This document shows, piece by piece, positions 1 through 45,292 of a stretch of DNA of 45,292 nt (positions are counted from its first letter, which is position 1; the number at the start of each line of letters is the position of its first letter). A program made the position numbers and the translations under genes. Origin of the DNA: Herpetosiphon giganteus (lineage in GTDB: Bacteria; Chloroflexota; Chloroflexia; Chloroflexales; Herpetosiphonaceae); contig NZ_JAFBCZ010000041.1 in NCBI RefSeq assembly GCF_016907925.1, forward strand, positions 1 to 45,292, read 5' to 3'. The notes below the pieces were generated by a model. The model saw nothing but the letters and a program-made list of their open reading frames with translations, searched no databases and was not told the DNA's origin.

Positions 1-223
1 GTCATGGTGATGGCTCCATGAACAAGCGATGCTGTGCTGAGCATGCCATGGAATCGGGCGCTTGTCGAGACCCCTATGGATTGTGCAACACTCTGATTTA
101 GGCTTTAAAACGATACCAGTGGAATCGAGGACGGCATCGATAAAGCTGTTCAATACATACCGAATCCCTGCAAGGGTTTTGCATACGAATCTTTCCTGTA
201 GGTAGGGCAAGCGCAACCCCGAC
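1..223. other. unassigned left edge
   Basis: No convincing gene. The minus strand is open from about 277 to the window edge and includes residues reading FIDAVLDSTGIVLK, which faintly recall the first catalytic aspartate region of DDE transposases. No second motif, start or terminal repeat is visible, so a transposase remnant is only a possibility. The right part of the stretch leads into the promoter of the regulator at 323. Confidence 0.2.
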
Positions 224-252
224 TTGACATAGCCTGAGGGCGGTGCTATCCT
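224..252 (+). promoter_or_regulatory. sigma70-type promoter of the winged-helix gene
   Basis: A perfect -35 box TTGACA (224-229) and a -10 box TATCCT (247-252) are separated by 17 bases. Transcription would start near 259, giving a leader of about 64 bases before the ATG at 323. Confidence 0.6.
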
Positions 253-259
253 AGCCCAA

Positions 260-278
260 AATTCTGTGTAGCAGAATT
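260..278. promoter_or_regulatory. 7-bp dyad at the transcription start
   Basis: AATTCTG (260-266) and CAGAATT (272-278) form a perfect inverted repeat around the five bases TGTAG. It begins about 8 bases after the -10 box. It could be an operator, possibly for the regulator encoded downstream, or a 5' stem-loop of its mRNA. Confidence 0.4.
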
Positions 279-322
279 ATATCCTTGTAAAACTAATAAT
301 TACAGCAAACAGTGAGGATTCG

Positions 323-646
323 ATGGATAAACACATCAAAACCATCGCCCAACTTAATCGGCTTGTACATGAACCAGTTCGCTTACAAGTGATGAGCTAT
401 CTTGCTACCGTCGATGAAGCAGATTTTCTGTATCTGATGAATGAACTTGAGCTGACCCAAGGCAATCTCGGCTCCCACATGAGTAAGCTCGAAGCCGAAG
501 GTTATATCTCAGTTACGAAAGAATTTGTCGCCCGCCGCCCACGTACCAGCTATCGCCTAACCTCAGATGGCAAGGTCGCGATCAAGCAATATTGGCGACT
601 GTTGCGCTCAATCGCCAACGTAACAGCTGACACGCTCGATATTTAG
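323..646 (+). CDS. winged-helix transcriptional regulator (HTH_34-like)
   Basis: The 107-residue protein is almost entirely one winged-helix DNA-binding domain of the ArsR/MarR fold, closest in look to the HTH_34 type. After an N-terminal helix (HEPVRLQVMSYL, about 16-27) come the recognition region (about 45-60, TQGNLGSHMSKLEAEGYI) and the wing (VARRPRTSYRLTSDGK, about 68-84). No ligand or metal motif is visible. The start has GAGGA about 7 bases upstream. It has its own promoter at 224-252 with a dyad just after it, which suggests autoregulation. It converges on the secreted protein gene at 708-2708 and shares a terminator with it. The target genes are unknown. Confidence 0.85.
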   Translation: MDKHIKTIAQLNRLVHEPVRLQVMSYLATVDEADFLYLMNELELTQGNLGSHMSKLEAEGYISVTKEFVARRPRTSYRLTSDGKVAIKQYWRLLRSIANVTADTLDI

Positions 647-669
647 TGCTTATAAATGAGTAAACAAAA

Positions 670-697
670 AAGGCCTTGGGCAATTGCCCAAGGCCTT
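670..697. terminator. bidirectional intrinsic terminator
   Basis: A 28-bp perfect palindrome with arms AAGGCCTTGGGCAA and its complement is flanked by an A-run (666-670) and a T-run (696-699). It sits between two converging genes, 24 bases after one stop and 11 bases after the other, so it can end transcripts from both sides. Confidence 0.85.
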
Positions 698-707
698 TTC
701 GAATTTC

Positions 708-2708
708 TTAGCGAACAGTTCTGCTTTGGGTAAAGGCTGGCAAACAGCCGTTGAATGGATAGTGGTGTGATTCACCATAGCCAATCAATGAGTTGCCAAT
801 CAAGGTGCCATTGATTTGGCCATTGTTGAAGTTGACATCAGCAAATGGAGCCAAAATCGTGCCCTTGATCCCAATCCCATCCAACTTGAAGCTGGTAGCT
901 TGGTAGAAGTTGTAGACAATCTTGGTTTGGTCAACATTGGTCAAGAAGGTTTCGAAATATTGCATCTTATTATCAAGACCGCTGATATTGACCAACACGG
1001 TTGAGCCAGCAGGAACATTGATGTGTAAGCCATTGGCTTTGCTCAATTCAGTTCCATCAACCGTGAAGATATTGGCGCTGGCATTGGTTCCGGTCAACTT
1101 GACTGCACCATATTCATAGACAGTCGTGCCGTTGGCGCTCAATGCACCCCACGCTTGTGAGCGCTCGCGCAAGAAGCTTTGTTCGTTGGCAAAGTTGATT
1201 GGTTGGCCTTGGCGAACCGTACCATTTTGAACGCTTACGCCATTCAATGATTGGCTCGTGCCATACACGACGTTACCGTTATAGACCGAGCCGTTGGTGT
1301 AGGTCAATGAACCGCCAGCAATCAAATCGTCGCGCGTCCCATTCGAGTTGGTCAAGCGCACGCCAACCCCAAAGTTTTGGAAGTTGATGTTGCCACCAGC
1401 TGCAACCCGACCTTCAATATCGGTGTTGCTTTGGGTAATATTGCCAAAGGTAAAGACATTGAAATCGCCAGCAGTGCCTAACCCTTGTGGGATACATTGG
1501 TTACCTGGTACCGGCGTACTGGTTGGTACTGGAGTACTAGTTGCGGTTGGAACTGGCGTATTGGTCGCAGTTGGCAACGGCGTATTGGTTGCGGTTGGCA
1601 ACGGCGTGTTGGTCGCGGTTGCGGTTGGTGTGCTCGTCGCAGTTGGCACTGGCGTGTTGGTCGCGGTTGGCAACGGCGTATTGGTCGTGGTTGCGGTTGG
1701 TGTGCTCGTTGCAGTTGGCACTGGCGTGTTGGTTGCGGTTGGCAACGGCGTGTTGGTCGCAGTTGCGGTTGGTGTGCTCGTCGCGGTTGGCACTGGCGTG
1801 TTGGTCGCGGTTGGCACTGGCGTGTTGGTCGCGGTTGGCGTGCTGGTTGGCGTGCTGCGGCGAATGCTGAAATTGACAGCAACTGGCTCACAGCGAATTG
1901 CCAACGATTCACCAAACAAACCAACATAGGTTGCGCTCAAGCGATAATCGCCTTCAGGCTTGGTGCTCGAATCCCAACCATTTGGCTGAGCGCCATTATT
2001 GCCCATGAAATAGTATGGCGAGTTTACATCGGTGTAATTGGTGGTTTGCGCACCAGTCAAAGCAAACTCAACTTTTTGGGGCAAAGCACCAGTAACTTCA
2101 GCTTGGATATTCAAAACGCCACTGACCAATTGGTTATTGCTCACCCCGCTCAAGCGGCTAATTTGGCCTTGAGCACAAACTTCTTGAACTGGAGGCGCAC
2201 AATAGCTGGTGTTGGGGAAGCGGGTTGAAAGCAAACGATCGCCATAGCGTTGGCCAACCAGTGATTGCAACACTGGCCCACGGAAAATATCGAGTTGGGC
2301 TTTGCAATCAGGAATTGCAACATCCATGGTGATGGTTTGGCGTGGCCCAACAGTATACAGCGTGTAATCAAACACTTGTTGGTTGCCAATCCGATCATCA
2401 AACATTCGATAGGAGGCAATCCCAACCTGATAGGCACAATTGTACGAGTTATTGTACACAGCCCCAGCGGTGTTGGAGGTAAACCAGCCAGTCAATGAAC
2501 GAGTATTCGTTGCATCACAAATAGCCGGAGTTGGAGTGGGTAACACTACGGCGACTGCTGGTGAAGAGACCGATTCCACCACTCGCACTGTAGCTTGCAC
2601 TGCCTGCGGTGTTTTGACTGTTTGGCGTGGAGTTGCAGCCCAAACGCTAAAAGGAACGCCTAGGACCGCCACCAGCAACACGGCCAACCAAACGACACGT
2701 TGCTTCAT
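708..2708 (-). CDS. secreted choice-of-anchor A domain protein with Thr-Pro repeat linker
   Basis: A 666-residue exported protein. Residues 1-24 are a signal peptide (MKQRVV, hydrophobic core, cut after VWA). A cysteine-containing module follows (about 63-175), then an Ig-like module (about 176-282), a low-complexity linker of TPVPTATN-type repeats (about 283-401), and a C-terminal choice-of-anchor A domain (about 402-655) with the typical [20 protein letters not shown] opening. That domain is usually found in cell-surface or spore-surface proteins. The seven or more cysteines in the N-terminal half suggest disulfides. GAGGGTG precedes the start. A possible promoter lies at 2760-2787 and the terminator at 670-697. 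No enzyme motif is seen; adhesion or sheath structure is a guess. Confidence 0.8.
1505..1857. repeat. in-frame tandem repeat encoding the Thr-Pro linker
   Basis: The DNA is built of short TPVPTATN-type units arranged in a 72-bp higher-order repeat (24 residues). The same landmark TGTGCTCG recurs at 1629, 1701 and 1773, exactly 72 bases apart. Because 72 is a multiple of three, gain or loss of units keeps the frame. Long open frames on both strands across this stretch are a by-product of the repeat. Confidence 0.85.
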
Positions 2709-2759
2709 AAAGCACCCTCAATAATAGAGCTAAAGTACTACACAAATAAAGACCTTTCT

Positions 2760-2787
2760 ATCATAATCTAGCCATACTATAAAGCAA
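2760..2787 (-). promoter_or_regulatory. possible promoter of the choice-of-anchor A gene
   Basis: Read on the minus strand, TTGCTT (2782-2787) and TATGAT (2760-2765) are 16 bases apart, giving a leader of about 45 bases. The -35 box matches only in part. Confidence 0.35.
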
Positions 2788-2977
2788 GGTGGAGATTTGT
2801 TTTTATTATGTGTGAATATCGCAACATCTTTTTTAGTCTGGTACTAGGACTTTCAGCACATACGCTTTTCATTCATTCATGCATAAATTCATTAAAATTT
2901 TATATCCTAGATCGCCTATTAATCTAAATATTTATTAAAACGGTGATTATTGTACGGCAACGAGCATTTTATCGTGC

Positions 2978-3010
2978 CCAACAAAAGCAAAGCCCGCCGA
3001 TTGGCGGGCT
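2978..3010 (-). terminator. terminator of the STAND NTPase gene
   Basis: On the minus strand AGCCCGCC and GGCGGGCT pair around AATC (2991-3010), followed by the T-rich TTGCTTTTGTT. It lies 24 bases past the stop codon of the 3035-5425 gene. Confidence 0.75.
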
Positions 3011-3034
3011 ACAACGTTAAGCTTGCTGAAGATC

Positions 3035-5425
3035 TTAGCGCGCTAAAGCAGTTTTGGTCGCCTGTAAGGCAGCGGCGAAACTCAAGGCCACGCTTGGCTC
3101 AAGCTGATCGAGGCCAGTTTGGGCCAGCCATTGTTGCTCGGCGACACTTTGATACAAGCCACGTTCTTGGCGAATTTGTTGCGCAGTTGCCATTAATTGC
3201 GCTGCCAATTCTGGGTGGGTTGCTGCTACCAGCGCGGCGCAGTGCTGCATAATCATCAAATCGTAGCGCCGTAGCTCTGTTGTTGCTGCAATTGCAAGCA
3301 TATCTTGCGCTTGCTGTTGCATTGCAGCATGATCATTGGTTGCAAGTGCTAGGCGCGTTGCTAAAATCGCATGATATAAGCGAAATTCTTGAATCAATGC
3401 CTCAATTGGTTCAAGCTTAGCTAAATATTCGCTAGCTTGAGCATAATTTCCTGTTGCAATTGTTATTTCTGCTTGTTTAATCCAACTTCGTTGCATTGCT
3501 TCTTGATTACCAACGGCGCGCCAAGCTTGCTCAGCCTCGCCAAAATGCAGCTCAGCTTGGGCATAATCAGCTTGTTCAGCTGCCGCAATTCCCCGGGCAT
3601 AGCGAATATAGGCCAAATTATCGTGATCGTTAATGGCATAGGCATTAACAAACGCTTGATCAAACCATTGCTTCGCCTCAGCATAGCGTCCATAATCAAC
3701 CGCCACTAAACCTAAATTGATTTGGCTAAGAAACATATCCCATGTTTGATTCAGCTGTTGCTTAAGCGCAAGTGCTTGCTCAAAATAGTCTTGGGCGGTG
3801 GCTAATTGATTGCGTTCTTGGGCTAGAGTACCAAGATTATGTAACATCAAGATTTCGCGTTGTTGATTGCCAACCGTGCGCGCCAAGGCCAACGCTGCCT
3901 CAAACGCTACTTGTGAATCGTGCAAACGGCCAAGCGTGCCATATAAAACTGCCAAATTACCAATTGCGCTGATCTCATCGTGCGGTAATTTCAGTTCCTG
4001 CCATAAACGTCGAGCTTCAATTAAATATGCTTCAGCTTCAGTAAATCGATTCAAGCTAATTAACAAACCACCTAATCCGGTGGCAATGCGTGCAATTGCG
4101 CTTAAATCACTGCGATTTGGGTGCTGATAGGTTTGTTCGAGCCAAGCAACTGCTTCACGATACGCGCTTGTCCGATACCAATAAAAATAAAGGTTGCCAG
4201 CAATGCGCTGGGCAATCAGACCATCGCTGCTTTCAAGCGACCAACTGATCGCTTGGCGAATATTATGAATCTCGCCCCGAGCCTGTTCGATCCATTTCGC
4301 ACCATCAGCGCCGCGAATCTGCTGATGGACTGATTCACTCAAGGTTTGGTAATGCAAGGCATGACGCTCTTGCAAATAATAAAAACGGCCTGTTTTTTGC
4401 AATTGCTCAAGGGCATATTCACGCACTGCATCAATCATAATAAAGCGCGGTTGTTGGCCAGGCAATTGTTCAGTTTGCAGCAAATGGCGATCAATCAGCG
4501 CATTCAGGCTGGTTTCAAACGGCAAACCCTCAACCAAACCAACCTGTTTAATCGTCTCGCTGGTTGCCCCGCCAGCAAAAACACCCAACTGGATAAAAAT
4601 ATCTTTGGCATCGGCGGGCAACATGCTGACGCTCCATGCCAGCACTGGCTTAATAATCGCTTGGCGCGCCGATTGCTTGGGGTTCAAAGCAGCCATCGAA
4701 AGATGATTGCGCACAAAAAATAATAAATCTTGCGGGGTAAGCGAGGCACTATGGGCGGCAATTAACTCAATCGCCAAGGGCAAGCCTTGCACCAACCGAC
4801 AAATATCGACCAAAGCGGCGGCGTTATCGGCACTCAAACGAAAGCGCGGCTGGCGCGTCCGCATGCGTTCAACAAACAAATTAACCGCGCTATACTGCTC
4901 TAAAGCTTCAAGACTATAGTCTTCGCCAATCTCTGGGTATTGCAAGGCAGGCACCATAATTGGGGTTTCATCGGCAACTTCAAGCGCTTGGCGACTGGTA
5001 ATCAAACAGGTTAGGCCAGGTGCGCGCCGCAACAAAACTTGAATTTCGCTGGCAGCTGCGGACACTTGCTCAAAATTATCCAGAATTAACAAAATTTGCT
5101 TATCGGCTAAAGCCAAAACCAACGAATCCAAGATTGCTTCATTGTGCGATTCTTCAACGCCGAGCGTCGCTGCAATCGTTGGCAACACAAATTGAGCTTG
5201 TGAAACTGGAGCCAAGGCCACAAAATAGCGCCCATCGCGAAAAACCTCGCCGACTTGCTCAGCAACCTCTAAACTGAGACGGGTTTTGCCAGCCCCACTT
5301 TGGCCATATAATGTTACCAAGCGCGCTTGAGCATCCAACAAAAGGTCGAGCACCAAGGTGCGAGCACGGGTGCGACCAATGAGGCGCGTGGCATATTGGG
5401 GCAATTGTGATGGTAATAATGGCAT
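3035..5425 (-). CDS. STAND-class NTPase with TPR repeats, no effector domain
   Basis: A 796-residue AfsR/MalT-like ATPase. It opens with the LPQYATRLIGR entry motif found just before the NB-ARC domain in such proteins, then Walker A GQSGAGKT (41-48) and Walker B LLILD (112-116). An LPLAIELIAA stretch and a winged-helix-like part (about 230-345) follow, then TPR repeats (about 390-690). Relatives usually carry an N-terminal SARP, OmpR or LuxR domain, but here the protein starts directly at the entry motif. The start is supported by GAGG about 9 bases upstream, and no longer in-frame extension with a domain is seen. It could act by binding a partner or a ligand. It is monocistronic with a clear terminator. 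The core resembles that of the regulator at 33194-35869. Confidence 0.85.
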   Translation of the reverse strand: MPLLPSQLPQYATRLIGRTRARTLVLDLLLDAQARLVTLYGQSGAGKTRLSLEVAEQVGEVFRDGRYFVALAPVSQAQFVLPTIAATLGVEESHNEAILDSLVLALADKQILLILDNFEQVSAAASEIQVLLRRAPGLTCLITSRQALEVADETPIMVPALQYPEIGEDYSLEALEQYSAVNLFVERMRTRQPRFRLSADNAAALVDICRLVQGLPLAIELIAAHSASLTPQDLLFFVRNHLSMAALNPKQSARQAIIKPVLAWSVSMLPADAKDIFIQLGVFAGGATSETIKQVGLVEGLPFETSLNALIDRHLLQTEQLPGQQPRFIMIDAVREYALEQLQKTGRFYYLQERHALHYQTLSESVHQQIRGADGAKWIEQARGEIHNIRQAISWSLESSDGLIAQRIAGNLYFYWYRTSAYREAVAWLEQTYQHPNRSDLSAIARIATGLGGLLISLNRFTEAEAYLIEARRLWQELKLPHDEISAIGNLAVLYGTLGRLHDSQVAFEAALALARTVGNQQREILMLHNLGTLAQERNQLATAQDYFEQALALKQQLNQTWDMFLSQINLGLVAVDYGRYAEAKQWFDQAFVNAYAINDHDNLAYIRYARGIAAAEQADYAQAELHFGEAEQAWRAVGNQEAMQRSWIKQAEITIATGNYAQASEYLAKLEPIEALIQEFRLYHAILATRLALATNDHAAMQQQAQDMLAIAATTELRRYDLMIMQHCAALVAATHPELAAQLMATAQQIRQERGLYQSVAEQQWLAQTGLDQLEPSVALSFAAALQATKTALAR

Positions 5426-5623
5426 AACAAAACCTCATCACCGCGAAACATGCAGTAAGGTTTTACTGTAATGATTCATTCGCAAGTTAGCAAGGTTGAT
5501 TTATGTCCCTCAATCGGGCTATTTTTTAACTGGCCTAAGCCAACAAATCACCCGTAAAATTCCCCCAAGCGGAGCATGGAACTATGCTATGCTTGCATAT
5601 GATGAGGCCAAACAGGTTAGCCT

Positions 5624-6040
5624 ATGCCAGTGATAGCAAAAGCCATGGTGCTGATACCACATTCGTATACAACCCGCAGTTCGATTATCACGCTCGACGG
5701 TGATGGTATTATTGTGATCAAAATTCGGCCAGGCATCCAAGAGACGGTTGAGGACGCAGAAGAAAATTTAGCAGCAGTCGATATGTTGGCTGGGGGCATT
5801 CGTCGCCCACGCTTGCTCGATTTGCGCGAGGCCTTGCCAATCTCCCGCGAAGTGCGGCGCTTTTATATGCAGCCAGCCACCCGCAACAGCGCCACGATTG
5901 TCGCGCTGTTGGTCGATTCGACGCTCAGTCGGGTGATTGCCAATTTGATTATTGGCTTAACTGGCAATAGCCAAGCGGTGCAGGTCTTCAGCGATGAACA
6001 GACCGCCCGCCAATGGTTACGTCAAGCAAATGTCAATTAG
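5624..6040 (+). CDS. DUF7793-like STAS/SEC14-type protein
   Basis: A 138-residue cytosolic protein resembling the small STAS/SEC14-like family (DUF7793): a beta strand-rich start (SIITLDGDGIIVIKIRPG), a helix with EDAEENLAAVDML, the strand RPRLLDLREALPISREVRRFY, then ATIVALLVDSTLSRVIANLIIG and an FSDEQTARQWL end. Members of this fold bind or regulate partners and have no known catalysis. The ribosome site is poor; an internal ATG at 5645 is possible but has no better site. Its last 4 bases overlap the stop of the gene on the other strand (6037-7614), leaving no room for a terminator. ACTATGCTATGCT (5581-5593) upstream is shared with the gene at 24692. Confidence 0.6.
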   Translation: MPVIAKAMVLIPHSYTTRSSIITLDGDGIIVIKIRPGIQETVEDAEENLAAVDMLAGGIRRPRLLDLREALPISREVRRFYMQPATRNSATIVALLVDSTLSRVIANLIIGLTGNSQAVQVFSDEQTARQWLRQANVN

Positions 6041-7614
6041 TTTTGGCTGCGCTCAATTTGAGCCACAAAATCCTCAAACGAACTCTTCCCCGAAACGGTA
6101 ATCCGATTCCAAATCAGCGGATCATCGTTGGTTGTATCAGTGGTTTGGCGGGTTGTCGTCGCACTGACATAGCCAGCCTCGCGCACTAGCTCAACGGTCA
6201 GGGCATTGTAGCGGCCATAGGGGTAGCAAAAATGGCGAATCTCCAGCCCCAAACGTTCCTCTAACTCACGTTTACTATGCGCAATTTCAATCCATTGGGC
6301 TTCGCGATCAAGCGTGGTTAAATCGGGGTGAACTCGCGTATGCGAGCCAATTGTCACCAGTGGCGATTGACTCAGCTCCTGTAATTGCTGCCAGCTCACA
6401 TAGGCTGGCTCGCCAACCAAAGCCACCGGAATATAGGCAGTAATTGGCACATTCAAGCTTTGGGCTATCGGAAACGCCTGTTCATACAAATCGCGGTAGC
6501 CATCATCAAGCGTAATTACCACCGGATGTTCGGGCAAGCTGATTTCGCCCCGTTGCGCTGCCAACACCATATCCAAACTTACCACATGAAAATTATGGCT
6601 TTGCAGATATTCGAGCTGGCGTTTAAATTCAGCTGGAGCCACCGATAAGCTATCGCGCAAACGATCAGCAGGATTCGGATTTTGCGAAATATAATGATAG
6701 GTGAGAATGGTCACATGCAAGGCTTGGTATTCCCATGGCCGCAAGCTATAGCGCCATTCCAAAGCATGTTGGCCAACATTGCCCATCTCAACTTGCCAGC
6801 CAACCGGATTGCTCGGGGTGTAGGTCAAGGTGCGGCGCTCAAATAGTTGCACCAAAACCTCGCGCTCAACCCCATCAACCAAGGTCTGCGTCCAAAATGC
6901 TGGGCTAATTGGTCGCCCAAAGACATACAAGGCTTCGCGGGCCTGCGATTGAACATAGTTCCACAGCACCGCTGGCACGGTTTGGCCAGTTACTTCATCG
7001 CGATGGCTGCCGCTGGTTTCGGGGTAGCGCTCGGCCAAACTTGGGTCGGCCCAAACTTGCACGCCCGTTGCTTCGTGGCTCAGCCAATTCGTAACCGCTT
7101 GGCCGCGCAAATCGGCTCCAGCTTGGTCATGCAAGGTCAAAAATTCTGCCCAATCGCGATAGCGTGGCGCACGATTTTCAATTACCGCATCGCCAGCAAC
7201 TGGTTGCTCCGAGCCACAGCCGCCGCTTGCACAGTGCTCGCGCCATTCTGCATTGCCAATTTGCAAGCGACCAGTTACCAATTCAAGCACCAACAAGCCA
7301 TTGGTGATGTACCACGGCGATTTACTTGCAAGATTCGGATCAGTAATTTCCATGCGCGCTTTGGGGTAGTAGCGCACCCAACGCAATTGGCGCGGGCTTT
7401 CTGCATAGCGCTCTTGGGTTTGCCATAAGCGTTGCGGCCCCCAAAGCCATGCTTGCTCCGCGCCACGTTGGCCATCGGTGGCCTGCCAAAGCTGCTCGAA
7501 CGCCCGATCTTCGCCTAAAATAATCCGTGCCGCTGTGCTTTGAGGCAGCAACAACGGCACAAGAACCAACAACCCAAGCCAAACTCTTAGGGTTTTTGCC
7601 AATCCAACGCCCAT
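6037..7614 (-). CDS. secreted polysaccharide deacetylase (NodB domain)
   Basis: The ATG at 7614 has GAGAGG upstream and is followed by a hydrophobic signal segment (about 8-27); longer frames upstream lie inside the previous gene and are not used. Of 525 residues, the first 300 or so form an unrecognised module. The last 200 are a carbohydrate esterase family 4 (NodB) domain: TLDDGY with the catalytic and metal aspartates D370-D371, SHTRVHPD with the two metal histidines (about 424-430), and FCYPYGRYN (motif 3). It should remove N- or O-acetyl groups from an envelope polysaccharide or peptidoglycan outside the membrane. It overlaps the esterase gene by 28 bases, so the two are probably translationally coupled, as the last members of a four-gene operon. 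Confidence 0.85.
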   Translation of the reverse strand: MGVGLAKTLRVWLGLLVLVPLLLPQSTAARIILGEDRAFEQLWQATDGQRGAEQAWLWGPQRLWQTQERYAESPRQLRWVRYYPKARMEITDPNLASKSPWYITNGLLVLELVTGRLQIGNAEWREHCASGGCGSEQPVAGDAVIENRAPRYRDWAEFLTLHDQAGADLRGQAVTNWLSHEATGVQVWADPSLAERYPETSGSHRDEVTGQTVPAVLWNYVQSQAREALYVFGRPISPAFWTQTLVDGVEREVLVQLFERRTLTYTPSNPVGWQVEMGNVGQHALEWRYSLRPWEYQALHVTILTYHYISQNPNPADRLRDSLSVAPAEFKRQLEYLQSHNFHVVSLDMVLAAQRGEISLPEHPVVITLDDGYRDLYEQAFPIAQSLNVPITAYIPVALVGEPAYVSWQQLQELSQSPLVTIGSHTRVHPDLTTLDREAQWIEIAHSKRELEERLGLEIRHFCYPYGRYNALTVELVREAGYVSATTTRQTTDTTNDDPLIWNRITVSGKSSFEDFVAQIERSQN

Positions 7615-8819
7615 GCAACCTCTCGATCGATGTGGTCGCGCCAAAAAGCCCAGGCATGGCCTTGCGGATATTCTGCGTAGTTCAGCTCCACTCCAGCTCC
7701 AACCAGAATATCGCGCAACGTCCGGTTGCCCTCTAGGAAATTGCATTCATCGCCAGTGACCGGCCCGCCGATACATGTCTCATAGGTTCCCACCACGGTC
7801 ACAATCCGCGCATTAACTGGCGGTTGAATTGACATCAGGGTGAGCAGGCGGCCATTTTGGCGTGAAACAAAGCCTGATTGATTGACCACAGCGCCAAATA
7901 CCTCAGGATATTGTAAGGCCAAATAGAGCGAAATCAAGCCACCATATGAATCGCCAACCACAACTCGTTGCTTAGGATCGTTGATCGTGCTGTATTTGCT
8001 ATCAATCATCGGCACTAATTCGGTCGCGAAAAATTCGCTATAGGCATCGTTGAGATCATAATCACGTTGGCGGCCTTGCTCGCGGCTTGGTTTGACAAAC
8101 ACCGCAATCAAAGGCGGCAAAATCTGGTCAGCAATCGCGTTATCCAAAATCGTTGGCGTAAAAGCATAGTTTTGGTAATCATCGCCATCTTGGAAATAAA
8201 CGCTAGGATATTGCTTGGCTGGATCATAATTGGGCGGCAAATAAACATGCAATTGATGGGTCGTTTTGCTAATTTCGGTGTAATAATCGCCTAATTCTTC
8301 CAGCGTGCCTTTTGGCACATCGCTACGCGAAATGATTTCGGTTGGCGTGACGTATTCGGGCATGCGCAACTCGGAATTCAAGCCCATGCTGCTTGGAACC
8401 ACGGTTGAATTGCGTGGATCATTGATCAAGCCACCGCCGCCGCCAACGCCAAAGCGATAGTCGATGCGTGCGGTTGGGCTGATGGTTTGAACAACGCCCC
8501 ACCAATTGGTCGTGCCCAGCCGTTGCATCGGAATCGTCTGAAACCAATTGGTCAGATCGCTTGATAATTCCATCCGTGGAGCATCTTTTTCGACCATAAA
8601 CAAGGCTTGATCGCCTTGGGTCAAGGGGCTAGCTGGGAACAGCGCGTTAAAATCATTGATCAGTTTAAGTTGGGCTGCTTGATCGTCGGTTTTGGCCAAT
8701 TGCTCGCGCAATTGATTAAAACTGGTGATCGGCTGGCTGGCATCATAGGTGATCGCCGCGCCACCGCAACTTGCCAAAAGCACACTTAATGCTAAAAATA
8801 AGCCAATAAATCGCTGCAT
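7587..8819 (-). CDS. lipoprotein alpha/beta-hydrolase, esterase D/enterochelin esterase type
   Basis: The 410 residues begin with a lipoprotein signal (LLASCGG, lipid attachment at C18). The C-terminal half is an esterase of the Fes/esterase D type: HVYLPPNYDPAKQYPSVYF, then the nucleophile elbow GDSYGG (S291) and the catalytic histidine in GHAWAFW (H388). An N-terminal part of about 150 residues corresponds to the beta-rich domain that precedes the hydrolase in this family. The substrate is unknown; deacetylation or ester cleavage on an envelope glycan fits the neighbours, which are a GT2 upstream (3-base gap) and a NodB deacetylase downstream (28-base overlap). A siderophore substrate is less likely, since no uptake genes are near. 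Confidence 0.85.
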   Translation of the reverse strand: MQRFIGLFLALSVLLASCGGAAITYDASQPITSFNQLREQLAKTDDQAAQLKLINDFNALFPASPLTQGDQALFMVEKDAPRMELSSDLTNWFQTIPMQRLGTTNWWGVVQTISPTARIDYRFGVGGGGGLINDPRNSTVVPSSMGLNSELRMPEYVTPTEIISRSDVPKGTLEELGDYYTEISKTTHQLHVYLPPNYDPAKQYPSVYFQDGDDYQNYAFTPTILDNAIADQILPPLIAVFVKPSREQGRQRDYDLNDAYSEFFATELVPMIDSKYSTINDPKQRVVVGDSYGGLISLYLALQYPEVFGAVVNQSGFVSRQNGRLLTLMSIQPPVNARIVTVVGTYETCIGGPVTGDECNFLEGNRTLRDILVGAGVELNYAEYPQGHAWAFWRDHIDREVAWALDWQKP

Positions 8820-8822
8820 AGA

Positions 8823-9776
8823 TTAATCCTTTGCTTGATTGGAAGGTTGGATGACTTGGCGAACTTTGGACCAAGCCCAGGTTCGGCGACGCAATTCGCT
8901 GTGATCGATGCGCTGTTGCCGCCATTGCCAAACCGCCGCCAAACTACGTTGCAGGCCCGCAAACGTCATTAAGCGTCGATACCAACGATTGAAGCGCTTG
9001 CCATAGGCCAAGCGAAAAAATTGGGATCGCGCTTGTTGCAAGGCCAAAAACGAGCGTACCCGAAATTGGCTTGAGCTTGCCCCACCATGATGAATGACGG
9101 TTGCCTGCGGCTCCTGCCAAATTGCCCAGCCAGCTTGCCGAATGCGCCAGCAAAGCTCGACTTCTTCTGCATAGAGCCAAAAATCTTCGTTAAACATGCC
9201 GACTTCGGCCAAGGTTGCGGCCCGCACCAGCATCGCCGCGCCCAAAGGATGATCGATCGCAAAAGCTTCGTTGCCGCCATCTTGCAGGTAGCGACCATTC
9301 AGCGGGTGGTGATAGAGCCGCCCAAAACCGCGCCCACGCGGCGGATAGAGATCGAACACGCTCATCAACAAGGTTGGAAAGCGAAAGGCAGCAACTTGAA
9401 ACGAGCCATCGGGGTAGCGTAAGCGTGGCGCAACCATGCCGACCCGCGAATGCTGCTCCAAAAAGGCCACAAGTTCTTCCAAGGCTCTGCTGGTCAGCTG
9501 GGCATCGGGGTTGAGCAACAACAGGTAGGTTGGTTGGGCAAGCAAGGCATGGCGAATACCCAGATTATTGGCCTTGGCAAAACCCAAATTTGCCCCCGCT
9601 TCGATGACCTGGGCTTGCGGAAACTCTGCTTGTACCATGGCAACGCTGCCATCGTGCGAAGCATTATCGACCACAATTGGCGTGGTTGGCAGACTGCTCA
9701 GGGCTAGGCTGGCCAAACATTCGCGCAACAAATCGCGGGTGTTATACGAAACAATAATCACTGGAATTGGCTGCAT
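8823..9776 (-). CDS. family 2 glycosyltransferase
   Basis: A 317-residue GT-A enzyme of the rhamnosyltransferase/WcaA-like kind: IPVIIVSYNTRDLLRECLASL at the N-terminus, VVDNASHDGS (nucleotide binding), ANLGFAKANN, and LLLLNPDAQL carrying the DxD-equivalent acidic residue. FNEDFWLYAEEVELCWRIRQAGW is the conserved ED-x-ELC-R region with the likely catalytic base. There are no clear membrane segments, so it would act on the cytoplasmic face using a nucleotide sugar and a lipid or glycan acceptor. It is the second gene of the minus-strand operon, 4 bases after the HAD gene. Confidence 0.9.
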   Translation of the reverse strand: MQPIPVIIVSYNTRDLLRECLASLALSSLPTTPIVVDNASHDGSVAMVQAEFPQAQVIEAGANLGFAKANNLGIRHALLAQPTYLLLLNPDAQLTSRALEELVAFLEQHSRVGMVAPRLRYPDGSFQVAAFRFPTLLMSVFDLYPPRGRGFGRLYHHPLNGRYLQDGGNEAFAIDHPLGAAMLVRAATLAEVGMFNEDFWLYAEEVELCWRIRQAGWAIWQEPQATVIHHGGASSSQFRVRSFLALQQARSQFFRLAYGKRFNRWYRRLMTFAGLQRSLAAVWQWRQQRIDHSELRRRTWAWSKVRQVIQPSNQAKD

Positions 9777-9780
9777 CCTG

Positions 9781-10581
9781 CTACTCCCGACCTGCGGTGA
9801 GCTGCGCTAAAATGCCAGCCAAATCATCGGCCACGAGATCAATCGCTGGTTGCCATGCTTGGGCTTGTTGCAAGCTATGCACGCCGCTACCGACAAAGGC
9901 GGTAGCAATGCCAACCCGCTGCGCGCCTGCAATATCGGTATCCAAACGATCGCCGACCATCAAGGTTTGCTCGGACGTTACGCCAAAAAGCTGCAACGCC
10001 GCCTCAAACATGGCAGGTTCAGGCTTGCCAATTACTTCTGGCGTACAATCGCTGGCCGCTGCTAAGGCCGCCACAATCGCGCCAGCCCCAGGAATCAAGC
10101 CCTCTGGCGCGGGAAAGGTGCGATCGCTGTTGGTGGCAATAAAAGCTGCGCCAGCGCGCAAGGCCAAGGTTGCGGTTTTCAAGCGGGCATAGGTCAGGTT
10201 GAAATCCACCCCAACCACCACCGCCGCGACATCGCTCTCGGCGGACACAAAATAGCCATCTGCAAACAACGACGATTGAATGCCATCCATGCCAATCGCC
10301 AGCAAGCGCGTGCCCTGCGGGTAGCGGGTGCGCAACAAGGTTGCCGTCGCTGTCGATGAGGTAATCACATGCTCAGCCGAAATTGCAATCCCCAGCTGCT
10401 GGAGATGGGTGGCAAAGGTCGCGGGCAATTGCGATGAATTATTAGTTAAACAGGCATAGCCTAAATCGAAGCGATCAAGCACACTGGTTAATTCTGCCGC
10501 ACCTGGCAAAATCGTCCCACCCCGATGCAAAACTCCATCCATATCGAGCAAGATGAGCTTTAACTGCTTGAGATTGAGCAT
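9781..10581 (-). CDS. HAD-IIA family sugar phosphatase (NagD-like)
   Basis: A 266-residue phosphatase of the HAD IIA subfamily: LLDMDGVLHRG (nucleophile D13 and acid D15), LTNNSS (motif II), then a C2-type cap with GVDFNLTYARLKTA. GKPEPAMFEAAL holds the motif III lysine and VGDRLDTDIAGAQ is motif IV. Members dephosphorylate sugar phosphates, nucleotides or 4-nitrophenyl phosphate; the substrate cannot be told here. The start at 10581 (MLNLKQLK) places the DxD at the family's usual position and has GGGGA about 10 bases upstream. A longer frame adds 23 residues without homology. It is first in the operon with GT2, esterase and deacetylase. Confidence 0.85.
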   Translation of the reverse strand: MLNLKQLKLILLDMDGVLHRGGTILPGAAELTSVLDRFDLGYACLTNNSSQLPATFATHLQQLGIAISAEHVITSSTATATLLRTRYPQGTRLLAIGMDGIQSSLFADGYFVSAESDVAAVVVGVDFNLTYARLKTATLALRAGAAFIATNSDRTFPAPEGLIPGAGAIVAALAAASDCTPEVIGKPEPAMFEAALQLFGVTSEQTLMVGDRLDTDIAGAQRVGIATAFVGSGVHSLQQAQAWQPAIDLVADDLAGILAQLTAGRE

Positions 10582-10743
10582 GCCGAAAAATCCCCATAAA
10601 AAACAACTTCTCCCGATTGTACCACTGCCACGGCTTGCCAACACGTTCATACTGCGATCTAAAGGTTATGAAATGTGACATGGAACCAAAGCAACGCGAG
10701 CGGTGTAGAACTTAACAAAGCAGCCAAATCAGGAGCATCTGCC

Positions 10744-11292
10744 GTGGATCAAGCCCAGCAGCCCGCTGATCTCGCCCAAACTTGGGCAACCCAAATTCTC
10801 GCCCATCAAACGGCGATCTTTCGCTTGGCCTATTTGATGGTGGGCGATGCGATGATTGCCGAAGATTTGGCCCAAGAAACGGTTATGCGCGCCTTGCGGA
10901 TGCAGCATCAGTTTGATAGCGAGCGCCCGTTGAAGCCTTGGCTTTTGCAAATTACCGCCAATCTGGCGCGAAATTATCGCCGTTCGTTGCGCCGGTATCT
11001 GCGCGCCTTGCAACGCTTTGCCGTGCAACAACCAGCACACAGCGAATTTCACGAAACCAGCGGCCCAGCTTGGGAGGCAACCCAACTTTGGCATGCAATT
11101 GGTCGGCTCGCCCAACGCGAACAAGAGGTGTTGTATTTGCGCTATTTTTTGGAATTGAGCGAGCAGGAAACTGCCCAAGCACTTGGAATTGCCCAAGGCA
11201 CGGTCAAATCGCGCTTACACCGCGCGTTGGTGCGCTTGCGCGGCGTGGTCGATGGCGAATTTCCCGAGTTGCGAACGGAGCGTTGCGCATGA
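10744..11292 (+). CDS. ECF-type RNA polymerase sigma factor
   Basis: The protein has sigma region 2 (IFRLAYLMVGDAMIAEDLAQ, the -10 and core-binding part, then RPLKPWLLQITANLARN) and region 4 (RLAQREQEVLYLRYFLELSEQ, then AQALGIAQGTVKSRLHRALV, the -35 reading helix-turn-helix). I prefer the GTG at 10744, which has AGGAG 8 bases upstream. An in-frame GTG at 10675 would add 23 residues that lie before region 2 and look unconserved. The stop overlaps the start of the next gene (ATGA), so sigma factor and membrane protein are coupled, the usual layout for a sigma/anti-sigma pair. It probably responds to envelope stress, but no signal is identified. Confidence 0.88.
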   Translation: MDQAQQPADLAQTWATQILAHQTAIFRLAYLMVGDAMIAEDLAQETVMRALRMQHQFDSERPLKPWLLQITANLARNYRRSLRRYLRALQRFAVQQPAHSEFHETSGPAWEATQLWHAIGRLAQREQEVLYLRYFLELSEQETAQALGIAQGTVKSRLHRALVRLRGVVDGEFPELRTERCA

Positions 11293-11966
11293 ACCAACCA
11301 CCAGAATCCTATCCAGAAGAAACTCTGCGCAAACAAGCCCAAGCCTTTCCCTACCCGCCAACCCCGCAGTTGCAGATCACGCGCGCTCGCCGCTCGGTCT
11401 GGCCATTGCGGCTTGGTGTGTCGGTCGCAGTCGTGCTGCTTTTGAGTTTTACGCTGCCAGCAGTGCGAGCACAGGTTGGGCGCTGGCTACAAGTTGGCAC
11501 CATTTTCATTGGCAATCAGCCACCAACTATGCTGCCAAAGCCAACTCAAATTCAACCCAGCCAACCAAGCGAGGTCAATTGGCTGCCTACAAGCTCATTG
11601 CTTGGCCCACCCGATCAACTATTGCAATTAGAGCCATATCCGCATGTGCAGCGCTTGATGTGGTTCAGCCAAGCCCAAACCATCACGCTTGATCTGCTTG
11701 ATTCGCAGACATGGGCTGGCAAAACTGTGCTCGCGCTTGATGACGTGACGCATACCCACGTTCACAATCAGCCAGCGGTTTGGCTACAAGGCCAGCGCGA
11801 ATTGACATTTTTCGATCCTGGCACAACCCAAATCTACCAAACCACAAGCTTGAGCGCTACCGCAACCCTCATTTGGACTGATGATCAGCGGACTTATCGA
11901 CTTGAAACCATGAGCGATCTGGCCACCATGCGCCAAATTGCCGAATCGTTTCGCCAAGGAGAATAA
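11289..11966 (+). CDS. single-pass membrane protein, probable anti-sigma partner
   Basis: 225 residues: a short cytosolic N-terminus (about 1-35, MNQPPESYPEETLRKQAQAF), one membrane helix (about 37-58, LGVSVAVVLLLSFTLPAV), a Pro/Gln-rich stretch, and an extracytoplasmic domain (about 95-225, WLPTSSLLGPPDQLLQLEPY onward) similar in character to DUF4367/DUF4179-type sensors. There is no HxxxCxxC zinc anti-sigma motif. Coupling to the sigma gene (ATGA overlap, GGAG before the start) and the topology argue that it holds or regulates the sigma factor. The cytosolic part is very short for a sigma-binding domain, so another role is possible. Confidence 0.6.
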   Translation: MNQPPESYPEETLRKQAQAFPYPPTPQLQITRARRSVWPLRLGVSVAVVLLLSFTLPAVRAQVGRWLQVGTIFIGNQPPTMLPKPTQIQPSQPSEVNWLPTSSLLGPPDQLLQLEPYPHVQRLMWFSQAQTITLDLLDSQTWAGKTVLALDDVTHTHVHNQPAVWLQGQRELTFFDPGTTQIYQTTSLSATATLIWTDDQRTYRLETMSDLATMRQIAESFRQGE

Positions 11967-11968
11967 CT

Positions 11969-12466
11969 ATGCGTCGTTTATTGATCTTCGTTTGTCTCGT
12001 CGGATTGCAATTTGGCCTGCTGAGCAGCAGCAAGGCTGGCGGCTGGGCAACAACGCCGATCACCAAACTGCCCGATACGCTTGTTGCTGGCCAAACTTTT
12101 CAGCTTGAATTTAGCGTGCTGCAACATGGCACCAAGCCAATTAGTAGCATGGGCACCGATCCGATAAGGCCCTTGCTAACCGCAGAGCATGCAACCAGTG
12201 GAGAGTTTCAGCAAGTTTGGGCTACCCAAGTTGGTGCTGTTGGTAATTTTCAAGCTACATTGCAATTGCCAACTGCCGGAGAATGGGAAATTTCGATTAA
12301 GCCACTGCCTTTTGGCACGATCGAAGGCGAGGTGTATCGCATTACCGTTCAGGAAGCAGCTGCACCAAAAACAGCGAATACCAATTGGTGGTATATGGGG
12401 ATTGCCGCAGGTGGCCTAGGCTTGGCAGTAGGTATGGGTTGGTTGATCAAACGCATCAGCCACTAA
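11969..12466 (+). CDS. YtkA/FixH-like secreted membrane-anchored protein
   Basis: 165 residues with a signal peptide (about 1-23), an extracytoplasmic beta-sandwich of the YtkA-like type (about 32-128; AGQTFQLEFSVLQHGTKPI, TLQLPTAGEWEISIKP), and a C-terminal membrane helix (about 139-160) ending in KRISH. YtkA-like domains occur in copper-handling or envelope proteins, but no metal-binding Met/His cluster is seen. AAGGAG lies before the start and only 2 bases separate it from the previous stop, so it is the third gene of the sigma operon and a likely output or sensor of it. A strong hairpin follows. Confidence 0.7.
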   Translation: MRRLLIFVCLVGLQFGLLSSSKAGGWATTPITKLPDTLVAGQTFQLEFSVLQHGTKPISSMGTDPIRPLLTAEHATSGEFQQVWATQVGAVGNFQATLQLPTAGEWEISIKPLPFGTIEGEVYRITVQEAAAPKTANTNWWYMGIAAGGLGLAVGMGWLIKRISH

Positions 12467-12477
12467 GCTAAAATAAA

Positions 12478-12503
12478 TTGAGGCTGGCGCACACCAGCCT
12501 CAA
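12478..12503. terminator. bidirectional terminator between the sigma operon and rnc
   Basis: TTGAGGCTGG (12478-12487) pairs with CCAGCCTCAA (12494-12503) around CGCACA, flanked by AAA on the left and TTT on the right. It lies between converging genes whose stop codons are only 38 bases apart. Confidence 0.75.
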
Positions 12504-12504
12504 T

Positions 12505-13215
12505 TTAGCGTTGTTCAGGCGCAGTTAATCCAATTGTTTCGGAGGTAAGCGCTTCGAGCGCTACTTTGGCTGCCGCCTGCGAAGCCATGGTTTTTGAGGT
12601 ACCGATACCAACGCCCAACAACGTCTCGCCAGCCCAAACCTCAATTGTCCAGGTGCGTTCGTGGTCGGGGCCAGTCACATTAACTTCACGGTAATTGGGC
12701 GTTAGATTGATCCGGCCTTGGACAAACTGTTGTAAGTCGGTCTTGTAATCTTGATTTTGGACTCCGCTGGCCTTAACCGATTTGAGCAAGGGCAGCACAA
12801 AATCACGGGCGGCAGGCCAGCCACCATCAAGCGCAATCGCCGCCAACAAGGCTTCAAAAGCATCGGCCAACAAATTATCGCGCTCACGAGCCTTGGCCCG
12901 TTCCTCGCCACGACTAATCTGCACATAACTCCCAAGATCAAAGCGCCGTGCAAGGCTCGCTAAGGTGCGGGTTTGCACCAACATCGCGCGCATTTTGGTG
13001 AGATCGCCCTCGCCAAGCTCAGGAAACTCGTGAAACAAAAAAGAACCACAAATAAAATTTAAAAGCGCATCGCCAAGAAACTCAAGCCGTTCGTTCGATT
13101 CTGAGCCAGCTTCTGGGTGTTCATGCACATACGAGCGATGCAGCAAGGCAGCCCGTAAAAACGCGACATCGTTGAAGGTATAGCCAAGTTCAGTTTGTAG
13201 TTTATTTAAATCCAT
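12505..13215 (-). CDS. rnc: ribonuclease III
   Basis: A 236-residue dsRNA endonuclease used in rRNA and mRNA processing. The catalytic domain carries the family signature NERLEFLGD (41-49) and a second acidic pair in DNLLADAFEALLAAI (about 108-122). The C-terminal dsRNA-binding domain runs from about 158 (DYKTDLQQFVQGRINLTPNY) to 228 (GIGTSKTMASQAAAKVALEAL). Length and domain order are normal. The ribosome site before the ATG is weak. It follows fabF by 63 bases on the same strand, the widespread fabF-rnc order, so it is probably co-transcribed. Confidence 0.95.
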   Translation of the reverse strand: MDLNKLQTELGYTFNDVAFLRAALLHRSYVHEHPEAGSESNERLEFLGDALLNFICGSFLFHEFPELGEGDLTKMRAMLVQTRTLASLARRFDLGSYVQISRGEERAKARERDNLLADAFEALLAAIALDGGWPAARDFVLPLLKSVKASGVQNQDYKTDLQQFVQGRINLTPNYREVNVTGPDHERTWTIEVWAGETLLGVGIGTSKTMASQAAAKVALEALTSETIGLTAPEQR

Positions 13216-13278
13216 AGCAGCAATGTTAAGCTACGCGAGCCAGCCGAATTGCAATAATCCAGCTAGCTCGCAGGGTTT

Positions 13279-14520
13279 TTAGGCTTCAAAAGCCTTGAAC
13301 AACAGGCTAACGTTATGGCCGCCAAAGCCAAATGAATTGCTCATAAAGCTGGAGAATTGCGCTTGACGAGGTGTGTTCGGCACACAATCAATCTCACACT
13401 CTGGGTCGGGGGTGTGATAATTGATCGTGGCGGGGATCAGGCCTTCTTGCATGGCGCGAATGCCGATGACTGCTTCGATTGCGCCGCCAGCGCCCAAGGT
13501 ATGGCCAATTTGCGATTTATTTGAGCTAATCGGCAATTTGGCAGTGTAATCGCCAAACACTTTTTTAATGGCCAAAGTTTCGGTACGGTCGTTGACGGGA
13601 GTAGAAGTACCGTGCGCGTTCAAATAGCCCAATTCGTGTGGCTCCAAGCCTGCGTGACGCAAAGCCATGCGCATGGCTTTGACCGCGCCTGAACCATCTT
13701 CGGCGGGCATTGTGATGTGATAGGCATCGGTGCTCACGCCATAGCCAACCAATTCGGCCAAAATGGTTGCGCCACGGCTAACCGCATGCTCATAATCTTC
13801 CAAAACCAGCACGCCAGAGCCTTCGCCCATCACAAAGCCATCGCGATCTTTATCGAATGGTCGTGAGGCGGTTGCAGGATCGTCGTTGCGGGTTGAAAGC
13901 GCGCGGGCGCTGGCAAAGGCACCGATCCCAATTTCGGTAATTGCGGCTTCGGTCCCGCCAGCCAAAATAACTTTGGCCTCGCCACGCCGAATCACGTGCC
14001 AAGCCTCGCCAATGGCGTTGCCCGAGGTGGCACAGGCTGAAACAGGGCAGAAATTCGGGCCACGTGCCCCAATTTCAATCGCCACAACCCCGCCCGCCAT
14101 ATCGACAATCATCATTGGAATCAAAAATGGCGTAATTCGGTCGGGACCTTTGGTATCCATCACGCGCAAATAGGTTGTAAAGTTATCGAGACCACCAACG
14201 CCACAACCAATGATGACCCCTACATCATCGGCATTTTCATCGGTAATAGTCAGATCGGCGCTGCGCAAGGCTTCTTTGGCTGCTGCCACTGCAAAATGGA
14301 CAAAGCGCGAGTTGCGCCGTGCCTCTTTTTTATCCATATAGTTGGCGGCATCAAAGCCATGGACTTCTGCGGCAATCTGAGCACTAAAATTCGTTGGGTC
14401 GAATTGGGTAATTCGCCGAACTGCCGAACGTGCTTGGACAATGCCCTCCCACAAAGATGGCACGTCGAGGCCCAATGGGCTAATCGTGCCCAATCCTGTG
14501 ACGACGACACGTCGATTCAT
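13279..14520 (-). CDS. fabF: beta-ketoacyl-ACP synthase II
   Basis: A 413-residue condensing enzyme of type II fatty acid synthesis that elongates acyl-ACP with malonyl-ACP in the cytosol. The catalytic triad is visible: C163 in VSACATSGNA, H303 in NAHGTSTPVND and H340 in KSQIGHTLGAGGA; the glycine-rich SFGFGGHN lies near the end. The start at 14520 has a perfect AGGAGG, and a longer frame adds 58 unrelated residues. TATAAT on the minus strand (about 14560) could be its -10 box. It follows a hairpin separating it from ribH and precedes rnc. Confidence 0.96.
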   Translation of the reverse strand: MNRRVVVTGLGTISPLGLDVPSLWEGIVQARSAVRRITQFDPTNFSAQIAAEVHGFDAANYMDKKEARRNSRFVHFAVAAAKEALRSADLTITDENADDVGVIIGCGVGGLDNFTTYLRVMDTKGPDRITPFLIPMMIVDMAGGVVAIEIGARGPNFCPVSACATSGNAIGEAWHVIRRGEAKVILAGGTEAAITEIGIGAFASARALSTRNDDPATASRPFDKDRDGFVMGEGSGVLVLEDYEHAVSRGATILAELVGYGVSTDAYHITMPAEDGSGAVKAMRMALRHAGLEPHELGYLNAHGTSTPVNDRTETLAIKKVFGDYTAKLPISSNKSQIGHTLGAGGAIEAVIGIRAMQEGLIPATINYHTPDPECEIDCVPNTPRQAQFSSFMSNSFGFGGHNVSLLFKAFEA

Positions 14521-14584
14521 AGCAAAACCTCCTAGTGCATAGCAAAGTGCCGCATCATTATAGCAGCAACTCCCTAAACCGACC

Positions 14585-14618
14585 GAGAGGCCAACCAAGC
14601 ATGCTTGGCTGACCTCTC
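14585..14618 (-). terminator. hairpin downstream of ribH
   Basis: As minus-strand RNA, GAGAGGUCAGCCAAGC pairs with GCUUGGUUGGCCUCUC over 16 bp, counting two G-U pairs. On the other strand those two positions would be A-C mismatches, so the structure belongs to the minus-strand transcript. The T-tract is weak (GGTCGGTTTAGG), so it may be an attenuated terminator between ribH and fabF. Confidence 0.55.
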
Positions 14619-14645
14619 GCAGCAATCCAAAACAACAAACTTGGG

Positions 14646-15107
14646 CTAGAGTTGCTTGAGTAAATTGGCCATTTCGATCGCCGCAACCGCGCACTCAGCG
14701 CCTTTGTTGCCAGCCTTGGTGCCAGCCCGTTCAATCGCTTGCTCAATTGTGTCGGTGGTCAGCACGCCCAGCAACACCGGAATGCCTGTATCGTGCATGA
14801 CTTTGGTTACGCCGCTCGAAACCGCATTGACCACAACTTCATAATGCGAGGTTGCGCCACGAATCACGGCTCCAAGGGTGATAATTGCATCGTGTTGGCC
14901 ACGCTCGGCAATTTTCTTCACCACCAGCGGAATCTCATACGAGCCAGGGCACCACACCACGCTAATATCATCGTCGGCAACGCCATGGCGCTTGAGCGTA
15001 TTGACCGCGCCTTCAAGCAAATTGCCGCCAATAAAATCGTTCCAGCGTGCAATCACGATTGCAATTCGCAAGCCTGTGCCGATCAAGTTGCCTTCAATCA
15101 CGTTCAT
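14646..15107 (-). CDS. ribH: 6,7-dimethyl-8-ribityllumazine synthase
   Basis: A 153-residue enzyme that joins 5-amino-6-ribitylaminouracil with dihydroxybutanone phosphate in riboflavin synthesis, normally as a 60-mer or pentamer. Visible family marks are [15 protein letters not shown] (substrate pocket), VPG-equivalent [25 protein letters not shown] with the catalytic histidine (about 88), and the [22 protein letters not shown] end. GAGGA precedes the start. It is last in a run with nrdR and a membrane protein; nrdR and ribH are linked in many bacteria. The other rib genes are not in the window. The FMN riboswitch nearby (21907-22035) controls ribXY, not this gene. Confidence 0.95.
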
Positions 15108-15127
15108 GCATAATCCTCAAGGCCAAT

Positions 15128-15994
15128 TTAGCCATTCATTTCGAGCAAGGTTTCGCCATCGAGTACTTCGACGTTCGGGCGGGCTTTTGCCGATTTGCGT
15201 GCGCCTTCTTGCACCTTCAGCGGCGTAACAATCACGCCTTTGTGCCATTCTGGGTTGTCGCGCAAATCTTGATACAGCTCTTGGACTTGGCCTGGCTTGA
15301 GGGATTCGCTGATCGTACAGCGCACCAGCCAAAGCTCGGTGCTTTCGTTGCGCTCAAGATATAGATCAATCACATCTTTATCGAATTTGTAGTTTTTGAG
15401 CTTGAAGTTATTCGAGCGGAAAAGCTGGGCAACCCATGAGCCAAATTTTGGCAAGGTCAACGATTCCAAATCTTCGATGCTAACGACGCGGCCTGGGCGT
15501 TCGAGTTGGCCACCGCGCGAGGCCATTTCATCGCGCATTGCTTGGGTGCGCTCTTGGCCACGTCGCGCCATCACCGTGCCATAAGCAGGGAAGGGCAGCA
15601 ACGTCATTGCAATCATCATCGCCACCGTCAAGAAGTTGCCTTGCTGGCTCGGAACTGGTTGGTTCGGGTCGTTCAAGCCTGGCTTGGCATTAAAGCCAAA
15701 AACAAGCACCGAGCCAATCAGCAAAGCAGTGACGCTCGCAATCAGCGAGAAAATCACGCCATGCACCAAGGCCCGACCTTGAATCTTACGGCCAAGATAA
15801 ATCCCGCCGCCAATCGGAATCACCCCAGCCAAATAAATAACCCAGGAGAATGGTGCGAAAATGACCAAACACCAAACCACCCCAGTTAGCAAGCCAGCGA
15901 TCCAGAGTTGTCGCCAAAGCAACGGCACTTTCGCCGCTTGGGGCTTAGAATCTTTCAGATCAGTTTTGGTTTCTTGAGATACAGGAGTTGCCAT
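15128..15994 (-). CDS. membrane protein with degenerate Mrr-like nuclease fold
   Basis: 288 residues. A charged N-terminus is followed by about four membrane helices (roughly 28-60, 62-105 and 124-142). The cytosolic C-terminal domain (about 185-288) reads like the restriction endonuclease Mrr_cat fold: KNYKFDKDVIDLYLERN, WLVRCT, GQVQELYQDLRDN, KGVIVTPLKVQEGARKSAK, VEVLDGETLLEMN. In active members the central strand carries a QxK motif; here it is RCT, so the catalytic lysine seems lost. It may bind DNA or act as a structural module. It lies 8 bases after nrdR and 20 bases before ribH, so it is co-transcribed with housekeeping genes. AAGGA precedes the start. Confidence 0.6.
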   Translation of the reverse strand: MATPVSQETKTDLKDSKPQAAKVPLLWRQLWIAGLLTGVVWCLVIFAPFSWVIYLAGVIPIGGGIYLGRKIQGRALVHGVIFSLIASVTALLIGSVLVFGFNAKPGLNDPNQPVPSQQGNFLTVAMMIAMTLLPFPAYGTVMARRGQERTQAMRDEMASRGGQLERPGRVVSIEDLESLTLPKFGSWVAQLFRSNNFKLKNYKFDKDVIDLYLERNESTELWLVRCTISESLKPGQVQELYQDLRDNPEWHKGVIVTPLKVQEGARKSAKARPNVEVLDGETLLEMNG

Positions 15995-16002
15995 TGCAGC
16001 TA

Positions 16003-16455
16003 CTATTCCTTTTCCATAAGTTCTTCGACAGCTTCGCGCAGCTTGCCAAGATCGCTAAATGAACGATAAACCGAGGCAAAACGGATGTAGGCTACCTCAT
16101 CGAGTGAGCGTAAGCGCTCCATCACCTGTTCGCCGATGACCGAGCTAGGAACTTCTAGCGCATCGTAGGCAATCAGGGCGGCCTCGACTTCCGTTACCAA
16201 CGTTTCAATTACATCGGCTGAGATAGGCCGTTTATAGGCCGCAACCCGTAAACCACGCAATAATTTCTCGCGGTCGTATGGCTCACGGTCGCCAGTTTTC
16301 TTAACGACCATGACATTGACAGATTCAACCCGTTCATAGGTTGTAAAACGGCGATCACAGTGTTTGCAGCGACGACGACGGCGGATTGTTTCACCATTAT
16401 CAAGTTCGCGAGTATCGATCACTGCGCTTTCGCCAGGGCAATACGGGCAGCGCAT
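16003..16455 (-). CDS. nrdR: transcriptional repressor of ribonucleotide reductase genes
   Basis: A 150-residue NrdR. The zinc ribbon has C3, C6, C30 and C33 ([10 protein letters not shown] and [14 protein letters not shown]), followed by an ATP-cone domain (about 46-136; [20 protein letters not shown], then [16 protein letters not shown]). It senses ATP/dATP and represses nrd operons at NrdR boxes. Length and motifs are normal. It is the first gene of nrdR / Mrr-like / ribH. An extended -10 box TGGTATAAT lies about 30 bases upstream. No NrdR box or nrd gene is in the window, so its targets are elsewhere. Confidence 0.96.
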
Positions 16456-16485
16456 AATTCCTCTTCAGCCTAGTTTAGTAGATTC

Positions 16486-16494
16486 ATTATACCA
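16486..16494 (-). promoter_or_regulatory. extended -10 promoter of the nrdR operon
   Basis: Read on the minus strand the bases are TGGTATAAT, a perfect -10 box with the TG extension. The -35 region (TTCGTG, 18 bases away) is weak, as is common for extended -10 promoters. The start would lie about 25 bases before the nrdR ATG. Confidence 0.6.
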
Positions 16495-16521
16495 CGGCCC
16501 CATGAGCACCACGAATGATGC

Positions 16522-16902
16522 TTAGGCGATCGGTTCAACCAAATGTTGGCGATTCGCAGGCGCAGGGTATGGCTCAGGCCAATATTCAACCTGCTTGATA
16601 ATCAGCCCATCCTGCATTGTAAAAAAGCTGATTGCCCGCGCCTGCACCTGGCCATCAGTGACCGAAACATCGCTACAAGCCTCAGTTTCGTTGGCAACCA
16701 AGCGATTGATCGTAAAGTGCCAAGCCCCAGCAGCAGGATATTCAGCATTGATTTGGGCAAAAGCAACTCTGCCACGAATCCGTTCATTCGATTGCGGCCA
16801 ATCGAGCGTATAGTCGTCGTGCAACACCACGCCAACCGCCGTAAAATCATTGCTTTGCATCAATTGCCAAAATGTGCTGACAATTTCATAGGGATTGGGC
16901 AT
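16522..16902 (-). CDS. SnoaL/NTF2-like protein
   Basis: A 126-residue single-domain protein of the SnoaL-like NTF2 fold: helix NPYEIVSTFWQLMQSNDFTAV, the strand DYTLDWPQSNERIRGRVAFAQI, then beta strands ending in QDGLIIKQVEYWPEPYPAP. Members range from polyketide cyclases to binding proteins with no catalysis; the acid-base residues cannot be assigned here. It follows the glycosyltransferase gene by 12 bases on the same strand, so it is probably in that operon, though the link may be only positional. Confidence 0.7.
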   Translation of the reverse strand: MPNPYEIVSTFWQLMQSNDFTAVGVVLHDDYTLDWPQSNERIRGRVAFAQINAEYPAAGAWHFTINRLVANETEACSDVSVTDGQVQARAISFFTMQDGLIIKQVEYWPEPYPAPANRQHLVEPIA

Positions 16903-16914
16903 CGCATGCTTCTC

Positions 16915-18099
16915 CTAGAGTGCAGCCAAGGTGCGTTGGGCCACTGCTTCCCAACGACATTCACGCAGCACAAATTCACGGCCTGCTGCACCCATCGCAG
17001 CACTGAGTTCAGGCCGATCAAGCAAATAGCTCAGCGCGCTCGCCCATTCACGATAGCCTTGGCAGGGAATGCCGCCGCCGCTGCGCAGCACAAAATCGGT
17101 CGTCACCGGACAATCGGCGTTAACCAAGGCTGGGCGGCCTTGCAGCCAACTCTCCATCAGCACAATCGAAAAGCTTTCAATTGTCGAAAGTTGGCAAAAG
17201 ACATTCGCCGCAGCATAAGCATCATACTTGGTTTGTGGCTCGACAAAGCCCAAATCCAATACCCACGGGTCTAAAATACTCGGCGCATTCAGCTCGCCAG
17301 CGCCAATCCGCACAAACCGCAGCGGGCGGCCTGTTTCAGCCTTCCACTCGCGAAAATAGGCCAACAATTGCGGCACATGTTTGCCCCAATCGGCGCGCCC
17401 AACATAGAGCAGAATTGGCTCATCGCCCAGCCCATAGTGTTGGCGAAAGCGCGCCGCATCGCCAACCCGCGCCAAATCAATGCCTTCGCCAGCAACGCTG
17501 GTTTTGGCTGGATCAAGCTCATACAGGCGTAAACCCAAATCGCGCTCAGGGCGGCTATTAAAAATAATCCCTTGCGCGCGCCGCAACATCTCGCGATAGG
17601 TCGAATAGTAGGCATATGGCTCATCGTGCAAGCAGGGAATATGGTAGGCGCGGCCTTGGGCCAAAAAGCTGCCCCAATACGATAAACCCATTGGATAGGG
17701 CATAAAGATGCAGCGCCGCTCACTATGCGCTAACAAATGTTCATACAAGCCATCGCTGTTGGGCAAACTTCCCAAGAGGTTAATTTCGTGGGCTGGATGG
17801 TCTGGCAAGCGCCGCCCAGAGCGGGCAGCCAAGCGCCGTACCACTGGCGGAATCCCCATCGCAGGCGCAGCCATAGGCCAACGCCGAATTGGTAAGCCAT
17901 TCCAATGGCTCAAACCAGCAGGATAATGCGCAGCAGTCCGCTCGCCAAACGAATCGCGGCCCGTCGTCGTCCAAACTTCAATATCAGCACCTTGGGCATG
18001 GATGGCATGGGCCAGATCGCGGGCTTGATCTTCTGCTCCGCCACGGGTTTCGGGGCCAAACCATGGGGTCACAAGGGCTACAGGGCGTTGCGCTCTCAT
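16915..18099 (-). CDS. family 4 glycosyltransferase (GT-B fold)
   Basis: A 394-residue GT-B enzyme. The N-terminal domain has VALVTPWFGPETRGGAEDQA with a glycine-rich acceptor loop. The C-terminal domain has ILLYVGRADWGKHVPQLLAY (entry to the nucleotide-sugar domain), LDLGFVEPQTKYDAYAAANV, and QLSTIESFSIVLMESWLQGR with the ESFSIVLMES form of the EX7E motif. It should transfer a sugar from a nucleotide donor onto a surface glycan from the cytosolic side. It overlaps the previous gene (18096-18503) by 4 bases (ATGA), so the two are translationally coupled. Confidence 0.9.
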   Translation of the reverse strand: MRAQRPVALVTPWFGPETRGGAEDQARDLAHAIHAQGADIEVWTTTGRDSFGERTAAHYPAGLSHWNGLPIRRWPMAAPAMGIPPVVRRLAARSGRRLPDHPAHEINLLGSLPNSDGLYEHLLAHSERRCIFMPYPMGLSYWGSFLAQGRAYHIPCLHDEPYAYYSTYREMLRRAQGIIFNSRPERDLGLRLYELDPAKTSVAGEGIDLARVGDAARFRQHYGLGDEPILLYVGRADWGKHVPQLLAYFREWKAETGRPLRFVRIGAGELNAPSILDPWVLDLGFVEPQTKYDAYAAANVFCQLSTIESFSIVLMESWLQGRPALVNADCPVTTDFVLRSGGGIPCQGYREWASALSYLLDRPELSAAMGAAGREFVLRECRWEAVAQRTLAAL

Positions 18100-18503
18100 G
18101 CTTGCCGCTCGCGCTCAAGTTCAACCACCCTCGCCCGCAACAAGGCAATTTCGGCGCGTTGCTCGTCGATCGTCGTCACCACGCCATGCAACGTACGCAC
18201 AATTGCGTCGTTGGCAGCATTTTGTTGCTCGGCAATCGGGTTGATATACCAGCGCAAATAGCGGCGCACCACTTTGTTGAGCGTAGCAATAACTTTTTGG
18301 GGCAAGGTTTCGCCGTGCAATGGCCAATGCACACTGACCACACGCGTCGCCTCAACCTCGGCCAACAAGCGCTTGAGATCAACATCGCTCAGGCGTGGCT
18401 CATTGGCTTGATCGGTTAAACCAGATGCGCGACGTTGGCGAATTCCATCACGGATTTCGGCCAAAATCGCGCCAACATCAATCGGGGCTGGTTGCTCTGC
18501 CAT
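18096..18503 (-). CDS. coiled-coil protein coupled to a glycosyltransferase
   Basis: A 135-residue protein I do not recognise as a named family. It has an acidic and basic N-terminus (DVGAILAEIRDGIRQRRASG), a middle VRRYLRWYINPIAEQQNAAN, and a C-terminal coiled coil (about 95-135; VVTTIDEQRAEIALLRARVV). The WYINPIAEQQNAAN motif recurs, in my recollection, at the start of proteins encoded in glycosyltransferase and methyltransferase clusters. The ATGA overlap with the GT4 gene suggests a shared complex, perhaps a scaffold. A minus-strand TATACT about 40 bases upstream could be its -10 box. Confidence 0.6.
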   Translation of the reverse strand: MAEQPAPIDVGAILAEIRDGIRQRRASGLTDQANEPRLSDVDLKRLLAEVEATRVVSVHWPLHGETLPQKVIATLNKVVRRYLRWYINPIAEQQNAANDAIVRTLHGVVTTIDEQRAEIALLRARVVELERERQA

Positions 18504-18568
18504 TGGTCTGCCTCATTCCAGAATGATTTCTGCGGGCAGTATAGCAGCAAATCTAGCCTCGTTTGGCA

Positions 18569-19150
18569 TTAGAGGGTTTCGCCGCGTTCCAGCGTAGCAA
18601 CAAAGTCGCGAATCCGTTTAGCACGCGTTTCTGGTTTTTTGGCGGTTTGGATGCGAAACAAAAATGAATAGCGTTGCGTTTGTTTAAGCGTAGCAAAGAA
18701 GTTGGCGGCGCTTGGGCTAGCATCAAGCGCTGCCTGAAAATCCTCAGGCACAGTCGAATTTTTGGGCGAATCATAGGCGGCATCCCAACGGCCATCGGCT
18801 TTGGCCCGTTCAACTTCGGCTTCGCCAGCAGCGTGCATTAGGCCAGCAGCGCTCAAGCGTTCAATATGATCACGGTTCACTTTCGACCAAGTGCTTTTTT
18901 TCGTCCGTGGGCTAAATTTTTGCAACCAAAACTGCTCATCGATTGGTTTGGCTTGGCCATCAATCCAACCAAAGCACAAGGCTTCATCCAAAGCCTCGGC
19001 GCGATTGACCGAAGCAATGCCAGTCGCTTTTTTGGCCAGTTTGAGCCAAACCCCAGTGCTGGCTGCATGTTCAGCCTCAAGCCAAGCCCGCCATTCCGCT
19101 TGATTGGCAAAACTCAGGGTTGGTAATTCGGCCTTCGTTTTATCGCTCAT
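18569..19150 (-). CDS. YdeI/OmpD-associated family protein, copy 1
   Basis: 193 residues of the YdeI/OmpD-associated family: LSFANQAEWRAWLEAEHAAS, GVWLKLAKKATG, the signature EALDEALCFGWIDGQ, WLQKFSPRTKKSTWSKVNRDHIERL, and the C-terminal YDSPKNSTVPEDFQAALDAS with RIQTAKKPETRAKRI. The family is named for mild effects on resistance to cationic peptides; the biochemical role is unknown. The start at 19150 has AAGGAG about 7 bases upstream, and a longer frame adds 12 residues. It lies 66 bases downstream of a close copy (19217-19798) in the same orientation, so the pair is a tandem duplication. Confidence 0.85.
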   Translation of the reverse strand: MSDKTKAELPTLSFANQAEWRAWLEAEHAASTGVWLKLAKKATGIASVNRAEALDEALCFGWIDGQAKPIDEQFWLQKFSPRTKKSTWSKVNRDHIERLSAAGLMHAAGEAEVERAKADGRWDAAYDSPKNSTVPEDFQAALDASPSAANFFATLKQTQRYSFLFRIQTAKKPETRAKRIRDFVATLERGETL

Positions 19151-19216
19151 CACATACTCCTTAACATGCATCAACCACACTCCCATTATTTATCAGGATT
19201 GGGCAATCAAATCAAG

Positions 19217-19798
19217 TTAAAAAGTTTCGCCACGTTCGAGCATGGCAATAAAGTCGCCAATGCGTTTGGCACGGGTTTCTGGTTTTTTAGCGGTTTGGAT
19301 GCGAAATAAAAATGAATAGCGGTTTGCCTGTTTGAGCGTGGCAAAGAAGCTAGCAGCCGTTGGGCTAGCATCAAGCGCTGCCTGAAAATCCTCAGGAATC
19401 GTGGCATTTTTGGGCGAATCGTAGGCCGCATCCCAACGGCCATCGGCTTTGGCCCGTTCAACCTCGGCCTCACCAGCAGCATGCATCAGGCCAGCAGCGC
19501 TCAAACGTTCAATATGATCACGATTGACTTTCGACCAAATGCTTTTTTTGCCCCGTGGCGTGAACTTTTGCAACCAATATTGCTCATCAAAGCTCTTTTT
19601 TTGGCCATCAATCCAGCCGTAACACAAGGCTTCATCAAGGGCTTGGGCATAATTAATTGATGCAATGCCGGTAGCTTTTTTGGCCAGTTTGAGCCAAATT
19701 CCGGCGCTGGTAGCATGTTCAACTGCGAGCCAAGCCCGCCATTCCGCTTGGTCGGCAAAACTCAGGGTTGGCAATTCGGCTTTTGGTTTCGCGCTCAT
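19217..19798 (-). CDS. YdeI/OmpD-associated family protein, copy 2
   Basis: Also 193 residues, with the same motifs as the neighbouring copy: EALDEALCYGWIDGQ, WLQKFTPRGKKSIWSKVNRD, and YDSPKNATIPEDFQAAL. Most residues are identical along the whole length and the leader is conserved (AAGGAG then TGTGATG), so this is a recent tandem duplication of gene plus ribosome site. Differences cluster in KKSFDEQYWLQKF and near the ends. A 14-bp hairpin (19819-19857) lies just upstream, between this gene and ribY. Confidence 0.85.
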   Translation of the reverse strand: MSAKPKAELPTLSFADQAEWRAWLAVEHATSAGIWLKLAKKATGIASINYAQALDEALCYGWIDGQKKSFDEQYWLQKFTPRGKKSIWSKVNRDHIERLSAAGLMHAAGEAEVERAKADGRWDAAYDSPKNATIPEDFQAALDASPTAASFFATLKQANRYSFLFRIQTAKKPETRAKRIGDFIAMLERGETF

Positions 19799-19818
19799 CA
19801 CACACTCCTTAAATACAA

Positions 19819-19857
19819 TGACGTGCTCATGGAAGCATACAATCCATGAGCACGTCA
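19819..19857 (-). terminator. 14-bp hairpin between ribY and the YdeI pair
   Basis: TGACGTGCTCATGG and CCATGAGCACGTCA form a perfect 14-bp inverted repeat around 11 bases. It follows the ribY stop codon by 16 bases. There is only a short T-rich tail (TTGTATTT), so it may terminate incompletely or protect the 3' end of ribXY mRNA. Confidence 0.55.
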
Positions 19858-19873
19858 ACATCGCCTGAATGGT

Positions 19874-20908
19874 TTAGGGTTGAGCAATAAACTGATTGCT
19901 GAAAGAACTGCTTAATTCAACATCTTTGGCCAATACGCCTTGGCTGCGCAAAAAGCTATGGGTTGCTTCCCAGCTGGCCAAATCGGTATAGCCAAGCCCA
20001 TATTTGGCGGTCAAATCGCTTTGCCAATAGCCAATCGTTTCGGCTAAAACTTTTTGTTGCAAGGCTTTGGTCGCGTCATCAGCAGCTTGCAATTCGGGAA
20101 TTTCGGTCAAGCTGGCGCTAAATGCCTTATCTGGATCAGCCGCAACATCGCGCATGCCCAAGGCAGTTGCTTTGACGAAACCTTGCACCAAGGCTGGTTG
20201 GTCTTTAATCAAGCTTTCGCTCACAATAATGCCATCAGAAGTTAAAGCAAATGAATCCGAAACCCGAATCACATTCAATTTAACTCCGGCCTCGGCCAGT
20301 TGAATTGGCTCGTTATTGCCGTAGCCACTGGCAACTTGCACTTTATCTTCGCTCAACGCCTGCACTTGAGCAAAGCCAATTTCTTGAATCTGCAAATCGC
20401 TTTCTTGCAGCGAATTTGCATACATCAAGGCTAGCAAGCCAATGTACGAGGCTCCAAAACGGCCTGGAATGCCCACAGTTTTGCCTTTGAGATCGGCTGG
20501 GGTTTTGATATTCAGCTCGGCTTTGCTATAAAAAACCGTTGGCGTGCGTTGGCTGATCGTCGCAACATTGACAATTGGCAAGCCCTGCGCCCGCGCCAAC
20601 AAAACCGAATCGCCGCCAGCCATGCCAAAATGCACCGAGCCATTGGCCACACGCTGCACCGAATCAGTTTCGTATTGATAATCGAAGGTTACATCCAAGC
20701 CTTCGGCTTCATAATAGCCTTGGGTTTTGGCCAAATAGAACGGTGCAAATTGAATATTTGGCACATATGGCATGGCAATCGTAACTTTGGTTAGCGGCTT
20801 GGCTTGATTATTTCCCCCAGTAGTAACCGCAGTATTTGCCACAGTTTGCCCGCCACAAGCCGTCAAAAAGAGTAGCCCAACAATCGCTAAGACACGACGA
20901 TATTGCAT
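19874..20908 (-). CDS. ribY: riboflavin-type ABC substrate-binding lipoprotein RibY
   Basis: A 344-residue NMT1/THI5-like binding protein. The ATG at 20908 has GGAG upstream and gives a lipoprotein signal (LLFLTACGG, lipidated C18); an ATG six codons upstream has a poorer site. KVTIAMPYVPNIQFAPFYLA, VTFDYQYETDSVQRVANGSV, LKGKTVGIPGRFGASYIGLL and SDSFALTSDGIIVSE are the usual family segments. NMT1-like proteins bind pyrimidines and related rings. The FMN riboswitch upstream makes riboflavin or a precursor the likely ligand, and RibXY is the name given to such pairs in Chloroflexota. It follows ribX directly. No ATPase gene is beside it. Confidence 0.85.
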   Translation of the reverse strand: MQYRRVLAIVGLLFLTACGGQTVANTAVTTGGNNQAKPLTKVTIAMPYVPNIQFAPFYLAKTQGYYEAEGLDVTFDYQYETDSVQRVANGSVHFGMAGGDSVLLARAQGLPIVNVATISQRTPTVFYSKAELNIKTPADLKGKTVGIPGRFGASYIGLLALMYANSLQESDLQIQEIGFAQVQALSEDKVQVASGYGNNEPIQLAEAGVKLNVIRVSDSFALTSDGIIVSESLIKDQPALVQGFVKATALGMRDVAADPDKAFSASLTEIPELQAADDATKALQQKVLAETIGYWQSDLTAKYGLGYTDLASWEATHSFLRSQGVLAKDVELSSSFSNQFIAQP

Positions 20909-20926
20909 TGAAAGCTCCACACACAT

Positions 20927-21751
20927 CTATTCCCACGTGACCAAACGTCGTTCTAGCCACATTGCTAGCTGATAAAACCCAAACGTCAGCAAACCAAGCG
21001 TAAACAAGGCTGCAAAAATCAGCGGCGTATCGAATAAACCACGGGCGATGTTGATTAACGCGCCCAGCCCTTCGCGGCCACCAATAAACTCAGCGACCAC
21101 TGCGCCAGTGGTCGCCAAGGCCAAACCGGTTTTGATGCCGCCGAAAATCCCTGGTAAGGCCAAGGGCAATTCAATTTGCCACAAGCTTTGCCAGCGATTT
21201 GCGCCGCTAATTGCCGCCATCTCGCGAATATCGCGCGGCACGCTACGCAAGGCCACAACCACACTGCTCAGCATTGGAAAGAAGGTTACCAAGGCAGCGA
21301 CCAACAATTTAGCCCGCAAATCAGCGCCAACCCAAATCAAAATCAACGGCGCAACTGCCACAATCGGAATCGCCTGCACAATCGCCAATTGTGGCGAGAC
21401 AATTCGATCAAGCCAATGCCAATTGGCCAAAACGTAGCCCAAAACCAAACTCGCAGCGAAGGCCAAGCCAAAACCACCCAAGGCTTCGGTCAAGGTGCGC
21501 AAAGTGTGTTGCAACAACGCGCCTTGGGTCAATTCCTGCCACCAGCGGCTAGCAACCGCCTCAGGCGTTGGTAGAACAAAAGCTGGGTATTGTTGCCAAG
21601 CAACCAAGCCACGCCATGCCAACAGCACCCCAAGCAGCGAAAGCCCAATCCACAAGCGGCTCGAACTAAGCCAGGTGCGGCGTTGCTTGCGGAGCAACGG
21701 AGCAGCGGGAGCTTCTACGACATACTTCATCCGGCCATAATCTTGTAACAT
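20927..21751 (-). CDS. ribX: ABC transporter permease RibX
   Basis: A 274-residue inner-membrane permease of the SsuC/TauC type with about six helices (first at about 31-48). The EAA loop reads MAAISGANRWQSLWQIELPLALPGIFGG (about 183-210), the contact site for an ATPase; that region runs through ALATTGAVVAEFIGGREGLG near the end. I chose the ATG at 21751 because AGGTG lies 6 bases upstream; a GTG three codons earlier overlaps that site. It is the first gene after the FMN riboswitch and terminator (21761-22035). The ATP-binding subunit must come from elsewhere in the genome. Confidence 0.88.
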   Translation of the reverse strand: MLQDYGRMKYVVEAPAAPLLRKQRRTWLSSSRLWIGLSLLGVLLAWRGLVAWQQYPAFVLPTPEAVASRWWQELTQGALLQHTLRTLTEALGGFGLAFAASLVLGYVLANWHWLDRIVSPQLAIVQAIPIVAVAPLILIWVGADLRAKLLVAALVTFFPMLSSVVVALRSVPRDIREMAAISGANRWQSLWQIELPLALPGIFGGIKTGLALATTGAVVAEFIGGREGLGALINIARGLFDTPLIFAALFTLGLLTFGFYQLAMWLERRLVTWE

Positions 21752-21760
21752 ACGTGACAC

Positions 21761-21801
21761 CTAAAAACAAAAAACCCCAAAAGAATCAATCATCTCAGGG
21801 T
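21761..21801 (-). terminator. regulated terminator of the FMN riboswitch
   Basis: In the minus-strand RNA, ACCCUGAGA (21793-21801) pairs with UUUUGGGGU (21774-21782) over 9 bp, three of them G-U, followed by a U-run (about 21762-21773). The first arm can instead pair with UUCAGGGU at the 5' side of the aptamer (22024-22031), 8 bp, which would prevent termination when FMN is scarce. Confidence 0.65.
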
Positions 21802-21906
21802 CAATCAACACGTAGATGCATACACAAGCCAAACGTCGCTGCAACGAGACAGCACGCTTGAATTACGCAAATAACCCACAGCATTGTAGGTACACATACG
21901 TTGATC

Positions 21907-22035
21907 GATCTTCTTCCATCCGGACTTTGACCGTCGGCTCTGGATTCACACCAGCATCCTACCTTGCGGCTCGCGGGCTTATGTGGCTGAACCACCATCA
22001 CCGCCGATAAGGAATTTCACCTAACCCTGAAGACC
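21907..22035 (-). ncRNA. FMN riboswitch (RFN element)
   Basis: The minus-strand RNA carries the conserved RFN blocks in order: GGUCUUCAGGGU, GGUGAAAUUCC, CGGCGGUGAU, AGCCCGCGAGC, GGUGUGAAUCC, AGAGCCGACGGU, CAAAGUCCGGAUGG and GAAGAAGAUC. The closing stem P1 pairs GGUCUUC (22029-22035) with GAAGAUC (21907-21913). It binds FMN and lies about 155 bases before the ribX start, in the leader of ribXY. A terminator follows (21761-21801), so FMN should end transcription. Confidence 0.96.
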
Positions 22036-22054
22036 ATAGTATTTAGTTACCTGT

Positions 22055-22083
22055 ACCATAGCACTGAGTTTTGTAACTGTCAA
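22055..22083 (-). promoter_or_regulatory. promoter of the riboswitch-ribXY transcript
   Basis: A perfect TTGACA (22078-22083) and TATGGT (22055-22060) lie 17 bases apart on the minus strand. Transcription would start near 22048, about a dozen bases before the aptamer. Confidence 0.75.
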
Positions 22084-22295
22084 TACACTAACAGTCGGAT
22101 GTGGAACCACGAAGCCCTCAAAGAGCACAAAGCTGCGCATTCACGATTCATACTAACAGTCCACAGAACCAATATTTGGGGGTACAGGGGGATGAAAACC
22201 CCCTGCGTCTCCCTTCGGCGGCGGGACGGAAGGGTGGCGAAACATAAATCCTGCTCCATGCAAATGGATGATCATAAACCTCGTTTAGGAGCATA
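22084..22295. other. intergenic stretch with two G/C hairpins
   Basis: No gene is supported here. The stretch includes CCACGAAGCCCTCAAAGAGC (about 22106-22125), reminiscent of dispersed phrases in related genomes. It also has a CAGGGGG/CCCCCTG hairpin with a 7-base loop (22185-22205) and a CCCTTC/GAAGGG stem (22211-22234). The two lie end to end, as in repeat elements or small structured RNAs. A plus-strand open frame here has no ribosome site and low protein likeness. Confidence 0.4.
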
Positions 22296-22328
22296 TAAAA
22301 AAGCAACTGCCATGTTTGGCAATTGCTT
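22295..22328 (-). terminator. terminator of the roadblock gene
   Basis: As minus-strand RNA AAGCAAUUGCC (22318-22328) pairs with GGCAGUUGCUU (22301-22311), including one U-G pair, with a 6-base loop, then UUUUUU. It lies 28 bases beyond the stop codon. Confidence 0.8.
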
Positions 22329-22355
22329 GTAAGCTAGCTTAAAAAACCAGCAGGG

Positions 22356-22721
22356 TTAGAATTCGATTTTTTCTTCAATCTCGCTCAGCATAATCCGCGC
22401 AAGCGCCAAATTGGCAGTCGGTTTGTTGAGCGCTAAGTATAAGAAGATACTAGGTTTCTTTTGCAAAATTCGAATCAGATGATATTGAGAACCCAAGGTG
22501 ATCAAAATATCTTCAATCTGATCCTTCAATCCAAGCCGACTCATCACTTTCATTTTAGAACGTACTACTTCAGTGTTGCCTGCTGCAGCCAACTCTAAGT
22601 TTAGAGCGCTATTCCCGCCAGCAGTGCCAAGCGTCATGCCGCTGGTATAATCCACCAAAGCAACGCCTAACGCACCGTCGATGTTCATGGCCTCTTCGAG
22701 CGACTGTTTAATGTTATTCAT
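22356..22721 (-). CDS. roadblock/LC7 domain protein
   Basis: A 121-residue single-domain protein of the roadblock/LC7 (MglB-like) fold: an N-terminal helix NNIKQSLEEAMNIDGALGVA, VDYTSGMTLGTAG, a central helix LNLELAAAGNTEVVRSKMKV, the strand EDILITLGSQYHLIRIL, and the C-terminal LNLALARIMLSEIEEKIEF-type helix. Such proteins usually act as GTPase partners in motility or polarity. The start at 22721 has AAAGGA upstream, and a longer frame adds 14 residues. It has its own good promoter (22759-22787) and a strong terminator. No intact GTPase gene is adjacent; a broken one lies at 38130-38772. Confidence 0.85.
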   Translation of the reverse strand: MNNIKQSLEEAMNIDGALGVALVDYTSGMTLGTAGGNSALNLELAAAGNTEVVRSKMKVMSRLGLKDQIEDILITLGSQYHLIRILQKKPSIFLYLALNKPTANLALARIMLSEIEEKIEF

Positions 22722-22758
22722 ACAACGTCCTTTTGTTCTACGCTCCAGACACAGAGGT

Positions 22759-22787
22759 ATCATAGAAGGATTAAACTAGCCCGTCAA
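22759..22787 (-). promoter_or_regulatory. promoter of the roadblock gene
   Basis: TTGACG (22782-22787) and TATGAT (22759-22764), both read on the minus strand, lie 17 bases apart; the leader is about 31 bases. Confidence 0.7.
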
Positions 22788-22854
22788 GAGCTAGCAGCAA
22801 ATTCCATGGCTATCCATTTAGCCTGCTATCCACCAGCATAGCTAGTTGCTTGAT

Positions 22855-23487
22855 TTAGCTGAAACGCTCCACAACATGCAATTGCCCAGTTTGGGTGCGC
22901 CAGACTTCGAGCCACGGTTCGGCTTCAGCATAGGTGCATAGAACCAGTTGTTGTTGCAACAATTCGGGCCAGTCGCCATCGGGCCAAACCATATGCCAAC
23001 CACCAAGCGAAGCAACTGCATCTTCACGATACAGGGGGTGTTGCGCTTGATACAGCGTTTCATAGCCATCAACTAATTCGCGATCCGCAACATCATCAGC
23101 CCCAATCCAACTCTGATCATCCCGAAATGAATCAATCCATTGTTGAATCGTTGCTGAGCCAAAGTGCAAAACTGCATCTAATGGCGGCAAACTGGTTGCT
23201 GGCTGCACATATAAGGCCTGCATTGTTGCTAATTGTTCTTTAGTAAGTGATAACGAGCTAAGTTTGACTGAATGATTCGATTCAGCAGCATATTCAATGA
23301 TTAAGGACGTTGATTCAGTCAACATTGGCAAATAGGCACAATCAACAATCAGCACTGGGCCTGATTTAGCATTTAATTCGCCCCAATAGCCAGCAATCGG
23401 CTGATCGGGGGTGCTTGGCTCGGTTGTTAACATCATCCAGGGACGAATTAAAACTTGTGCTTCAGCCACCAGAGTTGCTAAATCCAT
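22855..23487 (-). CDS. unknown protein of the accessory stretch
   Basis: I do not recognise this 210-residue soluble protein. It begins MDLATLVAEAQVLIRPWMML and contains IAGYWGELNAKSGPVLIVDC, PPLDAVLHFGSATIQQWIDSF and SLGGWHMVWPDGDWPELLQQ. It ends in EAEPWLEVWRTQTGQLHVVE. The many tryptophans and acidic surface recall immunity-like or SMI1-type proteins, but no family motif is clear. The start at 23487 has GAGGGGG upstream; the next ATG farther out adds 8 residues. It lies divergent from the DUF4274 gene at 23659. Confidence 0.65.
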   Translation of the reverse strand: MDLATLVAEAQVLIRPWMMLTTEPSTPDQPIAGYWGELNAKSGPVLIVDCAYLPMLTESTSLIIEYAAESNHSVKLSSLSLTKEQLATMQALYVQPATSLPPLDAVLHFGSATIQQWIDSFRDDQSWIGADDVADRELVDGYETLYQAQHPLYREDAVASLGGWHMVWPDGDWPELLQQQLVLCTYAEAEPWLEVWRTQTGQLHVVERFS

Positions 23488-23601
23488 ATAACCCCCTCTT
23501 GCTTTTATCATTCAACCCGTCTAATCCTAGCTCTAAATTACATCCTGCACAAGCCTTATTTTGCGGCCAGCAAACTAGTTGCAAATTGAGGTTGAACCCC
23601 A

Positions 23602-23629
23602 TTGAAAAACCAAGCACGTAGGCTACAAT
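23602..23629 (+). promoter_or_regulatory. promoter of the DUF4274 gene
   Basis: TTGAAA (23602-23607) and TACAAT (23624-23629) are 16 bases apart, with the ATG about 30 bases downstream. Confidence 0.6.
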
Positions 23630-23658
23630 AAGCTCAATCATTCTGTAAGAGAGAATAT

Positions 23659-24612
23659 ATGGCACCGCAATTAACCAAATCAGAAGCTTATGCAGTCTTG
23701 CAGGTCTTAGAATTTGATGCCGATTACCGCCAATTAACCAAGCCTCTGCAATGGCATCAAATGATGTTGCAATGGAATTGGGACGGTAATTTAGAACCAA
23801 TTTGGTGGATTATTCAGCAACCAAATTGCGATTTTGGCACTGCCTTATTAATTTTTTGGCGGGCAAATGCTGGCTATTATTATCAATATCCTAATCGTGA
23901 AGCCCTCATCGCCGACCGAGGTAATCCCGCAATCTACGATTTACTTAAACAGATCGAATTAAATTATTTGAATGGCTTTTATCAAAACCAAGCCTTTGGC
24001 TATGATCCCACCAATGAGGATGGCGACGATTTTACTCAAGATTATGTTGAGCAGCGCCAGCAAGCCATTCCTGAAGGCATGGTACGGCCAAGCCCAGGCC
24101 CAATTATCAAGTATCAAGCGTTAATGCAGTCGACGATTCGCCCATTAACCAGCCAAGAAGCCAAGCGAGTTGCCAAAAAGCTGAGTCAAGCGTGGCAGAT
24201 ACTGACAGCGTTTAATCCGCAATTTACGCCCCAATCAGCAAGTCCTGTCATCGTGCAAGCAATCGCCGAGTGTGTCGAGCAGTTTCGTCAAAGCCTCTCA
24301 ATCACCCAAAAAATCTCGCATCGCCAACCAATTCTCGCCCTTGGATGGCTTTGGGCCGAGCAGCTTTGCCAAGCCTATGCTTGGACTTGGGCTTGTCGTA
24401 GCTCACGCATCACCCGCTCGATTGGCGTAATCAGCCCCGATAAGGACTTTATGCATTTTCCACCAAATCTAATCAGCTATCTGGTAAAAGTGCGCAGAGA
24501 GCAGAATCAAATCTATCCCTTATTTGAACGCTTAGCAACGATTGAAGCGACAAGCGACTTCCGCGATGCTTATAGTTCTGGCTGGCTTTCCCGCACAGCA
24601 TCACTTGAGTAA
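23659..24612 (+). CDS. DUF4274-containing protein
   Basis: 317 residues. The N-terminal part (about 35-115) resembles DUF4274: LQWHQMMLQWNWDG, then IIQQPNCDFGTALLIFWRAN, a family signature of the NCDxGTAL type. The rest is not recognised; it has a basic stretch (TSQEAKRVAKKLSQAWQIL) and ALGWLWAEQLCQAYAWTWAC, then SIGVISPDKDFMHFPPNLIS. DUF4274 proteins are often found among immunity proteins and other accessory genes. AAGAGAG precedes the start. It lies 79 bases before a gene with an Imm40-like end, on the same strand. Confidence 0.65.
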   Translation: MAPQLTKSEAYAVLQVLEFDADYRQLTKPLQWHQMMLQWNWDGNLEPIWWIIQQPNCDFGTALLIFWRANAGYYYQYPNREALIADRGNPAIYDLLKQIELNYLNGFYQNQAFGYDPTNEDGDDFTQDYVEQRQQAIPEGMVRPSPGPIIKYQALMQSTIRPLTSQEAKRVAKKLSQAWQILTAFNPQFTPQSASPVIVQAIAECVEQFRQSLSITQKISHRQPILALGWLWAEQLCQAYAWTWACRSSRITRSIGVISPDKDFMHFPPNLISYLVKVRREQNQIYPLFERLATIEATSDFRDAYSSGWLSRTASLE

Positions 24613-24691
24613 ATTCAAACCAGCGATTGAGGCACGCGCGCCAAACTATGCTATGCTCAGACGTATGCGAAGCATAGGCGAGAGGCAATCA

Positions 24692-25741
24692 ATGCAAACA
24701 CCCCAATTAAGCTGGCGTTTTGGGGAACATGCTGAGCAACATTCAACCCTCAGCATGTTCTACCACCATCAAACAAGGCTTTACCCTTTGTATCAGGGTG
24801 AGGCCAATCAGCTCGTGGTTTGGGTTGATGCGGCAGCCTGCTTGCAGCTAAATTTCAAGCAAACGAGCATAATGCCGCATAGGATCAAGCGTTTCGATCA
24901 CTATCTGATATTAGTGCCGCTGCTTGATTGCAGCCCTTGGCAAGCTCAATTTGGGCTGGCAAGCATGACACTCAATGATTATGTTCATTTAAAAGTACCG
25001 CCAATCGTCATTGCAGCAGCCCAATGGACTGAATTATGGCGCAGTTTAGGCCAAACAGACGATTATTTGGCAACGCTTGAGCCAATATCCAGCACCGAAC
25101 TGACATGGTTGTGGTTGCTTGGCAGCCAAATTCCACCAGCCGCGCAATCAAACCAACAATTTGCAAGCTACGCCAAGCATGTCAGCAGCGCAATCGTTGC
25201 CCAAGAACCAGAAACTACGCCATCGATCGGCGAGTTGGTTCAGGCACTTTTAGCAGGCAAGCAGGCCTTTAGCCAAACTTCCACCCAGCTGCAAAACCTT
25301 GATGGACAGCAGATCACTGGTTATTGGCTCGATCAGCAGCAAGTGCATGAATGGAATGCGTTATGGCAAGTCCATAAGCAGCAATTTTTCTTGCTGGCAG
25401 GGCTGGCGATTGCATTATTGAATCCTTATGCAAGCTTGTTGCAAGCCAAAGGCACGCCATTAACTGCTTTGATGATTAATGAGATTGGCCTGCAACGTGC
25501 AGATGCGCTGCATGCCATCGAACTAATTCGGGCAATGCACAAGCCGATTTTGGGCGGCGATGTCTATCGTCAAACCAACCACCAGATTGACCCAACCTAC
25601 GACAACTGGAGCATTGATGCTGGCCTAAGCCACAGCGTGGATGCACAGCACAGTTGGGAGGCAGCTCGCAACTACATCGAGCGCTATTCAAACCCTAAGA
25701 ATGAAACGCTGCTATTTGTGTTTGTGCTTGGCAACAAATAA
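24692..25741 (+). CDS. protein with C-terminal Imm40-like domain
   Basis: 349 residues. The last 100 or so resemble immunity protein 40: LIRAMHKPILGGDVYRQTN with the GGDV motif, then PTYDNWSIDAG, and SWEAARNYIERYSNPKNETL. The first 240 residues are unrecognised and may be a related suppressor module; QLVVWVDAAACLQLNFKQTS is one of its strands. I chose the ATG at 24692 because GAGAGG is 7 bases upstream; a longer frame overlaps the previous gene. ACTATGCTATGCT (24645-24657) about 35 bases upstream is shared with the leader of the gene at 5624. No cognate toxin gene is visible in the window. Confidence 0.55.
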   Translation: MQTPQLSWRFGEHAEQHSTLSMFYHHQTRLYPLYQGEANQLVVWVDAAACLQLNFKQTSIMPHRIKRFDHYLILVPLLDCSPWQAQFGLASMTLNDYVHLKVPPIVIAAAQWTELWRSLGQTDDYLATLEPISSTELTWLWLLGSQIPPAAQSNQQFASYAKHVSSAIVAQEPETTPSIGELVQALLAGKQAFSQTSTQLQNLDGQQITGYWLDQQQVHEWNALWQVHKQQFFLLAGLAIALLNPYASLLQAKGTPLTALMINEIGLQRADALHAIELIRAMHKPILGGDVYRQTNHQIDPTYDNWSIDAGLSHSVDAQHSWEAARNYIERYSNPKNETLLFVFVLGNK

Positions 25742-25762
25742 CAAGCACCTGAGATAGGTATT

Positions 25763-26048
25763 ATGGATAACGAATTAACGCGGCCTGCACTTCCCAAGCC
25801 AATTCCCATTCCGCTACCGCATCAATTCGCTTGAATGCGCAATTACGCGCAGCTTGCTAGAGGCAAGTTTAAGCTATGCACTACCTTTTTTGCTTGCTGA
25901 TCCTGATTATCAAGCCCGCTATCCAAGCAGCATCCTTGATGTTTATCTGTTTGTGGTTGCCGCCAGCGATTTGTTTTGGCGCACCGATAAACTCTTGCAA
26001 ATTATCGATGGCGAAGTCAGTAGCCTTGAAGATTTTGGTTTTTTCTAG
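25763..26048 (+). pseudogene. small frameshifted gene of unknown family
   Basis: An ATG at 25763 starts a frame reading MDNELTRPALP that closes at TGA after 23 codons. One frame over, from about 25795, the sequence reads PFRYRINSLECAITRSLLEA, then PFLLADPDYQARYPSSILDV, YLFVVAASDLFWRT and QIIDGEVSSLEDFGFF up to the stop at 26046. The second part looks protein-like, while the first closes abruptly, so one indel near 25800 is likely. An alternative is a shorter gene starting at TTG or ATG near 25848-25854. It follows the Imm40-like gene by 21 bases and may be a remnant of another immunity gene. Confidence 0.4.
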
Positions 26049-26082
26049 CCAAACCAAGGGTTTACATACGAACAAGCGTGCT

Positions 26083-26112
26083 TTGACAAGCGGTCATGAG
26101 ATCGGCTACACT
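26083..26112 (+). promoter_or_regulatory. promoter of the tyrosine recombinase gene
   Basis: TTGACA (26083-26088) and TACACT (26107-26112) lie 18 bases apart, and transcription would start about 22 bases before the ATG at 26141. Confidence 0.6.
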
Positions 26113-26140
26113 GCATCCATCCGCTACAACGAGGCTGATA

Positions 26141-27271
26141 ATGGATGAATTTGAGTTAATTCCACAGCAGGGCAATAATCCTCTTGCGCCCAATTTCACC
26201 AACGTCATGAAGCAACGCAGTGTTGTCGCCGACCAGATTTCGGCGCAGCATAGTTTCATCGAATATCGCCTGCGCCAACGCCCGCAAACAATTCGCCGCC
26301 ACAATACCGATTTGAAAATTTTTGCCGATTTTCTAGCTAGCATTGGCATTGTGATTCCAGTTGATGAACATGAAGTGCCAATTCTCGCCACCGAGCCAGC
26401 TGCTTGGGCCGAAATGAGCGTTGGCATCGTCACAACCTTTCGCACCTGGATGCTGAATGAAGGCTATGCGCTTGGCTCAGTTAATATTCGGCTTAGCACC
26501 GTGCGGCTCTATTGTCGCTTGGCGCATCAAGCTGGGGTTTTGAGCCTTGAGGCGTGGAGCCGCATCCATACGGTCGAGGGTTATCGCCGCCGCGAAGGCG
26601 ATGGGATCGATGCCCAACGTGAAGCCACCGAAACTCCAACCCGGCTTTCAACCAAAAAAGCTGCGCCTCACATCTTAGATCAAAGTCAAATTCGCGAACT
26701 CAAACGGGCTGCCCGCACCAATCCGCAAAATCGCACGCCTGAGGTTGGCTGGCGCGATTATCTGATCGTCTGTTTGCTGGTCGATTTGGGCATGCGCTGC
26801 GGTGAAGTTGTGGTGCTCAAGTGGGCGCATATCCAAGGCAAAGTTTTGCTGGTGGATCGACCAAAAGTTGATAAAGTGCAAAAACATCGGCTGATTGGCG
26901 ATACCGCCAAAGCCCTGCGCGAATATCAAAAAGTAATTGCTCAACCAGCCAATCCCCAAACCGCGCTCTTGGCGGCGTTTGATCACAAAGGCAATCAAAT
27001 TGGGTTTGGCATTTCTGAGCGGGCAATTCACAAACGCATCGTGCAGCTTGGCAAATTAATTGGCATTAACAACCTTGCGCCGCATGATTTGCGCCATTCG
27101 TGGGCGACCCGCGTAGCCCAAACCAACATTCCGGTGCAAGCTCTACGCGATGCAGGCGGCTGGACCAACCTCAATACGCCCAACCGCTACATTGCCCAAC
27201 AGGCGATTGCCAATGACGGCGTAAGCTTATTGAGCGACGATGGCGCGCTTGACGATGATGATGAAGCCTAA
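26141..27271 (+). CDS. tyrosine recombinase (phage integrase family)
   Basis: 376 residues. An N-terminal SAM-like core-binding domain (about 35-150; RQRPQTIRRHNTDLKIFADF) precedes the catalytic domain (about 195-355). The visible catalytic residues are R219 in LGMRCGEVV, H315 and R318 in HDLRHSWATR, W341 in the His/Trp position (GGWTNLN) and nucleophile Y350 (NRYIAQQ). The enzyme should exchange DNA strands at paired sites. The tail DDGALDDDDEA is acidic. GAGG precedes the ATG at 26141; a longer frame adds 15 residues upstream of the mapped promoter. No matching att repeats or phage genes are seen. It borders the accessory genes on its left. Confidence 0.88.
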   Translation: MDEFELIPQQGNNPLAPNFTNVMKQRSVVADQISAQHSFIEYRLRQRPQTIRRHNTDLKIFADFLASIGIVIPVDEHEVPILATEPAAWAEMSVGIVTTFRTWMLNEGYALGSVNIRLSTVRLYCRLAHQAGVLSLEAWSRIHTVEGYRRREGDGIDAQREATETPTRLSTKKAAPHILDQSQIRELKRAARTNPQNRTPEVGWRDYLIVCLLVDLGMRCGEVVVLKWAHIQGKVLLVDRPKVDKVQKHRLIGDTAKALREYQKVIAQPANPQTALLAAFDHKGNQIGFGISERAIHKRIVQLGKLIGINNLAPHDLRHSWATRVAQTNIPVQALRDAGGWTNLNTPNRYIAQQAIANDGVSLLSDDGALDDDDEA

Positions 27272-27278
27272 TTGCCAC

Positions 27279-27306
27279 TTGCAGCTTTACCTGTTTGGGT
27301 TATGAT
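27279..27306 (+). promoter_or_regulatory. promoter of the maf operon
   Basis: TTGCAG (27279-27284) and TATGAT (27301-27306) lie 16 bases apart, 7 bases downstream of the integrase stop. The start of transcription near 27313 excludes the TTG at 27295 as the maf start codon. Confidence 0.5.
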
Positions 27307-27345
27307 GAACAGCAATTGAGTTTGGCTTGTGGAGTACCATTCAGC

Positions 27346-28035
27346 GTGGATAGCTTAATTCTGGCCTCGGCCTCACCACGACGGCATGATTTGTTAAGTA
27401 GTTTGGGCCTGTCGTTTATAATTGAGGCAAATGATGGGGAAGAGCGCCAAGATCAGGTTCCTCCGGCGATTGTGGAGCAACTTCCAGCCTTCGATTTAGG
27501 CCTCGCCAGTCACCCAACCTTGTTAGCGTGGCGTAAAGCCCAAGCCGCCCGCGAAACGAATCAGCAAGCAGTGATTCTTGCAGCTGATACAATTGTGGTG
27601 ATTGATCGGATGATCTTGGGCAAGCCACGTGATCCGGCTCATGCTTATGAATTGCTGCGCCGCCTTGCCGGACGTTGGCATACTGTTTATACCGGAGTTG
27701 TGGTGCTACCCGCCGCCTCCGAACAGCCGTTATGTGAATTGGTCGTCGCCCAGGTACATTTAGCGCCGCTCAGCGATGCTGAGATTTGGGACTACATCGC
27801 AACTGGCGAGCCAATGGATAAAGCTGGTGCTTATGGAGTCCAAGGCATTGGCGGACGGCTGGTCGAAGAGGTTCAAGGCAGTTTTACAACCGTTGTTGGG
27901 CTACCGCTTCCAACGACCGCCAGTTTGTTGAGCCAAGCGGGAATTGCAATTCCCTATAGCGTTGAGCAAGCATGGCAGCGTTGGCGTGCTACATTAGCAA
28001 AGGAACCACTATGTATGCAACAGTCAAAGTGCTGA
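27346..28035 (+). CDS. maf: Maf-family nucleotide pyrophosphatase
   Basis: 229 residues. LILASASPRRHDLLSSLGL near the N-terminus is the Maf signature, then LAADTIVVIDRMILGKPRD and GRWHTVYTGVVVLP (active site), and GEPMDKAGAYGVQGIGG (substrate recognition). Maf enzymes hydrolyse nucleoside triphosphates, often dTTP/UTP or modified ones, to monophosphates. The GTG at 27346 fits the family N-terminus and lies downstream of the mapped promoter, with GGAG 11 bases upstream. The 3' end overlaps the response regulator gene by 25 bases. An added C-terminal extension ends in LCMQQSKC. Confidence 0.88.
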   Translation: MDSLILASASPRRHDLLSSLGLSFIIEANDGEERQDQVPPAIVEQLPAFDLGLASHPTLLAWRKAQAARETNQQAVILAADTIVVIDRMILGKPRDPAHAYELLRRLAGRWHTVYTGVVVLPAASEQPLCELVVAQVHLAPLSDAEIWDYIATGEPMDKAGAYGVQGIGGRLVEEVQGSFTTVVGLPLPTTASLLSQAGIAIPYSVEQAWQRWRATLAKEPLCMQQSKC

Positions 28036-28778
28036 TGGTCGATGATCACCCGTTGTTCCGCCAAGGGGTGCGCTGGGCGCTGTCAAGCGAACGCGATATT
28101 AAGATCATTGGCGAGGGTTCTAGTGCCGAAGAAGGCTTGGTCTTAATTTCTGAGCATGAGCCAGATGTAGTGCTAACCGATTTGAACTTACCCAACATGG
28201 ATGGCTTGGAATTTACCCGCACCATTCGCCGCCAATACCCGAATATTGGCGTGGTGATGTTGAGCGTTTATGAAAGCGATGAGCATGCCTTCAATGCCTT
28301 GCGCGCCGGAGCCGCCGCCTATTATTCCAAGGAAATTAGCCCCAAAACCTTGGCAACGGTCTTGCGACGAGTGGCGCGTGGCGAATATGTGATTAACGAT
28401 GTGATGTTTGAAGATCCACGGGTTGCTGATCGGATTTTGACTCAGTTCCGTGGTTTGCAAACGGGCATTGTGGCCGAGCCAGACCTTGATATTAGCTTAT
28501 TCTCACCGTTGAGCGACCGAGAAATTGAGGTTTTGGAGCATATTGCCAGCGGCGCAACCAACAAAGATATTGCCGATGCGCTCAAAATTAGCACCCAAAC
28601 CGTCAAAAACCATATTTCATCGATTTTGCGCAAGCTTTCGTTGAATGATCGAACGCAAGCGGTGTTGTATGCGCTGCGCCGAGGCTGGATCGAAACCCCA
28701 GCAACCTTGTTGGAAAGCATTGAACGCCGTGGCTCGCAGGCACTGAATTTTAATAATGCAGATGATGACGACGAATGA
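28011..28778 (+). CDS. NarL/FixJ-type response regulator
   Basis: 255 residues. The receiver domain (1-120) has VDDHPLFRQGVRWALSSERD with acidic D11-D12, phospho-acceptor D57 in LTDLNLPNMDG, and the conserved lysine in YYSKE (about 107). The LuxR-type helix-turn-helix lies at about 165-225: LSDREIEVLEHIASGATNKD, then IADALKISTQTVKNHISSIL. The tail is acidic (NNADDDDE). The start at 28011 has AAAGGA upstream and overlaps maf; no histidine kinase is adjacent, so its partner is elsewhere. ATGA couples it to the lipid kinase gene. Confidence 0.92.
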   Translation: MYATVKVLMVDDHPLFRQGVRWALSSERDIKIIGEGSSAEEGLVLISEHEPDVVLTDLNLPNMDGLEFTRTIRRQYPNIGVVMLSVYESDEHAFNALRAGAAAYYSKEISPKTLATVLRRVARGEYVINDVMFEDPRVADRILTQFRGLQTGIVAEPDLDISLFSPLSDREIEVLEHIASGATNKDIADALKISTQTVKNHISSILRKLSLNDRTQAVLYALRRGWIETPATLLESIERRGSQALNFNNADDDDE

Positions 28779-29668
28779 AACGAGTAACAGTCATTCTTAA
28801 TCCAATGGCAGGCAATGCCCATCAACGTCGTGCAATTGCCAAAGGTATCACCGAATGGCGCAGTAACCAAGGTTGGCAAGTTCGGCTGCGCGAAACCCGT
28901 CGCGCAGGCGATGCAACCACATTTGCCCGCGAAGAAGCCAAACGCAACGATCTCATTGTGGCGGCTGGTGGCGATGGAACGATCAACGAGGTCATGAATG
29001 GCCTCGTTGGCACCGATACCGCTTTGGGAGCGCTGCCAGTTGGCACGGGCAACGTCTGGGTGCGCGAATTGCATCAATCGCTCAATCCGTTGCATGCAGC
29101 CCGTCAATTAGCCGATGGCCATGTCGAACTGGTTGATGTTGGCCAAGCCAATGAGCGTTATTTTTTGCTGATGGCTGGGATTGGCCTCGATGCGGCGATT
29201 ACCCGCGAAGTACGTTCTGCTGATAAAAAACGCTTAGGCCGCTTGGCCTATGTGATCAAAAGTTTGCCAGTGCTTTGGCGCTTACGCGGCACCCGCACCC
29301 GCATCAGCCTTGATGGTGAGCCACTCAAGGGCAATGCGCTGTTTGTGCTGATTAGCAATTCACGGCTGTATGGCGGCGTACTCAACATTGCCTATCGGGC
29401 AGCCATGCGCGATGGAATGCTTGATGTTTGTACGATGATGGGCGATAGTGCCCTCGATGCCCCCAAATTGCTTGCGGGAATTTTGTTCCGCGGCTATGGG
29501 ATGATCCAAGGCTTAGAATATCGCCAAGCTCGTGAGATCGAGATTGCGTGCTCCAAGCCTTTGCCAATTCAAGTCGATGGTGATGCAATTGGCACCACTC
29601 CCATGACCTTTCGGGTCGTTCCGCAAGCGCTACGCGTGCTTTTACCGCGTACCACTGAAATCAACTAA
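28775..29668 (+). CDS. YegS/DagK-type lipid kinase
   Basis: 297 residues of the diacylglycerol kinase catalytic family: VILNPMAGNA, the nucleotide-binding GGDGT (65-69), PVGTGNVWVRELH, and a C-terminal domain with DVGQANERYFLLMAGIGLDA, SRLYGGVLNIA and IQVDGDAIG. These enzymes phosphorylate diacylglycerol, sphingosine-like bases or phosphatidylglycerol at the membrane; the substrate cannot be assigned. The first codon overlaps the regulator stop (ATGA), so expression is coupled. Confidence 0.9.
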   Translation: MKRVTVILNPMAGNAHQRRAIAKGITEWRSNQGWQVRLRETRRAGDATTFAREEAKRNDLIVAAGGDGTINEVMNGLVGTDTALGALPVGTGNVWVRELHQSLNPLHAARQLADGHVELVDVGQANERYFLLMAGIGLDAAITREVRSADKKRLGRLAYVIKSLPVLWRLRGTRTRISLDGEPLKGNALFVLISNSRLYGGVLNIAYRAAMRDGMLDVCTMMGDSALDAPKLLAGILFRGYGMIQGLEYRQAREIEIACSKPLPIQVDGDAIGTTPMTFRVVPQALRVLLPRTTEIN

Positions 29669-29688
29669 CCCTGTAGATGAGGTTCTGT

Positions 29689-30819
29689 GTGAGACGTTCG
29701 TTCTATTTGCTGATCGTGCTTTGTTTGTTGGCCGCCTGTAGTGAAGCAGGCTCAGCCCTGCCAACCATGGAGGCCCTCCCCACCACTGAAGCTCAACCAG
29801 CAGTCGATGAAACCCAAGCTACCCAAATTGTGGTCGAAAACCAAAGCAATGTTCCCGGCAAATTGCTCTTCGTGCGGGTCGAAAATGGCTCAGGCGATAT
29901 TTGGGTCCACGAAGGCACCGAGGCTCGGCGCATCACCACATCACACAAAAAATATCAGCCAAGTTGGTCGCCAGATGGCAGCCAAATTGCCTACATTCAA
30001 CGCGAAGAAAGCTTCGCCGATATTTGGGTGATGAATGCCAATGGCTCCAACAAACAGCAGGTAACCAATAACGAACCAGCGGGAATTCCAGCCCGTTCCG
30101 AGGATCACGTCCAAAGCATTCGCTGGGCCTTCTACCCGCGTTGGTCGCCAGATGGCCAGTTTCTTAGCTATGTCTCGCAGGCCCAAACTCCACGTAGCGT
30201 CGGCGGCGATTCGTACCAAGAGTATCCGCTTTCGCTCTATATTTATGGTACGCGCCGCATTGGCAGTGGCGATTTTCCAACTGCCAGCTTTCAACGCTTT
30301 GTCCAAGCAGATACCGATTTGAGCCACCCAACCTGGTCTGCCGATGGTTCGATGATTGTCTACAGTCAGGCCGAGCGTTGTTTTGGCTGCGAAGTGGCCG
30401 ACATTCAACTTGGCTATGCGGTGCTTGATCTCCCAGGTGGCAATGACGAGTACGGCGTACTGCAAGGGCCAAACGACGATACATTTAAAGGTGCGCTTGA
30501 CCCAGCGTTCTCGCCTGATGGCAGATGGTTGGCCTTCACCAAGAGCGAAAATGGCTATAGCGATATTTTTATTGTGCCCGCTCCCGATGCGACTGGCAAA
30601 GTTAGCAGTGCGCCGATTAAACTCACCAGCACTGGCCGTTCGCGCCAAGCTACATGGTCGCCTGATGGCAGTAAATTGGCCTTTTTCACGATCAACGATC
30701 AGGTAACCCTTTCGATTGCCGATCTCTCGATTCAAGGCAATACGCCTAGCCTCGGCCAGCCAGTCGATATTCGGCGCGACCTGTTTGATGTCGATTCAGG
30801 GATGGCATGGGCTAAATAA
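29689..30819 (+). CDS. beta-propeller lipoprotein (TolB/PD40-like)
   Basis: 376 residues. The GTG at 29689 has GAGG upstream and gives a lipoprotein signal (FYLLIVLCLLAAC, C17); an ATG four codons earlier has no ribosome site. A Thr/Pro/Ala spacer follows, then a propeller of WD40-like PD40 repeats marked by SWSPDGSQIAYI, RWSPDGQFLSYV, TWSADGSMIVYS, AFSPDGRWLAFT and TWSPDGSKLAFF. It would be anchored outside the membrane and is probably a binding or scaffolding module; no enzyme motif is seen. It lies 20 bases after the lipid kinase gene and 29 bases before the acyl-CoA dehydrogenase gene. Confidence 0.85.
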   Translation: MRRSFYLLIVLCLLAACSEAGSALPTMEALPTTEAQPAVDETQATQIVVENQSNVPGKLLFVRVENGSGDIWVHEGTEARRITTSHKKYQPSWSPDGSQIAYIQREESFADIWVMNANGSNKQQVTNNEPAGIPARSEDHVQSIRWAFYPRWSPDGQFLSYVSQAQTPRSVGGDSYQEYPLSLYIYGTRRIGSGDFPTASFQRFVQADTDLSHPTWSADGSMIVYSQAERCFGCEVADIQLGYAVLDLPGGNDEYGVLQGPNDDTFKGALDPAFSPDGRWLAFTKSENGYSDIFIVPAPDATGKVSSAPIKLTSTGRSRQATWSPDGSKLAFFTINDQVTLSIADLSIQGNTPSLGQPVDIRRDLFDVDSGMAWAK

Positions 30820-30848
30820 GGCCCATCCACCAAGGAGCAACGAAGCCC

Positions 30849-32066
30849 ATGGATTTTGCGATTCCCAGCCAAATTGCCGCAATGCGTGAGCAAATTAGCC
30901 AATTTTTGGTTGAAAAGGTCTATCCCAACGAGCAAGCATGGTTCGATTACGACGAAAAAGCCTATCCTGCTTGCTCAGAAGACCACCCTGAGATTCGGCA
31001 ATTGCAAGCAGAGGTCAAAGAATTAGGCTTGTGGGCGGGCCATCTGCCACGCGAGGCTGGCGGCATGGGCTTATCGATTATGGAATATGGGCTGCTCAAC
31101 GAAATTATCGGGCGCTCGTATTTTGCGCCGCGCATTTTTGGCTCGAACGCCCCCGATAGTGGCAATGCCGAAATTCTTTGGCACTATGGCACGCCAGCCC
31201 AGCACGAACAATTTTTCTGGCCCTTGCAGCAAGCAGCAGTCCGCTCGTTTTTCAGCATGACCGAGCCTGAGGTCAGCGGAGCCGACCCAACTTTGCTCGA
31301 AACCAGCGCCGAACTGATCGATGATCACTGGGTGATCAACGGGCGCAAATGGTATAGCACCAATGCCAATGGCGCTGGCTTTGGCATCGTTATGGCCAAA
31401 ACCGATCCCGATGCGCCAACCCATTTGCGCTATAGCCAAATTATTGTGCCTGCCGATACGCCAGGCTTGACCTTGGTGCGGCCAATCTCGGTGATGGGCC
31501 ATACGACTGGCGGCGGCCATTGGGAAATTGAATATACCAATGTGCGTGTGCCTGCCGAAAACCTGCTTGGCAAGCGCGGGTCGGGCTTTGCAATTGCCCA
31601 AACTCGCCTCGGCCCAGGCCGCATTCACCATTGTATGCGCTGGCTTGGCCAAGCCCAACGCGCCTTCGATTTGATGTGCGAGTATAGCACCAAGCGGGTG
31701 GCATTTGGCGGGCCGTTGGCCGATAAGCAAATAGTGCAACATTGGATTGCCGAAAGTGCTGCTGAAATTCAAGCAGCGCGCTTGAGTGTGCTCCACGCCG
31801 CATGGCAAATTGATCAAGCAGGGGCCAAATCAGCCAGAATTGACATCTCACTGATTAAATTTAGCGTTGCGGCAATGCTCATGAATGTGCTTGATCGGGC
31901 GATTCAAGTTCATGGCGGTTTAGGGGTTTCCGACGATACGCCGCTGGCCTTTATGTGGCGACAAGGCCGAGCATCGCGCATTTACGATGGGCCAGATGAA
32001 GTGCACAAAATGGTTGTCGCCCGTGAAATCTTAAAACGCTATGGCTATCCTGAGCGCAACGTCTAA
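30849..32066 (+). CDS. acyl-CoA dehydrogenase, ACAD10/11 type
   Basis: 405 residues, an FAD flavoprotein with the ACAD fold: FFSMTEPEVSGADPTLLETS (flavin and substrate region), VINGRKWYSTNA, then GRIHHCMRWLGQAQRAFDLM and VHGGLGVSDDTPLAFMWRQG. The end reads RIYDGPDEVHKMVVAREIL, the DGPDEVH form of ACAD10/11, in place of the usual catalytic-Glu region. AAGGAG precedes the start. It is followed 27 bases later by an APH-type kinase, the same pairing as LvaC/LvaA in bacterial levulinate breakdown and as the two domains of mammalian ACAD10/11. This suggests action on phosphorylated 4-hydroxyacyl-CoA. Confidence 0.9.
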   Translation: MDFAIPSQIAAMREQISQFLVEKVYPNEQAWFDYDEKAYPACSEDHPEIRQLQAEVKELGLWAGHLPREAGGMGLSIMEYGLLNEIIGRSYFAPRIFGSNAPDSGNAEILWHYGTPAQHEQFFWPLQQAAVRSFFSMTEPEVSGADPTLLETSAELIDDHWVINGRKWYSTNANGAGFGIVMAKTDPDAPTHLRYSQIIVPADTPGLTLVRPISVMGHTTGGGHWEIEYTNVRVPAENLLGKRGSGFAIAQTRLGPGRIHHCMRWLGQAQRAFDLMCEYSTKRVAFGGPLADKQIVQHWIAESAAEIQAARLSVLHAAWQIDQAGAKSARIDISLIKFSVAAMLMNVLDRAIQVHGGLGVSDDTPLAFMWRQGRASRIYDGPDEVHKMVVAREILKRYGYPERNV

Positions 32067-32093
32067 GTCTGTAGTCTTCCGAGGTACAACCCC

Positions 32094-33128
32094 ATGGATA
32101 CGATTCAAGTTCGGCCTGATGAACAGCTCAATGAATCAGCCTTGGCCGATTATTTATACGATAAGTTGCCTGGTGCCAGCCAAGCGTTAACCGTGCGCCA
32201 GTTTGGTGGCGGCGCTGCGAATTTGACCTATCTGCTTGATTATGGTCATTATGAATATGTGCTGCGTCGCCCGCCACTTGGCCCAGTTGCCCCGTCGGCT
32301 CACGATATGGGCCGCGAATATCGGGTCTTATCGCAATTGCACCCGGCCTTTGCGCAGGCTCCGCAAACTTTTTTATTCTGCAACGAACCTGAAATTATTG
32401 GCGCGCCATTTTTTATTATGGAACGTCGCCATGGCACGGTTGTGCGGCGCGAATTGCCGCTCCAATTCAATACGCCCGAGGCTCCACGGGCGCTCAGTTT
32501 GGCGCTCGTCGATACGCTGGCCGATTTGCACGCCGTCGATTATGCAGCCATCGGCTTAGGCCACATCGGCAAGCCCGATGGCTTCATCTTACGTCAAGTT
32601 GTTGGTTGGTATGAGCGTTGGAACAACGCCAAGTCCGATGATCTGCCAGCAATGGAAAATGTTTATGCCTGGCTGTGCGAGCAGCAACCGCCAGCCTCAA
32701 GCCCAACCCTCGTTCACAACGATTACAAGCTTGATAATGTAATGTTTCGCCAAAACGATCCTAGCCAATTAATTGCTGTTTTTGATTGGGATATGTGTAC
32801 GTTGGGCGAGCCATTGGCCGATTTGGGCACGTTGCTTTGCTACTGGAGCCAGCCCGATGATCCGCCAGCCTTGCAAGCAGTCGCCATGATGCCAACCGAC
32901 GAGCGTTTTGCCAGCCGCGCTGAACTTATTGCGCGCTATGCTGAGCGCTCAGGCCGCGATGTCAGCCATATTCGCTATTATCATGTACTTGGGTTATATC
33001 GTTTGGTTGTCATTTTGGCCCAAATTTATGCGCGCTATCAACGCGGCCAAACCAAGGATGCCCGCTTTGCCCAATTTGGCGCAGTTATTCCAATTATGGC
33101 CCAAGCTGCCGCCGATCTCACCAAATAA
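32094..33128 (+). CDS. APH-type phosphotransferase, ACAD10/11-kinase-like
   Basis: 344 residues of the aminoglycoside phosphotransferase fold: VRQFGGGAANLTYLLDYGHY (glycine-rich loop), YVLRRPPLGPVAPSAHDMGR with the nucleotide-binding lysine position replaced by an arginine pair, and catalytic LVHNDYKLDNVMF. The metal-binding DWDMCTLGEPLADLG closes the active site. This motif set is typical of the kinase domain of ACAD10/11 and of LvaA, which phosphorylates 4-hydroxyvaleryl-CoA. It is therefore more likely a 4-hydroxyacyl-CoA kinase than an antibiotic resistance enzyme. GAGG precedes the ATG, and it is last in the plus-strand run before a hairpin. Confidence 0.85.
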   Translation: MDTIQVRPDEQLNESALADYLYDKLPGASQALTVRQFGGGAANLTYLLDYGHYEYVLRRPPLGPVAPSAHDMGREYRVLSQLHPAFAQAPQTFLFCNEPEIIGAPFFIMERRHGTVVRRELPLQFNTPEAPRALSLALVDTLADLHAVDYAAIGLGHIGKPDGFILRQVVGWYERWNNAKSDDLPAMENVYAWLCEQQPPASSPTLVHNDYKLDNVMFRQNDPSQLIAVFDWDMCTLGEPLADLGTLLCYWSQPDDPPALQAVAMMPTDERFASRAELIARYAERSGRDVSHIRYYHVLGLYRLVVILAQIYARYQRGQTKDARFAQFGAVIPIMAQAAADLTK

Positions 33129-33146
33129 AGAGCACTTAATTAAGCA

Positions 33147-33189
33147 GCACAGAGCCTACTTCTGCTTTCGTAAGAAGCAGGCTCTGTGC
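33147..33189. terminator. long hairpin between converging genes
   Basis: GCACAGAGCCT (33147-33157) pairs perfectly with AGGCTCTGTGC (33179-33189), and inside it CTTCT pairs with AGAAG. It lies between the stop codons of the kinase gene (33128) and the STAND regulator (33194). There is no clear T-run on either side, so termination is likely but not certain. Confidence 0.6.
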
Positions 33190-33193
33190 GCGA

Positions 33194-35869
33194 TCACGAA
33201 ATCTCAATCATAAGCACCTTCAATACTTGGTCAGGGCTACTCTGCAAGCCTTGCTGCCAATAAGAATCATATTCAGCTAAGATCTGTTGCAACTCGATTA
33301 AACGTGCTTTATGTTTCCGTCGATCATTACCATCGAGCAAATTAGTAGCTTCTGCTGCTCTTTGTTGCATAAAACCAGCAAGCCATGCTGCCGATTGCCA
33401 TTGCTTTTGCCCAAGATAACATTCTGTCAACTCTAAAATAGCACGCAGGCTATGGGCGATAAATTCGTGCTGGAAAGCTAATTTAATTGCTTGAAGAATT
33501 AATGATTGGGCCTGGATATATGCTGCTTGTTGGCGCAACGCCCAGGCTTTTTGAATCGTAATATGGCAAATAAAATAGGGATCACCAATAACATAGCTAT
33601 TGGTTAGGGCTTGCTCATAATAGGCATTTGCTTGAGTACATTGATTTAATTGGGTCAAACTATCTGCAAGATTTGTACAGATCATGGCAATACCGCGTTT
33701 ATTTTGGAGCTGCTGATGAATATCTAGTCCTTGTTGATAGTAATCGTGTGCCTGCTGATAGTTACACGTATCACATGCCAACAAGCCTAAACTATTTAGA
33801 ATATTTGCTGCCATATGATGATCATTTACTTGTCGCGCTAATACCAACGATTCTTCTAAATCATTTTGCGATTGTTGATATTGCTCAAGGCTACGGCGGA
33901 TTTCGCCAAGGTTACTTAATATTGCTGCCAAATCACGATGTTTATCAAAGTGGCGAGCCAGCTGAATCGCTTCAGTAAAAGCTTGGGCTGCTTGTTCAAA
34001 TAAACCTTCGCGTTTATACAGCAAACCAATACTATTTAATAAACCCATTGCCAAATCATCATGCTGTTCTTGACGAGCGATTGTTAATCCTTGGGTTAAA
34101 TAGTGCTCTGCTTGCTGAAAATTGCCTTGATTGCGCATAAACGTGCTTAACCCACGTAACATCATAATATGATGGGTTGGCGTAATCTTTTCTCCGTGAG
34201 CAAGAATTTGCTGAATCCAATAACTTCCTTCTTGAGCCATATCCGCTCGATTCCAAAAATTCCACAGCATAGCGCCTAAATGGGCTGCACTTGCAAGCGT
34301 TCCCCATTTAAGGCTATAGCCAATTGCGGCGCGAATATTGGGATAATTAGCTTGAAATTTCTGCATCCAGTGTTGTTGGGCTGAGCCTGTTAATTCATGA
34401 ACATGATGCTGAACAAACATTCGATAATAATCAGTATGCGCTGTATAGTAGTGTTGGCTATCAGCTCGTTGATTTAATTGATCTTGGGCATATTCGCGGA
34501 TTGTTTCCAAGAAATAAAAACGTTGTTCAGTTTTTTGATGCTGAAGCAGATGTTTTTGCACCAAGCTTAATAACAATAATTCAATTGCTGATTGTTCAGC
34601 ACTAGCACAAATTGCAGTAGCTGCTGGCAGATCAAAGCTGCCAACAAAAACTGATAATTGGACAAATAGCGCTTGTTCTTGAGGTGTAAGTAAAACATAG
34701 CTCCATTCGATAACTCCATGCAAGGTTTGGTGGCGGGCTGGTACATCGCGTAGCCCACTATTGATAAAACTCAAGCGTTGGCTTAACCGCTCAAGTAAAT
34801 TTGTTAATGAAAACAAGCTGATTCGGCTGGCAGCCAGCTCAATTGCCAACGCCAAACCATCAAGCCGTTGGCAAATTTGGGCAATCGTTGCTAGTTCAGC
34901 ATCGTTATACGCAATCGTTGCTTGTAGCGCTTGAGCACGGGCGAGAAAAAGATTAACTGCTGGTTGTTGGCTCAACATGAATTGTTGCGAAAGTTCAACG
35001 CTAAATGGCAGTAATTCAAAACGTTGCTCAGCATACACATTCAACGCTTCGCGGCTGGTCGTCATTAGCTTTAATTGTGGTGCATGGGCTAAGAGATCGG
35101 TCACAATTGGCGCAGCATCAAGTAGTTGCTCAAAATTATCGAGAATAAGCAAAAGTTGTTTATCATACAGAAAATCTTTGAGCTGTTTGAGTAACGGTAA
35201 TTGATTACTAGTTTTAATCGCTAAAGATTGAATAATTGTCTGTATTAATAGCTCAGGATCGCGCAAAGCAGCTACATGCACAACATGCACGCCATGATGA
35301 AAGAGCGGCAACCATTGCATGGCACTTTGGAGCACTAAACGGGTTTTGCCAACCCCACCAACGCCTAAAACGCTAATTAAGCGAATATGCGGCTGACGGA
35401 GAAGCTGCCACAAGGTTTGTTGCTCGTTTTCGCGGCCAATAAAGGCATTCAGCGGCGCAGGAATATTGGTATAGCTAATTGGTGGTACAACCAACGAGGT
35501 TGGCTCAGGCGTTGGCACACTTGGTACATTTGGCGTTGGCAACGCAAAACGATACCCTAAATCGGCCTCGGCCAGAATATAGCGTGGCGGTTTATCGCCC
35601 AATTTCTCGCGCAAACGGCCAATCGCTACATGCAACAAATAGCTACTATCACGTTCATAATTATCGCCCCAAACATGCCGCAAAAGCTGACGATGGCTCA
35701 GCACATGATTGCGATTGAGCACCAACAACTCCAACAAACCCCACTCTTTGCGCCCAAGCCGCACATACACTCCCGCCCGCTTGACTCGCTGCTCAGTCAA
35801 ATTAATCTCAAGTTCATCTATCGTAATGATTGAATCGACAGCCATATGCACCTTCCCTGCATTCGCCAT
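33194..35869 (-). CDS. winged-helix STAND NTPase regulator with TPR repeats
   Basis: 891 residues. An OmpR-type winged helix (about 15-110) has KEWGLLELLVLNRNHVLSHR, QLLRHVWGDNYERDSSYLLH and the DLGYRF wing. After a Pro-rich linker and the FIGRENE entry motif comes the NB-ARC ATPase, with Walker A GVGGVGKT (169-176) and Walker B LLLILD (239-244), followed by TPR repeats (about 590-850). Such AfsR/MalT-like proteins are held inactive until a ligand lets them oligomerise on DNA. Start 35869 has GAGGG upstream; 35845 is an alternative. The divergent intergenic region holds two four-repeat clusters (35887-35929 and 36127-36170), probably its operators. The C-terminus ends in LKVLMIEIS. Confidence 0.9.
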   Translation of the reverse strand: MANAGKVHMAVDSIITIDELEINLTEQRVKRAGVYVRLGRKEWGLLELLVLNRNHVLSHRQLLRHVWGDNYERDSSYLLHVAIGRLREKLGDKPPRYILAEADLGYRFALPTPNVPSVPTPEPTSLVVPPISYTNIPAPLNAFIGRENEQQTLWQLLRQPHIRLISVLGVGGVGKTRLVLQSAMQWLPLFHHGVHVVHVAALRDPELLIQTIIQSLAIKTSNQLPLLKQLKDFLYDKQLLLILDNFEQLLDAAPIVTDLLAHAPQLKLMTTSREALNVYAEQRFELLPFSVELSQQFMLSQQPAVNLFLARAQALQATIAYNDAELATIAQICQRLDGLALAIELAASRISLFSLTNLLERLSQRLSFINSGLRDVPARHQTLHGVIEWSYVLLTPQEQALFVQLSVFVGSFDLPAATAICASAEQSAIELLLLSLVQKHLLQHQKTEQRFYFLETIREYAQDQLNQRADSQHYYTAHTDYYRMFVQHHVHELTGSAQQHWMQKFQANYPNIRAAIGYSLKWGTLASAAHLGAMLWNFWNRADMAQEGSYWIQQILAHGEKITPTHHIMMLRGLSTFMRNQGNFQQAEHYLTQGLTIARQEQHDDLAMGLLNSIGLLYKREGLFEQAAQAFTEAIQLARHFDKHRDLAAILSNLGEIRRSLEQYQQSQNDLEESLVLARQVNDHHMAANILNSLGLLACDTCNYQQAHDYYQQGLDIHQQLQNKRGIAMICTNLADSLTQLNQCTQANAYYEQALTNSYVIGDPYFICHITIQKAWALRQQAAYIQAQSLILQAIKLAFQHEFIAHSLRAILELTECYLGQKQWQSAAWLAGFMQQRAAEATNLLDGNDRRKHKARLIELQQILAEYDSYWQQGLQSSPDQVLKVLMIEIS

Positions 35870-35886
35870 GGGGAGACCCTCGCAAA

Positions 35887-35929
35887 ATGTTCGGCATCAT
35901 GTTAGCCGATGTTGGCTGAAATGTTAGCA
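35887..35929. promoter_or_regulatory. four direct repeats next to the regulator start
   Basis: ATGTTCGGC (35887), ATGTTAGCC (35899), ATGTTGGCT (35909) and ATGTTAGCA (35921) repeat in the same direction at intervals of 12, 10 and 12 bases, about one helical turn each. OmpR-type winged helices bind such direct repeats. The cluster begins 18 bases before the regulator's start codon, which fits autoregulation. Confidence 0.6.
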
Positions 35930-36126
35930 GCCACGCCTACGCTAAACCTGTTTATTCGCGATCAACAAAGAAGTTATTGCGATAACCAATCACCTGCCCA
36001 AATACTAGTTCAAATCAACCTGCAGTTGCTACAATGTGCAAGAACAATACGTCTACGATGCTAATTGCAAGCGTAGCGTTTGCATCGCCAATGGCCAAAC
36101 AATTGTGTATTATGACTACTAGATAA

Positions 36127-36170
36127 ATGTTAGCCTAAACGTTAGTCCAATGTTGGTTCGGATGTTAGTC
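36127..36170. promoter_or_regulatory. four direct repeats upstream of the membrane protein gene
   Basis: ATGTTAGCC (36127), ACGTTAGTC (36139), ATGTTGGTT (36150) and ATGTTAGTC (36162) share the consensus ATGTTRGYC with the cluster at 35887 and have intervals of 12, 11 and 12 bases. The last repeats cover the -35 region of a -10 box at 36179, the placement used by OmpR/PhoB-type activators. Confidence 0.65.
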
Positions 36171-36178
36171 GGTCGGTC

Positions 36179-36217
36179 TATGATTGTTCCATCAACTGTT
36201 TTATTGATGGAGCAATC
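36179..36217 (+). promoter_or_regulatory. -10 box and start-proximal hairpin of the membrane protein gene
   Basis: TATGAT (36179-36184) is a good -10 box without a clear -35. GATTGTTCCATCAA (36182-36195) and TTGATGGAGCAATC (36204-36217) form a 14-bp stem with one T-G pair and an 8-base loop, ending 3 bases before the ATG. The second arm includes GGAG, the ribosome site. If transcription starts within the first arm only part of it is in the mRNA, so it may instead be a DNA-level operator. Confidence 0.45.
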
Positions 36218-36220
36218 GTT

Positions 36221-36688
36221 ATGTCACACGCAACAAGCCCAGCCCTCGCTAGCAAACCCAAAGCCCTGCCAATCGCTGCAATTGTGATGTTGGTTGGTAG
36301 CTTGATTATGGTTGTTGGGCTTTTTCTACCCTACGTTTCGAGCAACGCCGACAGCAGCATCAACGTGAGCGTCATCGATGTGCTCAAAGAAGAGAGTGAT
36401 TTAGTGCAATCTGGGGCGAAAGTGCTCTATGCGCTCATTGCAGGCTCGGTTGGGCTAAGCCTCTTGTTGAGCGCTCTGGCATTAACTGGCAAAAAAGTGT
36501 GGGGCTGGTTGGCAGTTATCTTGAGTTTTATTATTGCTGGTTTCAATGGTTTAATGGCATTGATGCCCAACGAAGGCAAATCGGTGCAAATTGATAGTGC
36601 AGCAACCGTGATTGCTGGTGCAGCGCTAGTAGTCTTTGCTGCAAGCATTGGCTTTTTAATTCGCAAAAAACCAGTTAATCAAGCTTAA
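36221..36688 (+). CDS. small four-helix membrane protein
   Basis: 155 residues with four likely membrane helices (about 17-38, 67-88, 93-113 and 125-147). The first is AIVMLVGSLIMVVGLFLPYV, followed by an extracytoplasmic loop SSNADSSINVSVIDVLKEES (about 40-60). The protein ends in RKKPVNQA, so both ends are probably cytosolic. No family is recognised. GGAG precedes the ATG but lies inside a hairpin arm. Upstream repeats suggest control by the STAND regulator that diverges from it. It could be a target or a sensor partner of that regulator. Confidence 0.75.
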   Translation: MSHATSPALASKPKALPIAAIVMLVGSLIMVVGLFLPYVSSNADSSINVSVIDVLKEESDLVQSGAKVLYALIAGSVGLSLLLSALALTGKKVWGWLAVILSFIIAGFNGLMALMPNEGKSVQIDSAATVIAGAALVVFAASIGFLIRKKPVNQA

Positions 36689-36711
36689 AACCTCCAGCAG
36701 CCAAGACAATC

Positions 36712-36749
36712 AAGAGCGCATGATCAACCCTGATCATGCGCTCTTTGTT
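36712..36749 (+). terminator. terminator of the four-helix protein gene
   Basis: AAGAGCGCATGATCA and TGATCATGCGCTCTT pair over 15 bp around ACCC, followed by the T-rich TTGTTT on the plus strand. It also lies 30 bases past the stop of the AAA+ gene on the other strand. Confidence 0.8.
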
Positions 36750-36778
36750 TGAGCCAAAGACCCAATAACTAGCAACAA

Positions 36779-38014
36779 TTAGGCTTCGTCTTCTTCTTCA
36801 TCAGGCTGCTCAGTCACCATTTGCTCACGCAAAAATGTGGCTTGCTCCAAAATCACCAGATCCATCGTTGTTTGATCTTTGATATCAATCCAACGCATCA
36901 AGGCCGAAACAAATAATTCCTTCAAATAGGCGAATGAAAAACCGTCGGTAGCCTCAGCTGCCTGTTGAATTCCTAGCTCAGTGAGTTGGGTTGAGCTATG
37001 CAGCGCGGTATTCCATTGTTGAATGTAGGCCATCCGCTCAGCCAATTCAGGCAAACTAAAGTAATATTTACGATCAAAGCGGCTGGGGCGGTTCATAATC
37101 GCTGGGTCAATCGCCTCAGGATGGTTGGTCGTCGCCAGTAACACAACCCCTTGATTTGCATTAAAACCATCAACTTCGTTCAAAAAGAAGGCTCGATTGG
37201 TATCGTTAATCAACGAATCTAAATCTTCGAGCACCACAATACAGGGAGCACTACGCCGCGCCCGATCAAACACCGCCCGAATATTGGCGTTATTGGTCGA
37301 ATATTGGGCATCGAAGCTTTTAACATACAAACATGGGTACTCCAAGGCATTCAACAACCCTTTGATCATATGGGTTTTGCCGTTGCCAGGCGGGCCAACC
37401 AAAATGATCCCGCGTTTCCAAGCAATATTGTAGTGTTCGTAGGTGGTTTTACTTTCAAAAAAGCGCTGCAAATCGCGAAAAATATCGTGTTTGAGCGTTC
37501 CAGGCAAAATCAAATTATCGAGCGAGGCATTTTTAATCGCATAGTATAATTCTTGGCTTTTCTCCCAACTGCCTTCATCGAACACCATAATTTCATCGCG
37601 AATTTCGGTGTTCCAATCGCAGACTGCACTGAAAAACGTTTCGACGGCTGCTTGTGAAGCGCCAATCAACCATTGCAGACTATAGGTTGTGCCATAAGCT
37701 GTCCACGAAAGCAGCAGCAAATCAAAGCTCTGGTCTTGCCAACTAATGGTTTGCCAAGCGTTTTCCAACGAACGAGCAATCTCACCACCTTCCTCACCCC
37801 GTAACCAGGTATAGTTAATTTGTGGGTAAGGGTGTTGATGGGTTTGAACCTCACACAAGCCCGCCCCAGCATAGCTACGCACATCAAAATCGCAGTCTCC
37901 AGTTTGGAGAATGCCTTGATCCGGGTAATGCGCGGCTAATTGCTGACTCACCATATAGGTCAGCGATTGGCTCGACAACTGCAACGCCTCATTAATATAG
38001 GTTTCTTTATTCAA
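36779..38014 (-). CDS. AAA+ ATPase
   Basis: 411 residues if started at the TTG (38014), which has AGGAG 9 bases upstream; a TTG 15 codons further out overlaps a likely -10 box. The first 170 residues are unrecognised. The AAA+ domain holds Walker A GPPGNGKTHM (about 207-216), Walker B VVLEDLDSL, sensor 1 LLATTNHPEAID, and an arginine-rich RPSRFDRKYYF. The lid domain follows (LPELAERMAYIQQW). It is close to the bacterial ATPases that remodel proteins in the cytosol, and the C-terminus is acidic (EQPDEEEDEA). It diverges from the broken MglA-like gene with a 115-base gap. The substrate is unknown. Confidence 0.85.
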   Translation of the reverse strand: MNKETYINEALQLSSQSLTYMVSQQLAAHYPDQGILQTGDCDFDVRSYAGAGLCEVQTHQHPYPQINYTWLRGEEGGEIARSLENAWQTISWQDQSFDLLLLSWTAYGTTYSLQWLIGASQAAVETFFSAVCDWNTEIRDEIMVFDEGSWEKSQELYYAIKNASLDNLILPGTLKHDIFRDLQRFFESKTTYEHYNIAWKRGIILVGPPGNGKTHMIKGLLNALEYPCLYVKSFDAQYSTNNANIRAVFDRARRSAPCIVVLEDLDSLINDTNRAFFLNEVDGFNANQGVVLLATTNHPEAIDPAIMNRPSRFDRKYYFSLPELAERMAYIQQWNTALHSSTQLTELGIQQAAEATDGFSFAYLKELFVSALMRWIDIKDQTTMDLVILEQATFLREQMVTEQPDEEEDEA

Positions 38015-38073
38015 GGGAGCATTCTCCTGTAGGCTAAAAACTCGCGGTTGATAGCTCAAGTATAATCAACCCG

Positions 38074-38102
38074 TTGACAATGGTTGTCACAAGGCGTAAA
38101 TG
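38074..38102 (+). promoter_or_regulatory. promoter with overlapping dyad upstream of the GTPase remnant
   Basis: TTGACA (38074-38079) and TAAATG (38097-38102) are 17 bases apart. TGACAA and TTGTCA (38075-38080 and 38084-38089) form an inverted repeat around TGG over the -35 box, a plausible repressor site. On the other strand AGTATA (38059-38064) would be TATACT for the AAA+ gene, so the dyad could control both genes. Confidence 0.4.
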
Positions 38103-38129
38103 TGGCAGTTTTGAACTGGACGAGGGCAA

Positions 38130-38772
38130 ATGGCATTTTTTGATGCAATTAATCAGATAATTCATTGCAATGTAATGTATTGTGGCCCAGCAATGAGTGG
38201 TAAAACGACTTCGATTCGTCAAATTGCCCGTTATTATGCCCAACAGCAACGATTGATCCATCCTATTAATTAAACGCTATTTTGATCAAACAACACATTT
38301 TCTTGGTTGTAGTCTGCTTGGCCAAGAGCAGCTTGGTAATTGGCAATTACATCTGCACTGTCTTGGGCAACAAGGCGTAGCCATGGATAATACTTTCACC
38401 AATGAGTTGATTAGCATTGCTGACGCGGTGATGTTTGTGGCCGATTCACAGAATGTTAAATTGGAAGAAAATATCATCAAACTCAGAAATGTTGCCCGAA
38501 TGCAGCAGCAAAATCAACGCAATTTTAGCCAGCTACCGTTGGTGTTGCAATATAACAAACGCGATATGTCACCCATCATTCCAATCGACACACTCCAACG
38601 CTTTCTTAACCCACTTGGGTGGAATTACGTTGAAACCAATGCCTATGCTGGGCCAACTGAACCAATTGTAGCAGCCCTGCACATGCTCGAAACGCGACTT
38701 ATAGCCTATCTCAAACAGGCAATTATTCCATCGCTAGCCCCATTCGCTCGATTGCTCAGTGAATTTGATTAA
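38130..38772 (+). pseudogene. frameshifted MglA-like small GTPase gene
   Basis: The first frame reads MAFFDAINQIIHCNVMYCGP, then AMSGKTTSIRQIARYY with P-loop GPAMSGKT (19-26), and stops at TAA (38271-38273) after 47 codons. From 38272, one base later, the next frame continues KRYFDQTTHFLGCSLLGQEQ, HLHCLGQQG in place of the usual TVPGQ, VMFVADSQNVKLEENI, the G4 motif VLQYNKRD, and a C-terminus as in MglA. A single +1 shift restores a GTPase of about 210 residues, the family's length. It may be a mutation, a sequencing error or a recoding site; AAT-T-AAA is not a known slippery site. GAGGG precedes the ATG. Confidence 0.75.
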
Positions 38773-38855
38773 TCCACATTGGATTGTGCTAGGCAATCAA
38801 CCATAGCAAACATTGGCTATACTGATAGCACATGGTTTGTGTATGGAGGTTTTTG

Positions 38856-39326
38856 ATGGAAATTAAACGCAATGGCTCGCAGTCCTCGGAGGTTGGCTCG
38901 GCAGATTATTTTAGCGGCACGGTGCGAATCGACCCGTTGTTTCAAGCGCCCGAACCTGCGCGAGTACGCGGGGCAAGCGTCACTTTCGAGCCAAACGCGC
39001 GCACCGCATGGCACACCCATCCGCTTGGTCAAACTTTAATTGTAACCGCTGGTTGTGGCTTGGCTCAGCGCTGGGGTGGGTCGATTGAAGTGATTCAGTC
39101 TGGCGATGTAGTTTGGTTTGCCCCAGGTGAGAAACATTGGCATGGCGCTAGCTCAACCACTGCCATGACCCATATTGCGATCCAAGAGCAGCTTGATGGC
39201 GCAGCTGTGGAATGGCTAGAACACGTCAGCGAGGAGCAATATCTGGCTGATCAAGCCAAGTTCGCCGTAAACTTGCAAGATCTTCGGTTGGCGAACAACC
39301 AAAATAGCGCCGATATTCACGGCTAA
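38856..39326 (+). CDS. cupin-domain protein
   Basis: 156 residues of a single small cupin (about 30-130): [20 protein letters not shown] with metal ligands H53, H55 and Q59, then [14 protein letters not shown] with H94 and H96, and ending [17 protein letters not shown]. This set is typical of cupins annotated as quercetin-2,3-dioxygenase- or carboxymuconolactone-like; the reaction cannot be assigned. GGAGG lies 6 bases before the ATG. The last 33 codons run through the antisense of the AraC gene that converges on it, an overlap of 101 bases. Confidence 0.85.
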
Positions 39327-40188
39327 ATTGCGAGCTGCTTGCATAGCCCACCTGCTGGCCGATTGCGCCAATCTCAAGCGTCGTTGCAACCAACAAGCGC
39401 CGCGCTTCGTGCAAACGTAACGTTTTTTGAAACTGAATGGGGCTGAGCGCGGTAACTGCTTTGAAATGCAGATGAAAGGCTGAAACACTCAAATTAGCCA
39501 AATCGGCCAGCTGCGCAACCAGCAGTGGTTGGGCAAAATGGTGGCGCAACCAGCTAATCGCCTGGGCTACAGGCGTAACTCGCGAGCTGGTTTGGCCAAT
39601 TTGGGCCAAGCGCTTGCCAAACGAGCTATGCAACAAACGAATAATGATCTCGTCGATCACCAAAGGAGCTAACAGCTCAGCCTCAGCAGGATATTGCATC
39701 AGCTCAATCAAGCGAATCGCGGCCTGCACCAGTTGGCGATTGCTGCGCTCGGTGGCAATTGCTCGCAGCTCGGTTGGCGCTGGCAGCCCTTGGGGATAGA
39801 CTTTGAGTGCCAATTCGGCCACCCGCTGCACATCAAACTCCAACTTAAAACACAAATACGGCTGCGCAACGCTAGCCTGAGTAATTTGGGCCGCAACTGG
39901 CAAATCAACCGCCACAACCAACAGATGCGCTGCATCATAATTGTAAGTCTGATCGCCAAGCACCAGTTGTTTGGCTCCTTGGGCCACAAGGCAAACGCTT
40001 GGCTGATAGAGTGCCGGCAGCGAGCGTTGATGCGGTTGCGATTCACGGATAGCATAGATTTGCGGCATACAAAAGCCAAACCGTCCATCGTGCGGCGCAT
40101 GCTGGGCCAACAATTGAGCCAACGTGCGCCGTTCTGGCTCTAGCAACGGTTCAGGTTCTAACGATCGGTCAAGCTCAAGCAGCGTCAT
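39226..40188 (-). CDS. AraC-family transcriptional regulator
   Basis: 320 residues. The N-terminal cupin-like AraC_N domain (about 25-200; [40 protein letters not shown]) precedes two helix-turn-helix units (about 215-305): [34 protein letters not shown], and [20 protein letters not shown]. The ATG at 40188 has GAGGA 7 bases upstream. The C-terminal end ([18 protein letters not shown]) is antisense to the last part of the cupin gene. A role in controlling the cupin gene is plausible from position only. Confidence 0.9.
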
Positions 40189-40286
40189 CACACAATCCTC
40201 GTAGCACAATCTTGCCTTACTATACCAATTGATCATTCCTAGCAAAACAGTATTTCCAATCGAATATTGCTTAGCATAGATTCAGC

Positions 40287-40317
40287 TTCATCCTTCATCC
40301 CTCGTTCTTCATCCTTC
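40287..40317. repeat. TTCATCC-type low-complexity repeat
   Basis: Repeats of TTCATCC and TTCATCCC fill 31 bases in the gap between the AraC gene and the coiled-coil gene. Similar phrases occur in non-coding DNA of related Chloroflexota, as I recall. No structure or promoter role is evident. Confidence 0.5.
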
Positions 40318-40373
40318 GGTGAGCTGTCATCAAGCTGTAACCCCTGCATCCTCTCAGCGAGCGGGCTTTTTTC

Positions 40374-40379
40374 TATAAT
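40374..40379 (+). promoter_or_regulatory. -10 box of the coiled-coil protein gene
   Basis: A perfect TATAAT lies 34 bases before the ATG at 40413. No good -35 box is seen at the right distance. Confidence 0.4.
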
Positions 40380-40412
40380 GGAGCTTGATCGCACTTGCAA
40401 TGGAGGTTGGTT

Positions 40413-41117
40413 ATGCAGATTGTCTTTTTATTGATGAGCGGCGCTCTTTTGCTCTTGGCGGTGCTGCTTTTGTGGTTTGTGCCGCATTTGTTGGGCCAGC
40501 AAGAGCAACGGGCCAAACAAGAAAATCAGCAGCTTAAAGCCCTGTTGAGCGATGTTTTGGGTGAGCAAGAGGTCGTGGCCCGTCGCCAAGCCCAACTTGG
40601 CTCGTCACTTGGTCATTTACAAGCCCAGCTCGAAACGCTGCACACTTCGTTTCCAGCAACGGTTGCCAAATTGGCAGCCCAGCCCGCCGATTTTAGCCGC
40701 CCATTGATCGAGCATCTTGATAATCGCTTGAATAATTTACACTGCCAACTCGATGGCTGGATGAACGAGCGTCGCCAGCATTCGAAGCAAGTCAGCCAGC
40801 AAGAAAACGAATCTTGGGCCTATTTGATGAGTTTGTTGGGCACGATGCAAGAGCAACTTGGCGATGTTTCGACCCAGCGGCCTCGTCGCCCATTGCGCGA
40901 ACCGCAGCGGGTTGAGTTTGGATCATCGGCAGTGGTCGAAGATTTACGTGATGAAGTTGAGAGTTTGCGCGCGATCTCCGAGGAAATTGCGGCCTTGCAA
41001 TGGCGCTTACGCCGTACCGTGGCCAGCGCCAGCAAGCCCAATAATCCTAATAATCAGCAGCAACCAATGAGCTTGCTGGGGCCGAATGAGCCAGTGCGTA
41101 GCGTCCGCACACTCTAA
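40413..41117 (+). CDS. membrane-anchored coiled-coil protein
   Basis: 234 residues. One N-terminal membrane helix (about 4-28; FLLMSGALLLLAVLLLWFVP) is followed by a long charged region, mostly coiled coil (about 30-100 and 165-205), with Gln-rich stretches (QQEQRAKQENQQLKALLSDV). RRPRRPLREPQRVEF (about 157-171) is basic. No family is recognised; proteins of this form sometimes tether or organise the envelope or chromosome. GGAGG precedes the ATG, and a TTG six codons upstream is unlikely. Confidence 0.75.
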   Translation: MQIVFLLMSGALLLLAVLLLWFVPHLLGQQEQRAKQENQQLKALLSDVLGEQEVVARRQAQLGSSLGHLQAQLETLHTSFPATVAKLAAQPADFSRPLIEHLDNRLNNLHCQLDGWMNERRQHSKQVSQQENESWAYLMSLLGTMQEQLGDVSTQRPRRPLREPQRVEFGSSAVVEDLRDEVESLRAISEEIAALQWRLRRTVASASKPNNPNNQQQPMSLLGPNEPVRSVRTL

Positions 41118-41146
41118 ATATTCAGCTCAATCTGCATCCAAATAAC

Positions 41147-41178
41147 CAAGCGCCCATGGCCAAAACCATGGGCGCTTG
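41147..41178. terminator. terminator between converging genes
   Basis: CAAGCGCCCATGG and CCATGGGCGCTTG pair perfectly over 13 bp around CCAAAA. It lies 29 bases after one stop and 7 bases before the other; the T-run is weak on both sides. Confidence 0.65.
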
Positions 41179-41185
41179 CTCCTGC

Positions 41186-43216
41186 TTAAATCGAGAATTG
41201 TTCGCCGTAGAGCCGGAAGAACTCAGGCGTTGGCGTGCTGGCAAATAAACCGCTGGCACTCGTGGCATTCAAGGCCAAAGCCACATAGCCACGATCAACA
41301 AAATGCTTCGAAAGCTCGGCCTGTGGTGTGGTTCCGTTGGCGCTATACACCTTCAAGACTCCGGCAATGCCGTTGGTTGTGCCAAGGCTAAGCAAGGCAG
41401 CATTATCGTAGTTGAGCACCAAGGTTGGCTTGAGCGGCACACTCGCCCCAACATCGCTGGGCAAGGCTGCATTGCTGGCCAAGGCAAAAATATAGCCTCG
41501 GCTTTGGGCAGTGCCCGTTGTATTGGGAAAGCTGCTACACGAGCCATACATCGTCGTGGTAATCACCCGCAAATGGTTAAGTTCGCTGGCCCGACTTTCG
41601 GCAGCTTGGTTGAAAAAGACCATCAAATTGCCTTCCGAGGAGCCAGCAGTTAAGGGAATTGGCGCAGTTGGATTGTGGCTGGGCGGATTGCCACCCTCGG
41701 AATAGGCCACAACCGCCAATTGAATGCCAGTTTGGCCTTCAAACACCAAGAAGGCGGTACCATCAAGCGACGGCAAATTATTAACCACGCCATTGCTATC
41801 GACTGCATAGGCATTTTGCTCGCCAGCCGCCGCCACGTAGATCGCGGTCGGCGTTAGGCCCGCTTGCGTCACAACTTTGATACTATACGAACCTTGCACC
41901 ACCGAGCCATACGGCATTACCGCCACCAAAGGAAATTGGCTTGGCGTGCATTCAATCCAGTTAAGTTCAGGCGGATTGCCCTCAAGCTGCGCAACATAGA
42001 CCGCCGTTGTGCCATTGGCACGGTCGCCAATCACCAGCACATAATCATCGGCGTTCGCGCCAAGCAACTTAAAGCCCTGCGAATTCACCCGCGAATCGAG
42101 GCTACCTTGCGGAATAAGCGTGGTCGGCGCATTCAGGCTGCCACGCAACAAATAGACCCAGCCACGATTGAGGTTGGCAATTGGCGTATCGTTAATTGTG
42201 AGGGTGGTAACTTCAGCCACTGGATTGCTGCCAAAACCATGCTGAAACACGGGCAAGGGCAAGGGCAAGCGTTCTGGCCCAATGCGCGGCTGATCAAATG
42301 GCGCAGTTGCCATGGCGCTGTAGGGCAAGCCAGCCCCAGTTTGGGCACGGAATGGTTGCCAAACATCGTCGCCACCGTCAATCCGCATCACTTCGCTCGA
42401 CCCAACCAAGTGCGCCATAATCGATTCGGCGGTTGGGTTGAACGAGGGCAAAGCCAAATCTGGGTGCTCAGCATTATTTGAATTAATATATTGATCGCGC
42501 AAGCCAATTGCGTAGTGCATCCATTCGTGCACAATCACCCGATAGCCCTCTGGCTCGTGCCAAGGAATGCTAAAACTGCCTTGACGTTCCCACATACCAC
42601 GGCCTAAACGAATTGGCATATGCTTGGAATCGGTATACAGCCCTTCGCGCCAACTGCGGGGATGATAGCGATTGGAAGCCAAAATTTGAATATCGGCGGC
42701 GCGCATCTTATCAACGCCACCAAACACCACTTGGCCAAAGGCCATCGTACCATTGCTCACATCAAACAAGAAATCTGAGGCCCGCCGAAATGCCCATTGC
42801 AATTGATTAAGCTCGCCAGCGCTCGGCACCCATTCGATCGCCACCAACACATTGAACAAACACACTTTGGTTGCGCTCGTGGTTTGGGTTGTGTTATGGC
42901 TTGCTTGAACTTGGGCATAGGCCGTTGGATAATTCGGCAAATCGTCGCTGTTGGCGTTGGCGGTGAGCTGTTGTTGGAGATCATAAACACAAAAGGCCCA
43001 ATTGAGGTCTTGCAGGCCCAGCAAATTGGCGGTTGGCAAAGCCCAATTGCTAAGCAGGGCAAGTTGGCTGGGCACGCGTTGCACCAAGTGGGGATTGCTT
43101 AATTGCATACTTGGCTGATTGGTATACCAATCGGTATTGCCGCTTGGGGCTGGGTTCGGTGTTGTGTTAAAAAGATTGTAGCGGTTGAAATAAACTTGGG
43201 CGTGTGGTGTGGACAT
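41186..43216 (-). CDS. large HEXXH-motif protein, putative metalloprotease
   Basis: 676 residues without a signal peptide. A zinc-protease HEXXH motif reads VHEWMHYAIG (H230, E231, H234); H252 (NAEHPD) or a later acidic residue may be the third ligand. The N-terminal part (about 1-200) resembles no family I know; YFNRYNLFNTTPNPAPSGNT opens it. The C-terminal half has beta-rich repeated modules (NLNRGWVYLLRGS, then YVLVIGDRANGTTAVYVAQL). GGGGGAA precedes the ATG. Without a signal, secretion would need another route or the protein acts inside. The closing terminator is at 41147-41178. Confidence 0.65.
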   Translation of the reverse strand: MSTPHAQVYFNRYNLFNTTPNPAPSGNTDWYTNQPSMQLSNPHLVQRVPSQLALLSNWALPTANLLGLQDLNWAFCVYDLQQQLTANANSDDLPNYPTAYAQVQASHNTTQTTSATKVCLFNVLVAIEWVPSAGELNQLQWAFRRASDFLFDVSNGTMAFGQVVFGGVDKMRAADIQILASNRYHPRSWREGLYTDSKHMPIRLGRGMWERQGSFSIPWHEPEGYRVIVHEWMHYAIGLRDQYINSNNAEHPDLALPSFNPTAESIMAHLVGSSEVMRIDGGDDVWQPFRAQTGAGLPYSAMATAPFDQPRIGPERLPLPLPVFQHGFGSNPVAEVTTLTINDTPIANLNRGWVYLLRGSLNAPTTLIPQGSLDSRVNSQGFKLLGANADDYVLVIGDRANGTTAVYVAQLEGNPPELNWIECTPSQFPLVAVMPYGSVVQGSYSIKVVTQAGLTPTAIYVAAAGEQNAYAVDSNGVVNNLPSLDGTAFLVFEGQTGIQLAVVAYSEGGNPPSHNPTAPIPLTAGSSEGNLMVFFNQAAESRASELNHLRVITTTMYGSCSSFPNTTGTAQSRGYIFALASNAALPSDVGASVPLKPTLVLNYDNAALLSLGTTNGIAGVLKVYSANGTTPQAELSKHFVDRGYVALALNATSASGLFASTPTPEFFRLYGEQFSI

Positions 43217-43382
43217 GATCGCATTCCCCCAATGTCACAAAACAAGGGCTACTTCGGTAGCAAAGCCGATCAAAATCGAGTATAGTAGCGCTAGAACTTT
43301 GCTTCAATTACGCAGATGGTGTGCCTGATCTCTCACAAACCTAGGCATGCTAGATGGCGTTGCATACACCAAGGGTGATGGT

Positions 43383-45292
43383 ATGGTTTTACTTGATGAT
43401 GCCTTTGAATCAACGGTTGCACCGGCACTTACATCTTACATCTGGCTCTTGCGTTGGTGTGATTCTGCTCAGTTGGCTAGCCTCACACCATATTCATCCG
43501 AACAAATTGAGCGTTTTTGCCAAAGCACATTTATGCTCAAGCACCATGATCACGGTTGGTATGAGTTGCACGAAGCTCCAGCTTTGAATGACCTTCCCTA
43601 CCGCGAGCACGAAGTTTTTGCTGCTGCCTTTGAGTATAGCCAGCAACAACTCAATCGTCTAGTCGCAGAGGCATGGAATTTTGAGCTTCAGCGCTGGCTC
43701 TACTACCTTGAATCCTATTTAGAATTGCTTTCGGCGCGGCGCGAATGGCCAACCATCGCCAAGGTCTTGGAGCAAGCAACCAGCATTCCGCAAGTTAATC
43801 CGCGCCAACAGCAGATTTTGCAGCTCTACCAGGCCATTATTCAAATGCGGCTTGAACGCCAGTATGCACTTGCCCAAAGTGTATTGCAACAATTGCGCGA
43901 CGACATCCACCTCGAAGCCGATTTATTGCCGATGGTGATCAATAGTTTGGGCACGTTGGCATGGTTTCGCGGCGCGTATGATCAAGCAATTCAACATTAT
44001 ATTGAGCAGCTGCAACACGCCCAGCAGGTGCAAAATTGGCTCTATCAAGGCCATAGTTTGCTCAATCAGAGCATTTTGGCCAATCATTTGCAACGCCCAG
44101 AACAGGCGCTTGAACTAAGTTTGCACGCGTTGGAGGCTTTGCAACGGGCTGGCAATCGCTACCGCGAAGCCCATGCACTCTACGAAGTTGGCTCAAATTT
44201 GCTCTATTTGTGCCGTTGGGATGAAGCAGATAGCTATTTCAGCCGTTCGGCGGCGCTCTACGAAACCCTTGATACGGTTGGCGATTTGGCCAATTTGTAT
44301 TGGCACATTGGCTTTTTGAAGCATTTGGCAGGCGATTTGGCGGCCAGCGAACAGGCTTATCAGATTAGTATTGACGCGGCGCGGGCCAGTGTTGTACCCA
44401 ATGACGATAGTTTGCGCGATTCGTTGGCATTTTTGGGCTTGCTCTACTGTAGCATGCACGATTATCAAGCAGCCTTGGCAATTTATGCTCAAGCAGAAGC
44501 TTTGGCGCGCCAACAAAATAATCGCCATGAATTAGCCTTAATTCTCAACCATCGGGGCGATGCAGAACGACGCAGCGGCGCGATCGACGCAGCCTTTGCC
44601 GCCTTTGCCGAATCGATTGCGATTATCGAAGATTTGCGCACTTCGTTCCGCGATGAAGATACCAAATTGGGCCTGATTAGCACCGCCCAACAGGTCTATG
44701 AGCATATGGTGGTCTTATGCATTGAGCGCGGCGACGCGGCCCAAGCTGTCGATTATATTGAACGTGCTCGTTCGCGAGCGTTCCTTGATGCGCTGCAAGC
44801 AGGCGATGCAAGCTCAGCCGCCGAGCTTTCACAACAATGTGCCAATTTGGCCGAAATCCAAGCCAAGCTTGATCAACGCACAGCGATTGTTGAATACTTT
44901 ACGGTTGGCGTGCTAGGTCGATCGTTGCGCTTCTTGGCAGCCTTGGCCGAACGCAAATCGCCAATTTTGCACCACTTTAGCCTTGAGCCAGCCTTGTATA
45001 GCGTGGCAATTACAGCAACCAATGCGACTATTCAGCAACATAGCTTTAATCCTTTGAACCTCACTCGTGGCCATGGTGGGCATCACCGCTTGCTCCAACC
45101 GCGAATTTTAAAGGCCATTTCGCAGGCCTTGATCGAGCCATACGAAGCGTTGCTGAGCACGCTTGATTTGGTGTATGTTGTGCCGCATGGCCCGTTGGAA
45201 ACTCAGCAACGACATAGTATGCCTATGTCTGTCGTTTGGATGGCACACACCAAGCGAACATGTGTTGGTCTAGGCAGCCACGCAACGGTTTG
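43383..45292 (+). CDS. TPR protein with CHAT domain, cut at the window edge
   Basis: Open to the window edge (at least 636 codons). TPR-like helices fill about 130-480: LLPMVINSLGTLAWFRGAYD, LGLLYCSMHDYQAALAIYAQ and others. QAVDYIERARSRAFLDAL leads into a CHAT domain (from about 500) with AIVEYFTVGVLGRSLRFLAA and VYVVPHGPL (residues 597-605). CHAT domains are caspase-like protease folds, often paired with a TPR sensor. After PHGPL the usual HYVPFAAL is absent, and the sequence continues as unrelated ETQQRHSMPMS. The catalytic His/Cys would lie beyond, so activity cannot be judged. The ATG at 43383 has AGGG upstream; an in-frame ATG at 43347 is possible. Confidence 0.8.
   Translation, partial: MVLLDDAFESTVAPALTSYIWLLRWCDSAQLASLTPYSSEQIERFCQSTFMLKHHDHGWYELHEAPALNDLPYREHEVFAAAFEYSQQQLNRLVAEAWNFELQRWLYYLESYLELLSARREWPTIAKVLEQATSIPQVNPRQQQILQLYQAIIQMRLERQYALAQSVLQQLRDDIHLEADLLPMVINSLGTLAWFRGAYDQAIQHYIEQLQHAQQVQNWLYQGHSLLNQSILANHLQRPEQALELSLHALEALQRAGNRYREAHALYEVGSNLLYLCRWDEADSYFSRSAALYETLDTVGDLANLYWHIGFLKHLAGDLAASEQAYQISIDAARASVVPNDDSLRDSLAFLGLLYCSMHDYQAALAIYAQAEALARQQNNRHELALILNHRGDAERRSGAIDAAFAAFAESIAIIEDLRTSFRDEDTKLGLISTAQQVYEHMVVLCIERGDAAQAVDYIERARSRAFLDALQAGDASSAAELSQQCANLAEIQAKLDQRTAIVEYFTVGVLGRSLRFLAALAERKSPILHHFSLEPALYSVAITATNATIQQHSFNPLNLTRGHGGHHRLLQPRILKAISQALIEPYEALLSTLDLVYVVPHGPLETQQRHSMPMSVVWMAHTKRTCVGLGSHATV
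45198..45292. other. foreign-looking right edge after the CHAT break
   Basis: The bases after the CHAT PHGPL motif do not continue the family. They contain GACATAG and CTATGTC as a perfect 7-bp hairpin around TATGC (about 45213-45231), overlapped by a larger pair AACGACA and TGTCGTT. This could be the end of an insertion element, but no transposase reading can be confirmed in so few bases. Confidence 0.3.

What the first reader, a model, noticed from the sequence alone, without database searches (positions are those of the whole stretch)
35887..36170. Two four-copy direct-repeat clusters flank the STAND regulator and a small membrane protein
Eight copies of ATGTTRGYC, all in the same direction, form two clusters of four with intervals of 12, 10, 12 and 12, 11, 12 bases. 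Repeats at one helical turn are the classic target of OmpR/PhoB-type winged helices, and the divergent gene encodes exactly such a domain fused to an NB-ARC ATPase and TPR repeats. One cluster covers the -35 region of the membrane protein gene; the other lies next to the regulator's own start. A self-contained signalling module, regulator plus four-helix membrane protein, is the best candidate here for an undescribed system.
Basis: partly seen in the sequence, partly recalled or inferred. Interest (0 to 1): 0.7.

Follow-up and report, generated by a model that had tools for sequence, protein, structure and literature searches.

The report
Conserved switch for lost RHS gene
Two sets of four short DNA repeats look like landing sites for the protein encoded next to them, which probably switches on a small membrane protein and, in related Herpetosiphon bacteria, a giant toxin-like protein whose gene has been deleted here.

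Summary
The repeats are real and at the stated coordinates. They are the two best four-copy direct-repeat arrays in the window; 0 of 400 simulated windows had one as good as cluster B. The shared unit is better written ATGTTNGY; 3 of 8 copies match ATGTTRGYC exactly. Regulator, membrane gene and both arrays occur in 3 of 5 other Herpetosiphon genomes held. In those three a 2136-2138-aa RHS/YD-repeat gene with a divergent C-terminal tip lies between the arrays: cluster A stands in its promoter position, cluster B in the membrane gene's. In the window the RHS gene is deleted, leaving a remnant of about 130 bp. Repeat cores are invariant at 54 of 56 columns, against 62 of 215 fourfold-degenerate sites of the regulator. 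A TAnnnT hexamer starts 8 bp after the fourth repeat in 8 of 8 arrays, the geometry reported for SARP activators. The patterns used found no third array. Best reading: a local AfsR-like activator without a BTAD domain, serving two promoters. Binding, activation and signal are inferred.

The parts
33194..35869 (-). Regulator gene, 891 aa: PhoB/KdpE-type winged helix (about aa 10-110), NB-ARC/STAND NTPase (150-371), TPR repeats (about 550-760); no BTAD domain found
   Evidence: orthologues 84, 84 and 78% identical in G001, G002, G005; alignment A1
35887..35929 (+). Cluster A: four direct repeats, ATGTTCGGC, ATGTTAGCC, ATGTTGGCT, ATGTTAGCA, intervals 12, 10, 12; in relatives in the promoter position of the RHS gene
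   Evidence: 28 of 28 core columns invariant in 4 genomes
35938..35943 (+). Candidate -10 hexamer TACGCT, 8 bp after the fourth repeat (TAAGCT, TAAGCT, TATGCT in relatives); now points at a deleted gene
35986..36115 (+). Remnant of the deleted RHS gene: 73-74% identical to part of the last fifth of the RHS genes of G001 and G005 over 129-140 alignment columns; not an intact gene
36127..36170 (+). Cluster B: four direct repeats, ATGTTAGCC, ACGTTAGTC, ATGTTGGTT, ATGTTAGTC, intervals 12, 11, 12 (12, 10, 12 in the three relatives); in the promoter position of the membrane gene
   Evidence: 26 of 28 core columns invariant
36179..36184 (+). Candidate -10 hexamer TATGAT, 8 bp after the fourth repeat, identical in 4 of 4 genomes
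36185..36214 (+). Conserved inverted repeat between -10 and start codon; as RNA an 11-bp hairpin that would cover the GGAG ribosome-binding site
   Evidence: -14.8 kcal/mol, z -2.7, 3 of 200 shuffles as good in the window; -17.5, z -4.4, 0 of 200 in G005; G001 and G002 seen by alignment only
36221..36688 (+). Membrane protein gene, 155 aa, four hydrophobic segments, no family above a Pfam cut-off or in NCBIfam
   Evidence: orthologues 85-88%; pairwise dN/dS 0.08-0.13

Best explanation
The two clusters are operator arrays for the winged-helix domain of the adjacent STAND regulator, which acts as a local activator of the AfsR/SARP type. When its NB-ARC/TPR part is switched on by an unknown signal, four winged-helix domains sit head to tail on the array (two pairs, 12 bp within a pair, 22-23 bp from pair to pair, so all near one face of the helix) in place of a -35 element, 8 bp from the -10. 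Its regulon is two promoters: cluster A drives a giant, probably secreted RHS/YD-repeat protein with a divergent tip, and cluster B drives a conserved four-helix membrane protein made alongside it. In the window's strain the RHS gene has been lost by deletion; regulator, both arrays and the membrane gene remain. Shown: the arrays, their conservation, geometry, orientation, neighbouring genes in relatives, and the deletion remnant. Inferred: that this regulator binds them, that it activates, the tetramer, the signal, secretion, and the role of the two target proteins.
For: Arrays are the top two in the window and beyond chance. Regulator, RHS gene, membrane gene and both arrays occur together in G001 (H. 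aurantiacus DSM 785), G002 and G005 (H. llansteffanensis CA052B), and all but the RHS gene in the window's genome. Core columns invariant: 28 of 28 (A) and 26 of 28 (B), against 62 of 215 fourfold-degenerate sites of the regulator gene and pairwise dS of 0.2-0.9 in the membrane gene. TAnnnT hexamer 8 bp downstream in 8 of 8 arrays, all pointing to the downstream gene; published SARP sites have direct repeats 11 or 22 bp apart with the 3' repeat 8 bp from the -10 (passages of PMC10936776 and PMC4393881), and CcaR, a SARP, uses triple heptamers (passage of PMC3992018). Winged helix closest to KdpE/PhoB among solved structures; the NTPase part also matches AfsR there, E 2e-5. Exactly two four-copy arrays in each of 4 genomes with the regulator, none in 2 without, reversed-pattern control 0 in all 6. 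Relaxed scan with -10: 22 matches, of which the 8 with at most one mismatch are these arrays; the other 14 (two mismatches) do not exceed the 26 of the control. RHS remnant in the window.
Against: No binding, expression or mutant data. The pattern scans were designed from these arrays, and the two genomes without the regulator lack the whole module, so co-occurrence within the genus is not independent evidence. Only four genomes hold the arrays and G001 and G002 are close. Each genome has 51-62 matches to this protein (some are winged-helix-only or TPR-only), so another regulator could be the binder. There is no BTAD domain, the part that contacts the polymerase alpha subunit and much of sigma in AfsR (PMC10936776, passages). 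The figure of 8 bp depends on counting the repeat as 9 bp, and I knew the SARP rule before looking. Spacing alternates 12 and 10, not a strict 11. Of 25 other RHS matches I looked upstream of 16 and found no such array.
Confidence: 0.7

Rival explanations
1. The arrays are operators of the adjacent regulator, but it represses: four copies over the -35 region block polymerase until the STAND protein is released; cluster A would also repress the regulator's own divergent promoter.
For: Only 17 bases separate cluster A from the regulator's start codon, so it must overlap or lie downstream of the regulator's promoter; OmpR-type proteins can repress (general knowledge).
Against: The sigma-70 consensus scan lists no site ending at either proposed -10, so neither has a good -35, as expected for activator-dependent promoters. 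The fixed 8 bp to the -10 and the head-to-tail order match SARP activators.
Confidence: 0.15
2. The arrays are bound by a different OmpR/PhoB-type regulator encoded elsewhere (for example a response regulator), and the STAND gene only happens to lie beside them.
For: The genus encodes other OmpR-type winged helices up to 54% identical to this one.
Against: The patterns find the arrays only at this locus, and within the genus only in genomes that carry this regulator. A global response regulator would be expected to have further sites.
Confidence: 0.1
3. The repeats are not protein sites but edges of a mobile or recombining cassette around the RHS gene.
For: The two arrays have the same orientation and bracket the RHS gene in 3 of 3 relatives; the gene is deleted in the window.
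Against: The deletion junctions in the window lie between the arrays, not in them, and an internal piece of the gene is left. The repeats keep a fixed distance to a -10-like hexamer. The empty site in G004 lacks the whole module, with edges outside the arrays.
Confidence: 0.05

Closest known systems
AfsR and other large SARPs (Streptomyces antibiotic regulatory proteins)
   Same: N-terminal OmpR-type winged helix, NB-ARC-type NTPase, C-terminal TPR; direct repeats near one face of the helix in place of the -35, 3' repeat 8 bp from the -10; gene beside its targets
   Different: No BTAD/BTA domain found (winged helix ends at about 110, NB-ARC begins at about 150); four repeats with 12/10/12 spacing rather than two at 11 or 22; predicted targets are an RHS protein and a membrane protein in Herpetosiphon (Chloroflexi), not antibiotic genes. 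A link of SARPs with RHS/YD genes is not without precedent: an Rhs family gene is lower in a ccaR (SARP) mutant of S. clavuligerus (table passage of PMC3992018), and abyK, a YD-repeat gene, lies in the abyssomicin cluster with two SARP genes (passages of PMC3625739)
PhoB/KdpE-type response regulators
   Same: Winged helix closest in sequence to KdpE and PhoB; head-to-tail binding to tandem direct repeats about 11 bp apart (family knowledge; start of abstract of PMC4832192 for PhoP: 7-bp motifs, 4-bp spacer)
   Different: No receiver domain; STAND NTPase and TPR instead
RHS/YD-repeat polymorphic toxins (Rhs, WapA, TcC-like; names recalled)
   Same: YD repeats, SpvB-like part, Rhs-associated core, conserved core followed by a divergent tip, hydrophobic signal-like N terminus
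   Different: Tip of about 180 aa has no Pfam family; no variable immunity gene behind it but a conserved four-helix membrane gene with its own promoter array

Membership tests
SARP family (AfsR type) | OmpR-type winged-helix DNA-binding domain at the N terminus | tested here: met
   Trans_reg_C 36-108, E 4.2e-18; KdpE chain best in PDB for this part
SARP family (AfsR type) | BTAD (bacterial transcriptional activation domain) after the winged helix | tested here: not met
   No BTAD model among the Pfam families listed up to E 1 for two orthologues (21 and 20 families); only about 40 residues between winged helix and NB-ARC
SARP family (AfsR type) | Large SARPs: NTPase (NOD/NB-ARC) and TPR C-terminal parts | tested here: met
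   NB-ARC 150-371, TPR_12 E 6.6e-23; AfsR chain 8k60 matched over 164-462 at E 2e-5. The NCBIfam AfsR model itself is far below its cut-off (54 of 1430 bits, through TPR)
SARP family (AfsR type) | Direct repeats 11 or 22 bp apart | tested here: inconclusive
   12, 10, 12 in 7 of 8 arrays, 12, 11, 12 in one: alternate copies are 22-23 bp apart, neighbours 10-12
SARP family (AfsR type) | 3' repeat 8 bp from the -10 element | tested here: met
   8 of 8 arrays, counting the repeat as the 9-mer; rule. The -10 hexamers are predictions
SARP family (AfsR type) | Activates transcription from the bound promoter | not testable with these tools
   Needs reporter or transcription assays
RHS polymorphic toxin system (the gene lost from the window) | YD/RHS repeats and Rhs-associated core | tested here: met
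   RHS_repeat E 1.8e-17, SpvB E 7e-8; Rhs_assc_core E 9e-20; G005 protein only was scanned
RHS polymorphic toxin system (the gene lost from the window) | Conserved core followed by a divergent C-terminal tip | tested here: met
   G001/G002: 91-100% in 100-residue blocks up to 1900, then 73, 30, 2% (last block is short); tips of G001 and G002 33-51% identical to that of G005
RHS polymorphic toxin system (the gene lost from the window) | Cognate immunity gene directly downstream | tested here: inconclusive
   The next gene is the conserved membrane gene (85-88%), which does not vary with the tip
RHS polymorphic toxin system (the gene lost from the window) | Toxic activity of the tip | not testable with these tools
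   No Pfam family above cut-off; the AlphaFold model of the tip is not usable (mean pLDDT 34)

The most novel reading that the evidence does not exclude
A BTAD-less class of AfsR-like STAND activators that binds four-repeat arrays as a pair of dimers and runs a closed two-promoter switch: one promoter for a giant secreted, divergent-tipped RHS effector of a predatory bacterium, the other for a conserved membrane protein that is its partner (transport, protection or signal return). In the window the effector has been discarded while switch and partner are kept.
Probability: 0.35. Interest if true: 0.6.

Novelty: new variant of a known kind. Interest (0 to 1): 0.5.

Why it matters
It gives a predicted binding site, two target promoters and a small regulon for one member of a large protein group of Herpetosiphon (51-62 matches per genome). 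In the paper listings I saw (the first 12, 12, 12 and 4 rows) none describes such targets. It ties control of a possible predation effector to an AfsR-like switch and offers a simple test of whether a winged helix without a BTAD domain can activate from SARP-like geometry. The window is also a natural deletion of the effector, useful as a comparison strain.

Tried and rejected
Further regulon members: the R3-R4 plus -10 pattern with up to two mismatches in 6 genus genomes gave 22 matches, 8 of them the known arrays and 14 at two mismatches, against 26 for the reversed-pattern control. A two-copy pattern in the window's genome gave 3 matches: cluster B and two that lie in longer open frames of 439 and 438 codons. 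In the locus scan three weak three-copy groups with nearly all copies at two mismatches also turned up, one each in the window, G001 and G002.

Arrays at paralogues: I scanned 45 loci, 3 of them of this system, for three or four 8-mers at 10-12 spacing; 9 of the other 42 gave matches, for example a three-copy GATAATCA in L043; none has the ATGTTNG unit, and I did not check which are coding. A closer look at the first 1.7 kb of the six winged-helix STAND paralogues (L022-L027) gave only weak matches; two of the six (L022, L026) lie on the minus strand, so there the stretch was the 3' side. Upstream of RHS homologues: 16 of the 25 other matches were examined; two gave weak groups (L117, and L129 with a four-copy 8-mer at 5 mismatches that starts at the frame's first base), and the G003 pair one weaker still; none has the ATGTTNG unit. 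So I saw no sign that the arrangement is general.

Structure: AlphaFold of the membrane protein (3 sequences, mean pLDDT 47, four helices) and of the RHS tip (2 sequences, mean pLDDT 34) are too poor, so no fold search was run.

Immunity gene: considered for the membrane protein and kept only as one of several roles, because it does not vary with the tip. Insertion of the RHS gene in the relatives, rather than deletion in the window, was rejected because the window keeps an internal piece of the gene.

Limits: the regulator was searched in whole genomes only within the genus; the scan of genome contigs with its alignment used two peptide patterns and gave 2 loci, both in this genus. The membrane protein was searched in 31 genomes; outside the genus only G007 and G008 gave weak matches, 34-36%.

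Literature: in the listings I saw no paper on this locus. One search did list papers that hold both SARP and Rhs or YD-repeat; I looked at passages of three: an Rhs family gene is lower in a SARP (ccaR) mutant (PMC3992018), a YD-repeat gene lies in the abyssomicin cluster with SARP genes (PMC3625739), and in PMC5819245 the YD-repeat name belongs to the match of a Diels-Alderase. The two Herpetosiphon genome papers PMC6210107 and PMC3368417 do not hold 'Rhs', 'YD repeat', 'toxin' or 'AfsR' in the main text. Subscription papers and supplements were not searched.

Full report
Observation. The eight repeats are present exactly where stated, in one direction, with intervals 12, 10, 12 and 12, 11, 12. 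The quoted consensus ATGTTRGYC fits 3 of 8 copies exactly, 4 with one mismatch and 1 with two; ATGTTNGY describes them better. A motif-free scan of the whole window for any 9-mer repeated four times at 10-12-base intervals puts these two clusters first and second. In 400 simulated windows (second-order Markov) 11 held a cluster as good as the weaker one, none held one as good as the better one, and no two shared a consensus.

Genes. The gene at 33194-35869 (-) encodes 891 aa with an OmpR/PhoB-type winged helix, NB-ARC and TPR repeats. Among solved structures the winged helix is nearest to KdpE and PhoB, and the NB-ARC part also matches AfsR. No BTAD domain is found. The gene at 36221-36688 (+) encodes 155 aa with four hydrophobic segments and no family above a curated cut-off.

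Relatives change the picture. Among the 5 other genomes of the genus held, 3 have orthologues of both genes (regulator 84, 84, 78%; membrane protein 87, 85, 88% in G001, G002, G005) and 2 (G003, G004) have neither, only paralogues. In all 3 the two genes are not neighbours: between them lies one frame of 2136-2138 aa. The G005 protein has RHS/YD repeats, an SpvB-like part and an Rhs-associated core; all three have a hydrophobic stretch near the N terminus. Identity between the three is 71-93% over the first 300 residues, 81-100% per 100-residue block from 300 to 1900, and falls in the tip of about 180 residues: the tips of G001 and G002 are 33-51% identical to that of G005, as in polymorphic RHS proteins. 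Cluster A lies between regulator and RHS gene, cluster B between RHS gene and membrane gene. The window's genome still has one distant RHS homologue elsewhere (35%).

The window is a deletion derivative. It keeps the leader of the RHS gene, then jumps to an internal piece of it (35986-36115: 73-74% to the RHS genes of G001 and G005 over 129-140 columns, 85% over 68 bases to that of G002) and then to cluster B. By eye, leader and internal piece share about nine bases, with one difference, at the left junction. In G004 the whole module is missing: the two flanking genes stand 85 bp apart. In G003 the module is absent and the two flanking genes lie on different contigs; in G001 and G002 the left-hand flanking gene also lies elsewhere. 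So the locus exists as full, without RHS, and empty.

Conservation of the arrays. Across the 4 genomes the seven core positions of the repeats are invariant at 28 of 28 columns in cluster A and 26 of 28 in cluster B, while only 62 of 215 fourfold-degenerate sites of the regulator gene are invariant; pairwise dS of the membrane gene is 0.2-0.9. The sixth base differs between copies but is kept across genomes in 7 of 8 copies, as expected if each place in the array is selected separately. The membrane gene of the window has 12 private amino-acid changes at sites where the other three agree, against 6 for G005; this may be a slight relaxation after the loss of RHS, untested.

Geometry. In 8 of 8 arrays (two per genome) a TAnnnT hexamer starts exactly 8 bp after the fourth 9-mer: TACGCT, TAAGCT, TAAGCT, TATGCT for A and TATGAT in all four for B. 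That is the reported layout of SARP sites: direct repeats 11 or 22 bp apart, 3' repeat 8 bp from the -10 (passages of PMC10936776 and PMC4393881). I knew this rule before looking, and the figure 8 depends on counting the repeat as nine bases. The order 12, 10, 12 places alternate copies 22 bp apart, two helical turns. The consensus scan lists no sigma-70 site ending at either hexamer, so there is no good -35. Both arrays point to the downstream gene, cluster A away from the regulator.

Regulon. A four-copy pattern finds exactly two arrays in each of 4 genomes with the regulator and none in 2 without it; the reversed control is 0 in all 6. A looser pattern including the -10 finds nothing more above control: 14 further matches at two mismatches against 26. 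The patterns were made from these arrays, so the useful part is that they show no third site.

Mechanism. Most likely the STAND regulator, once switched on, binds four winged-helix domains head to tail and activates two promoters, for the RHS protein and for the membrane protein. Binding by this regulator, activation, and the role of both products are inferred. The main rival is repression; a different OmpR-type binder is less likely because sites were found only here.

Membership. It works like a large SARP but fails one defining feature, the BTAD domain, so I do not file it as a SARP. In AfsR the BTA domain contacts the polymerase alpha subunit and much of sigma, and the winged helix contacts sigma and beta' as well (PMC10936776, passages), so activation by winged helices alone is conceivable. 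A SARP with RHS in its reach has loose precedents: an Rhs family gene is lower in a ccaR mutant of S. clavuligerus (PMC3992018, table passage), and a YD-repeat gene sits in the abyssomicin cluster with SARP genes (PMC3625739, passages).

Verdict. New variant of a known kind, interest 0.5.

Noticed in passing
36185-36214: Inverted repeat between the -10 and the start codon of the membrane gene (arms fully paired in G001 and G005, one inner mismatch in G002, one G-U in the window; G001 and G002 by eye); as RNA it would hide the GGAG ribosome-binding site. If transcription starts about 7 nt after the -10, part of the 5' arm is not transcribed, so it may instead be a DNA operator.
   Followed up: partly
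3035-5425: The window holds a second STAND-type gene (796 aa, 29% to the regulator's NB-ARC/TPR part).
   Followed up: no
L118 (G003:C50:3000-13000, reverse complement), about 2664-5198 and from about 5460: Another STAND gene divergent from an RHS gene, with a different N-terminal part and no repeat array seen between them: RHS next to STAND may be a recurring pairing.
   Followed up: partly
L135:3419-3970, L136:3407-3958: RHS tips of about 180 aa, 33% identical to each other, no Pfam family above cut-off; relatives of the tip found only at this locus, in 3 of 6 genus genomes.
   Followed up: partly
36712-36745: Strong terminator-like inverted repeat between membrane gene and the following convergent ATPase gene; a similar one stands at the empty site of G004.
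   Followed up: no
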